Source: Mycobacterium florentinum
GTDB taxonomy: Bacteria; Actinomycetota; Actinomycetes; Mycobacteriales; Mycobacteriaceae
Assembly: GCF_010730355.1 (NCBI RefSeq)
Contig: NZ_AP022576.1
Span: forward strand, 3,162,001-3,226,000
DNA length: 64,000 bases
Direction: 5' to 3'
Of this stretch, positions 1 through 64,000 are shown piece after piece (position 1 is the stretch's first letter; the number at the start of each line of letters is the position of its first letter). The notes under the pieces are model-generated. The model had not been told where the DNA came from and made no database searches. It worked only from the letters and a program-made list of their open reading frames with translations. Both the position numbers and the translations under genes were made by a program.

Positions 1-1458
1 CGGGAGCAGTTCGGCAGGCCGATCGGCCAGTTCCAGGCCATCAAGCACAAGTGCGCGGAGATGATCGCCGACACCGAGCGGGCCACCGCGGCGGTGTGGG
101 ACGCGGCGCGCGCGATCGACGAAGCCTCTCCGGACGTGGAGTTCGCCGCCGCCGTGGCCGCGACACTGGCACCGGCGGCCGCCCAGCGGTGCACGCAGGA
201 CTGCATCCAGGTGCACGGCGGCATCGGCTACACCTGGGAACACGACACGAACGTGTACTACCGCCGGGCGCTGATGCTGGCCGCCTGCTTCGGCCGCAGC
301 GCGGACTACCCGCAGAAGGTGGTCAACACCGCGACCACCACCGGCATGCGCCCGGTGAACATCGACCTGGATCCCGAGACGGAGAAGCTGCGCGACGAGA
401 TCCGCGCCGAGGTCACCGCGCTGAAGGCGATGGACCGGGAGCCGCGCACCGTGGCGCTCGCCGAGGGCGGCTGGGTCTTGCCGTACCTGCCCAAGCCGTG
501 GGGCCGGGCGGCCAGCCCGATCGAGCAGATCATCATCGCCCAGGAGTTCACCACCGGACGGGTGCGGCGGCCGCAGGTCGGCATCGCCGCGTGGATCATC
601 CCGTCGATCGTCGCGTTCGGAACCGAGGAGCAAAAGCAACGGTTCCTCCCGCCGACCTTCCGCGGCGAGATGATCTGGTGCCAGCTGTTCTCCGAGCCGG
701 GCGCCGGATCGGACCTGGCCGGGCTGACCACAAAGGCAACCCGGGCCGACGGCGGCTGGCGCATTACCGGCCAGAAGATCTGGACCACCGCCGCGCAGTA
801 CTCGCAACGGGGTGCGCTGCTGGCCAGGACGGACCCGTCGGCGCCCAAGCACAACGGGATCACGTACTTCCTGCTGGATATGAAGAGTGAGGGTGTGACG
901 GTCAAGCCGCTGCGCGAGCTGACCGGGAACGCGATGTTCAACACCGTCTACATCGACGACGTGTTCGTGCCCGACGAGTGCGTGCTGGGCGAGGTCAACC
1001 GGGGCTGGGAGGTCAGCCGCAACACGCTGACCGCCGAGCGGGTATCGATCGGCAGCAGCGACGCGAATTTCCTGGCGACCCTGCCCCAGTTCGTCGAGTT
1101 CGTCCGCGACGGCCAGTTCGATCAGGTCGCCCAACACCGGGCCGGACAGTTGATCGCCGAGGGGCATGCGGCGAAGGTGCTGAACCTGCGCTCGACGCTG
1201 TTGACGCTGGCCGGGGGCGACGCGATGCCGTCCGCGGCGATCTCCAAGCTGCTGTCGATGCGCACCGGCCAGGGCTACGCCGAATTCGCGGTGTCCTCGT
1301 TCGGTACCGACGCCGCGATCGGCGACCCCGATCAGCTAGCGGGCAAGTGGGGCGAGTACCTGCTGGCCAGCCGGGCCACGACCATTTATGGCGGTACCTC
1401 GGAAGTGCAGCTCAACATCATCGCCGAGCGACTGCTGGGCCTGCCCCGCGACCCGTAA
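1..1458 (+). CDS. fadE6: Acyl-CoA dehydrogenase FadE6, C-terminal part (cut by window start)
   Basis: Flavin-dependent acyl-CoA dehydrogenase, oxidising acyl-CoA to enoyl-CoA in the cytoplasm. The reading frame is open from base 1, so the start lies outside the window. The first ~100 codons are the C-terminal end of one dehydrogenase domain (QVHGGIGYTWEHD motif). A second, complete dehydrogenase domain follows, with FSEPGAGSDLAG and QKIWTTAAQ in the middle and IYGGTSEVQLNIIAERLLG at the end. This two-domain fusion matches Rv0271c (about 731 aa), of which 485 codons are present here. The gene is followed by a strong hairpin and is convergent with the next gene. Confident of family and ortholog; the acyl substrate is unknown. 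Confidence 0.9.
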   Translation, partial: REQFGRPIGQFQAIKHKCAEMIADTERATAAVWDAARAIDEASPDVEFAAAVAATLAPAAAQRCTQDCIQVHGGIGYTWEHDTNVYYRRALMLAACFGRSADYPQKVVNTATTTGMRPVNIDLDPETEKLRDEIRAEVTALKAMDREPRTVALAEGGWVLPYLPKPWGRAASPIEQIIIAQEFTTGRVRRPQVGIAAWIIPSIVAFGTEEQKQRFLPPTFRGEMIWCQLFSEPGAGSDLAGLTTKATRADGGWRITGQKIWTTAAQYSQRGALLARTDPSAPKHNGITYFLLDMKSEGVTVKPLRELTGNAMFNTVYIDDVFVPDECVLGEVNRGWEVSRNTLTAERVSIGSSDANFLATLPQFVEFVRDGQFDQVAQHRAGQLIAEGHAAKVLNLRSTLLTLAGGDAMPSAAISKLLSMRTGQGYAEFAVSSFGTDAAIGDPDQLAGKWGEYLLASRATTIYGGTSEVQLNIIAERLLGLPRDP

Positions 1459-1464
1459 AACAGA

Positions 1465-1502
1465 TCCATGCCGACCCGGGGCCGGTCCCAGGTCGGCATG
1501 GA
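1465..1502 (+). terminator. Hairpin terminator after fadE6
   Basis: Perfect 12-bp inverted repeat (TCCATGCCGACC at 1465-1476, complement at 1491-1502) with a 14-nt loop, six bases after the fadE6 stop. There is no T-tract, which is common for mycobacterial terminators. Confidence 0.65.
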
Positions 1503-1521
1503 CGTCTATTGAGTCAGGGGG

Positions 1522-1554
1522 CCACGCCGGCCCGAGATTGTCAGACCGGCGTGG
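1522..1554 (-). terminator. Hairpin terminator after the Gly-rich gene
   Basis: Perfect 9-bp inverted repeat CCACGCCGG (1522-1530) and CCGGCGTGG (1546-1554), loop 15 nt. It sits downstream of the minus-strand gene ending at 1630, so fadE6 and that gene converge on two back-to-back hairpins. Confidence 0.55.
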
Positions 1555-1629
1555 ATCCCCCCCGGGATGCGGGTCGGCCACCCCATGACGTGGCAGGACG
1601 AGGCCGGCCGACCCCGCGATCTTGGTGGA

Positions 1630-1995
1630 TCACCACCAGGGGCGCCACCAGTTGCCCCAACCCCAGCCACCGCCGCGGCCCCAGCCACCGTGACCCCAGC
1701 CACCGTGACCCCAGCCGCCGTGGCCCCAGCCACCGCCGCGGCCCCAGCCACCGTGACCCCAGCCACCGTGGCCGCCGCCACCCCAGCCGTGGCCGCCGCC
1801 GGGCCGTTCCGGAAGAATTCCGGGGCTCAGCGGTGCGGCGCCGTGCGGGCCGTTGAGTTCAAACGTTGTCGCAGGGGCGGGCGCCGGTGCGGCCTGCGCC
1901 GCGGGGGTGCCGCCGAATAGCATCGCGCCGGCCACCGCTGCGGCGCCGACAGCGCCAGCGGCAGCACCGCGGATCGATCGCAGTGAATTCCTCAT
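1630..1995 (-). CDS. Secreted Gly/Trp/His-rich repeat protein
   Basis: Exported protein of unknown function, 121 aa. The start is the ATG at 1995, because a strong Shine-Dalgarno sequence (GGAAGGAG) lies six bases upstream; longer starts lack one. Residues 1 to about 35 form a signal peptide (positively charged MRNSLRSIRG, Ala-rich core, AQA-APA cleavage region). After a short linker, about 55 residues consist of repeats of HGGWG and GRGGGWG, and the protein ends in a Trp cluster (GWGNWWRPWW). His-rich and Trp-rich low-complexity proteins can bind metals or stick to surfaces, but nothing here proves that. The promoter region lies inside an AT-rich gap. I do not recognise a named family. Confidence 0.75.
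   Translation of the reverse strand: MRNSLRSIRGAAAGAVGAAAVAGAMLFGGTPAAQAAPAPAPATTFELNGPHGAAPLSPGILPERPGGGHGWGGGGHGGWGHGGWGRGGGWGHGGWGHGGWGHGGWGRGGGWGWGNWWRPWW
1661..1790. repeat. 15-bp coding tandem repeats
   Basis: Degenerate tandem copies of a unit reading CCCCAGCCACCGTGA on the plus strand. They encode the HGGWG pentapeptide of the Gly/Trp/His-rich protein on the minus strand. The array is interrupted by CCGCCGCGG variants (RGGGW). Such an array could vary in copy number between strains. Confidence 0.7.
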
Positions 1996-2627
1996 CGTGA
2001 GCTCCTTCCGAGACCCCAGTTCCCCCGACATCTCGAAACGCTACGCATAAATTCCTGGGCAAACAATAGCAATGACACTAATTCGGGCTGTGAATTCGGT
2101 AACAGTTGCATTTCATCATCCGTCGCGCAATTTCGTATCCGTGTATCTCATAATTGCATTGCCAATAATACTTATTTGCGTTAATCAGGACGGGTGCACA
2201 TACGGAGATCAGTAGTCACTGATAGCTCCATCATCAAGGCTAAACCGTACTATACTGAGTTACTGAAGTCCGTATATTAGGATCTCATTACGTCATTATC
2301 TGCGCGCTTTTATTTGCTCCCAATAGGCGACACAAGCTCCTACCATCGTGACGGATGAATGGTCTACAAGCAATGAAAGTTAGACTCACTGTATGAGACA
2401 TCCTATTTTTCAGCAGCAATCAAAGTTAATTTCTGCAGATGAAAGCCGCTATTCGCGGCGGCGGCGTCGTCGCCCCGCGGCGTTCAGTGGTGACACCCGG
2501 CGTGTTCTGCCGTAACACCCGGCCTCGCGCGACGCGACTTACGCTGGTGTCAGTGAGACAATCAGTAGGCAACGCGCACTGAAGTACTGATTTACTGATT
2601 GGGACCCACGGAGGGACGGTCGCCCCA
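1996..2627. other. AT-rich intergenic region without a recognisable gene
   Basis: No convincing coding sequence in about 630 bp. A hand count gives about 42 percent G+C over 2041-2400, against well over 60 percent in flanking genes. It holds the upstream region of the Gly-rich secreted protein (minus strand) and of the RHH protein (plus strand), plus iterated TACTGATT-type repeats. Composition of this kind suggests acquired DNA and, in mycobacteria, a likely target for the xenogeneic silencer Lsr2 (inference). Confidence 0.7.
2208..2600. repeat. Iterated TACTGATT-type repeats (candidate operator or partition site)
   Basis: Copies of an 8-bp motif cluster upstream of the RHH gene. There is a perfect tandem pair TACTGATT/TACTGATT at 2585-2600, and an inverted copy AATCAGTA at 2560-2567. 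A second tandem pair, TACTGAGT/TACTGAAG, lies at 2253-2268 with the same 8-bp spacing. An inverted repeat ATCAGT-N4-ACTGAT lies at 2208-2223. Short direct and inverted iterons are the usual binding sites of ribbon-helix-helix proteins. The link to the adjacent RHH protein is inference. Confidence 0.5.
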
Positions 2628-3011
2628 GTGAGCTTCAACCCCGGCCACATCCGGCCCGGCGCCGGACCGCTCCGGGGGCAGATGTCCGCCGCAACACCCC
2701 CCGGAGACAGCGCACCAACCGAACGCCTTACCGGCTTCCGGCAGCCACGCCCCCAGCGGTTAGTCAGTCAGCCCGCGGAACCCAGATCACGCGCCACCGG
2801 CGAAACGCCCCGCATCCAGCGGACGCGTCGCACCGTCGACCTCCCGGCGGCCACCCACCGAGCCCTCGACATCTGGCAGCGCGAAGCCGCCGACCAACTG
2901 GGCGTCGCCCGGGTCACCGGGCAAGAGGTGCTCACCGCGCTCATCGATCAGCTGCTCGCCGATCCCCAACTCGCGGCCCAGATCACCCGGGCCATTCAGG
3001 ACCGCCGCTAA
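2628..3011 (+). CDS. Orphan ribbon-helix-helix DNA-binding protein, plasmid partition-like
   Basis: Predicted DNA-binding protein of 127 aa. Residues 1-65 are Pro/Arg-rich and look disordered. Residues 67-110 (RRTVDLPAATHRALDIWQRE and onward through VTGQEVLTALIDQLL) have the strand-helix-helix pattern of RHH/CopG-like repressors and of small proteins found beside parA on actinobacterial plasmids. No ParA ATPase is nearby, so it is an orphan. The start is the GTG at 2628 with GGAGGG about 12 bases upstream; the ATG at 2682 is an alternative. Repeats upstream are plausible binding sites. It could be a plasmid relic or an autoregulated repressor. Confidence 0.6.
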   Translation: MSFNPGHIRPGAGPLRGQMSAATPPGDSAPTERLTGFRQPRPQRLVSQPAEPRSRATGETPRIQRTRRTVDLPAATHRALDIWQREAADQLGVARVTGQEVLTALIDQLLADPQLAAQITRAIQDRR

Positions 3012-3030
3012 GCCTCGGCACGACCAGCCG

Positions 3031-4710
3031 CTAGTCGACCTGCATTTCACGCAGCTCGCGCTTGAGGATCTTGCCGGTCGGGTTGCGCGGTAGCTCCTCG
3101 AGGAAGATCACCTCGCGCGGCACCTTGTAGCGGGCCAGGTGGTCGCGCACGTATCCCTTGATGGTGTCCTCGTCGACGTCGGCGCCTTCCTTCTTCACGA
3201 CGAACGCGCGCAGCCGGTGACCCCACTCCTTGTCCTCGACACCGATCGCGGTGGCCTCCACCACGGCTTCGTGTCCGCTGATCAGGTCCTCGACCTCGGC
3301 GGGGAACACGTTCTCGCCACCCGAGACGATCATCTCGTCGTCGCGGCCGCTGACATACAGCAGGCCATGCTCGTCGAAGTAGCCGACGTCGCCCGAGGAC
3401 ATCAGGCCGTCGATGATCTGCTTGTGCCCGCCGCCGGTGTAGCCCTCGAACGGGAAGGCATTGCCGACGAAGATGCGTCCCACGCCGCCCTGGGGCACCT
3501 CGTTGCCGTTGTCGTCGAGGATCTTGACCTTCACGCCCTTGACGACCGGGCCGACCGTCGACGCGTTGCGTTCGAGGTCCTCGGGCCGGGCGATCGTCGC
3601 GAACGCGATCTCGGTCGAGCCGTACATGTTGTAGACGACCGGACCGATGTCCTTCAGCGCGCGGGTGGCCAGCTCGGCGCCCAACTGGGATCCGGACACG
3701 AAGATGATCTTCAGGCTGGACAGGTCGGGCTTGGGGTCCGTCTTTTCCAGCGTGTCGAGGATGCGCGACAACATCACCGGCACCACGACCATGGCCGTCA
3801 CCTTGTGCTTCTCGATGTCCTCGAGCACCAGCGGCGGCTTGAATTTGCGGCGCAGCACCAGGGTGGACCCCAGGAACATCGCGATGGTGGCGTGCAGATA
3901 GCCGAGCGCGTGGAACATCGGCGCCGGCAGCGAGGTGACCTCGTTCGCCTTGAACGGGACGTGCGACAGGATGCCGCCGACGGGGGCGAGCGTGGGCGGG
4001 GTGCTGCGGTTGGCGCCCTTGGGTGTCCCGGTCGTTCCGCTGGTCAGGATGATGATCGACGCGTGCTTGCCGGCCTTCGGGGCCGGCTCCTTGCTGCTGT
4101 GCGCGATCAGATCGGCGAGCGTCTCGTCGGTGCTGCCGGACGGCTCGTCGCTGTCCGGGTTGATCCCGAGCGCGCGCAGCTTGCCCAGCACCGGCTCGGC
4201 TTTGCTCACCGCGTTGGTGTATTCGTCGTCGTAGATGATGATCTTGGCGCCCTCGCGCTCGGACACCTCTTTGATCTGCGGTCCGGAGAATTCGCTGTTG
4301 AGCAGGATGATGCGGGCGCCGACCCGGGCCGCACCGTAGTTGGCGATGAGGAACCAGCGGTGGTTGCGGGCCAGGATCGCGACGCCGTCGCCGCCCTTGA
4401 CACCCTTGTCGATCAGGCCGTTGGCCACCGCGTGGGCGGCTTCGTCGAGCTCGCGATAGCTGAGCTCGCCCTCTTCGTCGATCAGCGCCGCGCGGTCGGG
4501 AGTACGCCGGGCGTTGAGCGAGGGCAGCATGCCGAACTCGCCCCACTTCGCGATGTCGGCCGCCATCACCGCGGTCTTGAGGGGCGACTCCAGCTTGAAC
4601 GCGCCCGCCTCGAAGATCTTCCGCACGTAGTGCAGTTCCGCGGAGCCGCGTTCGACGTACTGCTGGAGCTTGGAAACGGCTTGCCCGGCCGGGCCTGGAA
4701 GGTTAGGCAT
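3031..4710 (-). CDS. fadD2: Fatty-acid-CoA ligase FadD2
   Basis: AMP-forming acyl-CoA synthetase, 559 aa. It activates fatty acids with ATP and CoA in the cytoplasm, feeding beta-oxidation or lipid synthesis. The ATP-binding motif ILTSGTTGTPKG is at 221-232 and the A5-type motif MYGSTE lies near 365. The hinge/A8 region VSGRDDEMIVSGGENVFP follows, and the C-terminal catalytic Lys is K547 in NPTGKILKREL. Length and position match Rv0270. The ATG at 4710 lies inside a perfect GGTTAGG/CCTAACC inverted repeat that could regulate it. It is divergent from the LigD-type polymerase gene. Chain-length preference cannot be read from the sequence. Confidence 0.9.
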   Translation of the reverse strand: MPNLPGPAGQAVSKLQQYVERGSAELHYVRKIFEAGAFKLESPLKTAVMAADIAKWGEFGMLPSLNARRTPDRAALIDEEGELSYRELDEAAHAVANGLIDKGVKGGDGVAILARNHRWFLIANYGAARVGARIILLNSEFSGPQIKEVSEREGAKIIIYDDEYTNAVSKAEPVLGKLRALGINPDSDEPSGSTDETLADLIAHSSKEPAPKAGKHASIIILTSGTTGTPKGANRSTPPTLAPVGGILSHVPFKANEVTSLPAPMFHALGYLHATIAMFLGSTLVLRRKFKPPLVLEDIEKHKVTAMVVVPVMLSRILDTLEKTDPKPDLSSLKIIFVSGSQLGAELATRALKDIGPVVYNMYGSTEIAFATIARPEDLERNASTVGPVVKGVKVKILDDNGNEVPQGGVGRIFVGNAFPFEGYTGGGHKQIIDGLMSSGDVGYFDEHGLLYVSGRDDEMIVSGGENVFPAEVEDLISGHEAVVEATAIGVEDKEWGHRLRAFVVKKEGADVDEDTIKGYVRDHLARYKVPREVIFLEELPRNPTGKILKRELREMQVD

Positions 4711-4719
4711 AACCTAACC
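4701..4719. promoter_or_regulatory. Palindrome over the fadD2 start
   Basis: GGTTAGG (4701-4707) and CCTAACC (4713-4719) form a perfect 7-5-7 inverted repeat that includes the fadD2 start codon in its spacer and lies about 50 bp before the divergent polymerase gene. Candidate operator; no cognate regulator is identified. Confidence 0.45.
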
Positions 4720-4768
4720 ATATGTGACGCGGGTCGCAACGCGGCCAGAAAATTCTCGCGGAATTACG

Positions 4769-6043
4769 ATGAACTCCATGGCCGGTCCGGTGTCATTGGA
4801 GGTTGCCGGGCACGAAGTCACGATCACTCACCCGGACAAAATCGTCTTCGATTCCCGTGGTGAAACGGGGCCCTACACCAAGCTCGACCTGGTCCGCTAT
4901 TACCTCTCGGTCGCCGAGGGAGCGTTGCGGGGAGTGGCCGGCCGGCCGATGATCTTGAAGCGCTTCGTCAAGGGGATTGCGCAGGAGGCGGTGTTCCAGA
5001 AGCGCGCGCCGACGAAACGTCCGGACTGGGTCGACGTCGCCGAACTCCACTACGCGCGGGGCACGTCGGCCGCGGAGGCCGTCATCCACGACGCCGCCGG
5101 GCTGGCGTGGGCGATCAACTTGGGCTGCGTGGACCTCAACCCGCACCCGGTGCTCGCCGACGACCTCGATCATCCCGACGAGCTGCGGGTCGATCTGGAT
5201 CCGATGCCCGGGGTGAACTGGCAGGGAATCGTCGACGTGGCGATGGTGGCCCGCGAGGTGCTGGAGGACTACGGCCTGACCGCGTGGCCGAAGACGTCGG
5301 GATCGCGGGGCTTTCACATCTACGCCCGCATCGCGCCGCGCTGGGAGTTCCGTCAGGTCCGGCTGGCCGCCCAGACCGTGGCCCGCGAGGTCGAGCGGCG
5401 GATCCCCGAGGCCGCGACCAGCCGCTGGTGGAAGGAGGAGCGCGAGGGCGTCTTCGTCGACTTCAACCAGAACGCGAAGGACCGCACGGTCGCGTCGGCC
5501 TACTCGGTGCGGGCCACTCCGGATGCCCGGGTGTCGACGCCGCTGCTCTGGGACGAGGTCGCCGGCTGCCGGCCGGAGGCGTTCACGATCGAAACCGTTC
5601 CCGAGCGGTTCGCCGATATCGGCGACCCGTGGGCGGGGATGAACGACGCGGTCGGCGAGCTGGATCGGCTGCTGACGCTGGCCGAGGAAATGGGTCCCCC
5701 GAAGCGGGCACCCCGCGGCTCGGGAAAGAGTTCGGATGGCCGGCGCCGGTCCTCGATGCCACTGATCGAGGTCGCCCGGACCAAGACCAAGGGCGAGGCG
5801 ATGGCCGCGCTGGACACCTGGCGTGACCGCTATCCCGCCGTTGCCGAGCGATTGCAGCCGGCCGACGTGCTGGTCGACGGCATGCGCGGGCCGAGTTCGA
5901 TTTGGTACCGGATCCGGATCAACCTGCAGCACGTTCCGGTGGATCAGCGCCCGCCGCAGGAGCAGCTGATCGCCGACTACAGCCCCTGGGCGGGTTACAC
6001 CCCGCCGGGTTTCCGGCCGGGTGCCGCGGGCGCTGGAGATTGA
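4769..6043 (+). CDS. LigD-type DNA/RNA polymerase (AEP polymerase domain protein)
   Basis: Stand-alone protein of the LigD polymerase-domain family (archaeo-eukaryotic primase superfamily), ortholog of Rv0269c. Such enzymes extend primers with NTPs or dNTPs, and in mycobacteria act as repair polymerases related to LigD and Prim-PolC. Visible motifs are VDLDPMPG (metal-binding Asp pair), KTSGSRGFHIY (phosphate-binding loop) and RTVASAYSVRATPDARVSTP near the end of the fold. No ligase or nuclease domain is attached. The start is taken as ATG 4769; ATG 4778 also fits, and the upstream extension lacks family similarity. The M. smegmatis counterpart has, as I recall, been called PolD2. Function in the cell is inferred. 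Confidence 0.85.
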   Translation: MNSMAGPVSLEVAGHEVTITHPDKIVFDSRGETGPYTKLDLVRYYLSVAEGALRGVAGRPMILKRFVKGIAQEAVFQKRAPTKRPDWVDVAELHYARGTSAAEAVIHDAAGLAWAINLGCVDLNPHPVLADDLDHPDELRVDLDPMPGVNWQGIVDVAMVAREVLEDYGLTAWPKTSGSRGFHIYARIAPRWEFRQVRLAAQTVAREVERRIPEAATSRWWKEEREGVFVDFNQNAKDRTVASAYSVRATPDARVSTPLLWDEVAGCRPEAFTIETVPERFADIGDPWAGMNDAVGELDRLLTLAEEMGPPKRAPRGSGKSSDGRRRSSMPLIEVARTKTKGEAMAALDTWRDRYPAVAERLQPADVLVDGMRGPSSIWYRIRINLQHVPVDQRPPQEQLIADYSPWAGYTPPGFRPGAAGAGD

Positions 6044-6113
6044 GGCCGCTGGGGTGAGCGGTCACACCGAGCGGCGATGCAGGTCAGCGTCGCCGACGCG
6101 ATACTCTCACGCG

Positions 6114-7115
6114 ATGCGACAGGGATGGAATCGGCGAGGGTTCTTGCAGCTCGCCGGTGCCGCCGCGGCCGCCGTGGCAGCCGGGGTCTCGGCGGGGTGC
6201 TCGGACCCCAAACCGAAGACACCGAGCGCCCCCGGTGGCGAAGGCGTGACGATCACCCATCTCTTCGGCCAGACCGTCATCAAGGCGCCACCCAAGCGCG
6301 TGGTCAGCGCCGGCTACACCGAGCAGGACGATCTCCTCGCGCTCGGCGTCGTACCCGTCGCGGTGACCAACTGGTTCGGTGATCAGCCGTTCGCGGTGTG
6401 GCCGTGGGCCCGGCCCAAGCTCGGTGGCGCCCAACCCGCGGTGTTGAACTTGGACAACGGAATTCCCGTCGACCAGATCTCGAGCCTGAAGCCCGATTTG
6501 ATCGTGGCCATCAACGCCGGCTTGGACGCCGACACCTACCAGAAGCTGTCCGCGATCACCCCGACCCTCGCCCAGTCCGACGGCGACGCCTTCTTCGAGC
6601 CGTGGAAGGACCAGGCCACCGCGATCGGCCAAGCGGTGTTTCAGGCCGACCGGATGAAGGCGTTGATCGATGGCGTCGACAAGCAGTTCGTCGCCGTCGC
6701 CCAGAATCATCCGCAGTGGAAGACCAGGCGGGCATTGCTGATGCAGGGCACCCTGTTCCGGGGCACCGTGGTCGCCACCGCGGCGGGCTGGCGCACCGAC
6801 TTCCTCAACCAGATGGGTCTGGTAATCGCCGACAGCATCAAGCCTTTCGTCACCGACCACCGTGCCGTCATCCCGCGCGATCAGATCAAATCGGTGCTCG
6901 ATTCCGCCGACGTGGTGATCTGGACGACCGAGAGTCCCGACGAGCAGAAGGCGCTGCTGGCCGACCCCGAGGTGGCGGGATCGCAGGCGACCGCGCAGAG
7001 CCGCCACGTCTTCACCACCAAGGAGCAGGCCGGTGCGATCGCATTCGCGTCGCCACTGAGCTACCCGATGGTCGCCGACCAATTGCCCCCGATGATCGCC
7101 AAAGTCCTCGGATAG
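6114..7115 (+). CDS. fecB2: FecB2-like iron-siderophore binding lipoprotein
   Basis: Substrate-binding lipoprotein of the FecB/FepB (periplasmic-binding-fold type III) family, 333 aa. It probably binds ferric siderophore or haem-type ligands outside the membrane. The start is ATG 6114, because it opens a signal sequence with a twin-arginine motif (R7-R8 in NRRGFLQL), an Ala-rich core and the lipobox VSAGC (C29). The body has the family pattern PKRVVSAGYTEQDDLLALGVVPVA followed by the second lobe. It matches Rv0265c in position. No ABC permease or ATPase is adjacent, so it must work with a transporter encoded elsewhere or have another role. In H37Rv the next gene is oplA, which is missing here. 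Confidence 0.8.
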   Translation: MRQGWNRRGFLQLAGAAAAAVAAGVSAGCSDPKPKTPSAPGGEGVTITHLFGQTVIKAPPKRVVSAGYTEQDDLLALGVVPVAVTNWFGDQPFAVWPWARPKLGGAQPAVLNLDNGIPVDQISSLKPDLIVAINAGLDADTYQKLSAITPTLAQSDGDAFFEPWKDQATAIGQAVFQADRMKALIDGVDKQFVAVAQNHPQWKTRRALLMQGTLFRGTVVATAAGWRTDFLNQMGLVIADSIKPFVTDHRAVIPRDQIKSVLDSADVVIWTTESPDEQKALLADPEVAGSQATAQSRHVFTTKEQAGAIAFASPLSYPMVADQLPPMIAKVLG

Positions 7116-7215
7116 CCCCGTCTCTTTGAGCATTCGGTAAGGCAGCTCTGGCAGTGCTCGAAAATCCCGCGCCGCCCCCTTTCGCCTGCCCCGATTCCGA
7201 AGTTACCGTTCAGTA

Positions 7216-7878
7216 ATGAGCGTGACGGATCTCCCCGCGGACGTGCCGACCGATCTGGTGGGCAACGTCGTTCTGGACTACGGCGACCAGGCGCTGTTGG
7301 TGCAATGTGGCAGCACCGCAGAGGTATTGGCATGGGCGGACGCGTTGCGCGCGGCGGCGCTGCCCGGCGTGCTCGACATCGTTCCGGCCGCCCGCACGGT
7401 GCTGGTCAAACTCGACGGCCCGCGCTATCAGGGAGTCATCCGTCAGCGATTGCGCAAACTGCGGGTCTCCCCTGAGACGGCCGCCCCGGCGGAGCGCATC
7501 GCCGACGTGGTGATCGACGTCGTCTACGACGGTCCGGATCTCGGCGAGGTCGCCGCCCACACCGGGCTGACGATCGCACAGGTCATCGACGCGCACACCG
7601 CTACGTTGTGGCGAGTCGGATTCAGTGGATTCGCACCAGGTTTCGCGTACCTGATCGACGGCGACCCGCGGCTGCGGGTGCCGCGGCACGCCGAGCCGCG
7701 CACCGCGGTACCGGCCGGCTCGGTCGCACTCGCCGGCGAGTTCAGCGCGATCTATCCACGCCGTTCCCCCGGCGGTTGGCGACTCATCGGGCACACCGAC
7801 GCGGTCCTATGGGACCTGGCGCGACCCGATCCCGCGTTGCTGACGCAGGGCATGTGGGTTCAATTCCGGGCCGTGTGA
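7216..7878 (+). CDS. pxpB: 5-oxoprolinase subunit PxpB (allophanate hydrolase subunit 1/KipI family)
   Basis: Subunit B of the PxpABC 5-oxoprolinase, which opens 5-oxoproline to glutamate with ATP, 220 aa; ortholog of Rv0264c. The KipI/AHS1 domain covers the whole protein. The signature GFAPGFAYL is followed by the conserved [18 protein letters not shown] and the [11 protein letters not shown] tail. The ATG at 7216 is the only start giving the usual N-terminus. The stop overlaps a possible early start of pxpC, so the pair is translationally close. No PxpA (LamB/YcsF) gene is in the window. Older databases call this family allophanate hydrolase. Confidence 0.87.
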
Positions 7879-7892
7879 CCAAGGAGCATGAC

Positions 7893-8795
7893 GTGACAAA
7901 CCCCGTTGTCAGCCTGGAAATTCTGCGCACCGGACCGCTCGCCGTCGTCCAAGACCTCGGTCGGGTCGGGCAGGCCCACCTCGGCGTCGGCCGCTCCGGT
8001 GCCGCCGATCGTCGCTCGCACAAACTCGCCAACCGGCTGGTCGCAAACCCCGACGACCGCGCCACCGTCGAAGTGACGTTCGGGGGTTTCGCGGCCCGGG
8101 TGCACGGCGGTGACGTCGACATCGCGGTCACCGGCGCCGACACCGACCCATCGGTCAACGGAATCAAGTTCGGCACCAACAGCATTCATCATGTCCGCGA
8201 TGGCCAAGTGATTTCGCTGGGCACCCCGCGGGCCGGGCTGCGGACATACCTTGCGGTGCGTGGCGGCATCGCGGTGCAGCCGGTGCTGGGCTCGCGCAGC
8301 TACGACGTGATGTCGGCGATCGGCCCGTCGCCGCTGTCCCCTGGAGACCAGCTTCCGGTCGGCGCGCACACCGACGAATACCCCGAACTCGACCAGGCTC
8401 CGGTGGCGGCCATCACGGCCGAACCGGTCGAGCTGCTGGCGGTACCCGGACCACGCGACGACTGGTTCGTCGATCCCGCCGTCCTGGTGCACACCGACTG
8501 GGTGGCATCCGATCGCAGCGACCGGGTCGGGATGCGGTTGGTCGGCCGCCCGCTGCAGTACCGCTTCCCCGACCGGCAGCTGCCCAGCGAGGGCGCGACA
8601 AGGGGCGCAATTCAGGTGCCGCCCAACGGATTACCGGTAATCATGGGTCCCGATCATCCGATCACCGGCGGGTACCCGGTCGTCGGCGTGGTGATCGACG
8701 AGGACATCGACAAGGTCGCCCAGGTGCGGGCGGGCCAGCGCGTGCGACTGCACTGGGCACGCCCGCGATCACCGGTGGGCCCCCAGTCTCACTGA
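7893..8795 (+). CDS. pxpC: 5-oxoprolinase subunit PxpC (KipA family)
   Basis: Subunit C of 5-oxoprolinase (biotin-dependent carboxyltransferase-like/KipA, AHS2 domain), 300 aa, partner of the preceding PxpB; ortholog of Rv0263c. The start is GTG 7893, supported by AAGGAG at 7881-7886, which gives exactly the family length. Conserved stretches are [20 protein letters not shown] near the N-terminus and [18 protein letters not shown] with [17 protein letters not shown] near the C-terminus. With pxpB it forms a two-gene unit with a 14-bp gap. The PxpA subunit needed for the full reaction is not nearby. Confidence 0.88.
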
Positions 8796-8836
8796 GCCCG
8801 ATTCTCCTGATGCGAGGCCGGCGTCAAGACTGGTAG

Positions 8837-9391
<555 letters not shown>

Positions 9392-9602
9392 GTGTGCTCG
9401 AAATCTCGTTCACCCCAGCGTGATTCATCACAACGCGGTTGGCTACACTGTGAGTTGCTGTGGTTTTCCCAGCCGCTATTGTGGTGCACGCCACACTGAT
9501 TGACGGCCCTCACACCGCCTGACTTCCGAAGGTGAGCGGAAATTCACGCCCGGGTCATTGCGGGCAGCGCTCGGGCAACAATGGATTCCTAGCGTTGTCG
9601 CC

Positions 9603-11015
9603 ATGAAACTCTCGTTGGGCCGCTCGCATGTCCTTTCGAACTGGGACCCCGAAGACACGGCGGCCTGGGAGGCCGGCAACGACAAGATCGCTCGTCGCAA
9701 CCTGATCTGGTCGGTGGCCGCGGAGCACATCGGCTTCTCGGTCTGGTCGATCTGGTCGGTGATGGTGCTGTTCATGCCGGCGTCGGTGTACGGCTTTTCC
9801 GCCGGGGACAAATTCCTGCTCGGCGCCACCGCGACCCTGGTTGGGGCCTGCCTGCGCTTCCCCTACACGTTCGCCACCGCGAAGTTCGGCGGGCGCAACT
9901 GGACGGTGTTCTCGGCGCTGGTGCTGTTGATCCCGACCGTCGGCACGATGGTGCTGCTGGCCCACCCCGGTCTGCCGCTGTGGCCGTATCTGGTGTGCGC
10001 GGCGCTGGCCGGCCTCGGTGGCGGCAACTTCGCGTCGTCGATGACCAACATCAACGCGTTCTACCCGCAGCGCCTGAAGGGCTGGGCATTGGCGGTCAAC
10101 GCCGGAGGCGGCAATCTCGGTGTGCCGGCGGTCCAGCTGGTCGGCCTGCTCGTGATCGCGGCCGCCGGAAACCGACAGCCATATTGGGTGTGCGCCATTT
10201 ACCTTGTGCTGCTGGCGTTCGCCGGTATCGGCGCCGCGCTCTACATGGACAACCTGCAGCACTACCGCATCGATACCAACACCATGCGGGCGGTCCTGTC
10301 CGAGCCACACACCTGGGTGATCGCGCTGCTGTACATCGGCACCTTCGGCTCGTTCATCGGTTTCTCGTTCGCGTTTGGCCAGGTGCTGCAGATGAACTTC
10401 GTCGCCAGCGGCGAGAACACCGCGCAAGCCTCCCTGCACGCAGCCCAAATCGCTTTCTTGGGACCACTATTGGGATCAATATCGCGGGTTTACGGCGGCA
10501 AGCTCGCCGACCGCATCGGTGGCGGCAGGGTCACGCTCGCCGTCTTCTGTTCGATGATTCTGGCCGGCGGAATATTGGTCAGCGCAAGCACTTTCGGCAG
10601 TCATGGCGCCGGCCGGACTTCCGCCGCCACGATGGTCGGTTTCGTGATCGGCTTCGTCGCACTGTTCATCCTGTCCGGCATCGGCAATGGGTCTGTGTAC
10701 AAGATGATTCCGTCGATTTTCGAGGCGCGTAGTCACTCGCTGCAGATGGGCGAGACGGAGCGGCGGCAGTGGTCGCGCTCGATGTCTGGAGCACTGATCG
10801 GACTCGCCGGTGCGATCGGCGCCCTCGGCGGCGTCGGCGTCAACCTGGCACTGCGCCAGTCGTATCTGCACAGTGGTACCGCGACGTCGGCGTTCTGGGC
10901 CTTTACGTTGTGCTACGTGGCCGCCTCGGTACTGACCTGGGCGGTGTACGTCCGCCGTCCGCTCGAGGTGACCGCACCGGAGGCCGCATCGGGGGCTCGG
11001 CTGGCTACCGTATAA
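9603..11015 (+). CDS. narK3: Nitrate/nitrite transporter, NarK family (first of tandem pair)
   Basis: Major-facilitator membrane protein of the NarK/NarU family, 470 aa with about 12 predicted membrane helices; imports nitrate or exchanges nitrite. ATG 9603 gives the family N-terminus (SNWDPEDTAAWEAGNDKIARRNL). The family nitrate signatures occur as GLGGGNFASSMTNINAFYPQRLKG around residue 140 and GFVALFILSGIGNGSVYKMIP around residue 350. It is followed 345 bp later by a close paralog. Position next to aac and nnaR fits narK3 (Rv0261c), but which of the two copies is narK3 and which corresponds to narU cannot be settled by eye. Confidence 0.85.
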   Translation: MKLSLGRSHVLSNWDPEDTAAWEAGNDKIARRNLIWSVAAEHIGFSVWSIWSVMVLFMPASVYGFSAGDKFLLGATATLVGACLRFPYTFATAKFGGRNWTVFSALVLLIPTVGTMVLLAHPGLPLWPYLVCAALAGLGGGNFASSMTNINAFYPQRLKGWALAVNAGGGNLGVPAVQLVGLLVIAAAGNRQPYWVCAIYLVLLAFAGIGAALYMDNLQHYRIDTNTMRAVLSEPHTWVIALLYIGTFGSFIGFSFAFGQVLQMNFVASGENTAQASLHAAQIAFLGPLLGSISRVYGGKLADRIGGGRVTLAVFCSMILAGGILVSASTFGSHGAGRTSAATMVGFVIGFVALFILSGIGNGSVYKMIPSIFEARSHSLQMGETERRQWSRSMSGALIGLAGAIGALGGVGVNLALRQSYLHSGTATSAFWAFTLCYVAASVLTWAVYVRRPLEVTAPEAASGARLATV

Positions 11016-11360
11016 CCGCGGTATACGCGCGATACCGATTCGATAGAGAACTCGTAGAGCACGAAATGTGTTGCACCTCACTTCGAATTCCGCGAACACC
11101 CCGAAACCGTCGAGTAATTGACACCCTCAGCGATCTACCAGATAACTGGGATTCAACCTACAGGCGATATTGGCCCGAATAAGTTGACGCAGTTCGGTTC
11201 CGAATGTGAGCATCGAGACCACGGCAGGGCATGCCTCGCTAGTTCGCGGCGCCCGCAAGGGCATTGAAGGCCCGACTCACCGCAGCTCTTCCCACTGATG
11301 GGCTGAACTGGTTGACGCACAGATGATTTCGACCACTCGTTTACGGAAGGTGCAGATCGC
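11016..11360. other. Gap between the two transporter genes
   Basis: No coding sequence is supported. A small perfect hairpin, CGGTAT (11019-11024) and ATACCG (11032-11037), sits right after the first transporter's stop. The rest, less G+C-rich than the genes, presumably holds the promoter of the second transporter. I see no clear GlnR box. Confidence 0.5.
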
Positions 11361-12758
11361 ATGGGCCGCAGCCACCGCATCACGGACTGGAATCCGGACG
11401 ACGCTGCGGCCTGGGACGCCGGCAACAACAAGATCGCCCGCCGCAATCTGCTGTGCACGATGGCGGGTGACCATGTCGCCTTCTCGATCTGGACGTTGTG
11501 GTCGGTGATGGTGCTGTTCATGCCGATGTCGGTCTACGGCTTCCGCGCCAGCGACAAGTTGCTCCTCGGTGCGGTTGCCACTCTGGTCGGCGGCGGCGCA
11601 CGCATCCCCTACACCCTGGGCATCGCCAAGTTCGGTGGCCGCAACTGGACCGTGTTCTCCGCGTTCGTGCTGCTGGTCCCGACCGCGGGCACCATCGTCC
11701 TGCTGGCCAATCCCGGGCTGCCGTTGTGGCCGTATGTGATCTGCGCCGCACTGACCGGACTGGGCGGCGGAAATTACGCGGCATCGCTGGCCAACGTCAA
11801 CGCGTTCTATCCGCAGCGGCTCAAGGGCACGGCGCTGGCGATCAACGCCGGCGTCGGCAATCTCGGTGTCGCGGTGATCCAATTGATCGGCCTGCTGGCG
11901 CTGGCCACCGCCGGCCACCAGGCGCCATACCGGGTGTGCGCGGTCTACCTGATTCTGCTCACTGCCGTCGGTATCGCCGCGGCGCTGTTCATGGACAACC
12001 TCGACCACGGCATCCAGCTCAACCACATGCGCTCGACCCTCTTCGACCGCGACACCTGGGTGATCTCGCTGCTCTACATCTGCACCTTCGGCTCCTGGAT
12101 CGGGTTCTCCTTCGCCTTCGGTCAGATCCTGGAGGTCAACTTCGCGGCCAATGGCGAAAGCGCCGCGCATGCGTCGCTGCACGCGGCTCAAATCGCCTTT
12201 GTCGGGCCGCTATTGGGCTCGCTGGCGCGGATCTACGGCGGTCGGCTGGCGGACCGCCGTAGCGGTAGCCGCGTCACCCTGGGCGTCCTGGTGGGCATGA
12301 TCGTGGGCGCAGGCCTGCTGGTGGGCATCAGCACGGTCGAGGACCGCAGCGGCGCTACGTCGTCCACCGCAATGGTCGGCTCGGTCATCGGATTCATCGT
12401 CTTGTTCGTGTTGTCGGGAATGGGCAACGGCTCGGTGTTCAAACTGATCCCGTCGGTCTTCGAGGCGCGGAGTCGCTCGCTGGATGCCAGCGAGGCGGAG
12501 CGCCGGCAGTGGTCGCGTGCCAAATCGGGATCGCTGATCGGCATCTGCTCGGCGGTCGGGGCGCTCGGCGGCGTCGGAATCAACTTGGCGCTGCGCGAGT
12601 CCTACCTGCGCAGCGGCACCGAGACATCGGCGTATTGGCTGTTCCTGGCCTCCTACGTCGTCGCGGCAATCCTGACGTGGAGGATGTATGTGCGTCGCCC
12701 GGAGTCGACGTTGGCCGCACCGGATTCGGTGCTCACACCGGAACCCGCTCGGGTGTGA
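11361..12758 (+). CDS. Nitrate/nitrite transporter, NarK family (second of tandem pair)
   Basis: Second NarK-type MFS transporter, 465 aa, clearly a paralog of the upstream gene: the two share nearly the same N-terminus (WNPDDAAAWDAGNNKIARRN), the GLGGGNYAASLANVNAFYP motif and the ERRQWSRAKSGSLIG segment near the C-terminus. The start is ATG 11361 with GGAAGG ten bases upstream. It probably moves nitrate in or nitrite out for assimilation by NirBD encoded downstream. The tandem arrangement suggests either a local duplication or that the narU-like gene, located elsewhere in H37Rv, sits here instead. It is followed by nnaR after a short gap. Confidence 0.85.
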   Translation: MGRSHRITDWNPDDAAAWDAGNNKIARRNLLCTMAGDHVAFSIWTLWSVMVLFMPMSVYGFRASDKLLLGAVATLVGGGARIPYTLGIAKFGGRNWTVFSAFVLLVPTAGTIVLLANPGLPLWPYVICAALTGLGGGNYAASLANVNAFYPQRLKGTALAINAGVGNLGVAVIQLIGLLALATAGHQAPYRVCAVYLILLTAVGIAAALFMDNLDHGIQLNHMRSTLFDRDTWVISLLYICTFGSWIGFSFAFGQILEVNFAANGESAAHASLHAAQIAFVGPLLGSLARIYGGRLADRRSGSRVTLGVLVGMIVGAGLLVGISTVEDRSGATSSTAMVGSVIGFIVLFVLSGMGNGSVFKLIPSVFEARSRSLDASEAERRQWSRAKSGSLIGICSAVGALGGVGINLALRESYLRSGTETSAYWLFLASYVVAAILTWRMYVRRPESTLAAPDSVLTPEPARV

Positions 12759-12835
12759 CAATCACCGCAACATGGGCAATGCTTAAGCAATCGCCAGGTA
12801 ACGGTGCCGAAACGTCACAGGCATACACAGGTCGT

Positions 12836-13981
12836 ATGGAGCAGCCCGCCTCACCACCGCTAACCGGATACCGGATAGCGGTCACCTCGGCGCGCCGCTC
12901 CGAGGAGCTGTGCGCACTGCTGAGCCGTCAGGGCGCCGAGGTCTCCAGCGCCGCCGCGATCAACATGATCGCGTTGCCCGAAGACGACGAACTGCAGAGC
13001 AATACCGAAGCCGTGATCGCCGACCCGCCCGACATCTTGGTCGCGCACACCGGGATCGGATTTCGCGGCTGGGTGGCCGCAGCCGAAGGTTGGGGCCTGT
13101 CGAACCAACTCATCGGGTCGTTGTCCAAGGCGCGGGTGCTGGCCCGCGGGCCCAAGGCGACCGGTGCGCTGCGCGCTGCCGGCTTGCACGAGGAGTGGTC
13201 ACCGAAATCTGAATCCTCCCAAGAGCTTCTCAAGTACTTGCTCGAATCGCCGTTGTCCGGGCTACGTATCGCGGTCCAACTGCACGGTGCCGCCGACGCT
13301 TGGGACCCGTTCCCGGAATTCATCGGCGGCTTGCGCGCCGCCGGCGCCAACGTGGTGCCCATCCGGGTGTACCGGTGGAAGTCGACTCCCTTGGGCGGCA
13401 ACTTCGACCAACTGGTCACCGGAATCGCGCGACGCCAGTTCGATGCGGTCAGCTTCACCTCGGCGCCCGCCGCGGCGGCGGTCCTGGAACGCAGCCGCGA
13501 CTTGAATATCGAGACCCAGGTGATCGAGGCGCTGCGCACCGACGTCCACGCGATGTGCGTCGGCCCGGTGACGGCACAGCCATTACACCGCAAGAGCATT
13601 CCGACATCGGCGCCCGAACGAATGCGGTTGGGCGCCTTGGCCCGTCACATCGCAGAGAAGCTTCCGCTACTCGGATCGTGCAACGTGACGGCCGCGGGGC
13701 ACGCGGTCGAGATCCGCGGAAACTGCGTGCTGGTCGACGGTTCGGTCCAGTCACTGTCCGGGTCCGGGATGGCGGTGCTGCGCGCGTTGGCGCAGCGTCC
13801 CGGCGACGTCGTCGCCCGTGGTGATTTGTTACGGGTACTGCCCGGCAACAGCAACGACCCGCACGCCGTCGACACCGCCGTGCTACGACTGCGAACTGCA
13901 TTGGGCGACAAGAATATTGTCGCAACAGTCGTCAAACGTGGTTACCGGCTCGCGATCGACGAACCGGCGGTGATGCTATGA
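12836..13981 (+). CDS. nnaR: NnaR-type regulator: HemD-like domain fused to OmpR-type winged helix
   Basis: Transcription regulator of nitrate/nitrite assimilation, 381 aa, same length as Rv0260c. The N-terminal two-thirds is a uroporphyrinogen-III-synthase-like (HemD) fold, starting LTGYRIAVTSARRSEELCALL. The last ~100 residues are an OmpR/PhoB winged helix (LSGSGMAVLRALAQRPGDVV, then HAVDTAVLRLRTALGD and VVKRGYRL). No receiver domain is present. The M. smegmatis protein NnaR, as I recall, works with GlnR to activate nirBD and transporter genes. ATG 12836 is chosen because it opens the HemD domain. It is translationally coupled (ATGA) to the chelatase gene downstream. An enzymatic HemD role is possible but less likely. 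Confidence 0.85.
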   Translation: MEQPASPPLTGYRIAVTSARRSEELCALLSRQGAEVSSAAAINMIALPEDDELQSNTEAVIADPPDILVAHTGIGFRGWVAAAEGWGLSNQLIGSLSKARVLARGPKATGALRAAGLHEEWSPKSESSQELLKYLLESPLSGLRIAVQLHGAADAWDPFPEFIGGLRAAGANVVPIRVYRWKSTPLGGNFDQLVTGIARRQFDAVSFTSAPAAAAVLERSRDLNIETQVIEALRTDVHAMCVGPVTAQPLHRKSIPTSAPERMRLGALARHIAEKLPLLGSCNVTAAGHAVEIRGNCVLVDGSVQSLSGSGMAVLRALAQRPGDVVARGDLLRVLPGNSNDPHAVDTAVLRLRTALGDKNIVATVVKRGYRLAIDEPAVML

Positions 13982-14715
13982 GCCTGATACTTGCCGCACA
14001 CGGCACCCGCCGCCCGGGCGGTGTCGCGATGATCGGCGATCTGGCGGAACAGGTGAGCAGGCAGCTCGGCCGCACCGTGCGGGTCGCCTTCGTCGACGTC
14101 CTGGGACCCACACCCAGCGAGGTGCTTTCCGCGACCGGCGGCCACCGGGCCGTCGTGGTGCCCGCGTTCCTGTCCCGCGGCTACCACGTCCGCGCGGATG
14201 TCCCCGCGCACGTCGAGGCCAGCGGGCATCCCAATGTCATCGTCACCCCGGCGCTGGGCCCGGGCGGAGAGATCGCCCGGATCGTCGCCGACCAGCTGAT
14301 GAAATCTGGTTGGCGCCCAGGTGATTCGGTGATCCTCGGGGCGGCGGGAACATCGGATCCCGTCGCGCTCTCGGACCTGCACACCACGGCGACGCTGTTG
14401 TCCGCGCTGACCGGCTCACGAGTTACCCTGGGATTTGCCGCCATTGGCGATCCGCAGATCACCGAGGCCGTCGAGATGGCGCGTGCCGGCGGTGCGCGCC
14501 GCGTCGCGATCGCCTCCTATCTGCTCGCCGAAGGCCTGTTTCAGGAGAGGCTCCGGAACTGCGGTGCCGATCTGGTCAGCCGGCCGCTGGGGACGCATCC
14601 GCGACTGGCGCGCCTGATCGCGAACCGATTCCGCAGGGCGGTGCCGGTGGCGACGCGGCATCCGGTGCGCCGTTACCGCCCGGGCGCGCCGACACACGCG
14701 ATGCTTGATCTTTGA
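13978..14715 (+). CDS. CbiX/SirB-family sirohydrochlorin chelatase
   Basis: Probable sirohydrochlorin ferrochelatase, 245 aa, ortholog of Rv0259c. It would insert iron into sirohydrochlorin to make sirohaem, the cofactor of NirB encoded nearby. The N-terminal motif ILAAHGTRRPGG carries the expected metal-site His. The half-domain repeat includes SRGYHVRADVPAHVEASGHP, with further conserved His residues, and VILGAAGTSDP. The ATG overlaps the nnaR stop by 4 nt (ATGA), so the two are co-translated. Context (regulator, transporters, sirohaem nitrite reductase) supports a sirohaem role over cobalamin. Metal specificity is inferred. Confidence 0.8.
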   Translation: MSLILAAHGTRRPGGVAMIGDLAEQVSRQLGRTVRVAFVDVLGPTPSEVLSATGGHRAVVVPAFLSRGYHVRADVPAHVEASGHPNVIVTPALGPGGEIARIVADQLMKSGWRPGDSVILGAAGTSDPVALSDLHTTATLLSALTGSRVTLGFAAIGDPQITEAVEMARAGGARRVAIASYLLAEGLFQERLRNCGADLVSRPLGTHPRLARLIANRFRRAVPVATRHPVRRYRPGAPTHAMLDL

Positions 14716-14739
14716 TCACGCTCGGGTGATCCTGGCACC

Positions 14740-15189
14740 ATGCCCAGTCGCGAAGAACCATCGCGTGGGCTCCTCGACCCGGTCGCGAAGATGCTGCGGT
14801 TGCCGTTCGGCACACCGGAATTCATCGACCGGATCATCACCGGAGGGGTCAACCAGGTCGGCCGCCGCACGCTCTACATGCTGATCACTACGTGGGATGC
14901 CGCCGGCGGTGGGCCGTTCGCGGCGAGCGCGGTCGCGTCCACCGGGATGGCCAAGACCGCCGAGGTGGTGCAAAGCATGTTCATCGGACCGGTTTTCGGC
15001 CCGGTGCTGAAAGTGCTTGGCGCCGACAAGGCCGCCGTGCGGGCGTCGTTGTGCGCCTCACAGTTGGTCGGCCTCGGCATCATGCGCTACGGAGTGCGCT
15101 CCGAGCCGTTGCACTCGATGTCGGTCGACGCGCTCGTCGACGCGATCGGCCCAACGATGCAACGGTACCTGGTCGGCGATATCGGCTAG
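14740..15189 (+). CDS. TetR C-terminal-domain-like protein without HTH (Rv0258c-like)
   Basis: Conserved mycobacterial protein of 149 aa, corresponding to Rv0258c. The second half (FIGPVFGPVLKVLGADKAA, then SQLVGLGIMRYGVRSEPLHS and IGPTMQRYLVG) looks like the C-terminal ligand-binding/dimerisation domain of certain TetR regulators, where a GL..RY....EPL pattern is typical. There is no helix-turn-helix ahead of it: residues 1-35 are not TetR-like. It may bind a ligand or dimerise with a true TetR protein, or simply be a diverged relic. It ends convergently with nirD, the two stop codons overlapping. Function unknown. Confidence 0.6.
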   Translation: MPSREEPSRGLLDPVAKMLRLPFGTPEFIDRIITGGVNQVGRRTLYMLITTWDAAGGGPFAASAVASTGMAKTAEVVQSMFIGPVFGPVLKVLGADKAAVRASLCASQLVGLGIMRYGVRSEPLHSMSVDALVDAIGPTMQRYLVGDIG

Positions 15190-15542
15190 GCAGCCAATCG
15201 CGCGATCTGGATCTCTCCCTGGTCGGTAACGCGCACCTGGTACACCGGCACCGACACCCGAGGGTCGTCCAGGCAGCAACCGTCGTCCAACGCGAAAGCC
15301 TGCTTGAGAATGGGTGATTGGACGGTCACACGACCGCCACGGTCACCGACGATACCGCGCGAGATCACGGCCGCGCCGGAGAACGGGTCGACGTTGCCGA
15401 CAGCGTGCAGCGACCCGTCGTCCAGACGAAACAGCGCCGCCTGGGAACCGTCGTCGAGCAGCACACCGACTCCGCGACCCGGGATGAGGTGGTCGTAATT
15501 GCACGCAGTGGTCCACACCGAAATGTCGTTGAGAAGTGTCAC
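15186..15542 (-). CDS. nirD: Nitrite reductase small subunit NirD
   Basis: Small subunit of assimilatory NADH-dependent nitrite reductase, 118 aa as in Rv0253. The start is GTG 15542: AGGAGG lies four bases upstream. The ATG at 15560, overlapping the nirB stop, is less well supported. The protein has the Rieske-like beta fold of NirD but lacks the CxH...CxxH ligand pairs, as is normal for this subunit. It is encoded 14 bp after nirB in the same operon. Role: supports reduction of nitrite to ammonia by NirB in the cytoplasm. Confidence 0.92.
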   Translation of the reverse strand: MTLLNDISVWTTACNYDHLIPGRGVGVLLDDGSQAALFRLDDGSLHAVGNVDPFSGAAVISRGIVGDRGGRVTVQSPILKQAFALDDGCCLDDPRVSVPVYQVRVTDQGEIQIARLAA

Positions 15543-15556
15543 GCTGCCTCCTGAAC

Positions 15557-18124
15557 TCATGAACGGACCCGTGGCATGCCAATGGACACAGGGATTTTGC
15601 GCCCGGCATGCTCGGTGAATGTCACAGTCGAATCGATTTCTTCCGGCGCATTGACGAAGGAGACAAACCGCGAGAGTTTGTCGGGATCTTCGAGCACGCC
15701 CTTCCACTCACATTCGTAGTTCTCGACGTGCCGCTGCATTGCGGCCTCGAATTCCTGGGCCAGGCCCAGCGAGTCGTCGCACACGACCTCGCGCACGTGG
15801 TCGAGGCCGCCGTCCAGGGAGTCGACCCACGGCGCGGTGCGCTGCAGCCGGTCGGCAGTGCGGATGTAGTACATGAGGAAGCGGTCGACGTAGCGGACCA
15901 GCGTCTCGGTGTCGAGGTCACTGGCCAGTAGCTGGGCGTGCTTGGGAGTCATGCCGCCGTTGCCGCCGACGTAGAGGTTCCAGCCCTTTTCCGTGGCGAT
16001 GACGCCCACGTCCTTGCCGCGCGCCTCGGCGCACTCCCGCGCGCAGCCCGAGACGCCCATCTTGATCTTGTGCGGGGCCCGCAGTCCGCGATAGCGCAGC
16101 TCCAAGTCGATGGCCAGCTGCACCGAATCCTGCTGGCCGTAGCGGCACCAGTCGGTGCCGACGCAACTCTTCACCGTGCGCAGCGCCTTGCCGTAGGCGT
16201 GGCCGGATTCCATGCCGCCGTCCACCAGCCGCTTCCAGATCTGCGGCAACTGGTCCACCCGGGCGCCGAACAGGTCGATCCGCTGGCCACCGGTGATCTT
16301 CGTGTAAAGCCCGAAGTCCTGGGCGATCTGGCCGATCAGGATCAGGTGCTCGGGCTTGATGTCGCCGCCGGGCACCCGCGGCACCACCGAGTAGCTGCCG
16401 TTCTTCTGAATGTTGGCCAGGAAGTGGTCGTTGGAGTCCTGCAGCGAGGCCTGCTCGCCCTCGAGGATGTGGTCGGAACCGGTCGAGGCGAGGATGGAAG
16501 CGACGACGGGTTTGCAGATGTCGCAACCCCTTCCGCGACCGAACCGCTCCAGCAGACCGGAGAAGGTACGGATCTCGGTGGCCGAGATGATCTCGAAAAG
16601 CTCCGCGCGCGACTGGCTGAAGTGCTCGCACAACGCCTTTGACTGTTCCACGCCCTCGGCTTCCAGCAGCTGCTTGAGCAGCGGGACGCACGACCCACAC
16701 GACGTACCAGCCGCCGTGCACGACTTCAGCGATCCGACGTCACCGCAACCGTCGGCGATCGCGCACTTCAGATCGCCCTTGGTGACGTTGTTGCAGGAGC
16801 AGATCTGGGCCGAATCCGGGAGCGCGCCGACCCCCAAAGCCGAAGCGCCGCCGCCGGACCCCTCCGGAGCGATCAGCGCAAGCGGGTCGCCCGGCAGCTC
16901 GCTACCGACCATCGGCCGCAGCACCCCGTAGCTGGAGGCGTCGCCCACCAGCACCCCACCGAGCAGGGTCTTGGCGTCGTCGGAGAGCACCAGCTTGGCG
17001 TAGGTGCGGTTCACCGCATCGTTGATGGCGACCTCGAGGCAGTTCTCGGTCGTGCCCATCGCGTCGCCGAAGCTGGCGACGTCGACGCCCAGCAGTTTGA
17101 GCTTGGTGGACAGATCGGCCTCGGGGAACTCGGCGGCGCCGCCCAGCAGCCGGTCCACCACGACCTCCGCGGAGGTGTAGCCCGGTCCGACCAGGCCGTA
17201 GCACCGCCCGTCGATCGCAGCGACCTCACCGATCGCGTAGATATCGGGATCGCTTGTCCGGCAGGACAAGTCGGTGAGCACGCCGCCGCGCTGGGCCCGC
17301 GTAAGCCCCGCCGCCACGGCCAGCTCGTCACGCGGCCGGATGCCGGCGGCAAAAATCACCGGGCCAGCCTCGATCACCGTGCCGTCGCTCAGCCGCACCC
17401 GCGTCGAAGCCGAACCATCGGCGAGTGGGGCGGATTCAATCGATTCGGTGCCCGTGCCGACGTGCACCGAAATCCCGAGCTCGGTGACCATCCTGGCCAG
17501 CAGCGCACCGCCGGCCTCGTCGATCTGCTGGGCCATCAGTCGGGGCATCATCTCAACGACGTGTGTTTCCAACCCGAACTGCCGCAACGCGTTCGCGGCT
17601 TCCAGCCCGAGCAGGCCGCCGCCGATCACAACGCCGGCAGCATTGTGACCGTCATCACGCGCGCACTCGGCGGCGGCACGGATCGCGTCGAGGTCGTCCA
17701 GGGTGCGGTAGACGTGGCAGGCGGGCAGATCGTGCCCGGGCACCGGGGGAACGAACGCGTAGGAACCGGTGGCCAGCACCAGGGCGTCGTAGTCGAACCG
17801 CTCGCCGGCCGCTGTCACCACAGACTTTGTCGCACGGTCGATTTCGGTCACCCGCGCGTTCAGCAGCAGCCGCACCCGCTCGTCACCGGCGTAGTCATTG
17901 CCGGGCAGCGCCAGCAGGCCGCGGTCCCAGCTTTCGGTGTACGAGGTCAGTCCAACGCGGTCGTAAGCGGCGTCGGCCTCTTCGGCCAAAACGGTGATGC
18001 GCCAGGACCCGTCGGTGTCCCGGGCGCGCAGCGCCTCGACCAGACGGTGGCCCACCATGCCGTGCCCGACCACAACCAGGTGACGGGCAGCACAGTGCGC
18101 GCGCGTATCGGGGGCTGAGGTCAT
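15557..18124 (-). CDS. nirB: Nitrite reductase large subunit NirB
   Basis: Catalytic subunit of NADH-dependent assimilatory nitrite reductase, 855 aa (Rv0252 ortholog). The N-terminal FAD/NAD pyridine-nucleotide oxidoreductase domain begins VVVGHGMVGHRLVEAL. A BFD-like [2Fe-2S] domain around residue 445 carries the CSCNNVTKGDL and CTAAGTSCGSC cysteines. The C-terminal sulphite/nitrite reductase domain has the sirohaem/[4Fe-4S] cysteines in SCVGTDWCR and SGCARECAEARG. It reduces nitrite to ammonium with six electrons. It forms an operon with nirD. Regulation by GlnR and NnaR is known for mycobacterial nirBD; here a palindrome lies 20-36 bp upstream. Confidence 0.95.
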   Translation of the reverse strand: MTSAPDTRAHCAARHLVVVGHGMVGHRLVEALRARDTDGSWRITVLAEEADAAYDRVGLTSYTESWDRGLLALPGNDYAGDERVRLLLNARVTEIDRATKSVVTAAGERFDYDALVLATGSYAFVPPVPGHDLPACHVYRTLDDLDAIRAAAECARDDGHNAAGVVIGGGLLGLEAANALRQFGLETHVVEMMPRLMAQQIDEAGGALLARMVTELGISVHVGTGTESIESAPLADGSASTRVRLSDGTVIEAGPVIFAAGIRPRDELAVAAGLTRAQRGGVLTDLSCRTSDPDIYAIGEVAAIDGRCYGLVGPGYTSAEVVVDRLLGGAAEFPEADLSTKLKLLGVDVASFGDAMGTTENCLEVAINDAVNRTYAKLVLSDDAKTLLGGVLVGDASSYGVLRPMVGSELPGDPLALIAPEGSGGGASALGVGALPDSAQICSCNNVTKGDLKCAIADGCGDVGSLKSCTAAGTSCGSCVPLLKQLLEAEGVEQSKALCEHFSQSRAELFEIISATEIRTFSGLLERFGRGRGCDICKPVVASILASTGSDHILEGEQASLQDSNDHFLANIQKNGSYSVVPRVPGGDIKPEHLILIGQIAQDFGLYTKITGGQRIDLFGARVDQLPQIWKRLVDGGMESGHAYGKALRTVKSCVGTDWCRYGQQDSVQLAIDLELRYRGLRAPHKIKMGVSGCARECAEARGKDVGVIATEKGWNLYVGGNGGMTPKHAQLLASDLDTETLVRYVDRFLMYYIRTADRLQRTAPWVDSLDGGLDHVREVVCDDSLGLAQEFEAAMQRHVENYECEWKGVLEDPDKLSRFVSFVNAPEEIDSTVTFTEHAGRKIPVSIGMPRVRS

Positions 18125-18143
18125 GCCACGAGGTTAAGGGCCA

Positions 18144-18160
18144 GAAATTACGGAAATTTC
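18144..18160. promoter_or_regulatory. Palindrome upstream of nirB
   Basis: GAAATT (18144-18149), five-base spacer, AATTTC (18155-18160), 20-36 bp before the nirB start. Two more inverted repeats follow: TCACAC-N13-GTGTGA (18191-18215) and GTTCGC-N5-GCGAAC (18221-18237). These are candidate sites for GlnR, NnaR or others; none matches a consensus well enough to name. Confidence 0.45.
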
Positions 18161-18245
18161 GCTGAATGTATCGCTCGTATGACGTGGCTCTCACACCTCA
18201 CAATTTCCTGTGTGATGTGTGTTCGCTCCGGGCGAACGGCCTGGT

Positions 18246-18272
18246 GGAACTTAAGCGTGGTCAGCTCAAGTT
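18246..18272 (+). promoter_or_regulatory. hsp20 promoter: HspR (HAIR) operator overlapping ECF-type promoter
   Basis: CTTAAGC-N7-GCTCAAG at 18250-18270 matches the HspR inverted repeat HAIR (CTTGAGT-N7-ACTCAAG) with few changes. The -35-like GGAAC at 18246-18250 and the GTT at 18270-18272 fit a SigE/SigH-type promoter (GGAAC...GTT). The M. tuberculosis ortholog acr2/Rv0251c is known to be repressed by HspR and induced through SigE/SigH, so the overlap makes sense. Confidence 0.65.
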
Positions 18273-18349
18273 TGTCTAGGTAGCGGGCCGGCAAGGAGCC
18301 GGTCACAGCACACTCACAATGAAGTTCAAGGAAGCAAAGAGGAGACGCC

Positions 18350-18790
18350 ATGAGCAATCTCGCAGTGTGGTCACGCCCGGCTTGGAACACCGACCGGTGG
18401 TTGCGCGACTTTTTCGGCCCCGCCGCGGCAGCGGACTGGTTCAAGCCAGTGACCAGCGGTTTCAACCCGGCGGCCGAGATCGTGAAGGACGGAGACGACG
18501 CGGTAGTGCGCCTGGAACTGCCCGGTGTTGACGTCGAGAAAGACGTCAACGTCGAGGTCGACCGGGGCCGCTTGGTAATCCACGGCGAACACCGCGACGA
18601 GCACGCCGAGGAGACGGACGGCCGCACGCTGCGGGAAATCCGCTACGGATCGTTCCGCCGCTCGTTCCAGCTGCCCGCGCACGTCACCGGCGAGGCCATC
18701 ACGGCCTCCTACGACGCCGGCGTGTTGAGCGTGCGGGTCACCGGTGCATACGCCGGAACCCAGGCGCAGCGCATCGAGATCTCCAAGTAA
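18350..18790 (+). CDS. hsp: Small heat-shock protein Hsp20 (Acr2)
   Basis: Alpha-crystallin-family chaperone that holds unfolding proteins during heat or oxidative stress, 146 aa; ortholog of Rv0251c (acr2/hrpA). The alpha-crystallin domain spans about residues 42-140 (AEIVKDGDDAVVRLELPGVD to ASYDAGVLSVRV), with the usual G-V-L motif near its end. ATG 18350 follows AGAGGAG at good spacing. The upstream region carries a HAIR operator and an ECF-type promoter. A long perfect hairpin ends the gene and is shared with the convergent DUF302 gene. Confidence 0.93.
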   Translation: MSNLAVWSRPAWNTDRWLRDFFGPAAAADWFKPVTSGFNPAAEIVKDGDDAVVRLELPGVDVEKDVNVEVDRGRLVIHGEHRDEHAEETDGRTLREIRYGSFRRSFQLPAHVTGEAITASYDAGVLSVRVTGAYAGTQAQRIEISK

Positions 18791-18798
18791 ACGTCGAC

Positions 18799-18847
18799 CG
18801 TCGAGTTGTTGGGCAACAGCGCGGCAATACCGCCCAACAACTCGACG
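18799..18847. terminator. Bidirectional terminator after hsp
   Basis: Perfect 16-bp inverted repeat (CGTCGAGTTGTTGGGC at 18799-18814, complement at 18832-18847), loop 17 nt, between the convergent hsp and DUF302 genes. The stem ends within 10 bp of both stop codons. Confidence 0.75.
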
Positions 18848-18855
18848 TTCGCGTT

Positions 18856-19395
18856 TTACTGGGCGAACGCCTGGTCGGCGTCAATTCCGATCACTCGCAA
18901 CAGGTTTGCCACCTTGCGATCCAGGCTCTCGCCCACCTTGGTCACCTCGGCAATCCCGAGGCTGCCGAACGCGGGGCCCGGCTGGTCCATCGAGAAGATC
19001 GCGTTGCCGTCGGCGCCGGCGTGGACCAGAAGCCGTAATGGCGCGTACAGCAAGGCTTTCGGGTCATGCCGGTACATCGTTTCGGCGATCGTATGGTTGC
19101 CGAGCAGATACTCCACCGCCTTCGTCGTGTGGCCGGCGAGCGAGAAGAACGGCAGTGCGTCGATCTTCGCGTAGACCATCAGACCGTTCGGCGCGTTGGT
19201 CTCGGCCGCCGCTAGGACGTCGTCCCAGCTGCCACCGCGCGCGACGATCTGTTGCACCACGGACCGGTCCACCGGCGGCGCGGCCTTCTCGAAAGCCGCG
19301 ATGAACGCCTCGAATTCGACACCGGTGGCGATGTCGATGCGGTTCATGGTGTGTGTGACCACACTGAATTCGACTGTTTTCACGCTACTTGTCAT
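18856..19395 (-). CDS. DUF302-domain protein
   Basis: Cytoplasmic protein of 179 aa. The second half fits DUF302 (LRLLVHAGADGNAIFSMDQP, then AEVTKVGESLDRKVANLLRVIG), a small widespread domain without a settled function. The N-terminal 65 residues look like an added helical segment (FEAFIAAFEKAAPPVDRSVV). ATG 19395 is preceded by GAGGAA. It lies 8 bp downstream of the quinone oxidoreductase gene and is probably co-transcribed with it under the HxlR-type operators. I know of no counterpart at this place in H37Rv. Role perhaps in handling reactive compounds, by association only. Confidence 0.7.
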   Translation of the reverse strand: MTSSVKTVEFSVVTHTMNRIDIATGVEFEAFIAAFEKAAPPVDRSVVQQIVARGGSWDDVLAAAETNAPNGLMVYAKIDALPFFSLAGHTTKAVEYLLGNHTIAETMYRHDPKALLYAPLRLLVHAGADGNAIFSMDQPGPAFGSLGIAEVTKVGESLDRKVANLLRVIGIDADQAFAQ

Positions 19396-19403
19396 GGCAT
19401 TCC

Positions 19404-20405
19404 TCAGGTTTCGATAGTCGGGTCCAGGACGATGACGCCGCGCACTTCGCGGCTCTCCAACCGCCGATGTGCCTCGGCGGCCTGGCTCAATGGCAATACC
19501 TCGTCGACGTGCGACATGATCTGCCCGGCCTTGAGGCCGTCGGCCAGGAAGCGCAGCGCGTTGCCGATCAGCTCTGGCCGGTCGTAGAACACCGGAAGAT
19601 AGAAGCCGATCAGGGCTTGCGATCTGGTCATCAGTCGGCGCGGCGCAAACGGTTCGCCGGGTCCGCGGGTCGAGCCGAGCAGCAGGTACCGGCCGAAAGT
19701 GGCTAGGGCGTCGAAGTTTTCCTCGAATACCTCACCGCCGATCGACTCGATCAAGACGTCGACACCGCGGCCCGAAGTCAGCTCCCGCACTTGCTCGGTC
19801 CAGCCGGGTTCGTCATAGGAGATCGCGGCGTCGGCACCCAGCGTCCGGACGAATTCACGGCGCGACGCGGTGCTGGCCGTCCCGATGACCGGCTTGGCGC
19901 CGAGCGCCTTGCCGATCTGTACCGCAAGGCTGCCCACTCCCCCCGCGGCGCCGTGCACCAACAGCGACTCACCGGCTCGCAGCATGGTCGAGGCCTGCAA
20001 CAGCAGATGTGCGCAAGCGGCCTGCGCGGCGAATCCCGCCAGCACGCTCAGATCCGCGTCGTCGTCGACGACCGCGCACAGCGCTTCGTCGGCAACGGCA
20101 AGCTGGGCGTAGGCACCCTTCGTCATCAGCGCCACCACTTTGGAGCCGACTGCCACCGAAGCTTGCGGGCCCGCCGCGACCACGGTGCCCGCGACCGCCA
20201 GGCCGCCCACCTGCGGAAGCTGCACCCCACCCACCCGGGTCTCGGCCTTGTTGTAGACGCCCAACCGCTCGCGGATGTCGGGGAAATTCACTCCGATCGC
20301 CGCGGTTTCGATGAGCAGCTGCCGGTGACCGGGCGTTGGGTCCGGAAGAGCCAGGTACTCAAGCACTTCCGGCCCGCCGAAATGGTCGTAGCTGACTGCC
20401 TTCAT
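19404..20405 (-). CDS. Zinc-type alcohol dehydrogenase/quinone oxidoreductase (MDR family)
   Basis: NADPH-dependent medium-chain reductase of the quinone-oxidoreductase type, 333 aa. The GroES-like N-terminal domain begins MKAVSYDHFGGPEVLEYL. The Rossmann domain carries LLVHGAAGGVGSLAVQIGKALG (about 140-160), then DVLIESIGGEVFEENFDALATFGRYLLLG. The catalytic-zinc residues of true alcohol dehydrogenases are not evident, which favours quinone or enone reduction. The start is ATG 20405, the family N-terminus, with GACAGG upstream; ATG 20420 is possible. The gene is divergent from an HxlR regulator, and two identical operator-like repeats lie between them, a typical arrangement for an electrophile-induced reductase. 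Confidence 0.82.
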   Translation of the reverse strand: MKAVSYDHFGGPEVLEYLALPDPTPGHRQLLIETAAIGVNFPDIRERLGVYNKAETRVGGVQLPQVGGLAVAGTVVAAGPQASVAVGSKVVALMTKGAYAQLAVADEALCAVVDDDADLSVLAGFAAQAACAHLLLQASTMLRAGESLLVHGAAGGVGSLAVQIGKALGAKPVIGTASTASRREFVRTLGADAAISYDEPGWTEQVRELTSGRGVDVLIESIGGEVFEENFDALATFGRYLLLGSTRGPGEPFAPRRLMTRSQALIGFYLPVFYDRPELIGNALRFLADGLKAGQIMSHVDEVLPLSQAAEAHRRLESREVRGVIVLDPTIET

Positions 20406-20421
20406 CGTGGCCTGTCTCATT

Positions 20422-20473
20422 GGTTCGGTGAACGAACTTAACGATTTGGAGTATACGGTTCGGTGAACGAACC
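20422..20473. promoter_or_regulatory. Duplicated operator between oxidoreductase and HxlR genes
   Basis: The 16-bp sequence GGTTCGGTGAACGAAC occurs twice, at 20422-20437 and 20457-20472, exactly 35 bp apart. The second copy extends to a GGTTCG-N5-CGAACC palindrome at 20457-20473. The pair brackets the divergent promoter region and is the likely binding site of the adjacent HxlR protein. Confidence 0.7.
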
Positions 20474-20495
20474 ATCAAGGGGTAACATTGACGAC

Positions 20496-20990
20496 GTGGC
20501 CCTTCCTCGCGAGTACCCCGACGAGAATTGCCCCATCGCACGGTCGCTGGAGGTCGTCGGCGAGCGGTGGACATTGCTGATCGTGCGTGACGCCTTTTAC
20601 GGCGCACGCCGTTTCAGCGACCTCCACAATCACCTGGGCATTCCCAAGGCCGTGCTGGCCGACCGCCTCGCGTTCCTGGTTGCCGAGGGTGTACTGAGCA
20701 AAGAAGTCAACGAGTATCGACTCACCGCGAAGGGCATGCAGCTGTGGCCGCTGATCTGGTCGATGATCACCTGGGGCCGAGAGAACTTGCTGGACAAACC
20801 GACCCGGACGTATCGGCACGCGGAATGCGGGGGTGCGATCGGACCCGATCGCGTCTGCCAACGATGCGAGCAGACCCCCGAGGTCGGCGATCTCGTTGTC
20901 CACCCGCCGCGCCGTCCGCACGATCCGAACCGAGACGATCCGGTCACCCGCGCGCTGCGCCGGCCGCACCGGATGCTGGAACCGATCTAG
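20496..20990 (+). CDS. HxlR/MarR-like winged-helix transcription regulator
   Basis: HxlR-family regulator, 164 aa from GTG 20496. The earlier GTG 20463 lies inside the repeated operator, so it is less likely the start. The winged-helix HTH is clear: CPIARSLEVVGERWTLLIVRDAFYGARRF, then SDLHNHLGIPKAVLADRL and the wing EYRLTAKGMQLWPL. The C-terminal part carries CGGAIGPDRVCQRCE, a pair of Cys motifs that might bind zinc or sense thiol-reactive compounds. It probably represses itself and the divergent oxidoreductase/DUF302 genes through the two GGTTCGGTGAACGAAC copies. Confidence 0.85.
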   Translation: MALPREYPDENCPIARSLEVVGERWTLLIVRDAFYGARRFSDLHNHLGIPKAVLADRLAFLVAEGVLSKEVNEYRLTAKGMQLWPLIWSMITWGRENLLDKPTRTYRHAECGGAIGPDRVCQRCEQTPEVGDLVVHPPRRPHDPNRDDPVTRALRRPHRMLEPI

Positions 20991-20993
20991 CGG

Positions 20994-21755
20994 TCAGCCC
21001 CAGCGGGCCAGCAGCTCCTTGGCCCGGCCGGCCAGTGCGGCTTGCAAGAACGGGCCGAAGCTGATCCGGGCGACACCCAGCGGGCCGAATGACGCCGGGT
21101 CGTCCTGGTCGGGCAGTGCGATCGCGTTGATCGGCAGCGGCAGCTCAGTTGCCAAGCGCCGCAACGTCTCCGGGGCGTGGCGACCAACCGGGTAGAGCAC
21201 GTCGGCGCCGGCGTCGGCCGCCTCGGTCAGTCGTGCGACGACCCGCTCGACACGGTCCGAATCGTCCCCGTCGTTGCGCAGGAAGACGTCGGTGCGGGCG
21301 TTGATCACGACCCGCACACCGGCCGCATCGGCGGCCGACCGTAGTGCGCCGACCAATTCGGCATGCTCACGGGCGGACCGCAGCCGCTTGTTCTCGGCAT
21401 GCACGGTGTCCTCGATGTTGAGCCCGACGGCGCCGACGCTGAGCAAGCCGTCGATCAGGCGCTGGGCCGGCTGCCCGTATCCCGACTCGATGTCCACCGA
21501 CACCGGGACGTCGACCGCCGCGGTGATCTGGGCGACCCGGGTGAGCACATCGTCGAAGGACATGCCCTCCCCATCAGGTTTGCCAATGGAGTCGGCCAGC
21601 GGATGGCTGCCGACGGTCAAGGCGGCAAATCCGGCAGCCGCGGCAAGGCGCGCCGACCAGGCATCCCACACGGTCGGGAGCACGACGGGGTTGCCCGGTT
21701 GATGCAGTTCCAGCAGTGTGGCCGCGCGCTGCGCGGCGGTGGTCTGACCTGGCAT
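20994..21755 (-). CDS. Isocitrate lyase/PEP mutase superfamily enzyme
   Basis: TIM-barrel enzyme of the PEP-mutase/isocitrate-lyase superfamily, 253 aa. Motifs are LPTVWDAWSARLAAAAGFAA at the N-terminus, VDIESGYG (metal-binding region) and GAVGLNIEDTVH. The active-site KKCGH-type Cys loop of true isocitrate lyase is absent. Many members of this short type are annotated as oxaloacetate decarboxylase, methylisocitrate lyase-like or carboxyvinyl-phosphonate mutase, and the actual substrate cannot be read here. It is convergent with the HxlR gene, only three bases separating the stops. I do not recall it at this site in H37Rv. Confidence 0.8.
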   Translation of the reverse strand: MPGQTTAAQRAATLLELHQPGNPVVLPTVWDAWSARLAAAAGFAALTVGSHPLADSIGKPDGEGMSFDDVLTRVAQITAAVDVPVSVDIESGYGQPAQRLIDGLLSVGAVGLNIEDTVHAENKRLRSAREHAELVGALRSAADAAGVRVVINARTDVFLRNDGDDSDRVERVVARLTEAADAGADVLYPVGRHAPETLRRLATELPLPINAIALPDQDDPASFGPLGVARISFGPFLQAALAGRAKELLARWG

Positions 21756-21868
21756 GTGTGTTTGCTCCGCGATCTGGGCGAGTCATCTTTCCGACGTCAG
21801 TCCGGTGCGGTGGATAGTATCGAAAGTCATACTGTGATTCTTGACACCCTCAGCCTTTAGGAGACCCC

Positions 21869-22165
21869 TTGTCCGCCACGACCGAACTCGCCGAACTGCA
21901 CGATCTCATCGGCGGTTTGCGGCGGTGCGTGAGCTCCTTGAAGTCTCGCTACGGCGACAGCCCGGCAATGCGCCGCATCATGATCGACGCCGATCGCATC
22001 ATGAGCGATGTCGAATTACTCGACACCGATGTTTCGGAATTGGACTTGGCGCGAGCCACTGTTCAGCACTCCGGCGAAAAGATCACCATTCCCGACACCC
22101 AATACGACACCGACTTCTGGCGCGATGTCGATGACGAGGGTGTCGGGGGTCACAATCGCTCCTGA
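21869..22165 (+). CDS. Conserved small protein, Rv0250c-like
   Basis: Small conserved mycobacterial protein of 98 aa, matching Rv0250c in size and place just ahead of the succinate dehydrogenase genes. The start is TTG 21869, with AGGAG at 21859-21863. It is predicted to be helical and acidic (TELAELHDLIGGLRRCVSSL, then MIDADRIMSDVELLDTDVSE), with no membrane segment and one Cys. Function unknown. Its constant association with sdh1 suggests a role linked to that complex or its expression, but this is inference. Confidence 0.75.
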   Translation: MSATTELAELHDLIGGLRRCVSSLKSRYGDSPAMRRIMIDADRIMSDVELLDTDVSELDLARATVQHSGEKITIPDTQYDTDFWRDVDDEGVGGHNRS

Positions 22166-22207
22166 TATTCCAAGCCCCCGTTAAATCGGGGTACCCGGTC
22201 TTGTACC

Positions 22208-22232
22208 CTTCGACCAACAGCCCTGTTCGAAG
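22208..22232 (+). promoter_or_regulatory. Leader hairpin in front of sdhC
   Basis: CTTCG-ACC-AACAG-CC-CTGTT-CGAAG forms a 10-bp stem with a three-base bulge and a two-base loop. It ends directly before the ribosome-binding site GAGGAA of sdhC. A second small hairpin, CCCCG-N6-CGGGG, lies at 22176-22191. The position suggests mRNA-level control of Sdh1 translation or an mRNA-stabilising stem. Confidence 0.45.
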
Positions 22233-22244
22233 AGGAACATTTGC

Positions 22245-23075
22245 ATGAGCGCACCTGCGGCGAACCGTCCTGCGTCCGGCATCTTTTCACCGACGCGCGC
22301 CCAAATTCCGGACCGGACACTACGTACCGACCGGTGGTGGTTGTCACCGTTGCGGGTCGACCTGGGCTTCGCCGCGTTTGTCATCTACGCGACGGTGCGC
22401 GCGTTCCTGCAGAACAACTATTTCGTCGAGAAGTACCACTACCTGACGCCGTTCTATTCGCCGTGCGTCAGTCAGGGGTGCGTGAAAGAGGCCAGTGAGT
22501 TCTGGCCGCAGATCCTTCCAGATGTGTGGTGGCTGCCCTACGCGGCGCTGACGCTGCCCTTCCTGCTGCTGTTCCGGCTGACCTGCTACTACTACCGTGG
22601 CGCCTACTACCGCACGGTGTGGCAGTCGCCCACCGCCTGCGCGGTGGCCGAGCCACGCGTCCACTACACCGGCGAGACCAAGTTCCCGCTGATCATTCAG
22701 AACACCCACCGCTACTTCTTCTATGTCGCCGGAATCATCTCGGTGATCAACACTTACGACGCGATCGTCGCGTTCCACTCCGAGACCGGGCCGGGCGGAT
22801 TCGGTTTCGGACTGGGCAACATCATCCTGCTCGGCAACGTCATCATGCTGTGGGTCTACACGCTGTCCTGCCACTCGTGCCGGCACGTGACCGGTGGGCG
22901 GCTCAAGCACTTCTCCAAACACCCTGTGCGGTACTGGTTCTGGACCCAGGTCAGTCGGCTCAACACCCGGCACAAGTTGTACGCGTGGATCACCCTGGGC
23001 ACGCTGATGGTCACCGATTTCTACGTCGCACTAGTGGCCAGTGGCACCATCTCTGACCTGAGATTTGTTGGCTGA
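22245..23075 (+). CDS. sdhC: Succinate dehydrogenase Sdh1 membrane anchor subunit
   Basis: Membrane anchor of the mycobacterial Sdh1 succinate:menaquinone oxidoreductase, 276 aa, ortholog of Rv0249c. About five membrane helices are seen (near residues 38-56, 97-116, 157-175, 190-208 and 243-265). The Cys/His cluster CHSCRH at 209-214 and the CVSQGC loop at 74-79 are notable. The Sdh1 complex of M. smegmatis has been reported to hold a Rieske-type FeS centre in the membrane part, for which such residues could be ligands (inference). ATG 22245 follows GAGGAA. First gene of the sdhCAB unit, behind a leader hairpin. Confidence 0.85.
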   Translation: MSAPAANRPASGIFSPTRAQIPDRTLRTDRWWLSPLRVDLGFAAFVIYATVRAFLQNNYFVEKYHYLTPFYSPCVSQGCVKEASEFWPQILPDVWWLPYAALTLPFLLLFRLTCYYYRGAYYRTVWQSPTACAVAEPRVHYTGETKFPLIIQNTHRYFFYVAGIISVINTYDAIVAFHSETGPGGFGFGLGNIILLGNVIMLWVYTLSCHSCRHVTGGRLKHFSKHPVRYWFWTQVSRLNTRHKLYAWITLGTLMVTDFYVALVASGTISDLRFVG

Positions 23076-23116
23076 TAAGCCCTTTCGCGGAAATTCAGAC
23101 AGTTAAGTGAGGTTCC

Positions 23117-25033
23117 ATGACTGAGGTCGAACGCCACTCCTACGACGTGGTCGTGATCGGTGCCGGCGGCGCGGGGTTGCGCGCGGTCATCGAGGCGCGG
23201 GAACGCGGTCTCAAGGTTGCGGTGGTGACCAAGTCGCTGTTCGGCAAGGCCCATACAGTGATGGCCGAGGGCGGCTGCGCGGCCGCGATGGGCAACACCA
23301 ACCCCAAGGACAACTGGAAAACCCACTTCGGCGACACCATGCGCGGTGGCAAGTTCCTCAACAACTGGCGGATGGCCGAACTGCATGCCAAGGAGGCACC
23401 GGACCGGGTCTGGGAGCTGGAGACCTACGGCGCCCTGTTCGACCGCCTCAAGGACGGAAAGATCAGCCAGCGCAACTTCGGTGGGCACACCTACCCGCGG
23501 CTGGCGCACGTCGGTGACCGCACCGGCCTGGAGCTGATCCGCACCATGCAGCAGAAGATCGTCTCGCTGCAGCAGGAGGACTTCGCCGAACTCGGCGACT
23601 ACGAGGCACGGATCAAGGTCTTCGCCGAATGCGCCATCACCGAGCTGCTCAAAGACGGCGACGCGATCGCCGGGGCGTTCGGCTACTGGCGCCAAAGCGG
23701 CGGGTTCGTCGTGTTCGACGCACCCGCCGTAGTGCTGGCCACCGGCGGGATCGGCAAGTCCTTCAAGGTCACGTCGAACTCCTGGGAGTACACCGGCGAC
23801 GGCCACGCGCTGGCACTGCGGGCCGGCGCGACGCTGATCAACATGGAGTTCATCCAGTTCCACCCGACGGGCATGGTCTGGCCGCCGAGTGTGAAGGGGA
23901 TCCTGGTCACCGAGGGTGTGCGTGGTGACGGCGGGGTGCTGAAGAACTCCGACAACAAGCGCTTCATGTTCGACTACATCCCCCCGGTGTTCAAGGGGCA
24001 GTATGCCGAATCCGAGCAAGAAGCCGACCAGTGGCTCAAGGACAACGACTCGGCCCGCCGCACCCCGGACCTGCTGCCCCGCGACGAGGTCGCCCGCGCG
24101 ATCAACTCCGAGGTCAAGTCCGGTCGCGGCACCCCGCACGGCGGTGTCTACCTGGACATCGCCTCGCGGTTGACGCCCGACGAGATCAAGCGGCGGCTGC
24201 CGTCGATGCACCACCAGTTTATGGAGCTGGCCGGCGTCGACATCACCAAGGAGCCGATGGAAGTCGGGCCCACCTGTCACTACGTGATGGGCGGCGTCGA
24301 GGTCGACCCCGACACCGGTGCGGCCACCGTCGCCGGCCTGTTCGCCGCCGGCGAATGCTCGGGCGGCATGCACGGCTCCAACCGTCTGGGCGGCAACTCG
24401 CTGTCGGACCTGCTGGTCTTCGGCCGGCGTGCCGGGCTGGGCGCCGCCGATTACGCGCGCGCCCTGGCCAGCCGCCCGACCGTCAGCGAGGACTCGATCG
24501 AGGCGGCGGCAAAGCGTGCGCTGAGTCCCTTCGAGGGACCGACCAACGGCGCCGCCGCGGAGAATCCGTACACGCTGCAACACGAACTGCAGCAGTCGAT
24601 GAACGACCTGGTCGGCATCATCCGCAAGCCGGAGGAGGTCGCCGAGGCGCTTGAACGGCTCACCGCGCTACGCGAGCGGTTCAAGCACATCCATGTCGAG
24701 GGGCACCGGCAGTACAACCCCGGCTGGAACCTGGCGATCGACCTGCGCAACCAGTTGCTGGTCAGCGAATGCGTGGCCAAGGCCGCGCTGATGCGCACCG
24801 AGAGCCGCGGCGGACACACCCGCGACGACCACCCGGGCATGGACTCGTCGTGGCGCAAGGTGTTGCTGGTGTGCCGCGCCGCCGGCGGCGACGACTTGAT
24901 TCCGGACGTCACCGTCACGCGCGAAGACCAGGTGCCGATGCGGCCCGACCTCTTGGAGCTCTTCGAGATCTCCGAGCTGGAGAAGTACTTCACCGACGAA
25001 GAGCTGGCCGACCACCCAGGACGGAGGGGCTAA
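23117..25033 (+). CDS. sdhA: Succinate dehydrogenase flavoprotein subunit (Sdh1)
   Basis: Catalytic flavoprotein of Sdh1, 638 aa, ortholog of Rv0248c. It oxidises succinate to fumarate on the cytoplasmic face. The N-terminal FAD-binding motif GAGGAGLRAVIEARERG is at 15-31. FAD is probably attached covalently at H46 in GKAHTVMAEGG. The capping domain follows, and the second FAD motif FAAGECSGGMHGSNRLGGNS is near 410. ATG 23117 is 41 bp after sdhC. The stop overlaps the sdhB start by one base (TAATG), so the two are coupled. Confidence 0.95.
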   Translation: MTEVERHSYDVVVIGAGGAGLRAVIEARERGLKVAVVTKSLFGKAHTVMAEGGCAAAMGNTNPKDNWKTHFGDTMRGGKFLNNWRMAELHAKEAPDRVWELETYGALFDRLKDGKISQRNFGGHTYPRLAHVGDRTGLELIRTMQQKIVSLQQEDFAELGDYEARIKVFAECAITELLKDGDAIAGAFGYWRQSGGFVVFDAPAVVLATGGIGKSFKVTSNSWEYTGDGHALALRAGATLINMEFIQFHPTGMVWPPSVKGILVTEGVRGDGGVLKNSDNKRFMFDYIPPVFKGQYAESEQEADQWLKDNDSARRTPDLLPRDEVARAINSEVKSGRGTPHGGVYLDIASRLTPDEIKRRLPSMHHQFMELAGVDITKEPMEVGPTCHYVMGGVEVDPDTGAATVAGLFAAGECSGGMHGSNRLGGNSLSDLLVFGRRAGLGAADYARALASRPTVSEDSIEAAAKRALSPFEGPTNGAAAENPYTLQHELQQSMNDLVGIIRKPEEVAEALERLTALRERFKHIHVEGHRQYNPGWNLAIDLRNQLLVSECVAKAALMRTESRGGHTRDDHPGMDSSWRKVLLVCRAAGGDDLIPDVTVTREDQVPMRPDLLELFEISELEKYFTDEELADHPGRRG

Positions 25034-25779
25034 TGAGCTACGACGCGACGATGCGGGTGTGGCGCGGCGACGATGTCGGCGGCGCGCTGCAGGACTTCAC
25101 GGTCGAGGTCAACGAGGGCGAGGTGGTGCTCGACATCATCCATCGTCTGCAGGCGACCCAGACTCCGGACCTCGCGGTGCGGTGGAACTGCAAGGCGGGC
25201 AAGTGCGGATCCTGCTCGGCCGAGATCAACGGCAAGCCGAAGTTGATGTGCATGACCCGGATGTCGTCGTTCGCCGAGAACGAGGTCGTGACGGTAACGC
25301 CGCTGCGGACCTTCCCGGTGATCCGCGACCTGGTCACCGACGTCTCGTTCAACTACGAAAAGGCCCGGGAGATCCCGTCTTTCGCGCCGCCAAAGGACCT
25401 CCAGCCCGGCGAGTACCGGATGGCGCAGGAGGACGTCCAGCGCTCGCAGGAGTTCCGTAAGTGCATCGAGTGCTTCCTGTGCAACAACGTGTGTCACGTG
25501 GTGCGCGACCACGAGGAGAACAAGAAGTCTTTCGCCGGCCCTCGCTTCCTGATGCGGGCCGCCGAGCTGGAGATGCACCCGCTGGACACACTCGACCGGC
25601 GCGACATGGCGCAGGACGAATTCGGCCTCGGGTTCTGCAACATCACCAAGTGCTGCACCGAGGTATGCCCGGAACACATCAAGATCACCGACAACGCGCT
25701 GATCCCGATGAAAGAGCGGGTTGCCGACCGTAAATACGACCCGATCGTTTGGCTGGGCAACAAGCTGTTCCGGCGGTAA
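25033..25779 (+). CDS. sdhB: Succinate dehydrogenase iron-sulphur subunit (Sdh1)
   Basis: Iron-sulphur protein carrying electrons from SdhA to the membrane anchor, 248 aa, ortholog of Rv0247c. C53, C58, C61 and C73 (CKAGKCGSCSAEINGK to LMC) form the plant-type [2Fe-2S] site. CIECFLCNNVCH and CCTEVCPEHI give the ligands of the two C-terminal clusters. The start is ATG 25033, overlapping the sdhA stop by one base. The upstream in-frame extension is only a shadow within sdhA. A long imperfect hairpin follows the stop. Confidence 0.95.
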   Translation: MSYDATMRVWRGDDVGGALQDFTVEVNEGEVVLDIIHRLQATQTPDLAVRWNCKAGKCGSCSAEINGKPKLMCMTRMSSFAENEVVTVTPLRTFPVIRDLVTDVSFNYEKAREIPSFAPPKDLQPGEYRMAQEDVQRSQEFRKCIECFLCNNVCHVVRDHEENKKSFAGPRFLMRAAELEMHPLDTLDRRDMAQDEFGLGFCNITKCCTEVCPEHIKITDNALIPMKERVADRKYDPIVWLGNKLFRR

Positions 25780-25785
25780 CTTTTT

Positions 25786-25847
25786 CGCCGAACGTGCACT
25801 GATGGCGAAAATTTGGCTGATTTTGCGCCCTGAGAGCACGTTCGGCG
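25786..25847. terminator. Long imperfect hairpin between sdhB and flavin reductase
   Basis: Outer arms CGCCGAACGTGC (25786-25797) and GCACGTTCGGCG (25836-25847) pair perfectly. Inside, GGCGAAAAT (25804-25812) pairs with ATTTTGCGCC (25820-25829) apart from one bulged base. The whole is a roughly 62-nt cruciform between two convergent genes, working as a bidirectional terminator or possibly a dispersed intergenic repeat. Confidence 0.6.
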
Positions 25848-25874
25848 CGAATGACGGCAGTGAGGCGCGGAAAG

Positions 25875-27427
<1,553 letters not shown>

Positions 27428-27481
27428 GCTTCCATTATCGCCGCAGGTAGAACACGTGTCGAAGCCGTGAGCTGGGCCTTC

Positions 27482-27577
27482 CCAACCGGTTGGTTAATTA
27501 GACAATGAAATCTAGCTCACATTGACTTGCGCCGCCTGATCCAGCGGCTATATTTAGCGGTGTTACTGGTGGGTAAC
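27482..27577. promoter_or_regulatory. Palindromes in the fadE5 promoter region
   Basis: CCAACCGGTTGG (27482-27493) is a perfect 12-bp palindrome whose AAC-CG-GTT core resembles KstR-type half sites. GTTACTGGTGGGTAAC (27562-27577) contains TTACT-N4-GGTAA. The same TTACT-N4-RGTAA layout occurs between fadA2 and fabG4 (31167-31180), pointing to a common regulator. Confidence 0.5.
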
Positions 27578-27628
27578 TTAGCCCAAGTACCCAACCACAA
27601 CGTGGCATTCTCAACGAGGAGGAGAGTA

Positions 27629-29464
27629 GTGAGCCACTACAAGAGCAACGTCCGTGACCAGGTATTCAACCTGTTCGAGGTGTTGGGCGTAGACCAGACA
27701 CTGGGCCAGGGCGCATTCAGCGACCTGGATGCCGACACCGCCCAGGAAATGCTGACCGAAATGAGCCGGCTGGCCGAGGGGCCGATCGCCGAGTCGTTCG
27801 TCGACGGCGACCGCAATCCGCCGGTGTTCGACCCCAAGACGCACACGGTGACGTTGCCGGACTCGTTCAAGAAGTCCATGCGCGCTCTGTTCGACGGCGG
27901 CTGGGACAAGGTCGGTCTGGCCGAGGAACTCGGCGGCATGCCGATGCCCCGCGCGCTGCAGTGGGCCCTGATCGAGCACATCCTCGGCGCCAACCCGGCG
28001 GCCTACATGTACGCGATGGGCTCGGGCATGGCCGAGATCTTCTACAAGAACGGCACCGACGAGCAGAAGAAGTGGGCCGTGCTCGCTGCCGAGCGCAACT
28101 GGGGCGCCACCATGGTGCTGACCGAGCCGGACGCGGGCTCCGACGTCGGCGCCGGCCGCACCAAAGCGGTCCAGCAGGAGGACGGCACCTGGCACATCGA
28201 CGGTGTCAAGCGGTTCATCACCTCCGGCGACTCCGATGACTTGTTCGAGAACATCATGCACTTGGTGCTGGCCCGCCCCGAGGGTGCCGGCCCGGGCACC
28301 AAGGGGTTGTCGCTGTTCTTCGTGCCGAAGTTCCACTTCGATCACGAGACCGGCGAGCCGGGTGAGCGCAATGGCGTGTTCGTCACCAACGTCGAGCACA
28401 AGATGGGTCTGAAAGTCTCCGCCACCTGCGAGCTCTCGCTGGGCCAGCACGGCGTGCCCGCCGTCGGCTGGCTGGTGGGCGAGGTGCACGACGGTATCGC
28501 GCAGATGTTCGACGTGATCGAGCAGGCTCGAATGATGGTGGGCACCAAGGCTATTGCGACGCTGTCGACCGGCTACCTCAACGCGCTCGAGTACGCCAAG
28601 GAGCGCGTGCAGGGCGCCGACATGACGCAGATGACCGACAAGACGGCTCCGCGCGTAACCATCACGCACCACCCCGATGTGCGACGTTCGCTGATGACCC
28701 AGAAGGCCTACGCCGAGGGTCTGCGCGCGCTGTACCTGTTCACCGCGACGTACCAGGACGCGGCCGTCGCCGAAGCGCTGCACGGTGTGGACGCCGCCCT
28801 CGCGGTCAAGGTCAACGACCTGATGCTGCCGATCGTCAAGGGCGTCGGCTCCGAGCAGGCCTACGCCAAGCTGACCGAGAGCCTGCAGACATTCGGTGGG
28901 TCCGGTTTCTTGCAGGACTACCCGATCGAGCAGTACATCCGTGACGCCAAGATCGACTCGCTCTACGAGGGCACCACGGCCATCCAGGCGCAGGACTTCT
29001 TCTTCCGCAAGATCGTCCGCGACAAGGGTGTGGCGCTGGCGCACGTGTCCGAGCAGATCCAGAAGTTCGTCGACTCCGAGACCGGCAACGGCCGGTTGAA
29101 GACCGAGCGCGAGCACCTGGCCAAGGCTCTGGAAGACGTCCAGGCCATGGCGGCCACCCTGACCGGCTACCTGATGGCCGCACAGGAGGACGTCACCAGC
29201 CTGTACAAGGTGGGTCTGGGCTCGGTGCGCTTCCTGATGAGCGTCGGCGACCTGGTGATCGGCTGGTTGCTGCAGCGTCACGCCGCGGTGGCCGTGCAGG
29301 CGCTCGACGCCGGCGCCAGCGGTGCCGAGCGGTCCTTCTACGAGGGCAAGATCGCGGTGGCGTCGTTCTTCGCGAAGAACTTCCTGCCGCTGTTGGCCGG
29401 CACCCGCGAGGTCATCGAGACGCTCGACAACGACATCATGGAGCTGGACGAGGCCGCCTTCTAA
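27629..29464 (+). CDS. fadE5: Acyl-CoA dehydrogenase FadE5
   Basis: FAD-dependent acyl-CoA dehydrogenase of beta-oxidation, 611 aa, identical in length to Rv0244c. The start is GTG 27629, because GAGGAGGAGAG lies just upstream; the open frame before it lacks family similarity. Motifs are [28 protein letters not shown] and [20 protein letters not shown], the Glu in YEGT being the likely catalytic base. The C-terminal ~120 residues are the extra helical domain of this long type. Mycobacterial FadE5 has been described as having broad chain-length specificity. Neighbours fadA2, fabG4 and htdX complete the pathway, and the shared TTACT-N4-RGTAA sites suggest co-regulation. Confidence 0.93.
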
Positions 29465-29482
29465 GCGACTCGCCTACGCAGG

Positions 29483-29520
29483 CAAAATCCCCCGCTTCCA
29501 CGCTGAAGCGGGGGATTTTG
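29483..29520 (+). terminator. fadE5 terminator
   Basis: Perfect 16-bp inverted repeat CAAAATCCCCCGCTTC (29483-29498) and its complement (29505-29520) with a six-base loop, ending in ATTTTG. This is a classic intrinsic terminator, which is unusual in a mycobacterium, where U-tracts are often missing. Confidence 0.85.
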
Positions 29521-29548
29521 GGTCTTGGAGACGGGGATACGAAAAAGA

Positions 29549-29579
29549 CCGCCGCTGGATCCCCTCAAACCAGCGGCGG
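29549..29579. terminator. Second hairpin downstream of fadE5
   Basis: Perfect 10-bp arms CCGCCGCTGG (29549-29558) and CCAGCGGCGG (29570-29579), preceded by GAAAAAG and followed by CCCTTTTC, so it can act in both directions. The rest of the gap to 29765 holds one more hairpin, GTGACGAA-N5-TTCGTCAC (29721-29741), near the end of fadA2. Confidence 0.65.
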
Positions 29580-29765
29580 CCCTTTTCGCACGCCCGTCGT
29601 TTTTCATACCGGCGGTCGATTCAGGGATGTCCCGTGTTGCCGTCGGGGTCGGGGGGTCAGACCACAGCACGGGACAATCCGAAAGTACGGTTACCCATCC
29701 CCCGCTGCAGCTAATCAGCTGTGACGAACGTCATTCGTCACCGCGGCGAAGAGACCGTGCGCAGG

Positions 29766-31112
29766 TCAGGCCTCCAAAATGGCGGCTACACCCTGCCCGC
29801 CGGCCGCGCAGATCGAGATCAGCGCGCGCGCCGGACCGCCCCCGTCGGCCTTCTTCTCGGCCAGCTGTTTGGCGGCCTGGGCGAGGATCCGCCCGCCGGT
29901 CGCCGCGAAGGGGTGGCCGGCGGCCAACGACGAGCCGTTGACGTTGAGTTTGGACCGGTCGATCGACCCGAGGGCGGCGTCCAGGCCCAGCCGCTCCTTG
30001 CAGTACTCCTCGGATTCCCAGGCCTGCAGATGCGCCAGCACCACCGACGCAAAGGCCTCGTGGATTTCGTAGAAGTCGAAATCCTGCAGCGTCAGGCCGT
30101 TGCGGGCCAGCAGCCGGGGTACCGCATACGTCGGTGCCATCAGCAGCCCGTCGCGCCCGTTGACGTAGTCGACCGCGGCGGTCTCGGCGTCCACCAAGTA
30201 GGCCAGCGCGGGCAACGAATGCTCGGCGGCCCACTCGTCGGTGGCCAGCAGCGCGACGGAGGCACCGTCGGTCAGCGGTGTCGAGTTACCCGCCGTCATC
30301 GTCGCGTCGCCGGCCTTGACCCCGAAGACCGGGCGCAGTGTGGCGAGCTTCTCCGTGCTGGAATTGGCCCGCAGATTGTCGTCGCGGTACAGCCCCAGGA
30401 AGGGTGTGACGAGGTCGTCGAAGAAGCCCCGGTCGTAGGCCGCTGCCATGTTGCGGTGGCTGGCGACCGCCAACTCGTCCTGGTCTACCCGCTTGATGCC
30501 CATCTGCTTGGCGGTGATCGCGGCGTGCTCGCCCATCGACAGCCCGGTGCGCGGCTCGCTGTTCGCCGGGATTTCGACACCCAGGGTGGCGGGCAGCGTG
30601 CCCACCAGCTTCAGCCGTTGCAGGTTGGACTTGGAGCGGCGCAACTTCAGCAGGGTGCGGCGCAGGTTGTCGCCCAGGCCGATCGGCGGGTCGGAGGTGG
30701 TGTCCACCCCGCCGGCGGCGGCGACGTCGTAGCGGCCCGACGCGATGCCGTCGGCCGCCGCGATGGCCGCCTGCAGGCCGGTGCCGCAGGCCTGCTGAAC
30801 ATCGAATGCCGGTGTGTACGAAGATAATTCGGAGCCCAGCACGCACTCGCGCATCAGGTTGAAGTCGCGGCTGTGTTTGAGCACCGCGCCGCCGACGACC
30901 ACGCCCAGTCGCTGCCCGCCCAGCCCGAACCGGTCCACCAGCCCACCCAGGGCCGCGGTGAACATGTCTTGGTTCGACGCCTCGGCGTAGGCACCGTCGG
31001 ATCGCGCGAACGGAATGCGATTGCCGCCCAGTACGGCGACGCGTCGCCGGGACTTCACGCTCGTCTGTGCAGCCTGATCAGTTGGCTGTGAGCTTGCAGG
31101 GGCCACGTTCAT
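29766..31112 (-). CDS. fadA2: Acetyl-CoA acyltransferase (thiolase) FadA2
   Basis: Thiolase cleaving 3-ketoacyl-CoA with CoA in beta-oxidation, 448 aa, ortholog of Rv0243. The nucleophilic Cys lies in [19 protein letters not shown], the His of [15 protein letters not shown] and the second Cys of [13 protein letters not shown] complete the active site. The ATG at 31112 opens MNVAPASS; a TTG two codons earlier is also possible, and neither has a well-spaced Shine-Dalgarno. It is divergent from fabG4, with a TTACT-N4-AGTAA palindrome between them. Confidence 0.9.
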
Positions 31113-31165
31113 CTCCAATTTTCAGTTTGGGGGATTGGCCGTTGGGACCCATACTACCCACGGTT

Positions 31166-31181
31166 CTTACTCTGCAGTAAG
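31166..31181. promoter_or_regulatory. Operator-like palindrome between fadA2 and fabG4
   Basis: CTTACT-CTGC-AGTAAG, a perfect 6-4-6 inverted repeat in the 123-bp divergent promoter region. The core TTACT-N4-AGTAA matches the site upstream of fadE5 (27563-27576). The layout fits a TetR-family dimer; the TetR gene at 34746-35375 is one candidate. Confidence 0.55.
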
Positions 31182-31235
31182 TTCGTCCCCGATACGGTTG
31201 GCCTGTACGGCACTCAAGAAACGGAAGGCAGCTCA

Positions 31236-32600
31236 GTGGCTCCCAATCGTTCGTCCGATCTGTTCTCGCAAGTGGTCAACTCCGGCCCCGGATCCTTTGT
31301 GGCAAAGCAACTTGGTGTTCCACAACCCGCGAACCTGCGGCGCTACCGCACCGGTGATGCGCCACTGTCCGGATCCTTGCTGATCGGTGGTGACGGCAGG
31401 ATCGTCGGGCCGCTGCGAGCGGCGCTGGACAGCGACTACGACGTAGTCGGCAACAACCTGGGTGGCCGCTGGGCCGACCGATTCGGCGGCCTGGTTCTCG
31501 ACGCCACCGGCATCACGGCGCCCGCCGGCCTGCGGGCGTTGCACGATTTCTTCACGCCGCTGCTGCGTAACCTTGGCCACTGCGCGCGGGTTGTTGTGGT
31601 CGGCACCACACCCGATGCCGCGGGCAGCACCGACGAGCGGATCGCGCAACGGGCGCTGGAGGGCTTCACCCGATCGCTGGGCAAGGAGCTGCGTAACGGC
31701 TCCACCGCCGCGCTGGTCTACCTGTCGCCGGACGCCAAACCGGCCGCGACGGGCCTGGAATCGACTATGCGGTTTATCCTTTCGGCCAAATCGGCCTACG
31801 TCGACGGCCAGGTCTTCTACGTCGGAGCCGACGACTCCACCCCGCCGGCGGACTGGGACCGGCCGCTGGACTCCCAAGTCGCGATCGTGACCGGCGCCGC
31901 GCGCGGCATCGGCGCGACGATCGCCGAAGTGTTCGCCCGCGACGGTGCCCGCGTGGTCGCGATCGACGTGGAGTCCGCCGCCGAGGCGCTGGCCGAAACC
32001 GCAAGCCGGGTGGGCGGCACGGCGCTGTGGCTCGACGTCACCGCCGACGATGCCGTCGACAAGATCACCGAGCACCTGCGCGACCACTACGCCGGGCGTG
32101 CCGACGTACTGGTCAACAACGCCGGGATCACTCGCGACAAGCTGCTGGCCAACATGGACGACGCGCGCTGGGACGCCGTTCTGGCCGTCAATCTGCTTGC
32201 CCCGCAACGGCTTACCGAAGGTCTGATCGCAAACGGCAGCATCGGCGAAGGCGGCCGGGTGATCGGCTTGTCGTCGATGGCCGGCATCGCGGGCAACCGC
32301 GGGCAGACGAACTACGCCACCACGAAGGCCGGCATGATCGGCCTCACCCAGGCGCTGGCGCCGGAACTGCACCAGAAGGGCATCACCATCAATGCCGTGG
32401 CGCCGGGATTCATCGAAACCAAGATGACAGAAGCCATTCCGCTGGCCACCCGCGAGGTGGGCCGCCGGATGAACTCGTTGTTCCAGGGCGGCCAGCCGGT
32501 CGACGTCGCGGAGACGATCGCCTACTTCGCCAGCCCGGCGTCAAATGCGGTGACCGGCAACGTCATTCGCGTCTGCGGCCAAGCGATGCTGGGCGCATAG
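31236..32600 (+). CDS. fabG4: 3-oxoacyl-thioester reductase FabG4
   Basis: Short-chain dehydrogenase/reductase, the high-molecular-weight FabG4 type, 454 aa as in Rv0242c. It interconverts 3-ketoacyl and 3-hydroxyacyl thioesters, NADH-dependent in the studied enzyme. The N-terminal ~200 residues are a flavodoxin-like Rossmann domain, and the C-terminal half is the catalytic SDR. Motifs are [20 protein letters not shown] (cofactor), [23 protein letters not shown] (Ser) and YATTKAG (Tyr-x3-Lys). GTG 31236 follows GGAAGG. htdX starts 16 bp after the stop, so they form an operon. Confidence 0.95.
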
Positions 32601-32616
32601 GTTCAAGGAGAGCGCG

Positions 32617-33459
32617 ATGAATCAACCAAGCGGCCTGCGGAACATGCTGCGGGCGGCCGCCGGGGCACTGCCCCTGGTGTCCCGGTCGGATAAGCTGCCC
32701 AGCCGCACGGTGACCGTCGAGGAGCTGCCGATCGATCAGACGAACGTCGCCGAGTACGCCGCGATCACCGGTCTGCGCTACGGCAACAACGTGCCGATCA
32801 CCTACCCGTTCGCGCTGACCTTCCCGGCGCTGATGTCGTTGGTGACGGGCTTTGACTTCCCTTTCGCCGCAATGGGTTCGGTTCATACCGAGAACCACAT
32901 CACGCAGTACCGCCCCATCGCGGTCACCGACACCGTCGGCGTGAAGGTGCACGCCGAGAATCTGCGCGAGCACCGCAAGGGCCTGCTGGTCGACCTGGTC
33001 ACCGACTTACATGTCGGCAACGAAACCGCCTGGCACCAGGTGACGACCTTCTTGCATCAGCAGCGCACCAGCCTGTCCGACGAACCCAAACCCCCACCGC
33101 AAAAGCAGCCCAAGCTGCCGCCGCCGCCCACCGTGCTGCGCATCACGCCGGCCCAGATCCGCCGTTATGCCGTCGTCGGCGGCGATCACAATCCGATCCA
33201 CACCAATCCGATCGCCGCCAAGCTATTCGGATTCCCGACCGTCATCGCACACGGAATGTTCAGTGCCGCAGCGGTACTGGCCAACATCGAAGCCCGGATC
33301 CCCGAGGCGGCCCGGTACTCGGTGCGGTTCGGCAAACCGGTGATCCTGCCCGCGACCACGGGCCTCTACATCGACGAAGCCGACCAGGGCTGGGAGCTTT
33401 CGCTGCGCAATATCGCCAAGGGCTATCCGCATCTGACCGGCAGCGTCCGGCCGCTGTAG
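32617..33459 (+). CDS. htdX: 3-hydroxyacyl-thioester dehydratase HtdX
   Basis: MaoC-like (R)-specific enoyl hydratase/dehydratase, 280 aa, same length as Rv0241c. Double hot-dog fold: the N-terminal half reads VTVEELPIDQTNVAEYAAIT. The C-terminal half holds the hydratase motif GGDHNPIHTNPIAAKLFGFP with the catalytic Asp/His pair, followed by IAHGMFSAAAVL. ATG 32617 is preceded by AAGGAG. It works on the product of FabG4, encoded just upstream. The vapBC pair found after htdX in H37Rv is absent; a ClC gene is there instead. Confidence 0.93.
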   Translation: MNQPSGLRNMLRAAAGALPLVSRSDKLPSRTVTVEELPIDQTNVAEYAAITGLRYGNNVPITYPFALTFPALMSLVTGFDFPFAAMGSVHTENHITQYRPIAVTDTVGVKVHAENLREHRKGLLVDLVTDLHVGNETAWHQVTTFLHQQRTSLSDEPKPPPQKQPKLPPPPTVLRITPAQIRRYAVVGGDHNPIHTNPIAAKLFGFPTVIAHGMFSAAAVLANIEARIPEAARYSVRFGKPVILPATTGLYIDEADQGWELSLRNIAKGYPHLTGSVRPL

Positions 33460-33467
33460 CAATCGCC

Positions 33468-34736
33468 TCAGCCGGCGCGTTCGTCGTGCTGCTGCGCGCG
33501 GACGCTCAGCAGCTTTCTCAGTCCGTGCGCACCGGTTGCGGTCAGCAGAAAAACTCCGAACAGCCATAGCGGCGGGCGGGCCAGCTCCCACACGAAGATC
33601 GCGGCCCAGATCGGTGAGCCCTGGGTGACCGCGAGCACCCCGGCGGCACCCGCCAGCGACACCGCCGGCACATGCAGGTGTGTCCCCGCAATCCAATTGA
33701 TCGTCAACACCAGCAGCGTGCCCGTTGCGGCGCCGGTGGCCAGCGACGGTGTGAGCATGCCGCCGGCCCCTCCGGCGCGCAGGAACAGGGCGGTCAGCAG
33801 CGGCTTCAACAGCAGGATCGCGGCCGCCGCGGTCAGCGTCAGCCCGCTGGCCAGGCTGACCGTCAGGATGCTGCGACCGTTGCCGGGCAGCTCGGGCCAC
33901 CAGTGCGAACAGATGCCCATCACCAATCCGGCGCCGGCCAGCGCGGGGATCAGCACCCAGCCGCGGACCTGGCGCGCGGGGCGCGCCGCCGCCATCAGGC
34001 GGTTGAACGCCAGGCCCACCGCGAGGGCGAACGGGGCCAACAGCAGCCCGTGCGCGGTCAGCAGGTAGGTGGACTCCCCGATCGGCCAGTCCAGGTTGGG
34101 CTGATCGCGGGTGATGGCCGAGCCGATCGCCACGGCCAGGCTGGAGGTGAGGGCCGCGGCGCCGAGCGCCCTGGGATGCCAGGTGTTGAGCATGATCCGC
34201 ACCGAGAACAGCGCGCCGGCCAGCGGCACGGCATACACCGCACCCAAACCGGCCCCGGCCGCGCAGGCCAGCAGGATCTCGCGGTCGCGGCCGGACAGCC
34301 GCCTGAGCCATCCCGTCGCGAAATCGCTTAGCGCTGCGGCGAATTGGCGTGGCGCACCCTCGCGCCCGAGGGAGGCCCCCGAGCCGACCAACAGCACCTG
34401 CAGCATGGCGTCGATACTCCAGGACAGTCGCGGTATCCGCTCCTGGCGGGCGATGGTTCCGGCCAGTGGTGGCACCTCGGCGCGGCGCCGCAGGATCCAC
34501 CAGCCCAGCCCGGCCAGCGCGGCACCGACCATCGGCCCCAGCACCCGGCGCACCGGACTGCTGTCGCTGACGCCGGCCAGCAGGGTGCCGAAACTGTAGT
34601 GGTAAGTCAGATGCTGAACGAAACGCAGCACGAACGTCGTCGACAGCCCGGCGACCCCGGCCAACAGCCCCACAATGACGACGGCACAGAAGAAGTCGAC
34701 ATTGCGGCCCGAGCTGGCGGCGGGCACGCGGGGCAC
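33468..34736 (-). CDS. ClC-family chloride channel/transporter
   Basis: Integral membrane protein of the voltage-gated chloride channel (ClC) family, 422 aa with 10 or more hydrophobic helices. The gating-glutamate motif GSGASLGREGAPRQFA is at 118-133, with E126 in the position of E148 of E. coli ClC. AAGAGLGAVYAVPLAGALF and the later GGAGGMLTPSLATGAATGTL match helix F/N regions. The gating Glu is kept, but the outer proton Glu cannot be placed by eye, so channel versus H+/Cl- antiport is open. It follows the TetR gene by 9 bp on the same strand. Confidence 0.83.
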   Translation of the reverse strand: MPRVPAASSGRNVDFFCAVVIVGLLAGVAGLSTTFVLRFVQHLTYHYSFGTLLAGVSDSSPVRRVLGPMVGAALAGLGWWILRRRAEVPPLAGTIARQERIPRLSWSIDAMLQVLLVGSGASLGREGAPRQFAAALSDFATGWLRRLSGRDREILLACAAGAGLGAVYAVPLAGALFSVRIMLNTWHPRALGAAALTSSLAVAIGSAITRDQPNLDWPIGESTYLLTAHGLLLAPFALAVGLAFNRLMAAARPARQVRGWVLIPALAGAGLVMGICSHWWPELPGNGRSILTVSLASGLTLTAAAAILLLKPLLTALFLRAGGAGGMLTPSLATGAATGTLLVLTINWIAGTHLHVPAVSLAGAAGVLAVTQGSPIWAAIFVWELARPPLWLFGVFLLTATGAHGLRKLLSVRAQQHDERAG

Positions 34737-34745
34737 TGCACGAAT

Positions 34746-35375
34746 CTAGCCCGCGTTACGGGTCGAAGCGCTGACATCCTGATCCACCGGCACGCCCCGA
34801 AGGCCGTGCCAGAACAGGTCGATCATCAGCTCGGCGGCCTCGTCGACGTCGATGTCGCCGGTGGACAGCCGGTTGGCCATCGCCTCGCCCGCGCCCACCA
34901 GCGCGACGGCCATCATCTGGTGCTCGGCGTCGGTCCGCGGCGTGCGGCTGTTTTCCCGCACCAGGCCGGCCACCAACTCGATGATCTGCTCGCGTCCCTC
35001 GCGCACGGTGTGGGCGAACGCCTGCGAGCTGATCGCCTGGGTGTACATCACGATCCAGGACGCCCGGTTCGCGTCGATGTAGCGCAGGAACGCCCCGATG
35101 GTGTTCTGCAGCAAGTCTCGCGGGCTCTGGGTGAAGTCGATGTCGGCGCGTACCGCTTCGATGAAGCGGGTCATCTCGCGGGTCAGGCAGGCGCCGAACA
35201 AGTCCTCCTTGGAGCCGTAATACAGGTACAGCATCGGCTTGGAGATCTCCGCCGCGGCGGCGATGGTGTCCATCGACGTCTCGTGGTAGCCGTTGATCGA
35301 GAACATCTGGACAGCGGCGTCGAGCATCTGCTGTTCGCGGACAGCTCGCGGTAACCGCTTGGTACCACCTGCCAT
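34746..35375 (-). CDS. TetR-family transcription regulator (Rv0238-like)
   Basis: TetR repressor of 209 aa, ortholog of Rv0238. The N-terminal HTH is clear: REQQMLDAAVQMFSINGYHE, then TSMDTIAAAAEISKPMLYLY and YGSKEDLFGACL. The C-terminal helices would bind a ligand, perhaps an acyl-CoA given the surrounding fatty-acid genes (inference). It is co-directional with the ClC gene. Its targets are unknown; the TTACT-N4-RGTAA sites near fadE5 and fadA2/fabG4 are worth testing. No obvious full palindrome lies directly upstream of its own start. Confidence 0.87.
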   Translation of the reverse strand: MAGGTKRLPRAVREQQMLDAAVQMFSINGYHETSMDTIAAAAEISKPMLYLYYGSKEDLFGACLTREMTRFIEAVRADIDFTQSPRDLLQNTIGAFLRYIDANRASWIVMYTQAISSQAFAHTVREGREQIIELVAGLVRENSRTPRTDAEHQMMAVALVGAGEAMANRLSTGDIDVDEAAELMIDLFWHGLRGVPVDQDVSASTRNAG

Positions 35376-35427
35376 CGCTGCGCCCTTCTAGCTCAATCCG
35401 ACTCCAGGGTAACGATCGGGCGGCGGA

Positions 35428-36579
35428 CTAGTGTCCACACGTCCGGGCGGGTCCCTTCATCGTCGCCACCCGCACCACCGATTGGTCCACCGCCGGCAAT
35501 GCCAATTCACCTGCGGATACCGCTTTTTCGAGCCGGTCCAGGACGGCGGGGACTTCGTCGGTAGTCACCCACAGCGCGACATCGATGCCCGCCTGCAAGG
35601 TCTTGAGCACCGCCTCGGCCACGCCGAACCGGTCCGAGATCGCGGCCATGCTGGACAGGTCGTCGCTGAACACCGGGCCGTTGAAGGGCGGAGCCCCGTA
35701 GCCGATGCCATCGCGCAGTAGCTGCACCGCCGGGCGGCTCAGGCTGGCCGGGTCGTCGCCGGTGAGCCCGGGAACCTGCAGGTGACCCACCATGACGGCG
35801 ACCGGTGCCGCGGTGGTCAGCGTCCGGTAGGGCACCAGGTCGCTGGTTTGCAGGTCGGCCAGCGGCGGGGTGACGACCCCGCCCTTGTGCGAATCACCGG
35901 ACCCGTGCCCGTGGCCGGGGAAGTGTTTGAGCACCGGAAGCACTCCGGCGTCGCGCAAACCCTGCGCGTAGGCGCCGGCGTAGGCGGTGACGGTCGCCGG
36001 ATCGTTGCTGAACGAGCGGTTGCCGATCACGGCGTCGTCGGGCTCGTCGGAGACGTCGACCACCGGCGCGAAGTCGATTGTGATGCCCAGGTCGCGCATC
36101 TTTTTGCCGCGCTGCGCCGCCTGGTCGTGGACCTGCTCGACGGTCTGGGTCTGGGCCAGCTCCCGCGGCGACAGGGCCGTGCCGATCAGCGACTTCAACC
36201 GGGACACCCGGCCGCCCTCTTCGTCGACGCTGACGGCCAGCGGCAGCGGCCCCGCGTTGCCCGCGATGTCGGCCAGCGGGCCCGCAAAAATGCCCAGGTC
36301 CGTCCAGCTGCCGATGAAGATGCCGCCGACGTGGTAGCCGTTGACCACGGCGCGCGCGTCGTCGGCGTTCTTCACACCCACCATCAGCAGCTGGGCCAGC
36401 TTGTCGCGGGTCGACAGTTTGGCCGGCATCGTCGCCGGGTCGGAGCAGACCGGCGGCGCCGGGAGTGCGGCGACCACCTTGCTGGTCGTGGTCGACGCGG
36501 GCGGCCGGGCGGCGTCGTGGCCACATGCGACCAGCAGCGCCGAGGCGGCCAGCAGGGCCAGAGTGCGCGAAAAAGCCAT
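35428..36579 (-). CDS. lpqI: LpqI, glycoside hydrolase family 3 lipoprotein
   Basis: Lipid-anchored beta-N-acetylglucosaminidase (NagZ-type GH3), 383 aa, ortholog of Rv0237. It acts outside the membrane on muropeptides. The signal peptide ends in the lipobox LVAC (C19). The catalytic barrel shows SVDEEGGRVSRLKSL and the NagZ signature KHFPGHGHGSGDSHKG, with the Asp/His general acid-base dyad. The nucleophile is the Asp of GPVFSDDLSSMAAI. It diverges from a decayed DUF2613 gene only six bases away. Confidence 0.92.
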   Translation of the reverse strand: MAFSRTLALLAASALLVACGHDAARPPASTTTSKVVAALPAPPVCSDPATMPAKLSTRDKLAQLLMVGVKNADDARAVVNGYHVGGIFIGSWTDLGIFAGPLADIAGNAGPLPLAVSVDEEGGRVSRLKSLIGTALSPRELAQTQTVEQVHDQAAQRGKKMRDLGITIDFAPVVDVSDEPDDAVIGNRSFSNDPATVTAYAGAYAQGLRDAGVLPVLKHFPGHGHGSGDSHKGGVVTPPLADLQTSDLVPYRTLTTAAPVAVMVGHLQVPGLTGDDPASLSRPAVQLLRDGIGYGAPPFNGPVFSDDLSSMAAISDRFGVAEAVLKTLQAGIDVALWVTTDEVPAVLDRLEKAVSAGELALPAVDQSVVRVATMKGPARTCGH

Positions 36580-36585
36580 CGGGTC

Positions 36586-36875
36586 ATGGTGTCACGACGG
36601 GTACGCGCGTCGGTGCGGCCCCACTCGGCGCATTTGCGCGCAGCCGCCGCGGGCATCGCCGCGGGTCTGGCAATCGGTGCTGTCGCGACCGTCGGCGCGT
36701 CACGCTGACCGCCGAGGACCACACGATGGTGCCGGCCCGAGCCCCGTCCAGTCCGTCGTCGCCCTACCTCGTGCAGTACGGCGACCGCTGCATTGACGGG
36801 TGTTGCCTGCCGTGCGACAGCCCGGACGACTGCTTGAACCAGATCCCCCCGGTGCCGCCGGAACTGCAGCCCTGA
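36586..36875 (+). pseudogene. Frameshifted DUF2613 gene (first of three tandem copies)
   Basis: One frame encodes LRAAAAGIAAGLAIGAVATVG and then stops at 36708. Another frame continues VTLTAEDHTMVPARAP to SPYLVQYGDRCIDGCC and on to a stop at 36875. Joined, they align throughout with the intact neighbour at 36975 (AGVAAGLMIGAAATVGVTLT and VQYGDRCWHGHC). Compared with that copy, GGCGCGTCACG here replaces GGCGTCACG, a two-base GC insertion near 36694-36699 that breaks the frame. The start (ATG 36586 used) is uncertain. Confidence 0.65.
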
Positions 36876-36974
36876 CGCGGCTCACGCCCAATGGGCGCGC
36901 CCAACGGCGCTGACGCCTCTACCCGGTTAGGTTGGCCGTAGACCCAAATTTGACTGGCAAGGGAGGAGCCAGCG

Positions 36975-37190
36975 ATGACGGGGTTCACGCTGGCCGCTGT
37001 CGCCGGCGTCGCGGCGGGGCTGATGATCGGTGCCGCGGCGACCGTCGGCGTCACGCTCACCTTGGACGTCACGGCAGACCACGGCCGCGCGCCGACCCAG
37101 ATCGCACCGGCCGCGCGGAGCCTTTCCGTGCCGTACCCCGTGCAGTACGGTGACCGGTGTTGGCACGGTCATTGCATACCGTGGCCATGA
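36975..37190 (+). CDS. Small DUF2613-type membrane/secreted protein with C-terminal Cys pair
   Basis: 71-aa protein with one N-terminal hydrophobic segment (TLAAVAGVAAGLMIGAAATV, residues 5-24), a short linker and the tail VQYGDRCWHGHCIPWP. It belongs with the Rv0236A/DUF2613 type by its N-terminal AGL.IGAAA..GVTL pattern and the terminal YG-x-R motif, but adds two Cys that could form a disulphide outside the cell. ATG 36975 has GGAGGAG just upstream. Function unknown. Paralogs flank it on both sides, ahead of aftD. Confidence 0.75.
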   Translation: MTGFTLAAVAGVAAGLMIGAAATVGVTLTLDVTADHGRAPTQIAPAARSLSVPYPVQYGDRCWHGHCIPWP

Positions 37191-37275
37191 CTCGCTGGTC
37201 CGGTCGATGACGGCCGTTCTGCTAGGTTGACTTTCGGGTAGTCCTCCGTGACGACCGCGAGACCCAGGGAGACCG

Positions 37276-37449
37276 ATGAACCGGATTATTGCGCCCGCCG
37301 CCGCGAGCGTGGTGGTTGGTTTGTTGCTGGGCGCAGCCGCGATCTTCGGAGTCACCCTGATGGTGCAACAGGACACGAAGCCGCCACTTCCCGGGGGCGA
37401 TCCGCAGTCGTCAGTGCTCAACCGGGTCGAGTACGGCAACCGTAGCTAG
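37276..37449 (+). CDS. Small DUF2613 protein, Rv0236A ortholog
   Basis: 57-aa protein from ATG 37276, the same length as Rv0236A, starting MNRIIAPAAASVVVGLLLGA. One hydrophobic segment at residues 5-26 serves as signal or membrane anchor. A short polar tail (QQDTKPPLPGGDPQSS) ends in VEYGNRS. Function unknown. It lies directly upstream of aftD, as in M. tuberculosis, which suggests a role in the same envelope process. Confidence 0.85.
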   Translation: MNRIIAPAAASVVVGLLLGAAAIFGVTLMVQQDTKPPLPGGDPQSSVLNRVEYGNRS

Positions 37450-37492
37450 CTCGGAGGCCCGTACTCCGCCTGCGGCGGACCCGGCCACGGGC

Positions 37493-40400
37493 TTGTCGGC
37501 GACGCCCCTGTCGCGACGCTGGCTCTTCTTGGTCGGTGCGGTCGCCCTGGCGCTGACGTTCGCGCAATCCCCCGGCCAGGTGTCCCCCGACACCAAGCTG
37601 GACCTGACCGCCAACCCGCTGCGCTTCCTGGCCCGCGCGACCAACCTGTGGAGCAGCGAGCTGCCGTTCGGCCAAACGCAGAATCAGGCCTACGGCTATC
37701 TGTTTCCGCACGGCACCTTCTTTGCGATCGGCCACCTGCTCGGCGTGCCCGGCTGGATGACCCAGCGGCTGTGGTGGGCGTTGCTGCTGACGATCGGCTG
37801 CTGGGGATTGCTGCGGGTCGCCGAGGCGCTGGGGATCGGGAGCCCGTCGTCGCGGGTGATCGGCGCGGCCGCGTTCGCGCTGTCCCCGCGAGTGCTGACC
37901 ACGCTCGGCTCGATCTCGTCGGAAACCTTGCCGATCATGCTGGCGCCGTGGGTGCTGCTGCCGACGATCCTGGCGTTGCGAGGGAGTTCGGGCCGGTCGG
38001 TGCGGGCGCTGGCCGGCCAGGCCGGGCTGGCGGTCGCGCTGATGGGCGCGGTCAACGCCATCGCCACGCTGGCGGGCTGCCTGCCGGCGGTGATCTGGTG
38101 GGCCTGCCACCGGCCCGGCAGGTTGTGGTGGCGCTACACGGCGTGGTGGCTGTTGAGCCTGGTGCTGGCGATGCTGTGGTGGGTCGTCGCGCTGGTGCTG
38201 TTGCGTAGCGTCAGCCCGCCGTTCCTGGACTTCATCGAATCCTCGGGGGTCACGACGCAGTGGTCGTCGCTGGTCGAGATGCTGCGCGGCACCGACAGCT
38301 GGACGCCGTTCGTGGCCCCGACCGCGACCGCGGGCGCGCCGCTGGTGACCGGATCGGCCGCCATCCTGGCGACCTGCCTGGTCGCGGCGGCCGGACTGGC
38401 CGGGCTGGCCAGCCCCGCGATGCCGGCCCGCGGACGGCTGGTGACGATGCTGCTGGTCGGGGTGGTGCTGATGGCCGTCGGCTACAGCGGCGGGCTGGGC
38501 TCGCCGCTGGCCCATCAGGTGCAGCTGTTCTTGGACGCCGCGGGCGCACCGCTGCGCAACGTGCACAAGCTGGAATCGGTCATCCGGATCCCGATCGTGC
38601 TGGGCGTGGTGGCGCTGCTGGGCCGGGTCCCGCTACCGGGCAGCGCCCCGCGAGCGCAGTGGCTGCACGCGTTCGCCCATCCCGAGCGCGACAAACGGGT
38701 CGCCGCGACGGTGGTGGTGCTGACCGCGCTGATGGTGAGCACCTCGCTGGCGTGGACCGCCCGGCTCGCTCCGCCGGGCACGTTCAGCGCGATCCCCCGC
38801 TACTGGCACGACGCCGCCGACTGGCTCACGGCGCACAACACCGGCAGCCCCCTCCCCGGCCGGGTGCTGGTGGTGCCGGGGGCACCGTTCGCCACGCAGA
38901 TGTGGGGCACCACCCACGACGAACCGCTCCAGGTGCTCGGCAGCAGCCCGTGGGGTGTGCGCGACTCCATCCCGTTGACGCCGCCGCAGACCATCCGGGC
39001 GCTGGATTCCGTGCAGCGCCTGTTCGCCGCCGGACTCCCCTCCGCCGGGCTGGCCGATACCCTTGCCCGCCAAGGTATTTCGTATGTCGTCGTACGCAAC
39101 GACCTGGATCCCGACTCGTCGCGTTCGGCCCGCCCGATCCTGGTGCACCGCACCATCGAAGGGTCGCCGGGATTGCAGAAGACCGCGCAGTTCGGCGAGC
39201 CGGTGGGGCCCGGAACAGTGCCCGGGTTCGTCGCCGACAGCGGGCTGCGTCCGCGCTATCCGGCGGTCGAGATCTTCCGGGTCGGCGCGCCCGGCAATCC
39301 GGGCGCGCCCTACTTCGCCGGCACCGACGGGTTGGCCCGCGTCGACGGCGGGCCCGAAGTCCTGCTGCGCCTCGACGAGCGGCGCCGGCTGTTGGGCCAG
39401 CCGCCGTTGGGTCCGGTGCTGCTGACCGCCGACGCCCGCGGTGCCGGCCTGCCGGCGCCCGTGGTGACCGTGACGGACACCCCGGCGGCGCGCGAGACCG
39501 ACTACGGCCGCGTCGACCAGCACTCGTCGGCGATCCGGGCCGACGGCGACGCCAGGCACACCTTCAACCGGGTGCCCGACTATCCGGACCCCGGTGCCGA
39601 CCCGGTCTACGGCGGCTGGAATGGCGGGCGGATCACCGTGTCGAGTTCGTCGTCGGATTCGACCGCCATGCCCGATGTCGCTCCGGCGACGTCTGCAGCC
39701 GCGGCGATCGACGGCGATCCGGCGACGGCGTGGGTGACCAACGCCCTGCAGGCCGCCGTCGGGCAGTGGCTGCAGGTCGACTTCGACCACCCGGTGACCA
39801 ACGCGGCGATCACGCTGACACCCAGCCCGACCGCCGTCGGCTCGCAGGTTCGCCGCATCGTGATCGACACCGCGACCGGCAGCACCACCCTGCGCTTCGA
39901 CCAGCCCGGCACGCCGCTCACCGCGGCGCTGCCCTATGGCGAGACCCCGTGGGTGCGGATCACCGCCGCGGGCACCGACGACGGATCCAGCGGGGTGCAG
40001 TTCGGCATCACCGACCTGTCGATCACCCAGTACGACGCCTCCGGCTTCGCGCACCCGGTCGACCTGCGGCACACCGTGCGGGTGCCCGGGCCACCACCGG
40101 GTTCGGCGATCGCCGGCTGGGACCTGGGCTCGGAATTGCGCGGCCGGCCGGGTTGCGCCGCGGCCGGCGACAGCGTGCGCTGCGCGCCGTCGATGGCGCT
40201 GGCCCCGGAGGAGCCGGTCAATTTCAGCCGCACCCTGACCGTTCCCGCGCCGGTGTCGGTGACCCCGCGGTTGTGGGTGCGCCCCCGGCAGGGCCCCAAC
40301 CTCGCCGACCTGATCGCCGAGCCGAATACCACTCGGGCCCAAGGTGATTCGGATACGGTTGATGTCCTCGGCTCGGCCTACGCGGCCACCGACGGCGATC

Positions 40401-41725
40401 CGGCCACCGCCTGGACGGCGCCGCAGCGGGTGGTGCAACACCGTAGCGCGCCGACGCTGACGCTGGTCCTGCCCCGACCGACCGAGGTCACGGGGCTGCG
40501 GCTGCTGCCCAGTCGCTCGACGTTGCCGGCCCGGCCGACGATGGTGGCCGTCAACCTCGGCGACGGCCCACAGGTCCGCAAACTCATGCCGGGCGACGAA
40601 GGTGCCGCTCGGCCGCAAACGCTGTCGCTGCGACCCCGGGTGACCGACACCGTCACCGTCAGCCTGCTGGACTGGCAAGACGTCATCGACCGCAACGCGC
40701 TGGGCTTCGACCAGCTCAAGCCGCCGGGGCTGGCCGAGGTCGCCGCGCTGGGCACCGACGGCAACCCGATCGCCCCCGCCGACGCCGCGCGCAACCGGCC
40801 GCGCGAGATCGTCGTCGACTGCGACCACGGCCCGGTGATCGCGGTCGCGGGCCGGTTCGTGCACACCTCGATCCGGACCACGGCGGGCGCGCTGCTGGCC
40901 GGCGAGCCGGTACCCGTCAGCGTCTGCGACCCCAATCCGATCGCGTTGCCGACGGGGCAACAGGAATTGCTGATCAGCCCCGGCGCCCAGTTCGTCGTGG
41001 ACGGGGCACAGCTCGTGACCGCGAATGCCGCCGAATTGCCCGGCGGCACCGGTCTTTCGCCGGTGCCCGCCGCGACGGGGGCTTGGGGCCCCGACCGTCG
41101 CGAGGTCCGGGCCCCGGCGTCGCCCACCGCCCGGGTGCTGGTGATTCCCGAAAGTATCAATCCCGGCTGGGTGGCACGCACCGGCACCGGTGCCCGGCTC
41201 ACGCCGGTGGCCGTCAATGGATGGCAGCAGGGCTGGGTGGTTCCTGCTGGGGACCCCGGCACCATCACGCTGAGCTTTGCGTCCAACTCGCTATACCGGG
41301 TTGGCCTGGCCGCCGGCCTGGCGTTACTGCCGCTGTTGGCCCTGCTGGCGTTGTGGCGCCGGCGCGGGCGGTCCGACGACCCACCCGCGCAGCCGTGGTC
41401 GCCCGGCCCCTGGGCGGCGGTGCCACTGCTGGCGGCCGGGGCCGTAATCGCCGGCGTGGCCGGGGTCGTCGTGATCGGGGGCGCGCTCGGCCTGCGGTAC
41501 GCGCTGCGCCATCGTGAGCGGTTGCGCGATCGGATCACCGTCGCCGCCAGTGCGGGCGGACTGATTCTGGCCGGCGCGGCGCTGTCCCGGCATCCCTGGC
41601 GATCGGTCGACGGCTACGCCGGCCATTCCGCGAATGTGCAACTGCTGGCGTTGATTTCGCTGGCCGCGGTCGCTGCCTCGGTGATCGCGCTGCCGGATCG
41701 CGGGCGCGCGGCGCACGACGAATAG
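37493..41725 (+). CDS. aftD: Arabinofuranosyltransferase AftD
   Basis: Very large GT-C membrane glycosyltransferase, 1410 aa, ortholog of Rv0236c. It adds arabinofuranose from decaprenyl-phospho-arabinose to the arabinan of arabinogalactan and lipoarabinomannan on the outer face of the membrane. The N-terminal ~430 residues carry many membrane helices, with family sequence AQSPGQVSPDTKLDLTANPL. Two F5/8-type (carbohydrate-binding) segments show AAAIDGDPATAWVTNAL near 740 and AYAATDGDPATAWTAPQ near 965. Further helices end the protein (from about 1265). The start is TTG 37493; the true start could differ by some codons. The M. tuberculosis gene is considered essential. Confidence 0.93.
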   Translation: MSATPLSRRWLFLVGAVALALTFAQSPGQVSPDTKLDLTANPLRFLARATNLWSSELPFGQTQNQAYGYLFPHGTFFAIGHLLGVPGWMTQRLWWALLLTIGCWGLLRVAEALGIGSPSSRVIGAAAFALSPRVLTTLGSISSETLPIMLAPWVLLPTILALRGSSGRSVRALAGQAGLAVALMGAVNAIATLAGCLPAVIWWACHRPGRLWWRYTAWWLLSLVLAMLWWVVALVLLRSVSPPFLDFIESSGVTTQWSSLVEMLRGTDSWTPFVAPTATAGAPLVTGSAAILATCLVAAAGLAGLASPAMPARGRLVTMLLVGVVLMAVGYSGGLGSPLAHQVQLFLDAAGAPLRNVHKLESVIRIPIVLGVVALLGRVPLPGSAPRAQWLHAFAHPERDKRVAATVVVLTALMVSTSLAWTARLAPPGTFSAIPRYWHDAADWLTAHNTGSPLPGRVLVVPGAPFATQMWGTTHDEPLQVLGSSPWGVRDSIPLTPPQTIRALDSVQRLFAAGLPSAGLADTLARQGISYVVVRNDLDPDSSRSARPILVHRTIEGSPGLQKTAQFGEPVGPGTVPGFVADSGLRPRYPAVEIFRVGAPGNPGAPYFAGTDGLARVDGGPEVLLRLDERRRLLGQPPLGPVLLTADARGAGLPAPVVTVTDTPAARETDYGRVDQHSSAIRADGDARHTFNRVPDYPDPGADPVYGGWNGGRITVSSSSSDSTAMPDVAPATSAAAAIDGDPATAWVTNALQAAVGQWLQVDFDHPVTNAAITLTPSPTAVGSQVRRIVIDTATGSTTLRFDQPGTPLTAALPYGETPWVRITAAGTDDGSSGVQFGITDLSITQYDASGFAHPVDLRHTVRVPGPPPGSAIAGWDLGSELRGRPGCAAAGDSVRCAPSMALAPEEPVNFSRTLTVPAPVSVTPRLWVRPRQGPNLADLIAEPNTTRAQGDSDTVDVLGSAYAATDGDPATAWTAPQRVVQHRSAPTLTLVLPRPTEVTGLRLLPSRSTLPARPTMVAVNLGDGPQVRKLMPGDEGAARPQTLSLRPRVTDTVTVSLLDWQDVIDRNALGFDQLKPPGLAEVAALGTDGNPIAPADAARNRPREIVVDCDHGPVIAVAGRFVHTSIRTTAGALLAGEPVPVSVCDPNPIALPTGQQELLISPGAQFVVDGAQLVTANAAELPGGTGLSPVPAATGAWGPDRREVRAPASPTARVLVIPESINPGWVARTGTGARLTPVAVNGWQQGWVVPAGDPGTITLSFASNSLYRVGLAAGLALLPLLALLALWRRRGRSDDPPAQPWSPGPWAAVPLLAAGAVIAGVAGVVVIGGALGLRYALRHRERLRDRITVAASAGGLILAGAALSRHPWRSVDGYAGHSANVQLLALISLAAVAASVIALPDRGRAAHDE

Positions 41726-41811
41726 CGTTTCCGGCGTTGGCTGGCCGCTTGCCGGCTGGTTGACTGAATACACGCAATGGTGTGACAGTCACCGTCCGAG
41801 GAGCTGTGGCC

Positions 41812-43254
41812 ATGGACTGGTTTGCTGCATCCGACTACTGGTTGGGCAGGTTCGTGCTCGAGCGCGGCGTGGCGGCCATCTACCTGATCGCGTTCGTCGC
41901 CGCCGCCCTGCAGTTCCGCGCACTGATCGGCGAACACGGAATCCTGCCGGTGCCACGCTTTTTGGCGCGTCAGTCGTGGTGGAGCTCGCCGAGCATCTTC
42001 CAGGTGCGCTACTCCGATCGGCTGTTCGCCGGTGTCTGCTGGTTCGGGGCGGCGCTGTCGGCCGCCGTCGTGGCCGGCGCTGCCGACCTGCTACCGCTTG
42101 GGGCCGCGACGTTGATGTGGCTGACGCTGTGGGTGCTCTACCTGTCGATCGTCAACGTCGGGCAAGCGTGGTATTCGTTCGGCTGGGAATCGCTGCTGCT
42201 GGAAAGCGGATTCCTGATGATCTTCCTCGGCAATGATCGCGTCGCGCCGCCGGTGCTGACGTTGTGGATGGCGCGGCTGCTGCTGTTTCGCGTCGAGTTC
42301 GGCGCCGGGCTGATCAAGATGCGCGGTGACGCGTGCTGGCGCGACCTGACCTGCCTGTACTACCACCACGAAACCCAGCCGATGCCGGGGCCGCTGAGCT
42401 GGTTCTTCCATCACCTGCCCAAGCCGCTGCATCGAATTGAGGTGGCGGGCAACCACTTCGCGCAGCTGGTGGTGCCGTTCGGGCTGTTCGCGCCCCAGCC
42501 AGTATCCAGCGTGGCGGCGGCGATCGTTGTGGTCACCCAGCTGTGGCTGGTGGCCTCCGGCAATTTCGCCTGGCTCAATTGGCTGACGATTGTGCTGGCG
42601 TTCAGCGCCATCGACGACTCCTCTGCGGCGCTGCTGGTGCCGATACCCGGGCACTCGCCGCCGGTGTCGCCGCTGTGGTTCGTCGGCATGGTGGTGGCGT
42701 GCGCGGGCGCGGTACTGTTCCTGACCTATTGGCCGGTGCGCAACATGTTGTCCCCGCGTCAGCGAATGAACATGTCGTTCAACCCGTTTCACTTGGTGAA
42801 TACCTACGGTGCATTCGGCAGCATCGGTCGTGTCCGCCGGGAGGTGGTGGTCGAGGGCACCGACGAGCCACGGCTCACCGCGCGGACGGTGTGGAAGGAA
42901 TACGAGTTCAAGGGCAAGCCCGGCGCCGTCGGACGGTTGCCCCGCCAGTGGGCGCCCTATCATCTGCGGCTTGACTGGCTGATGTGGTTCGCCGCGATCG
43001 CGCCGGGCTACGCCCAGCCATGGCTGAAGCCGTTCTTGCAACGGCTGCTGCGCAACGACCGCGCCACGCTACGGCTGTTGCGGCACAATCCTTTTCCGGA
43101 CTCGCCGCCGCGCTATGTGCGGGCGCAGCTCTACCAGTACCGCTTCACCACGCCGGCGGAGCTGCGGCGCGATCGGATGTGGTGGCATCGTGCGCTGGTC
43201 GGCCAATATCTTCCGCCGATGACGCTGACGACGGCGTCTCCCCCGGCCGGCTGA
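41812..43254 (+). CDS. Lipase maturation factor family membrane protein (Rv0235c-like)
   Basis: Polytopic membrane protein of the lipase-maturation-factor (LMF1-like) family, 480 aa, ortholog of Rv0235c. The family core is visible as GQAWYSFGWESLLLESGFL, then FRVEFGAGLIKMRGDACWRDLTCLYYHHETQPMPGP shortened across two lines of helices, and FNPFHLVNTYGAFGSIGRVR. ATG 41812 is preferred because GAGGAG is eight bases upstream; GTG 41806 and GTG 41782 are alternatives. The bacterial role is unknown; eukaryotic members help lipases fold in the ER. It follows aftD by 86 bp. Confidence 0.83.
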   Translation: MDWFAASDYWLGRFVLERGVAAIYLIAFVAAALQFRALIGEHGILPVPRFLARQSWWSSPSIFQVRYSDRLFAGVCWFGAALSAAVVAGAADLLPLGAATLMWLTLWVLYLSIVNVGQAWYSFGWESLLLESGFLMIFLGNDRVAPPVLTLWMARLLLFRVEFGAGLIKMRGDACWRDLTCLYYHHETQPMPGPLSWFFHHLPKPLHRIEVAGNHFAQLVVPFGLFAPQPVSSVAAAIVVVTQLWLVASGNFAWLNWLTIVLAFSAIDDSSAALLVPIPGHSPPVSPLWFVGMVVACAGAVLFLTYWPVRNMLSPRQRMNMSFNPFHLVNTYGAFGSIGRVRREVVVEGTDEPRLTARTVWKEYEFKGKPGAVGRLPRQWAPYHLRLDWLMWFAAIAPGYAQPWLKPFLQRLLRNDRATLRLLRHNPFPDSPPRYVRAQLYQYRFTTPAELRRDRMWWHRALVGQYLPPMTLTTASPPAG

Positions 43255-43263
43255 GCAACGCGG

Positions 43264-43731
43264 TCAGATCAGTCTGCTGATATCGGTCAGCAGCTGGGAC
43301 ACCACCGTGATCGAGGCGATTCGACGCCCCGTCTCGTCGTCGAGGTCGGCATCCAGAACGGCGTTCGTCTTCGTGAGCTTGAGGACACGACCCGTCGCCA
43401 CATAGCCTTTCGCCGTTCCGCTGCGCAGGATCGTCACCGTCATGCTCAGCGTCGGGCAGGGATGGCCCGTCACCAGCGACCCGCAATGCGTGGCCGTCTG
43501 ATCCAGCATCTCGGCGATCGATCCACCGCTGATCACGGTGAAATTGAAAGCACTGGAACCCGGCTCGTAAGACATGCGCAGCCATCGCTCGTCACGGCTG
43601 CCGTCGAGGAACCTCGCGTTCAGCGTCGAGAGATTGGGGGTCAGGTGCTTGTTTGCGTGTGCAACCCATTCCGCATCGGACAGCGTGTTCCCGGCTTCTC
43701 CGAAGAGGCCGAGATATCCATTGACATCCAC
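43264..43731 (-). CDS. Hot-dog fold thioesterase (PaaI/4HBT-like)
   Basis: Acyl-CoA thioesterase-like protein of 155 aa. The hot-dog helix and its catalytic region read ISGGSIAEMLDQTATHCGSL, followed by LSMTVTILRSGTAKGYVATG and VLDADLDDETGRRIAS, the usual PaaI pattern. The first 60 residues are an added segment. It is convergent with the LMF-like gene and divergent from the second R2lox gene (146 bp apart). It is the first gene of the accessory block. The natural thioester is unknown. Confidence 0.72.
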   Translation of the reverse strand: MDVNGYLGLFGEAGNTLSDAEWVAHANKHLTPNLSTLNARFLDGSRDERWLRMSYEPGSSAFNFTVISGGSIAEMLDQTATHCGSLVTGHPCPTLSMTVTILRSGTAKGYVATGRVLKLTKTNAVLDADLDDETGRRIASITVVSQLLTDISRLI

Positions 43732-43877
43732 GTCTGCGAGGTTAGAACGATTGAGCTTTCCGCCGTGGCTGGTGCGTTTGGCGTATCAACTCGTGCGTGT
43801 TCTGTCCAGCGCCTGGCCGTTATTCGCGGTCTGGACGCACCATCGAGTCATCACACTCGGTTGGGGAGGTCGGTCAG

Positions 43878-44822
43878 ATGACACGCACACATTCGGGTTC
43901 ACTGCTCGCGGGCGGACTGAACTGGGATAGTTTGCCGCTGAGGCTATTCGCGGGGGGTAACACCAAGTTCTGGGACCCCGCCGATATCGACTTCTCCCGC
44001 GACCGCGCGGACTGGGAAAGCCTGACCGATGAGGAACGCCGCCTCGCAATGCAATTGTGCGTGCAATTCGTTGCCGGGGAGGAGGCGGTGACTGAGGACA
44101 TTCAGCCGTTCATGGCGGCCATGCGGGCCGAGGGCCGGCTGGGTGACGAGATGTATCTGACGCAGTTCGCTTTCGAGGAGGCCAAGCACACCCAGGTGTT
44201 CCGCATGTGGCTCGACGCCGTCGGTGAGACCGGCGATCTGCAGGCCTACCTCGAGCCGCTGCCCGCGTACCGGCAGATCTTTTACGAGGAGCTGCCAAAC
44301 TGCCTCAACGCCTTGACAATCGACCCGTCACCCGTCGCGCAGATCCGGGCATCGGTGACCTATAACCACGTGGTCGAGGGCATGATGGCGCTGACCGGCT
44401 ACCACTCGTGGCACAAGATCTGCGCCGGGCGCAACATTCTGCCCGGCATGCGGGAGTTGGTCCGGCGCATCGGCGACGACGAGCGACGGCACATGGCGTG
44501 GGGCACCTTCACCTGCCGGCGCCACGTCGCCGCCGACGACACCAACTGGGCCGTGTTCGAGGCACGGATGAACGAGCTCATCCCGCTGGTCATGCAAACG
44601 ACCGAACAGGCTTATGCCACGTTCAGCGATCCCATCCCGTTCGGCCTGGACCCAGACGAGTCGCGCCAGTACGCCTCCGACAGGGGTATGCGCCGGTTCG
44701 GCACCATCGCCAGTGCCCGCGGCCGACCGCTCGGTGAGATCGACGTCGACTATTCGCCGCTGCAGCTGGAAGACAGCTTCGCCAACGAGGACGAAAAGGC
44801 CTTGGCGGCCTCGGCACAGTGA
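43878..44822 (+). CDS. R2-like ligand-binding oxidase, second copy
   Basis: R2lox protein of the ferritin/RNR-R2 superfamily, 314 aa, a paralog of the gene at 51634-52569. The metal ligands of M. tuberculosis R2lox are all present: E68, E101, H104, E167, E202, H205 in [19 protein letters not shown] and DDERRH. The Val-Tyr pair that forms the ether cross-link (V71, Y162) is kept as well. It should therefore assemble a Mn/Fe cofactor and oxidise a bound lipid-like ligand. ATG 43878 follows GGGAGG. Next comes, one base after the stop, a membrane-tethered HNH gene. Substrate unknown; not a ribonucleotide reductase subunit despite the frequent nrdB label. Confidence 0.88.
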
Positions 44823-44823
44823 C

Positions 44824-45714
44824 ATGAAAGCACTCACGATCGCGGCAGCAGCCGCCATAGCGCTCGCACCCGTCGCGGTGGTAGCAACCACACCCGTTGT
44901 GGCACAGGCGGCTCCGTTTGTCGGCGCTGCGCAACATCGCATTCCGACGAGGCCCGCTCCGCCGGAGCCGACCGACGACCGTGACACCGGCGGGGACCCG
45001 ACAGGTCGTTTCACCAACTCCTCGGGGCCCGAGCGGGCCGCTGACGACGAGCCGAGCCCACCCTGGCGGCACCTGGCGCTGCACTACGCGGTGTTGATGA
45101 CAGTGGTGGGCCTTGCCGCCTGGGCTATCGGATCGTCTTCACGTCGCGCCAGGGGTACACCTGCGATCCCGGCCCGGCCGGAACCGCGCCGGGTCGGCCG
45201 CGCCGCGCCGGCCGTCAAATCCGCGCGCACATTTGCCACGATTGATCCGCCAGACTCAGAGGCAAAGCAACGGGCGCTAGTCGAGGCGGCCCATAGATGC
45301 GCCGTCCCCACCTGCCGGCATCCAACGACCGAGATAGCTCACATCGTGTCCACGTCGCAGAGCCGCGACGACTCGTTCCAAAACCTCATCGCGTTATGCC
45401 CGGGCTGCCAAGAGAAGGAAATCGATCCGCAGTCGATCCGCAGGTACAAGCGCAATCTCGGGATCTTGAACAGTCGCTACTCTGCTTTCGAGCGCCGGTT
45501 GTTCGACCAGATTGCCGAGACCGGCCGGAGATCCTTCGTGGTCCAGGCGGGTTTGGAGATCCCGCTCCTGCACGCAGTCGGTGATGGGTTTTTGAAGCGA
45601 ATCGAACCATCGCCGGTACCGACCCAACGCGATGAACCCACCCATTACCGATATGAGGTCGCCGATGCCGGGCTGGAATTCGTTGGCCGATACGTCCGGG
45701 GTGAAGACATTTGA
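44824..45714 (+). CDS. Membrane-tethered HNH-domain protein
   Basis: 296-aa protein with an unusual layout. Residues 1-30 are a signal-like segment (AAAAAIALAPVAVV, ending AQAA), and 31-82 are polar and Pro-rich. A membrane helix spans about 84-104 (LALHYAVLMTVVGLAAWAIG) and is followed by Arg-rich residues, so the C-terminus should be cytoplasmic. An HNH/zinc-finger nuclease-like domain at 155-215 has C159 and C164 (CAVPTC), H173 (EIAHIVS), N187 (NLIAL) and C192/C195 (CPGC). The remaining ~100 residues are unassigned. ATG 44824 is one base after the R2lox-2 stop, so the two are an operon. Nuclease activity is inferred from the domain only. Confidence 0.7.
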   Translation: MKALTIAAAAAIALAPVAVVATTPVVAQAAPFVGAAQHRIPTRPAPPEPTDDRDTGGDPTGRFTNSSGPERAADDEPSPPWRHLALHYAVLMTVVGLAAWAIGSSSRRARGTPAIPARPEPRRVGRAAPAVKSARTFATIDPPDSEAKQRALVEAAHRCAVPTCRHPTTEIAHIVSTSQSRDDSFQNLIALCPGCQEKEIDPQSIRRYKRNLGILNSRYSAFERRLFDQIAETGRRSFVVQAGLEIPLLHAVGDGFLKRIEPSPVPTQRDEPTHYRYEVADAGLEFVGRYVRGEDI

Positions 45715-45752
45715 TAAGTTCCCCCAACGGCGTCGGCTGAGGAACCAAGACG

Positions 45753-45851
45753 CCCTAGTTCTGCAACGACATAGAGTGCCTGCGAGACTTCGAAACCGCG
45801 GAGTAGCGAATGCATTTGGGCAGCCGCGGACACAGACGGTTGATCGGCCAT
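45753..45851 (-). pseudogene. N-terminal fragment of a methyltransferase gene
   Basis: The minus-strand frame MADQPSVSAAAQMHSLLRGF then EVSQALYVVAELG is the dimerisation start of an O-methyltransferase (hydroxyneurospore/acetylserotonin type). Similarity ends at about 45753, after which the frame runs into the 3' end of the HNH gene and stops at 45645. The bulk (SAM-binding domain) is gone. It lies 27 bp after doxX on the same strand, so it was probably the last gene of that unit before truncation. Confidence 0.6.
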
Positions 45852-45878
45852 GAGTAATCCTTTCCACATAGGTCACAG

Positions 45879-46268
45879 TCATCGCTCCCACATCGCGATC
45901 GCCGCAAATGCCAGCAGTGCCAAGTTCAATAGGATGATTCCCGGCTCACGCCGACGCGCGTGCACCACTGCCGCACCTAACATCACGACAATCAAGCCCA
46001 CTGTCCCAAGCGTTACCGTCAGCCGGGACGAGATTTCGAGCATCGCGGGTACGACCATCGCCAGACCGCCCGCGACCTCTGTCAATCCCACGAATATCAC
46101 TGTGCGCGGACTGAAGTCGTCGACCCAACTCGAACCCCGCAGTGCCAGGTGCTTTTTGGGGATGACCAACTTCATGGCTCCGAAGGCGGCGAAAGCCACA
46201 CCCATCCCAGCACTCACAACCCATAAAGCCACGTTCACTTCCACGTTCGTGACGGCTGTGCCGTTCAT
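45879..46268 (-). CDS. DoxX-family membrane protein
   Basis: Small four-helix membrane protein of 129 aa, DoxX/SURF4 type. Helices lie at about 8-30, 55-75, 82-101 and 108-127. The family features are AFGAMKLVIPKK in helix 1 and VGLTEVAGGLAMVVP in helix 2. Some mycobacterial DoxX proteins take part in membrane redox/thiol complexes, but this one has no SodA or SseA partner nearby. It is on the same strand as formate dehydrogenase (73 bp upstream) and the methyltransferase fragment downstream. ATG 46268 used. Confidence 0.75.
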   Translation of the reverse strand: MNGTAVTNVEVNVALWVVSAGMGVAFAAFGAMKLVIPKKHLALRGSSWVDDFSPRTVIFVGLTEVAGGLAMVVPAMLEISSRLTVTLGTVGLIVVMLGAAVVHARRREPGIILLNLALLAFAAIAMWER

Positions 46269-46341
46269 TCTCGGTCAAGAAGCGTGGTGACGATCTGGTC
46301 ACTGGAGACGCCTTCGCCGACGAGGACCAGAAGGCTGTTCC

Positions 46342-47496
46342 TTACTTCTGGTAGGACAAGGCTCCCGTCCCGGCGAGCTTGCCGCCCTCGACGATCAGGT
46401 ATTCCGGGCGAATGGGTGTGCCCGCGAACCAGCTTTCCAGAATCTCCCGGGTACCCGCGGCGTACCGGGCCTGCGCGGACAGCGTGGTACCCGAAACATG
46501 GGGCGTCATAGCGTTATTCGGCATGGTCCGCCACGGGTGGTCGGCCGGCGGCGGCTGCGGGAACCACACGTCGCCGGCGTAGCCCGCGAGCTGACCGCTG
46601 CGCAGCGCGGCCGCGATCGCCTCCGGGACTGTCTCCTCGCCGCGCGCGGTGTTGACGATGTAGGAGCCGCGCCGCATCGTGCCCAGCAGTCGCTCGTTGA
46701 ACATCCGGCGGGTGGCCTCGTACAGCGGCGAGTGGATCGACACGATATCGACGGAGCGGACCAACGATTCGACGTCGGGATGGAACGTAACGTTGAGTTC
46801 CTTCTCGACCTCCGGCGACAGCCGGCGCGTGTCGGTGTAGTGCAGGTTGACATCGAACGGCGCCAGCCTGCGCAACACCGCGCGCCCGATCCGGCCGGCG
46901 GCGATCAGCCCCACGTCCATGCCCTCCAGGTCGTAGGCACGCTCCACGCAATCGGCGATGTTCCAACCGCCTTCGCTGGCCCACCGGTGCGACGGGACGA
47001 AATTGCGCACCAGGGTGAGGATCTGCATCACCGTATGCTCGGCGACACTGATGCTGTTGCTGTAGGTCACCTCGGCGACAGTGATTCCGTGTTCCTGGGC
47101 GACGTCGAGGTCGACGTGGTCCGAGCCGATTCCCGCGGTCAGCGCCAGCTTGAGTCTGGGCGCCTTCTCGATCCGCTCTTTGGTCAGGTATGCCGGCCAA
47201 AATGGTTGAGAGATCACGATATCGGCGTCGGGCAGCTCGCGTTCGAACTCCGAATCCGGCCCGTCCTTGTCCGACGTCACCACCAACTCGTGGCCGGCGT
47301 CTTCAAAGAACTTGCGCAACCCGAGCTCGCCTGAAACACAGCCGAGTAGCTCACCGGGCGTGAAGTCAACCTTCGACGGTGTCGGTACGGTGCTGCCGTC
47401 GGGGTAGCTCGGAATCGACGGGATGCTGTCCCGGGCGTACTTCGACGGGTATCCGCCGACCGGGTCTGGGTAGAGCACCATCACACACTTGGCCAT
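46342..47496 (-). CDS. fdh: NAD-dependent formate dehydrogenase
   Basis: Single-subunit, cofactor-free NAD+-dependent formate dehydrogenase of the D-2-hydroxyacid dehydrogenase family, 384 aa; oxidises formate to CO2. Fdh-specific stretches are ITVAEVTYSNSISVAEHTVM, the NAD loop IAAGRIGRAVLRRLAPFDVN, LHYTDTRRL and NTARGE. The catalytic His is in AMTPHVSGTTLSAQARYAAG, and GDVWFPQPPPADHPWR is also typical. The start is ATG 47496, with AGGAG upstream; the longer frame is unsupported. It lies downstream of a LysR gene and an acetolactate-synthase-type enzyme. Could supply NADH or detoxify formate. Confidence 0.92.
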   Translation of the reverse strand: MAKCVMVLYPDPVGGYPSKYARDSIPSIPSYPDGSTVPTPSKVDFTPGELLGCVSGELGLRKFFEDAGHELVVTSDKDGPDSEFERELPDADIVISQPFWPAYLTKERIEKAPRLKLALTAGIGSDHVDLDVAQEHGITVAEVTYSNSISVAEHTVMQILTLVRNFVPSHRWASEGGWNIADCVERAYDLEGMDVGLIAAGRIGRAVLRRLAPFDVNLHYTDTRRLSPEVEKELNVTFHPDVESLVRSVDIVSIHSPLYEATRRMFNERLLGTMRRGSYIVNTARGEETVPEAIAAALRSGQLAGYAGDVWFPQPPPADHPWRTMPNNAMTPHVSGTTLSAQARYAAGTREILESWFAGTPIRPEYLIVEGGKLAGTGALSYQK

Positions 47497-47593
47497 CGGT
47501 TTCTCCTCATGCTGGGTCGCCGCATCCCAGCTTTCGCCGCCGGAGTCGGCGATGTCCAAGACGGAATTCCGACCGGCCGATAGGCCGCGCCGA

Positions 47594-48511
47594 TCAGGCC
47601 TGGTGAGGTCCGCCGAACACGTCACCAATGCTGGCGTCCCGCGCGGTCTGGACCAGCGCGCGGGTCACCACCGAGCCGGGATCTTCCGCGCGGGTGACGA
47701 GCACCATCGCAGCGATGATCGACGGATCCTGCAGCCGTAGCACCGATGCCCCAGCGGGCACGCCAAGGGTACGAATCCAGGTCTGCGGCACGATGCTCGC
47801 CCAGCGGCCCGTGCAGACGTGGGCGAATAACGTGGCAACAGAATCGGTTTCAAGCTGCGGGGTCACCGAAAGACCCTCCGCGGCCAGCGCGTCGTCGATG
47901 ACGCGACGTCCGCGCATCCCGACAGTGAGCAGGCACAACGGTAAGGCCAGCGCGTCCGACCAACTGATGGAGTCGGATTTCCCCGCGAGCAGGTCGCTGC
48001 CCACGATGAGCACCTGGTGCTCCTGGTAGAGCGGGGTGACCAGCAGTTCGTCGGTGTCGTGGCGATCCGGGTACAGAATCCCCGCGTCCAGCTCGAACCG
48101 GCGGATTCGTTCGATGATCCCCGCCGAGCGCAGGTTCGTCTCCACCTGTACCCGCACCAGCGGGTGCGCGGCACAAAACGAATCCGTCAGCAGCGCAACG
48201 GTAGTGGCGGCATTGGGGACCACACCCAATCGCAGCTCGCCGACCAGGCCGGTCTGCAATGCCGTGACCTCAAGAGTGAGCGCGTCGCGGTCGGCCAGGA
48301 TGCGCCGGGCCCAATGGACGAGCCGTTCCCCTTCGGGGGTGAGGCCCTCGAACTTCTGGCCGCGCCGGACCAGCGGGACCTTCAGCTCGTGTTCAAGCTT
48401 GCGGATGGCCTCCGACAACGCCGGCTGGGATACATGGCACGCGTCGGCGGCGTGAGCGAAATGACGCTCCCGGGCGAGCGCCACGAAATACTCCAGCTGG
48501 CGAAACAGCAT
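47594..48511 (-). CDS. LysR-family transcription regulator
   Basis: LysR-type regulator of 305 aa. The N-terminal winged HTH is MLFRQLEYFVALARERHFAH, then AADACHVSQPALSEAIRKLE. The effector domain begins GELRLGVVPNAATTVALL. ATG 48511 opens the HTH; the longer open frame upstream is a shadow within the TPP-enzyme gene. It lies five bases after the TPP-enzyme stop and 97 bp before fdh, all on one strand. It probably controls this unit in response to a small metabolite. LysR regulators near formate dehydrogenase genes are common in soil bacteria. Confidence 0.88.
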   Translation of the reverse strand: MLFRQLEYFVALARERHFAHAADACHVSQPALSEAIRKLEHELKVPLVRRGQKFEGLTPEGERLVHWARRILADRDALTLEVTALQTGLVGELRLGVVPNAATTVALLTDSFCAAHPLVRVQVETNLRSAGIIERIRRFELDAGILYPDRHDTDELLVTPLYQEHQVLIVGSDLLAGKSDSISWSDALALPLCLLTVGMRGRRVIDDALAAEGLSVTPQLETDSVATLFAHVCTGRWASIVPQTWIRTLGVPAGASVLRLQDPSIIAAMVLVTRAEDPGSVVTRALVQTARDASIGDVFGGPHQA

Positions 48512-48516
48512 GGACG

Positions 48517-50160
48517 CTATAGAGTTTCGTCTAGCTCGCCGAGCCGGTCGGTCAGCCGCAGATTCTCCGAGTAATCCACCGGGCAGCAGATCAGCGACAC
48601 CCCGTCGTCGTCGAGTGCGGCCCGCAGCGTCGGCAGCAGCTCGTCGGCGTGAGAGATCCGATACCCTTTGGCGCCAAAGCTTTCGGCGTACGTGACAATG
48701 TCGGGGTTGCCGAACTTCACGTAATAGTGGGCCCCGAGCTCGAGATCCATCTTCCATTCGATCAGGCCGTAACCGCCGTCCTCCCAGATCAACACCACCA
48801 GCGGTATCTTCTCCCGCACGGCGGTCTCAATTTCCTGCGAGTTCATCAGGAAGGCACCGTCGCCCACCACGGCCAGCACCTTGACATCCGGTTGCGCCAG
48901 CTTCACCCCCAGCGCACCGGGAAGAGCAAAACCCATGGTGGACAAACCGTTTGAAATCAGACACGTGTTGCGTTCGAACGTTGGATACAGCCGGGCCATC
49001 CACATCTTGGTGGCACCGGTGTCGACGAGCACCACGTCGGAGCGGCCCAGCGCCGCCCTGGTGTCGGCGACCACCCGCTGCGGGGCCAACGGAAATCGCG
49101 AATCTTGCTGTCCACGAGCGAATTCCTCGGCCAACAACCCCGACCCGGGTACGTCGGCGTCGTCGAAACGGTGACCGGCGAGTGCGTCGGCGAGCTCGTT
49201 CAGTGAATCGCTGAGGTCGCCGATGATGCCGACGTCGACCGAATAGTGCGCGTCAACCTCAGCCGGGAAGCGATGGATGTGGATGATCTTCTTGTCGGCC
49301 TGCGGGTTGATCCGGACCGGGTCGAATTCCTGCAACTCGTAGCCGACCGCGATCACGACGTCGGCGCAGTCGAACCCGAAGTTGACGTAGTCGTGCCGCA
49401 TGAACCCAATGGTCCCGATGCTGTTGGGGTGATCGTCGGGCATCACGCCCTTGCCGTGGAAGGTGTTCGCGACCCGGATCCCGAGATCCTCCGCGAAGCG
49501 GACCAGGGCATCCGTCGCGTTGCTGCGGGCAGCCCCGTGCCCGACCAGCAGCACGGGACGTTGCGCGTTGCGCAGGATGTCGACCGCCCGCGCCACCTGG
49601 CCGGGCGCCGGCGCGTCGGCGCGGACAACGTTGCGCGGCAACGCCGTCAGCTCGTAATCAGTCTCGTCGGCGTCGATGTGCTCGGGCACCGCGAGATAGA
49701 CCGCGGCGGGTCGTTCGGTCTCGGCGGTTTTGAACGCCTTGCGGACCATCTCCGGAATGGCGCGCGCGGTGGGGACGCCGGCGGCCCAGCGGGTGATCGG
49801 GTCGAACATCGACACCAGGTCGACGTACTGGTGCGACTCCTTGTACTCGCGATCCTGACCGACCTGCGCCGAGATGGCGACCACCGGGGTGCTGTTGGTG
49901 GTGGCGTCGGCGACGCCGAGCTGCATGTTGATCGCGCCCGGGCCCAGCGTGGCCGACACCACACCGGCGCGCCCGGTGACGCGACCGTACATCTCGGCCA
50001 TGAAGGCGGCCGCCTGCTCGTGCCGGGTGAGCACATAGCGGATGCCGGAGTGCGCCAGCGCCTGGGTGAACCGGATGTTCTCCTCCCCCGGTATCCCGAA
50101 GACGACCGCAACACCCTCATTCTCCAGGCACTTGACGATCAATTGAGCCGCAGTGCTCAT
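48517..50160 (-). CDS. Acetolactate synthase-type thiamine diphosphate enzyme
   Basis: TPP-dependent enzyme of the acetolactate synthase family, 547 aa, closest in layout to catabolic AlsS rather than anabolic IlvB. The catalytic Glu is in TRHEQAAAFMAEMYGR (about 45-60). The central domain follows, and the TPP-Mg motif GDGAFLMNSQEIETAVRE is in the C-terminal domain. It could condense two pyruvates to 2-acetolactate, or act on a related 2-oxo acid or acyl-CoA. No regulatory ACT subunit (IlvN) or acetolactate decarboxylase is nearby. Divergent from gabD1 (82 bp). It heads a unit with LysR and fdh, so a route that releases formate is imaginable but unproven. Confidence 0.8.
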   Translation of the reverse strand: MSTAAQLIVKCLENEGVAVVFGIPGEENIRFTQALAHSGIRYVLTRHEQAAAFMAEMYGRVTGRAGVVSATLGPGAINMQLGVADATTNSTPVVAISAQVGQDREYKESHQYVDLVSMFDPITRWAAGVPTARAIPEMVRKAFKTAETERPAAVYLAVPEHIDADETDYELTALPRNVVRADAPAPGQVARAVDILRNAQRPVLLVGHGAARSNATDALVRFAEDLGIRVANTFHGKGVMPDDHPNSIGTIGFMRHDYVNFGFDCADVVIAVGYELQEFDPVRINPQADKKIIHIHRFPAEVDAHYSVDVGIIGDLSDSLNELADALAGHRFDDADVPGSGLLAEEFARGQQDSRFPLAPQRVVADTRAALGRSDVVLVDTGATKMWMARLYPTFERNTCLISNGLSTMGFALPGALGVKLAQPDVKVLAVVGDGAFLMNSQEIETAVREKIPLVVLIWEDGGYGLIEWKMDLELGAHYYVKFGNPDIVTYAESFGAKGYRISHADELLPTLRAALDDDGVSLICCPVDYSENLRLTDRLGELDETL

Positions 50161-50242
50161 CCGCCACCTCCCTCTTGGGAACGATAGTGGCAGGCTAGGT
50201 GTTGGATGTTTTAGTCACCCAAGCGAAGGGAAGGATGTCAGC

Positions 50243-51619
50243 GTGTCAATCGCGACCATCAACCCGGCCACCGGCGAGACCGTCAAGATCTTCACCCCCG
50301 CGACCGACGACGAAGTCGACGCCGCGATCGCAAGGGCGCACGCGCGGTTCCTCGACTACCGCCACAGCACCACTTTCGCCCAGCGTGCGCAGTGGGCCAA
50401 CAACGTCGCGGATCTCCTGGAGGCCGAGGCCGACGACGTCGGGGCCATGATGACCCTCGAGATGGGCAAGACGCTGAAATCGGCCAAGGCGGAAGCGCTC
50501 AAGTGCGCCAAGGGTTTTCGCTACTACGCCGAGAACGCCGAGAAGCTGTTGGCCGACGAGCCGGCCGAGGCCGCCAAGGTCGGCGCGAAACGGGCCTACA
50601 CCCGGTGGCAGCCGCTGGGTGTGGTGCTGGCCGTGATGCCGTGGAACTTCCCGCTCTGGCAGGCCGTGCGGTTCGCCGCGCCGGCGTTGATGGCCGGCAA
50701 CGTCGGCCTGCTCAAGCACGCGTCGAACGTGCCGCAGTCGGCGCTGTATCTGTCCGACGTGATCGCCCGCGGCGGCTTCCCGGCGGACTGCTTCCAGACG
50801 CTGCTGATCTCGTCCAGCGCCGTCGAGCGCATCCTGCGCGACCCCCGGGTCAAGGCGGCCACCCTGACCGGCAGCGAACCGGCGGGCCAGTCCGTCGCCG
50901 CGATCTGCGGTGACGAGATCAAGCCCACCGTGATGGAGCTCGGCGGCAGCGACCCGTTCATCGTGATGCCGTCGGTGGACCTCGACGAGGCGGTCAAGAC
51001 CGCCGTCACCGCCCGGACCCAGAACAACGGCCAATCCTGTATCGCGGCAAAGCGATTCATCGTGCACACCGACATCTACGACGCCTTCGTCGACAAGTTC
51101 GTCGAGCGGATGGCCGCGCTCAGGGTCGGCGACCCGACCGACCCGGACACCGATGTGGGTCCGCTGGCCACCGAGTCGGGCCGCGACGAGATCGCCAAGC
51201 AGGTCGACGACGCCGTCGCGGCCGGCGCCAAGGTCCGGCTCGGCGGCAAGACTCCCGACCAACCGGGCTGGTTCTACCCGCCGACGGTGGTCACCGAGAT
51301 CACCAAGGACATGGCTTTGTACACCGAGGAGGTCTTCGGACCGGTCGCCTCGATGTACCGTGCCTCGGGCATCGACGAGGCCATCGAGATCGCCAACGCG
51401 ACCACGTTCGGCCTGGGATCCAATGCCTGGACCAACGACGAAGCCGAGCAGGAGCGCTTCATCGAAGACATCGAGGCCGGGCAGGTCTTCATCAACGGGA
51501 TGACGGTGTCCTACCCCGAACTGGGGTTCGGCGGCGTCAAGCGATCCGGCTACGGCCGCGAGTTGGCGGGCCTCGGTATCCGCGCGTTCTGCAACGCCAA
51601 GACCGTCTGGGTCGGCTAG
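50243..51619 (+). CDS. gabD1: Succinate-semialdehyde dehydrogenase GabD1
   Basis: Aldehyde dehydrogenase, 458 aa, ortholog of Rv0234c, oxidising succinate semialdehyde to succinate with NAD(P)+. The general-base Glu is E232 (MELGGSDPF) and the nucleophile is C266 (NNGQSCIAAKRF). The NAD-binding region VLAVMPWNFPLWQAVRFAAP is at 129-147. The start is GTG 50243, with GGGAAGG upstream; the longer frame into the divergent gene is not supported. It is convergent with the resident R2lox gene, 14 bp apart, the H37Rv arrangement. Confidence 0.92.
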   Translation: MSIATINPATGETVKIFTPATDDEVDAAIARAHARFLDYRHSTTFAQRAQWANNVADLLEAEADDVGAMMTLEMGKTLKSAKAEALKCAKGFRYYAENAEKLLADEPAEAAKVGAKRAYTRWQPLGVVLAVMPWNFPLWQAVRFAAPALMAGNVGLLKHASNVPQSALYLSDVIARGGFPADCFQTLLISSSAVERILRDPRVKAATLTGSEPAGQSVAAICGDEIKPTVMELGGSDPFIVMPSVDLDEAVKTAVTARTQNNGQSCIAAKRFIVHTDIYDAFVDKFVERMAALRVGDPTDPDTDVGPLATESGRDEIAKQVDDAVAAGAKVRLGGKTPDQPGWFYPPTVVTEITKDMALYTEEVFGPVASMYRASGIDEAIEIANATTFGLGSNAWTNDEAEQERFIEDIEAGQVFINGMTVSYPELGFGGVKRSGYGRELAGLGIRAFCNAKTVWVG

Positions 51620-51633
51620 ACGGCCGCCTTCGG

Positions 51634-52569
51634 TCAGACGGTCGCCAGGGCCCGCTCGTCCTCCTCGGCGAAGGTGTCCTCGAGCTGCAGCGGTGAGTAG
51701 TCGAGGTCGATCTCGCCGAGCGGGCGGCCCCGGGCGCTGGAGATGGTGCCGAACCGGCGCATGCCCTTGTCGGAGGCGTACTGCATGAATTCGTCCACCG
51801 ACAGGCCGAAGGGCATCGGGTCGTACAGCGCGAAGCCCTCTTCGATCAGGCGCAGCCCGAGCGGCATCAGCTCGTTCATCCGCGTCTCGAAGACGCCCCA
51901 GTTGGCGTCGTCGGCGGCGACGTGGCGCCGGCAGGTGAACGTGCCCCACGCCATGTGGCGTCGCTCGTCGTCGCCGATGCGCCGGACCAGCTCCTGCATG
52001 CCCGGCAGGATGCCGCGCTCCACGCAGATCTTGTGCCAGCCGAAGTAGCCGGTCAGCGCCAGCATGCCCTCGACCATGTGGTTGTAGGTGACCGACGCCC
52101 GGACCTGGGCGGCCGGCGACGGATCGACCGACAAGGCGCTCAGACAGTCCGGCAGCTCCTCGTAGAAGATCGTCCGGTAGGTCGGGACGTCCTCGAGGAA
52201 GTTGTGCAGGTCCTCGGTGATGCCGACGGCGTCGAGCCACATGCGGAACACCTGGACGTGCTTGGCCTCCTCGAAGGCGAACTGGGTCAGATACATCTCG
52301 TCGCCGAGCCGGCCCTCGGCCCGCATCGCGGCCATGAACGGCTGGATGTCCTGGGTCACCGATTCCTCGCCCGCGATGAACTCGGCGCACAGCCGGGTCG
52401 CGTAGCTGCGTTCGTCGTCGGTCAGGCGTTCCCAGTCCTCGCGGTCGCGGGAGAAGTCGATGTCGGCCGGATTCCAGAATTTTGCATTACCGCCCGCAAA
52501 GAGCTTGAGCGGCAAGCTATCCCAGTTGAGACCGCCCTCGGCCATTGAGGCAATTCGGGTGCGTTTCAT
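51634..52569 (-). CDS. nrdB: R2-like ligand-binding oxidase R2lox (annotated nrdB in M. tuberculosis)
   Basis: Mn/Fe R2lox protein, 311 aa, the positional ortholog of Rv0233. It has the metal ligands E68, E101, H104, E167, E202, H205 and the cross-link pair V71/Y162, in [24 protein letters not shown] and DDERRHMAW. It likely oxidises a bound fatty-acid-like ligand rather than reducing ribonucleotides. The start overlaps the stop of the upstream TetR gene by 4 nt, so the two are co-translated and probably autoregulated. A close paralog lies at 43878-44822 in opposite orientation. Confidence 0.92.
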
Positions 52570-53267
52570 GTGACCTCCTCAGATCGCATTGGGGCTGGGT
52601 TATTCGAGGCATTCGGTGTCGCCGGCGAGGCCGCGAACGCGGCGATCAGCACCGCGACCAGCCTGCGCACGGCCAGCGCCGGCTGTTCCGGGCTGGGCTC
52701 GTCGAGGCCGAGGATCGGGTCCAGGCCGCGCATGTAGGGCGCCAACGCCAGGTGCGGAAAGATCAGCAACAGCAGCGACAGCAGCGCGTCGGTGTCGGCG
52801 TCGGCGCGCAGATCGCCGCGGGTCTGGGCGCCGTGCACCAGTGGCCGCAGCACCTCCAGGTAGTGCCGGTGGATGACGCTGCGCACGCTGACGCGGGCGT
52901 CGGTATCGACCTCCAGGGTCGCCGCGGCGTGCAGCGATCGTTCCCGCGGATGCTCGGCGAAGTAGGCGACCCAGCCGTCGAGCAGCTCGGTGAGAAATTC
53001 GAAGAACGGCCGGTTCGGGTCGAGTTCGCGGATCAGGTCTTCCATGTAGGTGCGGACCCGCTGGCTGCCGATGTCGGCGATGAAAGCGAACAAGTCGCGC
53101 TTGTCCGCGAAGTACTGGAACAGACTGCCCTTGGCGACCCCGGCCCGGCGCGCGATGACGTTCAGGCTGCCGCCGGAAAACCCGTGCGCCCCGAACTCGG
53201 CCTCGGCGGCCTCGATGATGGCTGTGCGTCGAGCGGGGTCGACACGTGCCCATGTCACGGTTGGCAT
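52566..53267 (-). CDS. TetR-family regulator of the R2lox gene (Rv0232-like)
   Basis: TetR regulator of 233 aa, ortholog of Rv0232. The HTH reads [20 protein letters not shown], then [20 protein letters not shown] and FADKRDLF. The C-terminal helical domain may bind a fatty-acid-like ligand. It is overlapped (ATGA) by the R2lox gene downstream. A perfect palindrome ATGACCAGTGGTCAT lies 17 bp upstream of its start and is the likely operator. Confidence 0.9.
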
Positions 53268-53284
53268 CTCGCCTCCTTGCGTCG

Positions 53285-53299
53285 ATGACCAGTGGTCAT
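53285..53299 (-). promoter_or_regulatory. Operator of the TetR/R2lox unit
   Basis: ATGACCA-G-TGGTCAT, a perfect 15-bp palindrome 17 bp before the TetR start codon. It is typical of TetR-family autoregulatory sites. The remaining gap to 53536 shows nothing else recognisable. Confidence 0.65.
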
Positions 53300-53536
53300 T
53301 TTACTGTGAGCCGCGCCACAGTCAAGGCTTTGGGCTGGTATCACCTAGCTCAGCAGTCACGCCAGCGCCAACATCTAGGCATGTGCTCGTTCTGAAACGC
53401 GAGAGCGCATGCGATATCGCAATTGAAGACGCTCGCATGGTCGGGCCAGCCCAGGCGGCCGGTTGCGCGTGCCGGAACCGGCAGCGGCACAGCCAGATCG
53501 CAGGCGAAGATCGAAGCCGCTGGCTAATATCTACAA

Positions 53537-56167
53537 GTGTTCGAACACTGGCCCATCGTCGGCAGAAGCAGGGAGATCGACGAGGTCGGCCGCCTGCTCG
53601 CCGCCACCGAAGGGCTGCGCGGTGTCGCATTGTCGGGCAAAGCCGGGGTGGGCAAGTCGCGATTGGCCCGCGAGGCCGTGCTGGCGGCCGCGGATGCCGG
53701 GTGGACGGTCCGCAGCACTGCCGCCACCGTTACCAGCCGCACGATTCCGCTGGGCGCCTTCGCAACATGGACCGATGATGCCGAGGGCGCACCACATACG
53801 TCAGCGCGCCGGGTCGTTGACGCGCTGACCGCCGGTACGCAACCGGACCGTCTCCTGGTCTTCGTCGACGACGCCCATCTCCTCGACGATCTGTCCGCCC
53901 TGGTGCTGCATCAACTCGTGCAGTTGCAGGCCGCGACGGTCATCGTCACGATTCGTACGGGCGAGCGGGCTCCAGCCGCAGTGACGGCGCTCTGGAAAGA
54001 CGGACCGGTGGAGCGGCTCGAGGTCGACCCGTTGACCCACGGCCAGATCGACGAGCTGTTGCTGGCAGTGACGGGGTGCGCACCCGATCAGCGGTGCGGG
54101 GACGAACTGTGGCGTCTCACCCGCGGAAACGTACTGTTCCTGCGGCAGCTGGTCGAACAGGAGTTGCGCGCGGGACGCATGGTCAGCGACGACGGCGTGC
54201 TGCGCTGGCAGGGAAACCTCGGAGTGTCAGGGTCCCTCGCTGAGCTGGTGGATGCCCAGATCGGCGCCATTCCCGACGACGTGCGCGACGTCGTCGATCT
54301 CGTGGCCGTTTCCGAACCCGTCGACTGGCAGTGCCTGAGACTGCTCGCCGAGCAGGACGCCATTGAAGAGGCCGAACAGCGCGGCTTGATCCGGTTGTCC
54401 GCCGACGAGGTCTACATCGGCCATCCCATGTTCGCCGAGGTGCGCCTGGATCGCTGCGGCTCCTCGCGGTTGCGACGCCTTCGTGGCCAGGTCGCGACCG
54501 CGATGAAGGACGGCGGGCGCGCCGCGAAGGTAATGACGCGGGGACTGCTCTGGTTGGAGTCGGACCTTCCGCCCGAGCCCGACGTCTTGCTGTCGGCCGC
54601 CACGGCGGCGAGTTCGCTGTTGGACTTTGAGACCGCGGAGCGGCTCTTTCGCGCCGCCGCCGACACCGGCATCGGGGCACAGGCGCGCATACCTCTGGCC
54701 TACTCGCTGTTCATGATGGAGAAGGGCGAGCTTGCGCTGGAAGTCCTCGAGGGCGTCGAGGTCGACGAAGCGACGGAATCCGCTTTCATCAACGACGTGG
54801 TGATGCGCGCGTCAAATCTGATGTGGGGCATGCGATCACCGGAGCGGTCCTGGCGCCTCATCGACGATGCGCTTAAGGCATCGCACGGTGCGCGGCGCCA
54901 ACAACTACTGGTGTTCCGCGCCAATCAGCTTGCGCTGGCGGCGAAGCCGCTTGAGGTCCTTGCGACCATGGCCGACGTCGACTATGAAGACCTCGACCCG
55001 TACGGCGCGACCATGGCCTACAGCGCCGAGAGCATGGCCTATGGCGAACTCGGTCAACCCGATCAGGCGGCGGCAAGGGCCATCGATGCCGATGAGGCAC
55101 TCACGCTGAGCGAGCAGGGTAAATTCCTTCGCCAGACGTTGATGGAGTTTCACACGTTCGCCCTGGTGGCGGGCGGACGCATCGCCGAAGCGGTCGACGT
55201 TGCCGAATGGCACTTGCGCGCCCACCACGACGAGCCGCCGGATGTCCGAGCGGTGGCGTCAGAGATCCTCGGCATGGTGATGTTGGCCGCCGGCGATCTC
55301 AACGCGGCGCTGCGGCATCTGCCACATGAAGTCGATGCCAAGAACGCCAACAGTTTCCACGTCGTGAACAGCTTCCATCGCTTCCACTTGCTGCGTGCGC
55401 AGGCACTGGCCCGATCCGGCGATGCGGATGCAGCCGCTGACGCGCTGAAAACTGCGCGGGCGCACCAGCATCCGGCCTACGTGTACGTCACGTCCACCGA
55501 ATTGCTGAGCGAAGCCTGGCTGGCCGCGGTCCGCTCGCGCTCCACCGAGGCGCGCCAACTCGCGCGCAAGGCGGCCGACTTCGCGCGCGACCACGATCAA
55601 CTCGCCCGTGAAGTGTGGTGTCTACAGACCGCTGTGCAATTCGACGACACCGATGCGGCCGAGCGGCTCGCGGATCTGGCGACGCGCGTCGAAGGCCCGC
55701 GCGTTGCGGTCGCGGCGCGCTACGCGGCGGCGCTGCAAGCCGACGACGCCGGCGAACTCGACCGGGTATCAGCCGAATTCGAGGCGATGGGCGACTTGCT
55801 AACCGGCGCCGACGCCGCGGGGCAAGCCGCCACGTCACACCGGCGCGCGGGTCGCGCAGGCAGCGCGATGACCGCGGCGGCACGCGCACACCGGCTGGCG
55901 GCACGGTGTCACGGCGCGACCAGCCCCGCCGTCGAGGCAGCTTCCTTCGCTCCGCCGTTCACCAACCGAGAACGCGAGATCGCGGTGTTGGCTGCCCAGG
56001 GCCTGTCGAATCGTGAGATCGCCGAGGCGGTGTCGCTGTCCGTGCGGACCGTCGAGAGCCACATTTATCGGGCCTGCAGTAAGGCCGGTGTCGCCGGCCG
56101 TACCGGCCTTGCCGACGTCATCGGCGGTGCGGCCCGCACGCCTCGCTACGGCACCACCGCGCGGTGA
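53537..56167 (+). CDS. LuxR-family regulator with AAA/STAND ATPase domain
   Basis: Large signal-transduction transcription factor, 876 aa. The N-terminal ATPase shows Walker A SGKAGVGKSRLA (33-44) and Walker B LLVFVDDAHLLDD (about 110-122). A long helical, TPR-like middle (about 330-800) probably senses a ligand or partner. The C-terminal LuxR/FixJ HTH is FTNREREIAVLAAQGLSNRE, then IAEAVSLSVRTVESHIYRAC. The start is GTG 53537. Such proteins are inactive until ATP and an inducer bind (MalT-like). It is divergent from the TetR gene and sits before a decayed PPE gene; targets unknown. I do not recall it between Rv0232 and Rv0231 in H37Rv. Confidence 0.88.
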   Translation: MFEHWPIVGRSREIDEVGRLLAATEGLRGVALSGKAGVGKSRLAREAVLAAADAGWTVRSTAATVTSRTIPLGAFATWTDDAEGAPHTSARRVVDALTAGTQPDRLLVFVDDAHLLDDLSALVLHQLVQLQAATVIVTIRTGERAPAAVTALWKDGPVERLEVDPLTHGQIDELLLAVTGCAPDQRCGDELWRLTRGNVLFLRQLVEQELRAGRMVSDDGVLRWQGNLGVSGSLAELVDAQIGAIPDDVRDVVDLVAVSEPVDWQCLRLLAEQDAIEEAEQRGLIRLSADEVYIGHPMFAEVRLDRCGSSRLRRLRGQVATAMKDGGRAAKVMTRGLLWLESDLPPEPDVLLSAATAASSLLDFETAERLFRAAADTGIGAQARIPLAYSLFMMEKGELALEVLEGVEVDEATESAFINDVVMRASNLMWGMRSPERSWRLIDDALKASHGARRQQLLVFRANQLALAAKPLEVLATMADVDYEDLDPYGATMAYSAESMAYGELGQPDQAAARAIDADEALTLSEQGKFLRQTLMEFHTFALVAGGRIAEAVDVAEWHLRAHHDEPPDVRAVASEILGMVMLAAGDLNAALRHLPHEVDAKNANSFHVVNSFHRFHLLRAQALARSGDADAAADALKTARAHQHPAYVYVTSTELLSEAWLAAVRSRSTEARQLARKAADFARDHDQLAREVWCLQTAVQFDDTDAAERLADLATRVEGPRVAVAARYAAALQADDAGELDRVSAEFEAMGDLLTGADAAGQAATSHRRAGRAGSAMTAAARAHRLAARCHGATSPAVEAASFAPPFTNREREIAVLAAQGLSNREIAEAVSLSVRTVESHIYRACSKAGVAGRTGLADVIGGAARTPRYGTTAR

Positions 56168-56285
56168 ATGCAGTAGTCGTTCGCTGAGGCCGGCGAAAGG
56201 TGCAGTAGTGCTTCCCGGAATGCACGGTCGTGGTTGCCGCACACGATGGTCGGCGAATGCGCTGTCGTGACGAAAGCAAGATTGC

Positions 56286-57252
56286 ATGGATTTTGCGTTG
56301 TTGCCCCCGGAGGTCAACTCGGGGTTGATGTATGCGGGTCCGGGATCGGGACCAATGCTGGCCGCCGCCGCGGCCTGGAGCGATGGGGCCGCCGAGCTGG
56401 AATCGTCGGGGGACGCAGGCGTATGCGGCGGCCGCCGCGTATGAGACGGCGTTCGCCATGACGGTGCCCCCGCCGATGATCGCCGCCACCGAAGCCGAAT
56501 ACACGCGGATGTGGGTGCAAGACGCCGCCGCCTCGGCGACCGCGAGCACGCTGCAGTCGTTTGACGAGCCGCCGCACACCACCAACCCGAATGGTCAAAC
56601 TGACCAGGCCACCTCGGTGGCCCAGACCACCGCCAACACCACCAGCGGCCGGACCCAATCCCTGGTTCAGAGCCTCGCCACACAGCAGGGCAACCTCGTC
56701 GACCCGCCCCTGCCAGATGGCAGCACCGCCAACATCGCACCCGGCGGCGCAACCCTCGAGCCCGGCACGACCGTCACCAACCCCGTGTCCGCCACCTTCG
56801 GCGCCACCTTCACAGCCAACACCGACGTCACATATATAAACCTCTCCGCCGGAGTCACGCGCACTTCCCAAGCCGGTGGGGTCTACGTCTTCAACTTCAA
56901 TGCCACGATCACGAGCGGCCAAATCTTCGTCGACAGTCCCAGCCCCTTTCCCGGGGGGACGGGCGGGTTCACCATCCCCAGTGGCGGCGTCACCGCCGGA
57001 AGCAGCGGCGTCGAGGCCACCATCGACTCCAGCACCGGCCTCGTCACCGCCATCAACGCCGGCGGCGTCATCACCGCCCCAGTCACCGCCACTTCGTACT
57101 TCCTGCCCGCCGTCGCCCCCGTCGTCTCCAGCGCGCCCAGCGCCTTGGGTGCGGCACCGGCGGCCATGGCAACCAGCGCACCGGGCCTGGCGGGAACCGC
57201 AGCAATCCAACCCCAGCTCAACATCGACGCGCTCTCGGCCGCCGCCGGATAG
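56286..57252 (+). pseudogene. Decayed PPE-family gene
   Basis: From ATG 56286 one frame reads [20 protein letters not shown] then [20 protein letters not shown], a standard PPE N-terminus. It runs to a premature stop near residue 50. Near 56404-56412 the PPE sequence resumes in another frame as [20 protein letters not shown] then [18 protein letters not shown]. Between these blocks the usual ~45-residue stretch with the WxG turn is missing, and a further ~25 residues are missing between TVPPP and MIAATEAEY. The downstream frame stays open to 57252 with a Thr/Ala/Gly-rich tail. The internal deletions and frameshift make a working PPE protein unlikely; no PE partner is next to it. Confidence 0.75.
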
Positions 57253-57277
57253 CAGCGCAAACCGACCCGCCGCCCAG

Positions 57278-58975
57278 CTACGGCCGCATTTGGTAGGCGC
57301 CGTTGATCGGCAGGATGTGGTCCTTCCAGATCTGGTCGTAGCGCGCGGCATCGAACACCGGCCGGCGGATCATCCGCATCGCGAAGCGGGCCTGCGCGTC
57401 CGTCGTCGCCGACTTGCCGCTCAATTCGACTGCGTAGCTGTTGAAGTCACGCACCAGCACCGCGAAGATCTCGTCGATCAGCGCCTCGTCCACCCCGGAC
57501 AGCGGGGCCTCCTCCAGGATCAGCTGCGCATAAGGCACCGTGGCGAACAGCTGGCCCACCCCGAAGGAGAAGTCAATGTCCTTCTGCTGCACCGCATCTG
57601 GAGTCGCACTGGCCAGCATCTCGGCCAGCACGTCGACCTGCGCACGCAGCAGCGCGACATTGGGCAGATGCGCGAAGCTGTCGAACGGCGCACGCCAATC
57701 GTGGAAGCGCACCTTGCCCAGTCCCCCGGTCGGGCCCTGATTGAACAGGAACGAGTCGTCGACCGCCTCGTCGCGGCGGCCGATCAACGGCAATTCGCTG
57801 TTCGGCGCGAACAGGTAGTTGGGCATGAACTTGGCCAGCAACCCGATGTTGATGTGCACCGTGCCTTCCAGCCGCGGCAGCAGCCCGATCTCGCGGGCCA
57901 TGGCCTCGAAGATGGTGTCCTTCTCCACTCCCTTGGCGGCGATGACGTCCCACAGGGCGGTGATCACCCGCTCGCCCTCGCCGGTGATCTTCGCCTTGGT
58001 GAGCGGGCTGTACAGCAGGTAACGGCGGTCTTCGGCCGACGCGCTGCGCATGTAATCGGAAGCGCGAGTGGCGACCATCTTCATCGCGATCAGGCGCGTA
58101 TAGGCGTCGGTGAGCAGTCGCCGCACATGAGTGAAGTCGGTGACGACGGTCCCGTACAGGATGCGGTTGGAGGCGTGGGTGACCGCCTCGTACATGGCGT
58201 GGGTACACATGCCGACCGCGCCCCAGCCGAGGTTGTACTTGCAGATGTTGACGGTGTTCAGCGCGGCGTGGAAGGCGCCGGGGCCGCGGTGCAACAGGTC
58301 GGCCTCGGTGACCGGATAGTCGTGCAGTGCGTAGTTGGCGACGTAGTTCTGTGAGTTGACGACGTTCTTGATCAGCTCGTAGCGATCGTGCTGGGAGTCG
58401 GCCACGAAGAAGACGTATTCGTCGGAGCCGTCGATCTTGCCGAAGGTGGAGACCATCCGCGCCGCATTCGCGTTGCCGATGTAGTACTTCTCGCCGTTGG
58501 CGACCCAGCCGTTTTCGGACTCCGTCAGGATCATGTCGGTCTGATAGACATCGGCGCCATGCGCCTGCTCGGATAGGCCGAAGGCGAACACCTCGCCCTG
58601 CTCGAGCTGGGCCGCGGCCTTGCGCTTGGCGTCCTCGTTGTCGCTCATCCAGATCGGGCCCAGGCCAAGGGCCGTGACCTGGAACGGATACCAGTAGTTC
58701 AACCCGTAGAAGCCGACGATCTCGGCGAACTCGCTGATTCGGTAGGTATCCCAGCGACAGCCCGAGGCGCCGTACGCCGACGGCGTCAGCAGCGAGGCGA
58801 AGATGCGTTCGCGTCCGACGTGGTCCAGGAAGTCGGAGTACCAGACCCGCGCGTGGTCGTCGGCCTTGAGCCGGGCCTTGCCCCGGGACTCGAAGAAGTC
58901 GACGGTGGCGGCCATGATCTCCCCGGATCGGGCGTCCGGGTACTTACGGTTCAACTGGTTGGGGTTGAGCAGCAT
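57278..58975 (-). CDS. fadE4: Acyl-CoA dehydrogenase FadE4
   Basis: Acyl-CoA dehydrogenase/oxidase-like flavoprotein, 565 aa, ortholog of Rv0231 by position and size (about 568 aa). Recognisable parts are FGLSEQAHGADVYQTDM (FAD/substrate loop), WVANGEKYYIGNANAARM, and the helical C-terminal domain with NTVNICKYNLGWGAVGMCTH. The typical YEGT base motif is not visible, so the catalytic residue may be placed differently. ATG 58975 used. It is convergent with the PPE remnant and divergent from php. Acyl substrate unknown. Confidence 0.87.
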   Translation of the reverse strand: MLLNPNQLNRKYPDARSGEIMAATVDFFESRGKARLKADDHARVWYSDFLDHVGRERIFASLLTPSAYGASGCRWDTYRISEFAEIVGFYGLNYWYPFQVTALGLGPIWMSDNEDAKRKAAAQLEQGEVFAFGLSEQAHGADVYQTDMILTESENGWVANGEKYYIGNANAARMVSTFGKIDGSDEYVFFVADSQHDRYELIKNVVNSQNYVANYALHDYPVTEADLLHRGPGAFHAALNTVNICKYNLGWGAVGMCTHAMYEAVTHASNRILYGTVVTDFTHVRRLLTDAYTRLIAMKMVATRASDYMRSASAEDRRYLLYSPLTKAKITGEGERVITALWDVIAAKGVEKDTIFEAMAREIGLLPRLEGTVHINIGLLAKFMPNYLFAPNSELPLIGRRDEAVDDSFLFNQGPTGGLGKVRFHDWRAPFDSFAHLPNVALLRAQVDVLAEMLASATPDAVQQKDIDFSFGVGQLFATVPYAQLILEEAPLSGVDEALIDEIFAVLVRDFNSYAVELSGKSATTDAQARFAMRMIRRPVFDAARYDQIWKDHILPINGAYQMRP

Positions 58976-59096
58976 GCGGCAGACGGTACGCCGATGCGCG
59001 GAGTCGCGGTATCAGCCCGCGGTTCGCTGGGAAATCCGCATTGTCGTGGCAATTGCCTCTGTTGGATCACCACCGGCCGGGCCTAGCATCAGCGAC

Positions 59097-60077
59097 GTGT
59101 CCGAACTAAATACCGCGCGCGGATCCATCGATACCGCCGATCTTGGCGTGACGCTGATGCACGAGCACGTGTTCATCATGACCACGGAGATCGCGCAGAA
59201 CTATCCGGAAGCCTGGGGAGACGAGGAGAAGCGCGTCGCCGACGCCATCGAGCGCCTCAACGAACTCAAGTCCCGCGGCGTGGACACCATCGTCGACCTC
59301 ACGGTGATCGGACTCGGCCGCTACATTCCCCGCATCGCCAGGGTCGCGGCTGCTACCGAGCTGAATATCGTTGTCGCAACCGGGTTTTACACCTACAACG
59401 ATCTGCCGCTGCGATTCCATTACGAGGGTCCGGGTGGGTTGCTGGGGGGTCCGGAGATCATGGTCGACATGTTCGTAAAGGACATCGAGGAGGGGATCGC
59501 CGACACCGGCATCAAAGCCGGAATCCTCAAATGCGCCACCGACGAACCCGGCGTGACACCCGGCGTCGAGCGAGTGCTGCGCGCCGTCGCGCAGACGCAC
59601 AAGCGCACCGGGGTGCCGATCTCCACGCACACCCACGCCGGGCTGCGCCGCGGCCTCGAGCAGCAGAAGATCTTCGAAGAAGAGGGCGTCGACCTGAGCC
59701 GGGTGATCATCGGGCATTCGGGCGACAGCACCGACATCGGCTACCTCGAGGAACTCATCGCGCCCGGTTCCTACATCGGGATGGACCGGTTCGGCATCGA
59801 CGCGTACCTGCCGTTCGAGGAGCGGGTGGCCACGGTGGCGACGATGTGCGAGCGCGGGCACGCCGACAAGATGGTGCTGTCGCACGACGCCAACTGTTAC
59901 TTCGACGCGCTGCCCGAAGAACTGGTGCCGCAGATGATGCCGAACTGGAACTACCTGCACATCCACAACGACGTGATCCCGGCGTTGAAAGAGCGCGGCG
60001 TCACCGACGAGCAGCTGCACACGATGCTGGTGGACAACCCGCGCCGCATCTTCGAGCGGCAGGGCGCGTATGAGTGA
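59097..60077 (+). CDS. php: Phosphotriesterase-like lactonase (PHP)
   Basis: Binuclear-metal amidohydrolase of the phosphotriesterase family, 326 aa exactly as Rv0230c. The metal ligands are all present: H22 and H24 (MHEHVF), the carbamylated K145 (GILKCATDEPG), H178 (STHTHAG), H207 (IGHSGDS) and D264 (LSHDANCYF). Proteins of this PLL group hydrolyse N-acyl-homoserine or other lactones, and organophosphates weakly. The start is GTG 59097, which gives the family N-terminus; the longer frame is antisense to fadE4. Its last eight bases overlap the start of a CoA-ligase gene, so both are expressed together. Confidence 0.92.
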   Translation: MSELNTARGSIDTADLGVTLMHEHVFIMTTEIAQNYPEAWGDEEKRVADAIERLNELKSRGVDTIVDLTVIGLGRYIPRIARVAAATELNIVVATGFYTYNDLPLRFHYEGPGGLLGGPEIMVDMFVKDIEEGIADTGIKAGILKCATDEPGVTPGVERVLRAVAQTHKRTGVPISTHTHAGLRRGLEQQKIFEEEGVDLSRVIIGHSGDSTDIGYLEELIAPGSYIGMDRFGIDAYLPFEERVATVATMCERGHADKMVLSHDANCYFDALPEELVPQMMPNWNYLHIHNDVIPALKERGVTDEQLHTMLVDNPRRIFERQGAYE

Positions 60078-61560
60078 GCCGGTCCCGCCGATCGGCACGC
60101 AGATTTCGGCGCTGGCCGAACTCGCCCCCGACGAGCCGGCGGTCACCTGCGACGGCCTGACCATCACCCGCGGCGAGCTCGACTCCTCGACGAACCGGCT
60201 CGCGCGCGCCTATGCCGAGCGCGGCGTCGGCGTCGGCGACTACGTGACGATGGTGCTGCCCAACTCCATCGAGTGGATCCAGGCCGCCGTGGCGTGCTGG
60301 AAGCTGGGCGCGGTACCGCAACCGCTGTCCGCACGGTTGCCGGCCGCCGAGCTGGCCGGCCTGGTGGAGTTGCGGCCGCCCGCGTTGCTGGTTGGTAGAG
60401 ACCACCCCGAAATACCAAGCGTTCCAGCCGGTTTCACGCCCGACGCGACGCTGTCCGACGCCGCGCTGCCCGAGGCGGTCTCGCCGGTGTGGAAGGCGAT
60501 GGGGTCCGGCGGCAGCACCGGCCGGCCGAAGCTCATCGAGTCCGGCGGCGACAGCCGCATCCCCGCGGCGGTCGGCTATCCGCTGGGCGCGCAACCGGGG
60601 GACACCACCCTGGTGCCGATCCCGCTGTCGCACAACACCGGCTTCACCACCGCGACGATCGCGTTGCTGATGCGCCACCATCTGGTGGTGATGAGCCGGT
60701 TCGACCCGCACGGGTTCCTCCGGCTGATCACCGACCATCGCGTCACGTTCCTGACGACGGTGCCGACGATCATGCAGCGGGCGCTGCCGGTCTACCACGC
60801 CGACCCGGGGGCCTATGACCTCTCGTCGCTGCGGCGTTTCTGGCACATGGGGGCGCCGTGCCCGCCGGCCATCAAGGAGGCGTGGATCAACCTCGTCGGA
60901 CCGGAAGTCGTCTGGGAGCTCTACGGCGGCACCGAACTACAAGCGCTCACCTTCATCTCCGGCGATCAGTGGCTGACCCACCGCGGCTCGGTCGGCGTCG
61001 TGGTGGCCGGCGAGATGCAGGTGCTCGACGACGACGGAAACCCTTGTCCCCCAGGCGTAGTCGGGGAGATCTATATGCGGCCCAGCCCGGGCAGCGCACC
61101 CACCTATCGCTACGTCGGGGCCACGGCGAAAAGCCGCGACGGCTGGGACTCGCTGGGCGATCTGGGCTACTTCGACGCCGACGGGTTCCTGTATCTGTCC
61201 GATCGCCGGGTCGACATGTTCACTGTCGGCGGCCGCAACGTCTATCCCGCGGAGATCGAGAGCGCACTGTCGGCGCACCCGGAAGTGTTGTCCTGCTTGG
61301 TCGTTGGCGTCCCCGACCCGAACGCCGGTGATCTGGGCCAGGTGCCCTACGCGCTGGTGCAGACAATCGACGGCTCCGCTTTGGATGCCGTCGGCGTGCA
61401 GGAGTTCCTGCGCGCCAACATCGCGGGGTACAAGGTGCCGCCCAGCCCGGACTTCGTCGAATTCGTCGACGCACCGCTGCGCGACGACGCCGGCAAGGCC
61501 CGTCGATCGGCGGTGCGCGCCGAGATCATGGCGCGGTTGCCGGTGACCGAGGCGGGCTGA
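60070..61560 (+). CDS. AMP-forming acyl-CoA ligase
   Basis: Acyl/aryl-CoA synthetase of the ANL superfamily, 496 aa. The ATP loop is a variant, MGSGGSTGRPKLIE (around 160). The A5 motif is ELYGGTE, and the hinge reads DLGYFDADGFLYLSDRRVDM. GGRNVYPAEIESAL follows, and the catalytic Lys sits in DAGKARRSAVR near the C-terminus. Bile-acid/steroid-type CoA ligases share this short form, but the substrate is not determined. ATG 60070 overlaps php by eight bases. A lactonase followed by a CoA ligase could open a lactone and activate the acid (inference). I do not recall it at this place in H37Rv. Confidence 0.85.
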   Translation: MSEPVPPIGTQISALAELAPDEPAVTCDGLTITRGELDSSTNRLARAYAERGVGVGDYVTMVLPNSIEWIQAAVACWKLGAVPQPLSARLPAAELAGLVELRPPALLVGRDHPEIPSVPAGFTPDATLSDAALPEAVSPVWKAMGSGGSTGRPKLIESGGDSRIPAAVGYPLGAQPGDTTLVPIPLSHNTGFTTATIALLMRHHLVVMSRFDPHGFLRLITDHRVTFLTTVPTIMQRALPVYHADPGAYDLSSLRRFWHMGAPCPPAIKEAWINLVGPEVVWELYGGTELQALTFISGDQWLTHRGSVGVVVAGEMQVLDDDGNPCPPGVVGEIYMRPSPGSAPTYRYVGATAKSRDGWDSLGDLGYFDADGFLYLSDRRVDMFTVGGRNVYPAEIESALSAHPEVLSCLVVGVPDPNAGDLGQVPYALVQTIDGSALDAVGVQEFLRANIAGYKVPPSPDFVEFVDAPLRDDAGKARRSAVRAEIMARLPVTEAG

Positions 61561-61609
61561 CCAGAGGGCATTGAGAATCTTCCAAGGCCCCGGCACCACG
61601 ATCAGGGCC

Positions 61610-62089
61610 ATGGAGATCGAGCCATTGAGTCCCGAGCTGGTCGAACGTTATCTGCGATCGCGCCACTTGCGATTTTTCCGCAGCGACGACGGCGAGGAAT
61701 TCATGATGGTGCTGTCAAACTACGAGCGGGGCAAGCTGCACGTGAACCTGCGGATCAACGGTTTGCGGCGCGACATCTTGGAGATCTCGGTCAGCCCCGC
61801 CGGCTACTACCAGGCCAGCGACCGCCCGCGCCTGATGGAACTGGTGAACGGCTGGAATCGCGACACCCATTGGCCCAAGGCGTTTGTCCGCGAGACGGCG
61901 CAGCCGAGCCACGTCAACGTGGTCGGTGAGAGCGCCTACCTGCTGACCGATGGCATCCACCTGGACGCCCTGGGCAACTTCATCAAGTCCACCGTCGAGT
62001 ACGGGACCGATTTGATCGAGAAGATCGAGCGGGCCGTCTGCCTGCCGTCGGCCGACGCACTGGAAGAGTGGATGGACCGCACCGGCTAG
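61610..62089 (+). CDS. YbjN-domain protein
   Basis: Cytoplasmic protein of 159 aa with a YbjN-type domain (tertiary fold like type III secretion chaperones), e.g. VERYLRSRHLRFFRSDDGEE at the start and LMELVNGWNRDTHWPKAFVR in the middle. The start ATG 61610 gives MEIEPLSPELVERYL; a TTG at 61571 would add 13 residues. It is 49 bp after the CoA-ligase gene on the same strand and convergent with tmaT (stops overlap). Actinobacterial YbjN proteins often occur near envelope or dehydrogenase genes; function unknown. Confidence 0.7.
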   Translation: MEIEPLSPELVERYLRSRHLRFFRSDDGEEFMMVLSNYERGKLHVNLRINGLRRDILEISVSPAGYYQASDRPRLMELVNGWNRDTHWPKAFVRETAQPSHVNVVGESAYLLTDGIHLDALGNFIKSTVEYGTDLIEKIERAVCLPSADALEEWMDRTG

Positions 62090-63249
62090 GGCGCTATCGC
62101 GTCAGCCTCGGCATCTACCTCCGCAGCGGCCGGCTTCTCGCGTTTCTCCCAGCGGCGCAACGCCTCCCGGCACGGCGACTCGACCAGGGCGTAGCTCACC
62201 GCCGCGATCGCGAAACCGAAGATCAGCGTCAGCACCAACACCGTCGGCATGTTGCCGGTGAACGGGAACGTCCCGACCACCGGGAACACCATCGCCAGGG
62301 CGGCCAGGTGCCAGATGAACAGGCCGTAGGACCAGCGCCCCAGCGTGACCATCCCGGCCGTGCCCAACAGTCGGTGTCGGGTGTCGATGCGATCCAGCAC
62401 CAACGGCGCGACCAACGCGAACGCCACCACCGAGCCCATCGACGTCTTCACCGCGAACTGCGTCGCGGTCCCGGGAATCAGGCCCTCCGGACCCGCCAGC
62501 GGAGACGCGGCCACCAAAAACGCGGCCAGCGCGATGACGGCCATCAGCACCCGCCGGCGCGCCAACCGGTGCGGCAACCCGATCGGGCTGTGCACCCATT
62601 CGGCCAGCAGCACGCCGGCCGCGAACCAGGAGAAGAAGGCCGGCGGCCAGTTCAGCGGATTGCCGGATCCCGAATGCAGGGGCAGCCAGCCCCACGCCCA
62701 GCTGAGGGCCCCCAGCGCGGCGATCGCCGGCACCCGGGCGCGCACCGGAATGCGGCGGGCCAGCAGCGCGAGAATCGGGAGCGCCAGATAGAAACTCACC
62801 TCGACCGACAGGCTCCACATCTGCGTCAGGCCGCCGGTCAGGGTGAGCGGCACATAGATCTGGGTGAGCGTCAGGTTTGCCAGCCACACCGTCAAATTGG
62901 CGTGGTCCGCGTCGGGCAGCAGGGTGAGGATCACGACGACGGCCACCAGATAGGCCGGCATGATGCGGACCACCCGCGATCGCAGGTAGTGGCCGGTGAG
63001 CGGGCGCGGCCCCAGATTCCGGGCGGCCGCCGCATGCCCACGCCACAGCAGGAACCCCGACAACGCGAAGAACACCGCCACGGCGAGGTCGAAGCGGCCG
63101 AAGAGCCGTCCGTCGACACCGCTGGAGTGACCGGTCTGGAAGGCCACGTGTGTGATGACCACACCCATGGCCGCGCAGGCGCGCATACCCTCGACAGCGG
63201 GCAGGAAGCTGCGGGTTCCGCCCACCTGGTCGCCATCGGTCACGATCAC
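62086..63249 (-). CDS. tmaT: Membrane acyltransferase TmaT-like (acyltransferase-3 family)
   Basis: Integral membrane acyltransferase of the OafA/acyltransferase-3 family, 387 aa with about ten helices; ortholog of Rv0228. That gene has been described as TmaT, which O-acetylates trehalose monomycolate for its export. The conserved His of helix 1 is H34 in GMRACAAMGVVITHVAF. Helices run through to SYGLFIWHLAALAM and end with the typical ESPCREALRRW motif. ATG 63249 used. It is divergent from the DUF3068 gene (90 bp), as in H37Rv, where both belong to the mycolate/envelope set. Confidence 0.88.
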   Translation of the reverse strand: MIVTDGDQVGGTRSFLPAVEGMRACAAMGVVITHVAFQTGHSSGVDGRLFGRFDLAVAVFFALSGFLLWRGHAAAARNLGPRPLTGHYLRSRVVRIMPAYLVAVVVILTLLPDADHANLTVWLANLTLTQIYVPLTLTGGLTQMWSLSVEVSFYLALPILALLARRIPVRARVPAIAALGALSWAWGWLPLHSGSGNPLNWPPAFFSWFAAGVLLAEWVHSPIGLPHRLARRRVLMAVIALAAFLVAASPLAGPEGLIPGTATQFAVKTSMGSVVAFALVAPLVLDRIDTRHRLLGTAGMVTLGRWSYGLFIWHLAALAMVFPVVGTFPFTGNMPTVLVLTLIFGFAIAAVSYALVESPCREALRRWEKREKPAAAEVDAEADAIAP

Positions 63250-63339
63250 AGTCTGCCTGCGCTCTGTTACCTGCCGTACCGGGTACTGCTGTTAGGGTCG
63301 AACGGATTTGCCTCGAGCATTTAGGGAGGGCACAGCAAC

Positions 63340-64000
63340 GTGAACCGAGCGGTTATGTTGCGGTTCGCCGCATGCGGAATCATCGGACTCGGGGCTGCCC
63401 TGCTGATCGCCGCGTTGCTGCTGTCGACCTACACCACCGCCAAGATCACCAAGATCCCGCTCAACATCGACACCATGCTGGTCAGCGACGGCACCGGCAC
63501 CGCGCTCGACACCGCGTCGCTGTCCGGCGATCACTTCATCATCAACCAGAACGTGCCGCTGGTTTCCCAACAGCAGATCAGTGTCGAGTCGCCGGCCAAC
63601 GCCGACGTGGTCACGCTGCAGGTCGGCAACTCACTTCGGCGCACCGACAAGCAGAAGGACACCGGGCTGCTGCTGGCGATCGTCGACACCGTCACGCTCA
63701 ACCGCAAGACCGCGATGGCCGTCTCCGACGACACCCACACCGGCGGCGCCGTCCAGAAGCCGCGCACCATCAGCGACGAGAACCCGCCCACCTCGATGCC
63801 GGTTCGCCACGACGGCCTGTCCTACCGATTCCCGTTCCACACCGAGAAGAAGACCTACCCGTATTTCGACCCGATCGCGCAGAAGACCTACGACGTCAAC
63901 TACGACACCCAAGAGGACGTCAACGGGCTGAGCACCTACAAGTTCACCCAGAACATCGGCTACAGCGCCGACGGCAAGCTGGTGGCGCCGGTGAAATACC
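63340..64000 (+). CDS. DUF3068 (PorA-like) envelope protein, N-terminal part (cut by window end)
   Basis: Beginning of the Rv0227c ortholog, a conserved membrane-anchored envelope protein (DUF3068). 220 codons are visible and the frame is still open at base 64000. One N-terminal helix at about residues 9-31 (FAACGIIGLGAALLIAALLL) is followed by a large outside domain containing KIPLNIDTMLVSDGTGTALD and YPYFDPIAQKTYDVNYDTQE. The start is GTG 63340, with AGGGAGG at 63323-63329; ATG 63355 is an alternative. The M. tuberculosis gene is reported as required for growth; exact role not known to me. Confidence 0.85.
   Translation, partial: MNRAVMLRFAACGIIGLGAALLIAALLLSTYTTAKITKIPLNIDTMLVSDGTGTALDTASLSGDHFIINQNVPLVSQQQISVESPANADVVTLQVGNSLRRTDKQKDTGLLLAIVDTVTLNRKTAMAVSDDTHTGGAVQKPRTISDENPPTSMPVRHDGLSYRFPFHTEKKTYPYFDPIAQKTYDVNYDTQEDVNGLSTYKFTQNIGYSADGKLVAPVKY

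Follow-up and report, generated by a model that had tools for sequence, protein, structure and literature searches.

A second R2-like ligand-binding oxidase gene of Mycobacterium florentinum is closely followed by a gene for a membrane-anchored, probably non-cleaving HNH-fold/winged-helix protein

The window analysed here is the whole stretch of 64,000 nucleotides taken from Mycobacterium florentinum (contig NZ_AP022576.1, positions 3,162,001 to 3,226,000), whose genome of 6.22 Mb is assembled in one contig. It carries two genes encoding R2-like ligand-binding oxidases (R2lox), one of which (R2lox-2) is directly followed by a gene encoding a protein with an HNH fold, hereafter the partner (Table 1). 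The first-pass annotation had described this second R2lox as complete, and the analysis agrees: R2lox-2 belongs to the family by the NF006201 profile (616.7 bits for a cut-off of 346), its best solved relative is 3ee4, and the six metal ligands and the V71/Y162 pair are all present (E68, V71, E101, H104, Y162, E167, E202 and H205). For these positions, we assume the metal-ligand and cross-link roles of M. tuberculosis R2lox. The spacing of one base between the two genes is also as first described. The promoter of the pair likely lies in the intergenic stretch between R2lox-2 and a divergently oriented hotdog thioesterase gene. Pfam assigned six neighbouring genes of the window to metabolic or membrane families (LMF, thioesterase, DoxX, 2-hydroxyacid dehydrogenase, TPP enzyme and aldehyde dehydrogenase). 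The names aftD, gabD and FDH are working labels of neighbour genes, FDH being the 2-hydroxyacid dehydrogenase by Pfam. The lipase maturation factor homologue (Pfam LMF1; 41782-43254) lies upstream of the hotdog gene beside the pair.

Table 1. Coordinates of the features at the R2lox-2 locus (positions in the window)
Feature	Position	Strand	Description and basis
Intergenic stretch, divergent hotdog thioesterase gene/R2lox-2	43732..43877	+	77% mean column identity, 7 genomes
R2lox-2	43878..44822	+	Complete R2-like ligand-binding oxidase, 314 aa; profile match, residues, solved relative
Junction	44820..44826	+	R2lox-2 stop TGA (44820-44822), one base, partner ATG at 44824; sequence
Partner	44824..45714 including stop (coding 44824-45711)	+	Membrane-anchored HNH-fold/winged-helix protein, 296 aa
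Signal segment	44824..44913	+	Residues 1-30, hydrophobic, ends VAQAA
Transmembrane helix	45073..45129	+	Residues 84-102; hydrophobic, acidic residues before, basic after
HNH-fold domain	45256..45471	+	Residues 145-216, with C159, C164, H173, N187, C192, C195
Gln196, where the third HNH histidine is expected	45409..45411	+	Alignment; absent from the first-pass annotation
MarR-like winged-helix domain	45472..45711	+	Residues 217-296; predicted
R2lox-1	51634..52569	-	Other R2lox of the window, context outside the pair; adjoins an aldehyde dehydrogenase gene (gabD)

The signal segment, the membrane helix and the C-terminal HNH-like domain that had been read in the partner, with the six residues named for this domain, were all found again. 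Residues V26 to A30, which close the signal segment, are invariant in the six membrane-anchored forms identified in this work, and the segment may be cleaved. The C-terminal side of the transmembrane helix is predicted to be cytosolic. An HNH (beta-beta-alpha-metal) fold is predicted for the domain that follows, and the Pfam HNH profile matches it with 22.1 bits, i.e. barely above its cut-off of 21.4. The four cysteines of this domain may form a structural zinc site. A separate domain, predicted to be winged-helix-like and not included in the first-pass annotation, makes up the last 80 residues.

We then searched for the pair in 396 Mycobacterium genomes, including that of the window, drawn evenly from a larger group and with one carrier genome per species. 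Mycobacterium is taken here in the wide sense (Mycobacterium, Mycolicibacterium and Mycolicibacillus). The P0001 search (E 1e-10) gave matches in 11 genomes, and more distant copies may have escaped it as 6 of about 20-40 first-look candidates were scored per genome. Six of these matches are membrane forms (G000, G031, G110, G132, G217 and G257) and five are shorter relatives without the N-terminal part, four of which were read (171-188 aa). Of the six genomes with a membrane form, five (all different species) have a second R2lox directly upstream of the partner, with a gap of one base in the window, an ATGA overlap in G031, G110 and G132, and a gap of four bases in G217. The pair is therefore not confined to one strain or species, as the first-pass annotation had left to be checked, and with dN/dS below 1 it is not a strain-specific accident. 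Nor is the partner a general companion of R2lox, which was found in 275 of the 396 genomes. An order-wide search of 249 genomes (E 1e-20) gave a match in one genome, that of the window.

R2lox-2 orthologues with at least 84% identity were found in seven genomes (G031, G110, G132, G164, G076, G250 and G217), eight with the window; this search covered 28 genomes, namely the 27 with at least two R2lox genes and G257. G164, G250 and G076 have R2lox-2 at this site too but lack the partner, the FDH gene coming directly after R2lox-2. Both R2lox genes of G076, R2lox-2 copy included, contain in-frame stops (L148:5899-6819, 12179-13114), which may mean that R2lox is being lost from this species. Conversely, G257 possesses the partner and a single R2lox, which is the gabD-side copy and lies on another contig of an assembly that is 97% complete. 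In the same genome, a short in-frame stretch before the membrane form (L033:517-1593) resembles by eye the glycine loop of protein kinases. Two other arrangements were observed: four R2lox genes in G367, two of them in tandem and adjoining gabD (L051:1501-3513), and a hotdog thioesterase gene present twice in G132, flanking the R2lox-2 pair (L031:11527-11991, 14572-15033).

In the R2lox tree, the R2lox-2 copies group in a single clade (support 100), and the R2lox-1 copies of these genomes fall apart from it (100). A recent duplication of R2lox-1 within the genome is an unsupported origin for R2lox-2, which groups with the R2lox of G030 (84 nucleotide, 91 protein) and not with R2lox-1. Within the R2lox-2 clade, the carrier G217 is the first branch (99 nucleotide, 94 protein); the placement of G164 and G250 inside the rooted clade is weakly supported (52-83). 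In the unrooted tree of R2lox-2 alone, G164 and G250 come together at 0.74, so the carriers could be one group. The trees of neighbour genes do not unite the carriers: G164 and G076, both without the partner, are sister to the carriers G000, G110 and G132 (joint group 92), with G031, G217 and G250 outside (support 22 to 91). The protein version of this tree was made without the gabD of six genomes, in which a stop lies within the aligned stretch. The shortest reading is a single gain of the partner at the base of the R2lox-2 clade followed by later loss; a repeated or late gain is possible.

Both genes are under constraint, with a dN/dS of 0.11-0.19 for R2lox-2, over 21 pairs from 7 genomes, and of 0.29-0.66 for the partner, over 15 pairs from 6 genomes. 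Per segment (mean dN/mean finite dS), the partner shows its lowest ratios in the winged helix (0.23) and the HNH domain (0.33), followed by the signal segment (about 0.41), the linkers (0.7 and 0.96) and the 23-codon membrane segment (0.8). Because the arrangement recurs in five species with tight spacing, and because the pairwise dN/dS of both genes is below 1, it goes beyond chance.

This does not by itself imply a functional link, since R2lox-2 and the partner each occur without the other, which makes such a link only plausible. The partner might be a mobile gene that inserted downstream of R2lox-2 and relies on the promoter and translation of the latter, the two proteins being functionally unrelated. 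The three genomes that keep R2lox-2 alone and the higher dN/dS of the partner are consistent with this, as is the membrane form of G257, which has a phage-type integrase gene and a gene matching rve below the threshold at no more than about 4 kb. The family to which the partner is related points the same way. Scanning genome contigs with alignment A2, we kept the best 80 of 171 relatives, which are scattered across many phyla (at position 196, one of the two scan patterns accepted no residue other than His or Gln, which narrows the range of other residues visible there). In the flanks of these best 80 of 171 relatives (up to 8 kb), R2lox was found only at L066, i.e. G217 itself, and no usable recurrent neighbour of the soluble family was found in the fetched loci. 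On the other side, the spacing is tight in all five carriers despite changed downstream genes, and the pairing may date back to the origin of the R2lox-2 clade. We keep the mobile-gene reading as a serious competitor, which we nevertheless think somewhat improbable.

The ten closest soluble relatives (L068-L077; Pseudomonas, Pelomonas and others) share 43-50% identity with the partner. They have the same order of domains, HNH and then the C-terminal domain, and we found no family name for them. The twelve proteins L068-L079 have short N-termini with no signal segment by eye, whereas the partner has one. The two largest clusters of neighbours (19 and 12 loci) were discarded, their examples being reading frames on the opposite strand of the HNH gene; the clusters of 4-5 loci come mainly from Streptomyces and look phage-like (by eye only). 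In two mycobacteria, a soluble HNH-winged-helix gene (L036:8809-9930, minus strand; L038:7282-8406, plus strand) directly follows a gene of the LOG/lysine-decarboxylase family (assigned by Pfam for L036), and an L,D-transpeptidase-like gene (by eye) lies downstream of it.

We next compared the catalytic site of the partner with that of these relatives. The six residues named for the HNH domain, including the first His (H173) and the Asn (N187), are present in all 59 proteins of alignment A3. Position 196, where the last His of the motif is expected, is His in 56 of these proteins and Gln in the other three, which are membrane forms. CxxCQ and a shortened loop characterise the six membrane forms without exception, and H173, N187, Q196 and the four cysteines are invariant among them. 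The aligned soluble relatives all have CxxCH (56/56), and 38 of them, among proteins L068-L145, combine this TagI-like His with an Asp four residues further on, the other 18 having another residue there. Four residues separate C195 from the following Ile-Asp in the three membrane forms of A3, versus 8-10 in 54 of the 56 soluble proteins (17 in one, one unparsed); the loop after Gln196 is therefore at least four residues shorter than in the measurable soluble relatives. According to the study on TagI, the active-site metal of this nuclease is bound by its last His (H254) and apparently also by D258, both of which are required for activity (PMC6212794). Nuclease activity of the partner is unlikely, as neither the third His nor the Asp at this distance is found in the membrane forms.

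The first-pass annotation had suggested a membrane-bound nuclease-like protein coupled to R2lox in a stress, damage or defence response. For the partner to be an active membrane-tethered nuclease, Gln196 or another side chain would have to serve as metal ligand, while R2lox-2 would sense damage or lipid oxidation. The HNH fold and its invariant residues are kept, and the invariance of Q196 could signal a new ligand. In addition, PADLOC matched the HNH part of a soluble relative, one of four soluble/G257 relatives, to the candidate family PDC-M68A (5e-6). Against this stand the third His, the ligand that TagI requires (PMC6212794), replaced by Gln in all six membrane forms, and the shortened loop, as well as the weak PADLOC matches of the window's own protein (best E 0.0046) and the absence of known defence genes among its six Pfam-scanned neighbours. 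Neither the nuclease nor the defence part of the first suggestion is upheld, and we judge an active nuclease improbable. Transport as phage or plasmid cargo can be dismissed: there was no match in 50,697 phage records, one partial match (28% of the query, Streptomyces) in 72,556 plasmid records, and none of 123 pattern matches in viral contigs was confirmed.

The reading to which we give about even credence is that of a membrane-tethered and largely non-cleaving derivative of the HNH-winged-helix proteins, which would bind DNA (or protein) and be made with R2lox-2 in one species group. The partner would derive from a widespread soluble protein by gain of a membrane anchor. Its cytosolic half would retain the HNH fold, the four cysteines and the MarR-like winged helix, while its catalytic metal site is degraded: the third His is changed to Gln, and the loop in which most soluble relatives have an additional acidic ligand is shortened. 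Constrained cytosolic domains and the loss of the third His favour a binding role at the membrane, where the partner most likely cuts DNA poorly or not at all. The tight spacing implies joint expression: the two genes are probably co-transcribed and translationally coupled, so that both proteins would be produced at the same time and share one compartment. As the simplest assumption, the tether may keep R2lox-2, or a regulation dependent on it, at the membrane. Overall, the pair is probably an operon of a few species encoding R2lox-2 and an unusual, non-cleaving, membrane-anchored HNH-winged-helix protein.

To our knowledge, no protein partner or signalling role of an R2lox is known so far. 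As the first-pass annotation had supposed, no partner of this kind appears to be described: our literature search found no paper with both "ligand-binding oxidase" and "HNH". A bolder version, which we regard as quite a long shot, is a membrane-bound regulator in which the lipid chemistry of R2lox-2 controls DNA binding by the MarR-like domain of a formerly restriction-type protein stripped of cleavage. If true, an R2lox would for the first time have a protein partner and a role in signalling. In any case, five species keep a gene at coupling distance from R2lox of one lineage, which gives a testable handle on the role of R2lox, the other R2lox genes having no such partner. The membrane-anchored form, without the third His and with constrained cytosolic domains, also suggests a non-nuclease use of the HNH-winged-helix fold.

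Compared with Rv0233, which we take to be the R2-like ligand-binding oxidase of M. tuberculosis (PDB 3ee4, 4ac8), R2lox-2 is alike over the full length and shares the metal-ligand and cross-link residues. It differs from it by its clade, which stands apart from the gabD-side copies (support 100), and by the partner that follows in five genomes. In the literature, the physiological role of R2lox was given as unknown in a 2014 review (PMC4118035), alkane hydroxylation is proposed for a Geobacillus homologue (PMC10867098) and variants of Rv0233 are treated (PMC10916221).

The partner shares an HNH fold with cysteines with TagI, the McrA-type nucleases and the HNH domain of CBASS Cap5; unlike these, it lacks the third His and the Asp four residues after it. 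In CBASS Cap5, a SAVED domain follows the HNH domain. In the partner, only 80 residues follow it; these match winged helices, and the PADLOC SAVED_HNH match (E 0.014) covers residues 177-243 only. With TagI, the partner also shares the Ala before the first His (PMC6212794). The wH-HNH enzymes, described in a 2024 study as modification-dependent (type IV) restriction enzymes with the winged helix first (PMC11037411), likewise combine a winged helix and an HNH domain in one chain. Relative to that description, the partner has the reverse order, with the HNH domain preceding the winged helix, and it is membrane-anchored and has lost the third His. The soluble proteins with an HNH domain and then a winged helix are candidate modification-dependent restriction enzymes whose layout would be an undescribed one.
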